DNA of 13,634 bases from positions 1-13,634 of the forward strand of contig JARGFV010000070.1 in NCBI GenBank assembly GCA_029210545.1, in the 5' to 3' direction. Below, piece by piece: positions 1-13,634 of this stretch. The first letter of the stretch is position 1. The number at the start of each line of letters is the position of its first letter. The position numbers and the translations under genes were made by a program. The notes beneath the pieces are model-generated. The model was not told the origin of the DNA. It did not search any database and saw only the letters and a program-made list of their open reading frames with translations. This DNA comes from a bacterium. Its GTDB lineage: Bacteria > BMS3Abin14.

Positions 1-27
1 GAGTGCCAATGGCTGTGTGTTCGATCC

Positions 28-100
28 GTGAGGGAACCGAAAACCACGCTTTTCGGTTCCCGTTGAGCCAAAGTCCTACCCGGACTTTGGCGATCTATCA
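28..100. repeat. Two-hairpin palindromic repeat, copy A
   Basis: The copy begins with GTGAGG and contains two strong inverted repeats. The first is a perfect 12-bp stem, 32-43 (GGGAACCGAAAA) with 50-61, around a 6-nt loop. The second is a perfect 10-bp stem, 67-76 (GCCAAAGTCC) with 82-91, around TACCC, followed by GCGA and TATCA (96-100). Neither stem is followed by a T-run, so they do not look like intrinsic terminators. A related two-hairpin unit lies at 110-199. The layout resembles small non-coding intergenic palindromic repeats (REP or MITE-like), but no family is assigned. It may also be transcribed as part of the mRNA leading into rplJ. Confidence 0.65.
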
Positions 101-109
101 GCAGTCTTT

Positions 110-199
110 GTGAGGAAAGGAAAAACGACGTTTTTCCCTTTCCCCAGGATATTAATGGGTCACGAAAAGTCCCGGATTGGACCTTTTGCGACCCTATCA
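110..199. repeat. Two-hairpin palindromic repeat, copy B
   Basis: This copy also begins with GTGAGG. Its first stem pairs 114-126 (GGAAAGGAAAAAC) with 130-143, with one bulged C and a 3-nt loop. Its second stem pairs 157-172 (GGGTCACGAAAAGTCC) with 179-194 around CGGATT: 13 Watson-Crick pairs, one G-U and two mismatches. It ends GCGA-CCC-TATCA (195-199), as copy A ends GCGA-TC-TATCA. The order start motif, A-rich stem, AAAGTCC stem, GCGA, TATCA is shared with copy A, although the stem sequences differ. That suggests duplication of a palindromic element with stem complementarity kept. Confidence 0.6.
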
Positions 200-359
200 T
201 AGTCAAAACCGGGCAGTTCCCCCGGCCAGGGGAACGGTCGGACCGCACGCCTTTTACACCGGCGCGCAGTGCCCGTTTAAGAACGTGCTGAAACCAGGCC
301 ACACCGGAAGTTCAGTGACAGCCGGGTCACGTCGAAGCTCAAAACCCAGCATTGTTTCG
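200..359 (+). other. Non-coding upstream leader segment of rplJ
   Basis: No open frame here looks like a protein and no convincing sigma70 promoter was found. The clearest structure is a 7-bp hairpin, 216-222 (GTTCCCC) with 229-235, around CGGCCA. A weaker 5-bp stem, GTGAC with GTCAC, lies near 316-331. ACACCGG occurs twice. The segment is probably part of the untranslated RNA upstream of rplJ, between the palindromic repeats and the L10-leader-like core. The transcription start was not identified. Confidence 0.4.
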
Positions 360-475
360 TAAAGGGTTGACGAGGGAAGACGGATTAAATGCCCCGACGG
401 GCGCCCCGCCGAGACGCGGTGTGACTTCCAAGGCATTCCATGATCCCTACCTGGAAGGCTGCGGACCACTTCAAG
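360..475 (+). promoter_or_regulatory. Putative ribosomal protein L10 leader
   Basis: This segment lies just upstream of rplJ, where many bacteria carry the L10 leader, an mRNA element bound by the L10-L12 complex to repress its own synthesis. It contains the elements AAGAC, TTAAATG and CCGCCGAGACGCGGTG in the order I recall for L10 leaders, including a CCGAG block near the expected kink-turn. Small stems are visible: 391-394 with 399-402, 406-409 (CCGC) with 416-419, and 426-433 with 450-456 (one bulge). The match is from memory of the family, not a covariance search, so the boundaries are approximate. Confidence 0.55.
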
Positions 476-545
476 TCTCATCCTGTCCTTGTCAGACCGG
501 CGTGGTGAACATCACGTCAAAAACTGAAAGAAAGGAGGAGAAAAG

Positions 546-1067
546 TTGGGACGCGCCGATAGAGACATTCAAATACAAGAGCTGCACGAACTTTTCTCGG
601 GGATCGAGATGGCTGTGCTCACTGATTATCGCGGGCTGACCGTTCAGGAGCTGTCTGACCTGAGAATCAAACTTCGTGACGTCGATGCGCGCTTCAAGGT
701 GGTCAAGAACACATTGTCCATCCGGGCGGCAGACGGAACACCCCTCGAGCACGTCAAAGGCCGTTTTATCGGTCCTGTTGCGCTCCTTTACACAAAGTCG
801 GATCCGGTCGGTCCTGCCAAGGTTCTCGTGGATTTTTCCAAGACCAATGACAGGATCGAAGCTATCGTCGGTATTCTTTCGGGCAAGGTTATTGAGCTGG
901 CGGAGATCAAGATGCTGGCCGAAATGCCCAACAGGGAAAAACTCATTGCCACTGCCCTGTCATCCATGAACGCGCCGGCAACCAACTTTGTCCGGACACT
1001 TTCCGAAGTGCCGGCCAGTTTTGTCAGAGTGCTCGGTTCGATCCAGCGCGGGAAAGAAGCCGCGTAG
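546..1067 (+). CDS. rplJ: 50S ribosomal protein L10
   Basis: L10 anchors the L7/L12 dimers to 23S rRNA at the base of the ribosomal stalk, where translational GTPases are recruited. The 173-residue product has the usual family length. It shows the conserved N-terminal block AVLTDYRGLTVQEL (about residues 23-36) followed by LR..L and FKVVKNTL (about residues 50-57), which form the rRNA-binding domain. The C-terminal helix (about residues 130-173) would carry the L12 dimers. The start is TTG at 546, chosen because AGGAGG (533-538) sits 7 nt upstream and the next in-frame ATG (609) would remove conserved N-terminal sequence. It is first in the rplJ-rplL-rpoB-rpoC run and is probably autoregulated through the leader upstream. 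The stop is TAG, and 54 nt separate it from rplL. Confidence 0.96.
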   Translation: MGRADRDIQIQELHELFSGIEMAVLTDYRGLTVQELSDLRIKLRDVDARFKVVKNTLSIRAADGTPLEHVKGRFIGPVALLYTKSDPVGPAKVLVDFSKTNDRIEAIVGILSGKVIELAEIKMLAEMPNREKLIATALSSMNAPATNFVRTLSEVPASFVRVLGSIQRGKEAA

Positions 1068-1121
1068 GATCGACCACCACATACATAATAAAAATGATGA
1101 TCGTATCAGGAGGAAAATGCG

Positions 1122-1499
1122 ATGGCTGATATCAAAAAAGAAGATGTTGTCAAGTTTATTGAAAAAATGACAGTTCTCGAGATGGCCGAATTCGTCAAGG
1201 AGCTTGAGGAAAAATTCGGCGTGTCGGCAGCCGCCCCCGTGGCCGTGGCCGCCGCTCCCGGTGCCGCCGCTGCGGTCGAGGAAGAGAAGACGGAGTTCGA
1301 TGTGGTTCTCGCTGAGATCGGCGCCGAGAAGATCAAGGTCATCAAGGTCGTCCGCACCCTCACAGGCCTTGGCCTCAAGGAAGCCAAGGACCTGGTTGAC
1401 GGAGCCCCCAGCAACATCAAGGAAGGTGTCTCCAAGGACGAAGCCGAGGATGCCAAAAAGCAGCTCGAGGAAGTAGGCGCCAAGGTGGAGATCAAGTAG
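1122..1499 (+). CDS. rplL: 50S ribosomal protein L7/L12
   Basis: This is the multicopy stalk protein that binds and activates EF-Tu, EF-G and other translational GTPases. The 125-residue product has the standard three parts. The N-terminal dimerisation and L10-binding helices are about residues 1-35. An Ala/Pro-rich flexible hinge follows (about 36-55, with runs such as [17 protein letters not shown]). The globular C-terminal domain is about 58-125 and contains KIKVIKVVR and [12 protein letters not shown]. The start is ATG at 1122, with AGGAGG (1108-1113) 8 nt upstream. The ATG at 1117 is out of frame. The gene ends with TAG and is followed by a 110-nt spacer with a hairpin before rpoB, consistent with the usual need for far more L12 than RNA polymerase. 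Confidence 0.98.
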
Positions 1500-1521
1500 C
1501 CGGATCCAGCCTGAAGGTCAA

Positions 1522-1565
1522 GGGAGGAGAGCCATGTCGAAGGGCCTCCTCCCATGTTGGTTTTT
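1522..1565 (+). terminator. Attenuator or processing hairpin between rplL and rpoB
   Basis: A perfect 8-bp stem pairs 1522-1529 (GGGAGGAG) with 1546-1553 around a 16-nt loop. A run of five T residues follows at 1561-1565, seven bases after the stem. The gap between stem and T-run makes it a weak terminator at best, which suits partial readthrough into rpoB. E. coli has both an attenuator and an RNase III site at the equivalent place. The 5' arm doubles as an SD for a small ORF starting at 1534. Confidence 0.5.
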
Positions 1566-1605
1566 AAATGCAAAACTGTTATCAGCTGTATCCCCCGTGA
1601 GGTGA
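1534..1605 (+). CDS. Possible 23-residue leader peptide upstream of rpoB
   Basis: An ATG at 1534 is preceded by GGGAGGAG (1522-1529), a near-ideal SD four bases away. The frame runs 23 codons ([23 protein letters not shown]) in segments [11 protein letters not shown] and [12 protein letters not shown] to a TGA at 1603-1605. The stop lies four bases before the rpoB ATG and overlaps the rpoB SD, so translational coupling is conceivable. The SD sits in the 5' arm of the 1522-1553 hairpin and the start codon in its loop. No homology is claimed; the ORF is short enough to occur by chance and is reported because of its SD and position. Confidence 0.25.
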
Positions 1606-1609
1606 GACG

Positions 1610-4600
1610 ATGGCCCAAGCCGCTAAGCCCAACATGCCGTTGCGAAGAGATTTTTCAAGACTCCCGTCCATCATAGGCATGCCGAACCTGATCGAGGTCC
1701 AGAAAGAATCCTACGAGAAGTTCCTTCAGATCAATATCGAGCCCGAGTTGCGGGAGGAAACCGGTCTTCACGCCGTTTTCAAGGGGATCTTTCCCATTGA
1801 GGACTACTCCAAGACCACCCTGCTCGATTACGCCAAGTTCGACATCCTGGAGCCAAAATTCGACGTCCAGGAGTGCCAGGACCGCGGAATGACCTTTGCC
1901 GCGCCCCTCAACGTCACCATCCGCCTCATCCACCTCGAGGTGGACGAGGAGACCAAGACCAAGAAGGTCAAGGAGGTGAAGGAACAGGACGTTTACCTGG
2001 GCGAGATCCCCCTCATGACTGCAAACGGGACGTTCATCATCAATGGAACCGAGCGGGTCATCGTCAGCCAGCTTCATCGGAGCCCCGGCGTTTTCTACGA
2101 GCCGGACAAGAGCAAGTCCATGGTCGGGGGGCGCCCCCTGTACTCGGCCCGTGTGATCCCTTACAGGGGTTCGTGGCTGGATTTCGAGTACGACGCCAAG
2201 TTACTTATCAACGTCCGCATCGACCGCCGCCGCAAGATCCCCGCCACTATTCTGCTCAGGGCCCTCGGGTACGATCCGGAACAGATCATCCGCCTGTTCT
2301 ACCCCATCGACAGGGTGCGACTGCATGGCGGCAAGGCGTTCAAGACCTACCAGCGCAAGACCGTGGAGATGCAGAACGTGTCCAGGGACATCGTGGACCC
2401 TTCTTCCGGGGATGTACTGGTTCGGGAAGGCCGCAAGGTGTTCGCTTCGTCGGCCAAAAAGATCGAGGCTGCCGGGATCACCGAGTTCGAGATCGATCCG
2501 GTCACGGATCTTCTCGGGCGGTACTTGGCTTCCCCGGTCGTGGACACAGGCACCGGCGAGATCATCGGCGACTGCAACGAGGAGATCACCCAGGATGTCC
2601 TGGGGAAGATCACAGAGGCCGGTGTTTCGGAGCTGGAGATCCTGTTCATCGACAACAACAGGTACGAAAGCTCCCTCAGGGACACCCTCGCAACGGACAA
2701 GGTGCTCAACCAGGAAGACGCCCTGCTGGAGATCTACAGGAAACTTCGCCCCGGCGATCCTCCAACCCTGGAGACCGCCAAGGCCCATTTCGACCGTCTC
2801 TTTTTCTCCGACGACCGTTACGACCTTTCACGGGTCGGGCGCCTGAAGATCAACATCAAGCTGGCAGAGGAACTCAGGGAACTGTTCGGTCAGGAAGTTC
2901 CGCCCCTTGAGGCCCGCGTCCTCATGAAAGAGGATATCGTGGCCATCATGAAGTACCTGGTGAAGCTTCGAAGCGGTATCAAGGAAGCGGTGGCCGATGA
3001 CATCGACCACCTGGGCAACCGCCGCGTGAGGAGCGTCGGCGAACTGCTTGAGAACCAGTTCCGTATCGGCCTGGTGCGGATGGAAAGGGCGATCAAGGAG
3101 CGCATGAGCATCCAGGAGATGGAAACGGTCATGCCTCACGACCTCATCAACGCCAAGCCGGTTTCGGCGGTGGTCAAGGAGTTCTTCGGGTCCAGCCAGC
3201 TGTCCCAGTTCATGGACCAGACCAATCCCCTTTCGGAGATCACCCACAAGAGGCGCCTTTCCGCCCTCGGCCCGGGCGGTCTGACCCGCGAAAGGGCCGG
3301 TTTCGAGGTCAGGGACGTCCACCCGACCCACTATGGCCGGATCTGTCCCATCGAGACCCCGGAAGGTCCAAACATCGGGCTCATCTCCTCCCTGAGCACT
3401 TTTGCCCAGATCAACGAGTTCGGCTTCATCGAGACGCCGTACCGCAAGGTAGAAAACTCAAAGGTCTCCAACGAGATCATCTACCTGTCGGCCCTGGAGG
3501 AGGACAGATACTCTATCGCCCAAGCCAACGCGGCCCTCGACAGCAAGAACCGGTTCGTCGACGAATTCATCGCCGCCAGGGTCGGTGGAGAGCCCACCAT
3601 GGTGCCTAAGGACGATGTCCATCTCATGGATGTGTCCCCCCGGCAGCTGGTCTCGGTGGCAGCCTCCCTCATCCCGTTCCTGGAGAACGACGACGCCAAC
3701 AGGGCACTCATGGGTTCCAACATGCAGCGGCAGGCGGTGCCCCTCCTGACGACATCGGCACCCCTGGTGGGCACCGGCATGGAAGCAGTGGCTGCCCGGG
3801 ATTCCGGTGCCGTGGTCATCGCCAAGCGCGGCGGAGTGGTGGAGAGCGTGGATGCCGGCCGGATCGTCATCCAGGTTGACGAGTCGGAAGAGGACAAGGA
3901 AGGGGTCGATGGCTTGTCCAACGTAGACATCTACCACCTCATCAAGTTCATGAGGTCCAACCAGAATACCTGCATCAACCAGATCCCCATCGTCCAGCCG
4001 GGACAGCACGTTAACGCCGCCGACGTCATTGCCGATGGTCCTGCCACGGACCGGGGCGAACTGGCCCTGGGCAAGAATATCCTCGTGGCGTTCATGCCCT
4101 GGAACGGCTACAACTTCGAGGACTCCATCCTCGTGAGCGAGCGGCTGGTCCAGGAGGACGTCTTCACCTCCATTCACATCGAGGAGTTCGAGGTGATGGC
4201 CCGCGACACCAAGCTGGGGAAGGAAGAGATCACCCGGGATATCCCCAACGTGGGCGAGGAAGCGTTAAAGGACCTGGATGAGTCCGGCATCGTCCGTATC
4301 GGCGCCGAGGTGAATGCCGGAGATATCCTTGTCGGGAAAGTCACCCCCAAGGGAGAGACCCAGCTGACCCCCGAAGAAAAGCTCCTTCGGGCCATCTTCG
4401 GCGAGAAGGCCGGTGATGTGAGAGACACATCCCTCCGCGTTCCCCCCGGGGTCGAGGGGGTGGTCATCGACGTCAAGGTGTTCTCGAGGCGAGGTATGGA
4501 CAAGGATAACCGTGCCCAGGCCATCGAGGACGATCAGGTTGCCCGGTACATCAAGGACCGTGACGACGAGATCCGCATCGTGCGCAACAGCATGTACGAA

Positions 4601-5794
4601 AAGATCCGCAGCACCATCCAGGGCAAGAAACTGGACGCCGACCTCAGGGGGCCGGACGGCAAGGTGGCTGCCAGGAAAGACGGCAAGGTCACCACGAAGA
4701 TCCTTGAGGACCTGCCCAAGGTCAGGTGGTTCGACATCCCCCTTGCGGATCAAAAAGCCCTTCAGCGGATGATGATCCTGAAGCAGCGATCGGAAAACCA
4801 GGAGGAGATGATCCGCCGCCTCTTCGACGGCAAGATTGAAAAACTGCGTAAGGGCGATGAACTCCCTCCCGGAGTCATCAAGATGGTCAAAGTCTACCTG
4901 GCGATCAAGCGCCAGCTGTCCGTTGGCGACAAGATGGCGGGCCGGCACGGGAACAAAGGTGTCCTTTCCAAGATTGTCCCGGTGGAAGACATGCCCTATA
5001 TGGAGGACGGGACCCCCGTGGACATAGTGCTCAACCCCCTTGGGGTCCCAAGCCGTATGAACGTCGGGCAGATCCTCGAGATCATGCTGGGCTGGGCAGC
5101 CAAGGGTGTTGGCGAGCAGGTAGGGAAACTCGTCAACTCCAACGCAACGGTGACCAAGGTCCGCAGCATGCTCAGGGAAGTCTACGGCGCTGACAGACCT
5201 ACCGAGGCCGGGAAGAAGGTCAAGGATATTATCGACGGCCTGGACGAGGACGGTGTTTTCGATCTGGCCCGGAATCTCAATAACGGCCTGCTGGTCGCTT
5301 CCCCGGTGTTCGACGGCGCCAACGAGGAAGAGATCCAGGAACTGCTGAAGATCGCCGGTATGTCGGTGCGGGGGCAGGCCAGGCTCGTGGACGGCAAGAC
5401 CGGCGAGCTTTTCCACAGGGCCGTCACCCTCGGCTATATGTACATGTTGAAGCTGCACCACCTCGTGGACGACAAGATCCACGCCAGGTCCATCGGGCCG
5501 TACTCCCTCGTCACCCAGCAGCCCCTGGGCGGCAAAGCCCAGTTCGGCGGACAGCGTTTCGGTGAGATGGAAGTATGGGCCCTGGAGGGTTACGGCGCTG
5601 CACACACCCTTCAGGAGATGCTCACCGTGAAGTCGGACGACGTGGCGGGCAGGACCAAGATGTACGAGGCCATCGTCAAAGGGCAAAACGGCATGGATGC
5701 GGGCCTTCCGGAATCTTTCAACGTCCTCATCAAGGAACTGCAGAGTTTCTGCCTGGACGTGGAGCTGCTTGAAGAAGAAGGAGGAGGAGCCTGA
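1610..5794 (+). CDS. rpoB: DNA-directed RNA polymerase subunit beta
   Basis: This is the beta subunit, which with beta prime forms the RNA polymerase active centre and carries the rifampicin pocket. The product has 1394 residues, slightly longer than E. coli RpoB (1342). The rifampicin region is intact: S532, Q533, D536, H546, R549 and S551 match E. coli S512, Q513, D516, H526, R529 and S531. The only change seen in the core cluster is T538, where E. coli has N518. K1108 and K1116, in [12 protein letters not shown], match the active-site lysines 1065 and 1073. The C-terminal clamp-contact block [19 protein letters not shown] is present. The start is ATG at 1610 with GAGGTGA (1599-1605) just upstream. 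The end is low complexity (GAA then GGA codons, giving EEEGGGA), and the TGA lies inside a hairpin. No resistance-type substitution is seen. Confidence 0.99.
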
Positions 5795-5810
5795 TCGGTT
5801 CCCGATCAGG
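5790..5810 (+). promoter_or_regulatory. Hairpin across the rpoB stop codon
   Basis: A perfect 9-bp stem pairs 5790-5798 (CCTGATCGG) with 5802-5810 around TTC. The rpoB TGA (5792-5794) is inside the 5' arm. No T-run follows, so it is not an intrinsic terminator. It could protect mRNA, mark a processing site, or limit coupling between rpoB and rpoC translation; the function is unknown. Confidence 0.5.
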
Positions 5811-5817
5811 AAGCCCC

Positions 5818-5845
5818 AGGTACCAAGTACTCAGTACTAAATACT
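5818..5845. repeat. Four-copy 7-bp tandem repeat
   Basis: Four consecutive heptamers fit the consensus NAGTACT: AGGTACC, AAGTACT, then a CAGTACT and a degenerate AAATACT. The array fills the space between the rpoB stop hairpin and the rpoC SD. The core AGTACT is itself palindromic. Short 7-bp arrays in intergenic DNA resemble the STRR-type heptanucleotide repeats described in some cyanobacteria, though no relationship is claimed. Other period-7 arrays occur after rpoC. Confidence 0.6.
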
Positions 5846-5864
5846 GATTCTTTGGAGGTAATTG

Positions 5865-9977
<4,113 letters not shown>

Positions 9978-10054
9978 TAAGGCAGATTTCTTGCCAGATC
10001 GCTATAACACGGACGGTCTTTATATGACCGTCCGTGTTTTTTTAATCTGCCTTA
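9978..10054 (+). terminator. Intrinsic terminator after rpoC, nested in an outer inverted repeat
   Basis: A perfect 13-bp stem pairs 10006-10018 (AACACGGACGGTC) with 10026-10038 around TTTATAT, and a T-run extends through 10037-10043. This is a textbook rho-independent terminator for the rplJL-rpoBC transcript. Outside it, 9978-9988 (TAAGGCAGATT) is perfectly complementary to 10044-10054, an additional 11-bp stem that encloses the terminator and its T-run. Confidence 0.93.
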
Positions 10055-10055
10055 T

Positions 10056-10090
10056 GAGTGAACGGTTGACAGTATACGGTGAACAGTCTG
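10056..10090. repeat. Degenerate 7-bp repeat array, left block
   Basis: Five consecutive heptamers with a period of 7 begin GAGTGAA, CGGTTGA and continue with CAGTATA-, CGGTGAA- and CAGTCTG-type units, consensus CRGTGAA. The block starts directly after the rpoC terminator. A second block of the same family in opposite orientation lies at 10125-10159. Confidence 0.5.
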
Positions 10091-10124
10091 GAAAACCTTC
10101 AAAAACGGTTATTTTCAGGCGATT

Positions 10125-10159
10125 TCACTGTAAACAGTGAACTGTTAACTGTTAACTTA
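10125..10159. repeat. Degenerate 7-bp repeat array, right block (inverted)
   Basis: Five heptamers of period 7 follow consensus NAACTGT (for example GAACTGT then TAACTGT). Read on the other strand they match the left block consensus ACAGTNA at about 19 of 28 compared positions. The block includes a local palindrome, 10126-10131 (CACTGT) with 10134-10139. It ends 7 bp before the -35 box of the str promoter. Confidence 0.5.
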
Positions 10160-10166
10160 AAACCCC

Positions 10167-10195
10167 TTGACAAAGTAACTTTGCATCGATAATAT
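10167..10195 (+). promoter_or_regulatory. Sigma70-type promoter of the str operon
   Basis: A consensus -35 TTGACA (10167-10172) is separated by exactly 17 bp from TAATAT (10190-10195), one change from TATAAT-like consensus at most two positions. It is downstream of the rpoC terminator and upstream of rpsL, facing the right way. Initiation is expected near 10202. A 6-bp dyad, CAAAGT (10171-10176) with ACTTTG (10178-10183), overlaps the end of the -35 and the spacer and could be an operator. Confidence 0.85.
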
Positions 10196-10201
10196 TTCTG
10201 A

Positions 10202-10408
10202 GTTTTCCCATAAGCGGAAAGTTGCCCCTTGCGGGGCTTTTTCGAAAAGAATTTCCGGTTCAAAAACAAAGGGTTATAAAACCCGGGAGCCGGTAATGAG
10301 GGAGCTGGAGCAGGCCCCCACAAGGGCCGTGTGCGCCGCGACAGGCTCCTTATGCCCTTTAAGGGTCCCTGCAGGTTGAAATCAGGGGTCATAACGAGGA
10401 GTTGAAAC
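10202..10408 (+). promoter_or_regulatory. Structured 5' leader of rpsL
   Basis: The roughly 200-nt leader appears to fold into three consecutive domains. Domain 1 (10215-10244) is terminator-like: an outer CGGAAAG/TTTTTCG helix over GCCCC (10224-10228) with GGGGC (10233-10237). Domain 2 pairs 10255-10261 (CCGGTTC) with 10287-10293 (one G-U) and encloses GGGTT (10271-10275) with AACCC (10280-10284). Domain 3 pairs 10299-10305 (AGGGAGC) with 10345-10351 (one G-U) and encloses GGCCC (10313-10317) with GGGCC (10324-10328). The rpsL SD AGGAG is at 10397-10401. Regulation by attenuation or ribosomal-protein binding is inferred. Confidence 0.5.
10224..10242 (+). terminator. Terminator-like hairpin in the rpsL leader
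   Basis: The stem is GCCCC (10224-10228), loop TTGC, GGGGC (10233-10237), followed directly by five T residues (10238-10242). Its position about 20 nt after the expected transcription start suggests an attenuator, not an operon end. Upstream TTTCC (near 10204-10208) could pair with GGAAA (10216-10220) and compete with the base of the hairpin. Confidence 0.55.
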
Positions 10409-10780
10409 ATGCCGACACTGAACCAGCTGGTGAGAAAGAGCAGGAAGAAAGCGGTCAGAAAGTCAAAGACCCCGGCCATGCAGCAGTGCCCCCAGAAAAG
10501 GGGTGTCTGCACGAGGGTGTACACCACGACACCAAAAAAGCCCAACTCAGCCCTCAGGAAAGTGGCCCGCGTCAGGCTGACCAACGGTATCGAGGTCACA
10601 TCCTATATCCCGGGGGTCGGACATAACCTCCAGGAGCACTCGGTGGTTCTTATCCGCGGCGGCAGGGTCAAGGATCTTCCCGGTGTCCGCTATCACATCC
10701 TGAGGGGCACCCTTGATACAGCCGGTGTCGCCGACAGGAGGCAGAGTCGGTCCAAATACGGGACCAAGAGACCCAAGTAA
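10409..10780 (+). CDS. rpsL: 30S ribosomal protein S12
   Basis: S12 lies at the decoding centre, controls accuracy and is the classical site of streptomycin resistance. The 123-residue product is the standard length. The [19 protein letters not shown] block (residues 39-57) carries K43 and K44. The second loop, [13 protein letters not shown] (residues 84-96), carries K88, D89 (the position modified by RimO in E. coli) and P91. All are wild-type, so no streptomycin-resistance change is seen. The basic C-terminus ends [11 protein letters not shown]. The start is ATG at 10409 with AGGAG (10397-10401) 7 nt away. It is the first gene of the str operon and lies 15 nt before rpsG. Confidence 0.99.
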
Positions 10781-10795
10781 CACCGGAGGCAGCAG

Positions 10796-11266
10796 ATGGC
10801 TCGACGAAGAAGTGCCCAGAAGAGAGATGTTATTCCGGATCCGAAGTACAAGGACAAGCTCGTTGCCAAGTTCATGAACAACCTCATGCTTGACGGCAAG
10901 AAAAGCCTGGCCGAGAAGATTTTCTACGGATCCATGGACCTCATCCAGGACAAGGTTCATGAGGACCCCCTGGGGGTTTTCAAAAGTGCTGTGGAGAACG
11001 CGAAACCTATCCTGGAGGTGAAATCCAGGCGGGTGGGCGGTGCTACCTACCAGGTTCCCATCGAAGTACGGGCTGACAGGAAGCTGGCTCTCGCCATCCG
11101 TTGGCTCATATCCAACGCGAAGGCCCGCACCGAACGGACCATGGTGGAGCGGCTAGCCAACGAGTTTATCGACGCCGCCAACAAACGCGGTAATACGATC
11201 AAGAAGAAGGAAGATGTCCACCGGATGGCCGAAGCCAACAAGGCTTTTGCCCATTACAGGTGGTAG
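10796..11266 (+). CDS. rpsG: 30S ribosomal protein S7
   Basis: S7 nucleates assembly of the 16S rRNA 3' domain (the 30S head) and borders the E site. The 156-residue product is typical in length and starts [18 protein letters not shown], with the basic N-terminal arm that contacts rRNA. Conserved blocks include [15 protein letters not shown] (about residues 77-91) and the C-terminal [11 protein letters not shown]. The start is ATG at 10796 with GGAGG (10785-10789) 6 nt away. In E. coli S7 represses the operon by binding an rpsL-rpsG spacer of about 96 nt; here the spacer is 15 nt, so that form of control is unlikely. The stop TAG is followed at once by AGGAGG, which appears to serve fusA. Confidence 0.99.
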
Positions 11267-11304
11267 AGGAGGCAGTCAACGCCCAGCGTTGCTGAATAAA
11301 AGTG
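11267..11304 (+). promoter_or_regulatory. fusA ribosome-binding region with a hairpin-bridged SD
   Basis: The only good SD before fusA is AGGAGG (11267-11272), 29 nt from the GTG at 11302, too far for a direct fit. Between them a hairpin pairs CAG-CAACGC (11273-11282, with T11276 bulged) with GCGTTG-CTG (11286-11294) around CCA. If it forms, the folded gap is the seven bases 11295-11301, an ideal spacing. Upstream of the GTG the frame meets TGA at 11293, so no earlier start exists. Confidence 0.6.
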
Positions 11305-13383
11305 GCACGGCAGTATCAACTCAAAAATCATAGAAATATCGGTATCATGGCCCACATCGATGCCGGTAAGACGACCACCACCGAGCGGATCCTTTTTTAT
11401 ACTGGAGTCTCCCACAAGATGGGGGAGGTCCACGATGGCGCCGCTGTCATGGACTGGATGGAGCAGGAACAGGAGCGGGGGATCACCATCACCTCGGCTG
11501 CCACCACCACCTTCTGGAAGGATACCCGTATCAACGTCATCGACACCCCCGGCCATGTGGACTTCACCGTGGAGGTGGAAAGGTCCCTCAGGGTCCTCGA
11601 TGGCGCGGTGGCGGTGTTCTGCTCCGTTGGCGGCGTCGAGCCGCAATCGGAAACGGTCTGGAGGCAGGCTGACAAGTACCGCGTTCCGAGGATCGCCTTT
11701 GTCAACAAGATGGACCGGACCGGTGCCGATTTTGGCCGGGTAGTCCAGATGATAAGGGACAGGCTCGGCGCGACGGCTGTCCCTATCCAGATCCCTTACG
11801 GAGCCGAGGACAAGTTCCGCGGCATCATCGACCTGGTACGTGAGGTCATGTATATCTTTGACGAAGAGACTCTGGGGGCGGCAATACAGGAAGTCCCCAT
11901 TCCGGCTGAAATGGCAGACGAGGTTGCCGGGGCGCGGGAGGCCCTCATGGAGTCCCTGGCCGACATGGACGACTCTCTCATGGAGAGGTACCTCGAAGGC
12001 GAGGAGATCGATGTCGATCGTGTCAAGTCGGTCATCCGCAAAGCCACCCTTGAACTTGCCATCGTCCCTGTCATGTGCGGCAGTGCCTTCAAGAACAAGG
12101 GCGTACAGACCCTTCTCGACGCTGTTGTGGACTACCTTCCTTCTCCCCTCGACACTCCGCCCATGAACGGGATTGATCCACGCAATGGCGACGCCTTGAC
12201 GGTGACCGCCGATGACGATGCGCCTTTTTCGGCCCTGGCGTTCAAGATCATGACCGACCCCTTCGTTGGACACCTGACCTTTATCCGGATCTATTCCGGC
12301 CACCTTGCGGCGGGCAGCTATGTTCTCAACGCGACCTCAGGTCGCAAGGAGCGCATCGGGAGGCTCCTGAAGATGCACGCCAACAAGAGGGAGGACATCA
12401 AGGATGTCTATTCCGGGGACATTGTGGCCTGTGTGGGCCTTTCCAAGAGCGTGACGGGGGATACCCTGTGCTCCCTGGACCGGCCGATCCTTCTCGAGGA
12501 GATGGACTTCCCGGAGCCTGTGATCTCCATCGCCATCGAGCCGAAGACCAAGGCTGACCAGGAGAAGCTGGGCACGGCACTGCAGAAACTTTCCCAGGAG
12601 GACCCCACTTTCAGGGTAACAACGGACCCCGACACCGGACAGACCCTCATTGCCGGGATGGGGGAACTGCACCTGGAGATCATCGTCGACCGTCTCATGC
12701 GCGAGTTCAAAATCGGCGCGACCGTCGGACGACCGCAGGTCGCCTACCGGGAGACGATCACCGCCTCAGTCAAGGCCGAGGCCCGCTTTATCAAGCAAAG
12801 CGGCGGCCGCGGCCAGTTCGGGCATGTGTGGATCGAGATGGAGCCCGGGGAGACTGGAAGCGGTATCGTATTTACGAACAACATCGTGGGTGGGGTCATC
12901 CCAAGGGAGTATATCCCCGCCGTTCAGAAGGGTGTCGAGGAGGCGTCCCACCAGGGGATCCTGGGTGGCTACCCGGTCCTCGACGTGAAGGTGAGCCTTT
13001 TCGACGGCTCGTACCACGAGGTCGATTCGTCGGAGATGGCGTTCAAGGTTGCAGGCTCCATGGCCTTCAAGGAGGCCGCCAGGAAAGCCGGTGCCGTCCT
13101 CCTCGAACCGGTGATGGACGTGGAAGTCGTTGTACCGGAGGAGTATGTGGGAGACGTCATGGGTGATCTCAGCAGCCGCCGCGGCAAGGTGTCGAATATG
13201 GACGAAAGGGCCGGGGCCAGGATCGTGACGGCCACCGTACCTCTCGCTGCCATGTTCGGATACGCCACCGACCTGCGCTCCATGACACAGGGAAGGGCAA
13301 CCTACTCCATGCATTTTGCGCACTATGAGCGGGTGCCCGTTAACATTGCCGAGGAAGTCCTCGCCCACTCGGGCGTTGCCTGA
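11302..13383 (+). CDS. fusA: Elongation factor G
   Basis: EF-G is the GTPase that drives translocation, and with RRF it splits ribosomes. The 693-residue product matches canonical EF-G. The P-loop AHIDAGKTT (residues 17-25), switch [13 protein letters not shown]3 DTPGHVDF (from D81, with catalytic-type H85), G4 NKMD (residues 135-138) and G5 CGSA are all present. Domain II begins around [12 protein letters not shown] and domain IV contains [15 protein letters not shown] and the tip segment [10 protein letters not shown]. The start is GTG at 11302, giving [20 protein letters not shown] as expected; an in-frame TGA lies three codons upstream. Its SD is distant and probably bridged by a hairpin. 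It sits 35 nt after rpsG and 44 nt before tuf. Confidence 0.98.
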
Positions 13384-13427
13384 AAAATTGAAGATCTTTC
13401 AGGAGCTGACCACTCAAGGAGGAGATG

Positions 13428-13634
13428 ATGTCCAAGCAGAAGTTTGAGCGGACCAAGCCGCACGTTAACGTTGGGACGATCGGTCACGTTGATCACGGCA
13501 AGACGACGTTGACGGCCGCGATCACGAAGTGTCTCGCCCATTCCGGCGGTGCGACCTTTGTGCCTTTCGACGAGATCGACAAGGCTCCCGAGGAGCGTGA
13601 GCGCGGAATCACCATCGCCACGGCCCACGTGGAG
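13428..13634 (+). CDS. tuf: Elongation factor Tu, N-terminal part (cut by the window end)
   Basis: EF-Tu brings aminoacyl-tRNA to the ribosome. Only 69 codons are in the window; the rest is cut off at its end. The frame opens [20 protein letters not shown] and carries the P-loop GHVDHGKTT (residues 19-27) and the switch I segment [12 protein letters not shown], with the magnesium-coordinating T62. Two adjacent ATGs are in frame at 13425 and 13428. The second is preferred because AGGAGG (13417-13422) would be only 2 nt from the first but 5 nt from the second. It continues the str operon after fusA; no terminator or promoter is seen in the 44-nt gap. Confidence 0.97.

Follow-up and report, generated by a model that had tools for sequence, protein, structure and literature searches.

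A putative hairpin-bridged Shine-Dalgarno site at the rpsG-fusA junction, shared by three related bacterial genera

Results

The window (the whole stretch of 13,634 nucleotides that was analysed) contains, besides fusA, the genes rplJ, rplL, rpoB, rpoC, rpsL and rpsG and a tuf-like gene that follows fusA. The fusA gene, which encodes EF-G (11302..13383, plus strand), lies downstream of rpsG, the ribosomal protein S7 cistron (10796..11266, plus strand). All genes of the window other than fusA have a normal local Shine-Dalgarno (SD) sequence. The rpsG stop codon TAG (11264..11266) directly abuts AGGAGG (11267..11272), which is followed by a 22-nt block CAGTCAACGCCCAGCGTTGCTG (11273..11294), the 7-nt spacer AATAAAA (11295..11301) and GTG; all these elements, which make up the 11264-11304 region, are on the plus strand. 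Since an in-frame TGA (11293-11295) is found directly upstream and the product from GTG 11302 has a canonical EF-G N-terminus (MARQYQL...), this codon is the only possible fusA start among ATG, GTG and TTG triplets.

An earlier note on this DNA had claimed that AGGAGG is 29 nt from the sole possible fusA start and that nothing resembling an SD is located closer. The coordinates and the translation bear out the distance exactly, and no nearer SD words are present: the best local duplex with the anti-SD has a free energy of +0.4 kcal/mol, versus -9.8 kcal/mol for AGGAGGC. The anti-SD, CCTCCTTT, is intact at the 3' end of 16S rRNA of G003, a member of the same clade. A split site of the T4 gene 25 type has its strong SD too far out to function (beyond about 15 nt from the start) and none in range, and fusA, with an SD at 29 nt and no SD in range, agrees with this. 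At an unfolded distance of 29 nt, standard spacing models would rule out the use of AGGAGG (judging from the RBS-calculator penalty, which is indicative only).

The gap between AGGAGG and the start codon is predicted to be structured. RNAfold folds the 22-nt block as (((.((((((...))))))))) at -9.4 kcal/mol, i.e., CAG(T)CAACGC-CCA-GCGTTGCTG, with nine pairs, a bulged T11276 and a CCA loop, and the pair probability of the hairpin in its sequence context is 0.95-0.99. The 9-bp hairpin with one bulged T, as had been noted earlier, thus starts on the base after the SD and leaves 7 nt, predicted to be single-stranded, to the GTG. A stable structure that would restore a workable spacing is therefore at hand. 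A hairpin folding equally well was obtained in 1 of 200 dinucleotide shuffles of the 22 nt, and an equally good bridging hairpin in 3 of 5000 shuffles of the 29-nt gap. The element has no match in Rfam and is not a known RNA family. It is not an intrinsic terminator or attenuator either, as AATAAAA rather than a T run follows the stem and the hairpin is absent from the terminator scan.

In order to see how often such arrangements arise, open reading frames, called crudely as the longest non-overlapping frames, were searched in 40 stretches of the own genome (G000) and one str-operon locus, and in 20 stretches of G008 together with the str-operon locus of that genome. Relative to shuffling, there was no excess of GGAGG-hairpin-start arrangements either in the own genome (9 found versus 9.05 expected, 679 ORFs) or in G008 (4 found versus 4.75 expected, 362 ORFs). 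General use of split SDs as a genome-wide adaptation is thus rejected for the surveyed ORFs. Because the survey counts equal the shuffle expectation, single split-SD instances mean little, and the case for fusA rests on conservation.

The comparison set consisted of 12 species of one family, the only representatives of their phylum in the genome collection used; a search of a collection of named genomes gave matches in more distant phyla only, at 69% identity or less. Ten of these have rpsG; the bins of genus g6 (G005 and G010) are without a str-operon fusA. The arrangement was found in five of the ten species with the junction: the own genome (genus g1), G008, G011 and G003 (g4) and G002 (g3). 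Common to all five are the stop codon, [A/G]GGAGG directly after it, an 8-9 bp hairpin directly after the SD, exactly 7 nt, and a GTG or TTG start. A covariance model detected the junction in all five genomes with E values of 4e-8 or better, these genomes being also its training set. No further convincing copy turned up: in the own genome, the runner-up (E 0.028) falls within a coding frame whose translation looks NuoE-like. A repeated element inserted in the spacer is thus rejected, since there is a single copy in each genome.

Neutral positions around the junction are close to saturation: fourfold-degenerate sites of rpsG and of the fusA start differ by 44-63% between g1, g3 and g4, and by 55-63% in the comparisons of the own genome with G008 and G003 and of the latter two with each other. 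Over the 28 nt of SD and hairpin, there are only five differences between the own genome and G008, seven between the own genome and G003 and three between G008 and G003 (11-25%), with binomial P values for such low divergence of 7e-6, 5e-5 and 1e-6, respectively. The stem is retained with altered sequence in G008, G011, G003 and G002. Across species, stem pair 2 is A-U, G-U or G-C and pair 5 is A-U or G-C; the bulge (T, T or A) occupies three different places among the distinct sequences, and the loops vary (CCA, GCA, GTA, AGC). When the same number of substitutions was introduced at random, equal stability was kept in about 0.2-1.6% of trials.

The alignment of rpsG-fusA spacers that the earlier note had proposed as a test of stem covariation supports the note's reading of the junction. 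The SD and the 7-nt distance proved constant and the stem was kept despite near-saturated neutral divergence. Formal covariation by strict columns was weak, not above that of shuffles, since the position of the bulge shifts and the alignment comprises no more than four different sequences. There is also one uncompensated A-A mismatch in the G002 stem. If the bulge is disregarded, 35 of the 36 pair cells hold standard pairs in folds read by hand, a way of counting that favours structure by construction. Judging from these comparisons, it is apparently structure rather than sequence that is conserved in the stem.

The remaining species of the family behave differently. In a tree of S7, EF-G and S12 parts, genera g1, g3, g4 and g7 group in a clade (94/98) that excludes g2, g5 and g8. 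In species of the latter three genera, the fusA start is preceded at 6-7 nt by GGAG or GAGGA, and AGGAGG is missing after the rpsG stop; their spacer hairpin, where present, is upstream of the local SD. These sister-genus hairpins (L006, L008 and L011, position 1972 onward) can be extensive, with about 11 perfect pairs in G007. G006, the g7 species, combines TGGAGG and a weak stem after it with a local AAGGA at a distance of 5 nt from the start. Altogether, among the ten family species five are bridged, four have a local SD and one has both. The comparison supports replacement of the local SD by a distal SD with a bridging hairpin in g1, g3 and g4. The simplest history is that this shift took place once, within the clade, and that both elements were retained in g7.

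Beyond the family, a local SD was found at 45 of 55 other bacterial EF-G starts sampled, and no convincing bridge was seen among the remaining 10. In a Myxococcota MAG (L070), the rpsG stop TAG is likewise directly followed by GGAGG, which is separated from the fusA ATG by 19 nt that could form no more than a weak hairpin; this junction may be an independent, weaker case.

Several further features of the locus were recorded. The rpoC-rpsL gap (9977-10409) contains a strong terminator-like hairpin of 13 pairs followed by a T run (10006-10038) and a σ70-like promoter (10167-10195), so the str operon is probably a transcription unit of its own. The rpsL-rpsG spacer (10781-10795 in the window; L004-L012 in relatives) measures about 15-20 nt across nearly the whole family and offers hardly any space for an S7 regulatory site of the E. 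coli type. An S7-type autogenous site in this spacer, for which there was also no Rfam match, is accordingly unlikely in nearly all ten relatives. Additional EF-G loci are present in the genome (G000:C109:3235-3903, L002 and L196; G000:C2:24220-24903, L202). The second EF-G is 62% identical over the N-terminal third and has an ATG start with a local AGGAG, and the third is divergent (39%). A second EF-G copy is found in G003, G008, G011, G006, G005 and G010 as well. Since this copy exists, the bridged fusA may not be the only source of EF-G.

Discussion

The fusA gene very probably has a structure-bridged, or split, ribosome-binding site. Bridged initiation is well supported by sequence comparison, because the parts of the site are conserved and the local SD is reciprocally lost. 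One can envisage that the anti-SD of the 30S subunit would pair with AGGAGG just past the rpsG stop, while the 22 nt after the SD would fold into the hairpin and be bulged out. The effective distance between SD and start would then be 7 nt plus the helix junction, not 29 nt, and GTG 11302 could reach the P site. That the hairpin stays folded on the 30S subunit and that initiation proceeds through AGGAGG is what we infer from this layout.

With TAG in its A site, a ribosome would, given the size of its footprint, extend over AGGAGG and the bottom of the hairpin's 5' arm. This, together with the coupling of fus translation to that of rpsG in E. coli (PMC10931766), makes coupling plausible here. 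It is probable that fusA initiation is coupled to rpsG termination: a ribosome ending rpsG would sit over the SD and the stem base, fusA initiation would follow termination, and the SD could catch the 30S subunit released after it.

Three other explanations of the junction have to be considered. Ribosomes that finish rpsG could scan about 35 nt to the GTG without pairing to AGGAGG, in which case the hairpin would be neutral or would only protect the mRNA. Such pure termination-reinitiation agrees with the E. coli coupling, with the short spacer and A-rich start zone and with the fusA start being GTG or TTG in all ten family members. However, it leaves unexplained both the restriction of a constant AGGAGG and 7-nt distance to species that lack a local SD and the apparently compensated stem, and we consider it unlikely. 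A chance combination of an AGGAGG with a hairpin ahead of the start would be compatible with the chance-level counts of split-SD-like arrangements in the surveyed genomes. Yet the junction is kept across g1, g3 and g4 where neutral sites are nearly saturated, with changes that keep the stem; on the grounds of this conservation a chance origin, very improbable in our estimate, is rejected.

Alternatively, the hairpin might be bound by a regulator, for example S7, or mark a processing site, the upstream SD being incidental. S7 acts as a repressor of the E. coli str operon (PMC10931766), the short rpsL-rpsG gap in the family makes an E. coli-type site there unlikely, and hairpins occur in the rpsG-fusA spacers of sister genera too. 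But the loop and the bulge vary, unlike in a protein target, and neither an Rfam match nor a T run is present, which disfavours this explanation, in our estimate less likely still than reinitiation. A bridged site thus remains the preferred reading.

The mechanism itself is known. At the 26-25 junction of phage T4, the SD of gene 25 is 27 nt from the start, a distance cut to 11 nt by an mRNA hairpin; the bridge occurs in closely related T-even phages but not in T4-like phages that are more distant (PMC3014915). The fusA junction shares with it the far SD, the putative hairpin bridge, the intercistronic position and the character of a clade-specific derived trait. It differs in that it is chromosomal and belongs to an essential translation gene of the str operon; moreover, the fusA SD abuts the upstream stop, the stem starts on the next base and the folded spacing is 7 nt. 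In T4 gene 38, a 22-nt spacing is likewise reduced by a hairpin, to 5 nt (PMC3014915), but this phage gene is homologous neither to fusA nor to the fusA junction.

Among chromosomal systems, initiation at E. coli rpsA depends on conserved mRNA folding without a canonical SD (PMC10931766). This, too, is a gene of the translation apparatus with a structured initiation region, but it relies on S1 binding and a weak SD, and no strong distal SD is drawn near by one hairpin. The E. coli str operon has the same gene order, but its regulatory structure lies between rpsL and rpsG, whereas here the structure is between rpsG and fusA. The earlier note knew of no description of a split SD at a core operon gene, and the open-access literature, to which our search was confined (subscription papers were not covered), likewise gave no chromosomal core-gene case, though such absence is not proof. 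What is new is apparently the conserved instance at a chromosomal core gene.

In G008, the pairing of the hairpin 3' arm with the fusA start (GGCAAGGC) is calculated to be 4.3 kcal/mol more stable than the bridge in naked RNA (L005, 1972-2050), and this competing fold either weakens the case for a bridge in that species or hints at a switch. The earlier note had suggested that the junction could tie EF-G synthesis to helix stability, temperature or rpsG translation, ideas that here draw on the geometry and on the E. coli coupling. It is conceivable that EF-G synthesis is controlled through the bridged SD: ribosomes terminating on rpsG would unfold the stem and sit over the SD, and the amount of EF-G made relative to S7 would be set by refolding or, in G008, by the competing fold with the fusA start, so that the essential operon might carry a switch sensitive to temperature or growth rate. 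We put this forward as a speculation with a low, though appreciable, probability.

Split, hairpin-bridged sites have been known chiefly as T4 curiosities. Gene start prediction that uses a fixed SD window will label such bridged genes as SD-less. The sister genera, in which a local SD, both elements or only the bridged site are found, constitute a natural series for the evolution of bridged sites. That a case is conserved at an essential chromosomal gene, one normally expressed at a high level, suggests that core translation in cells can depend on a bridged site.
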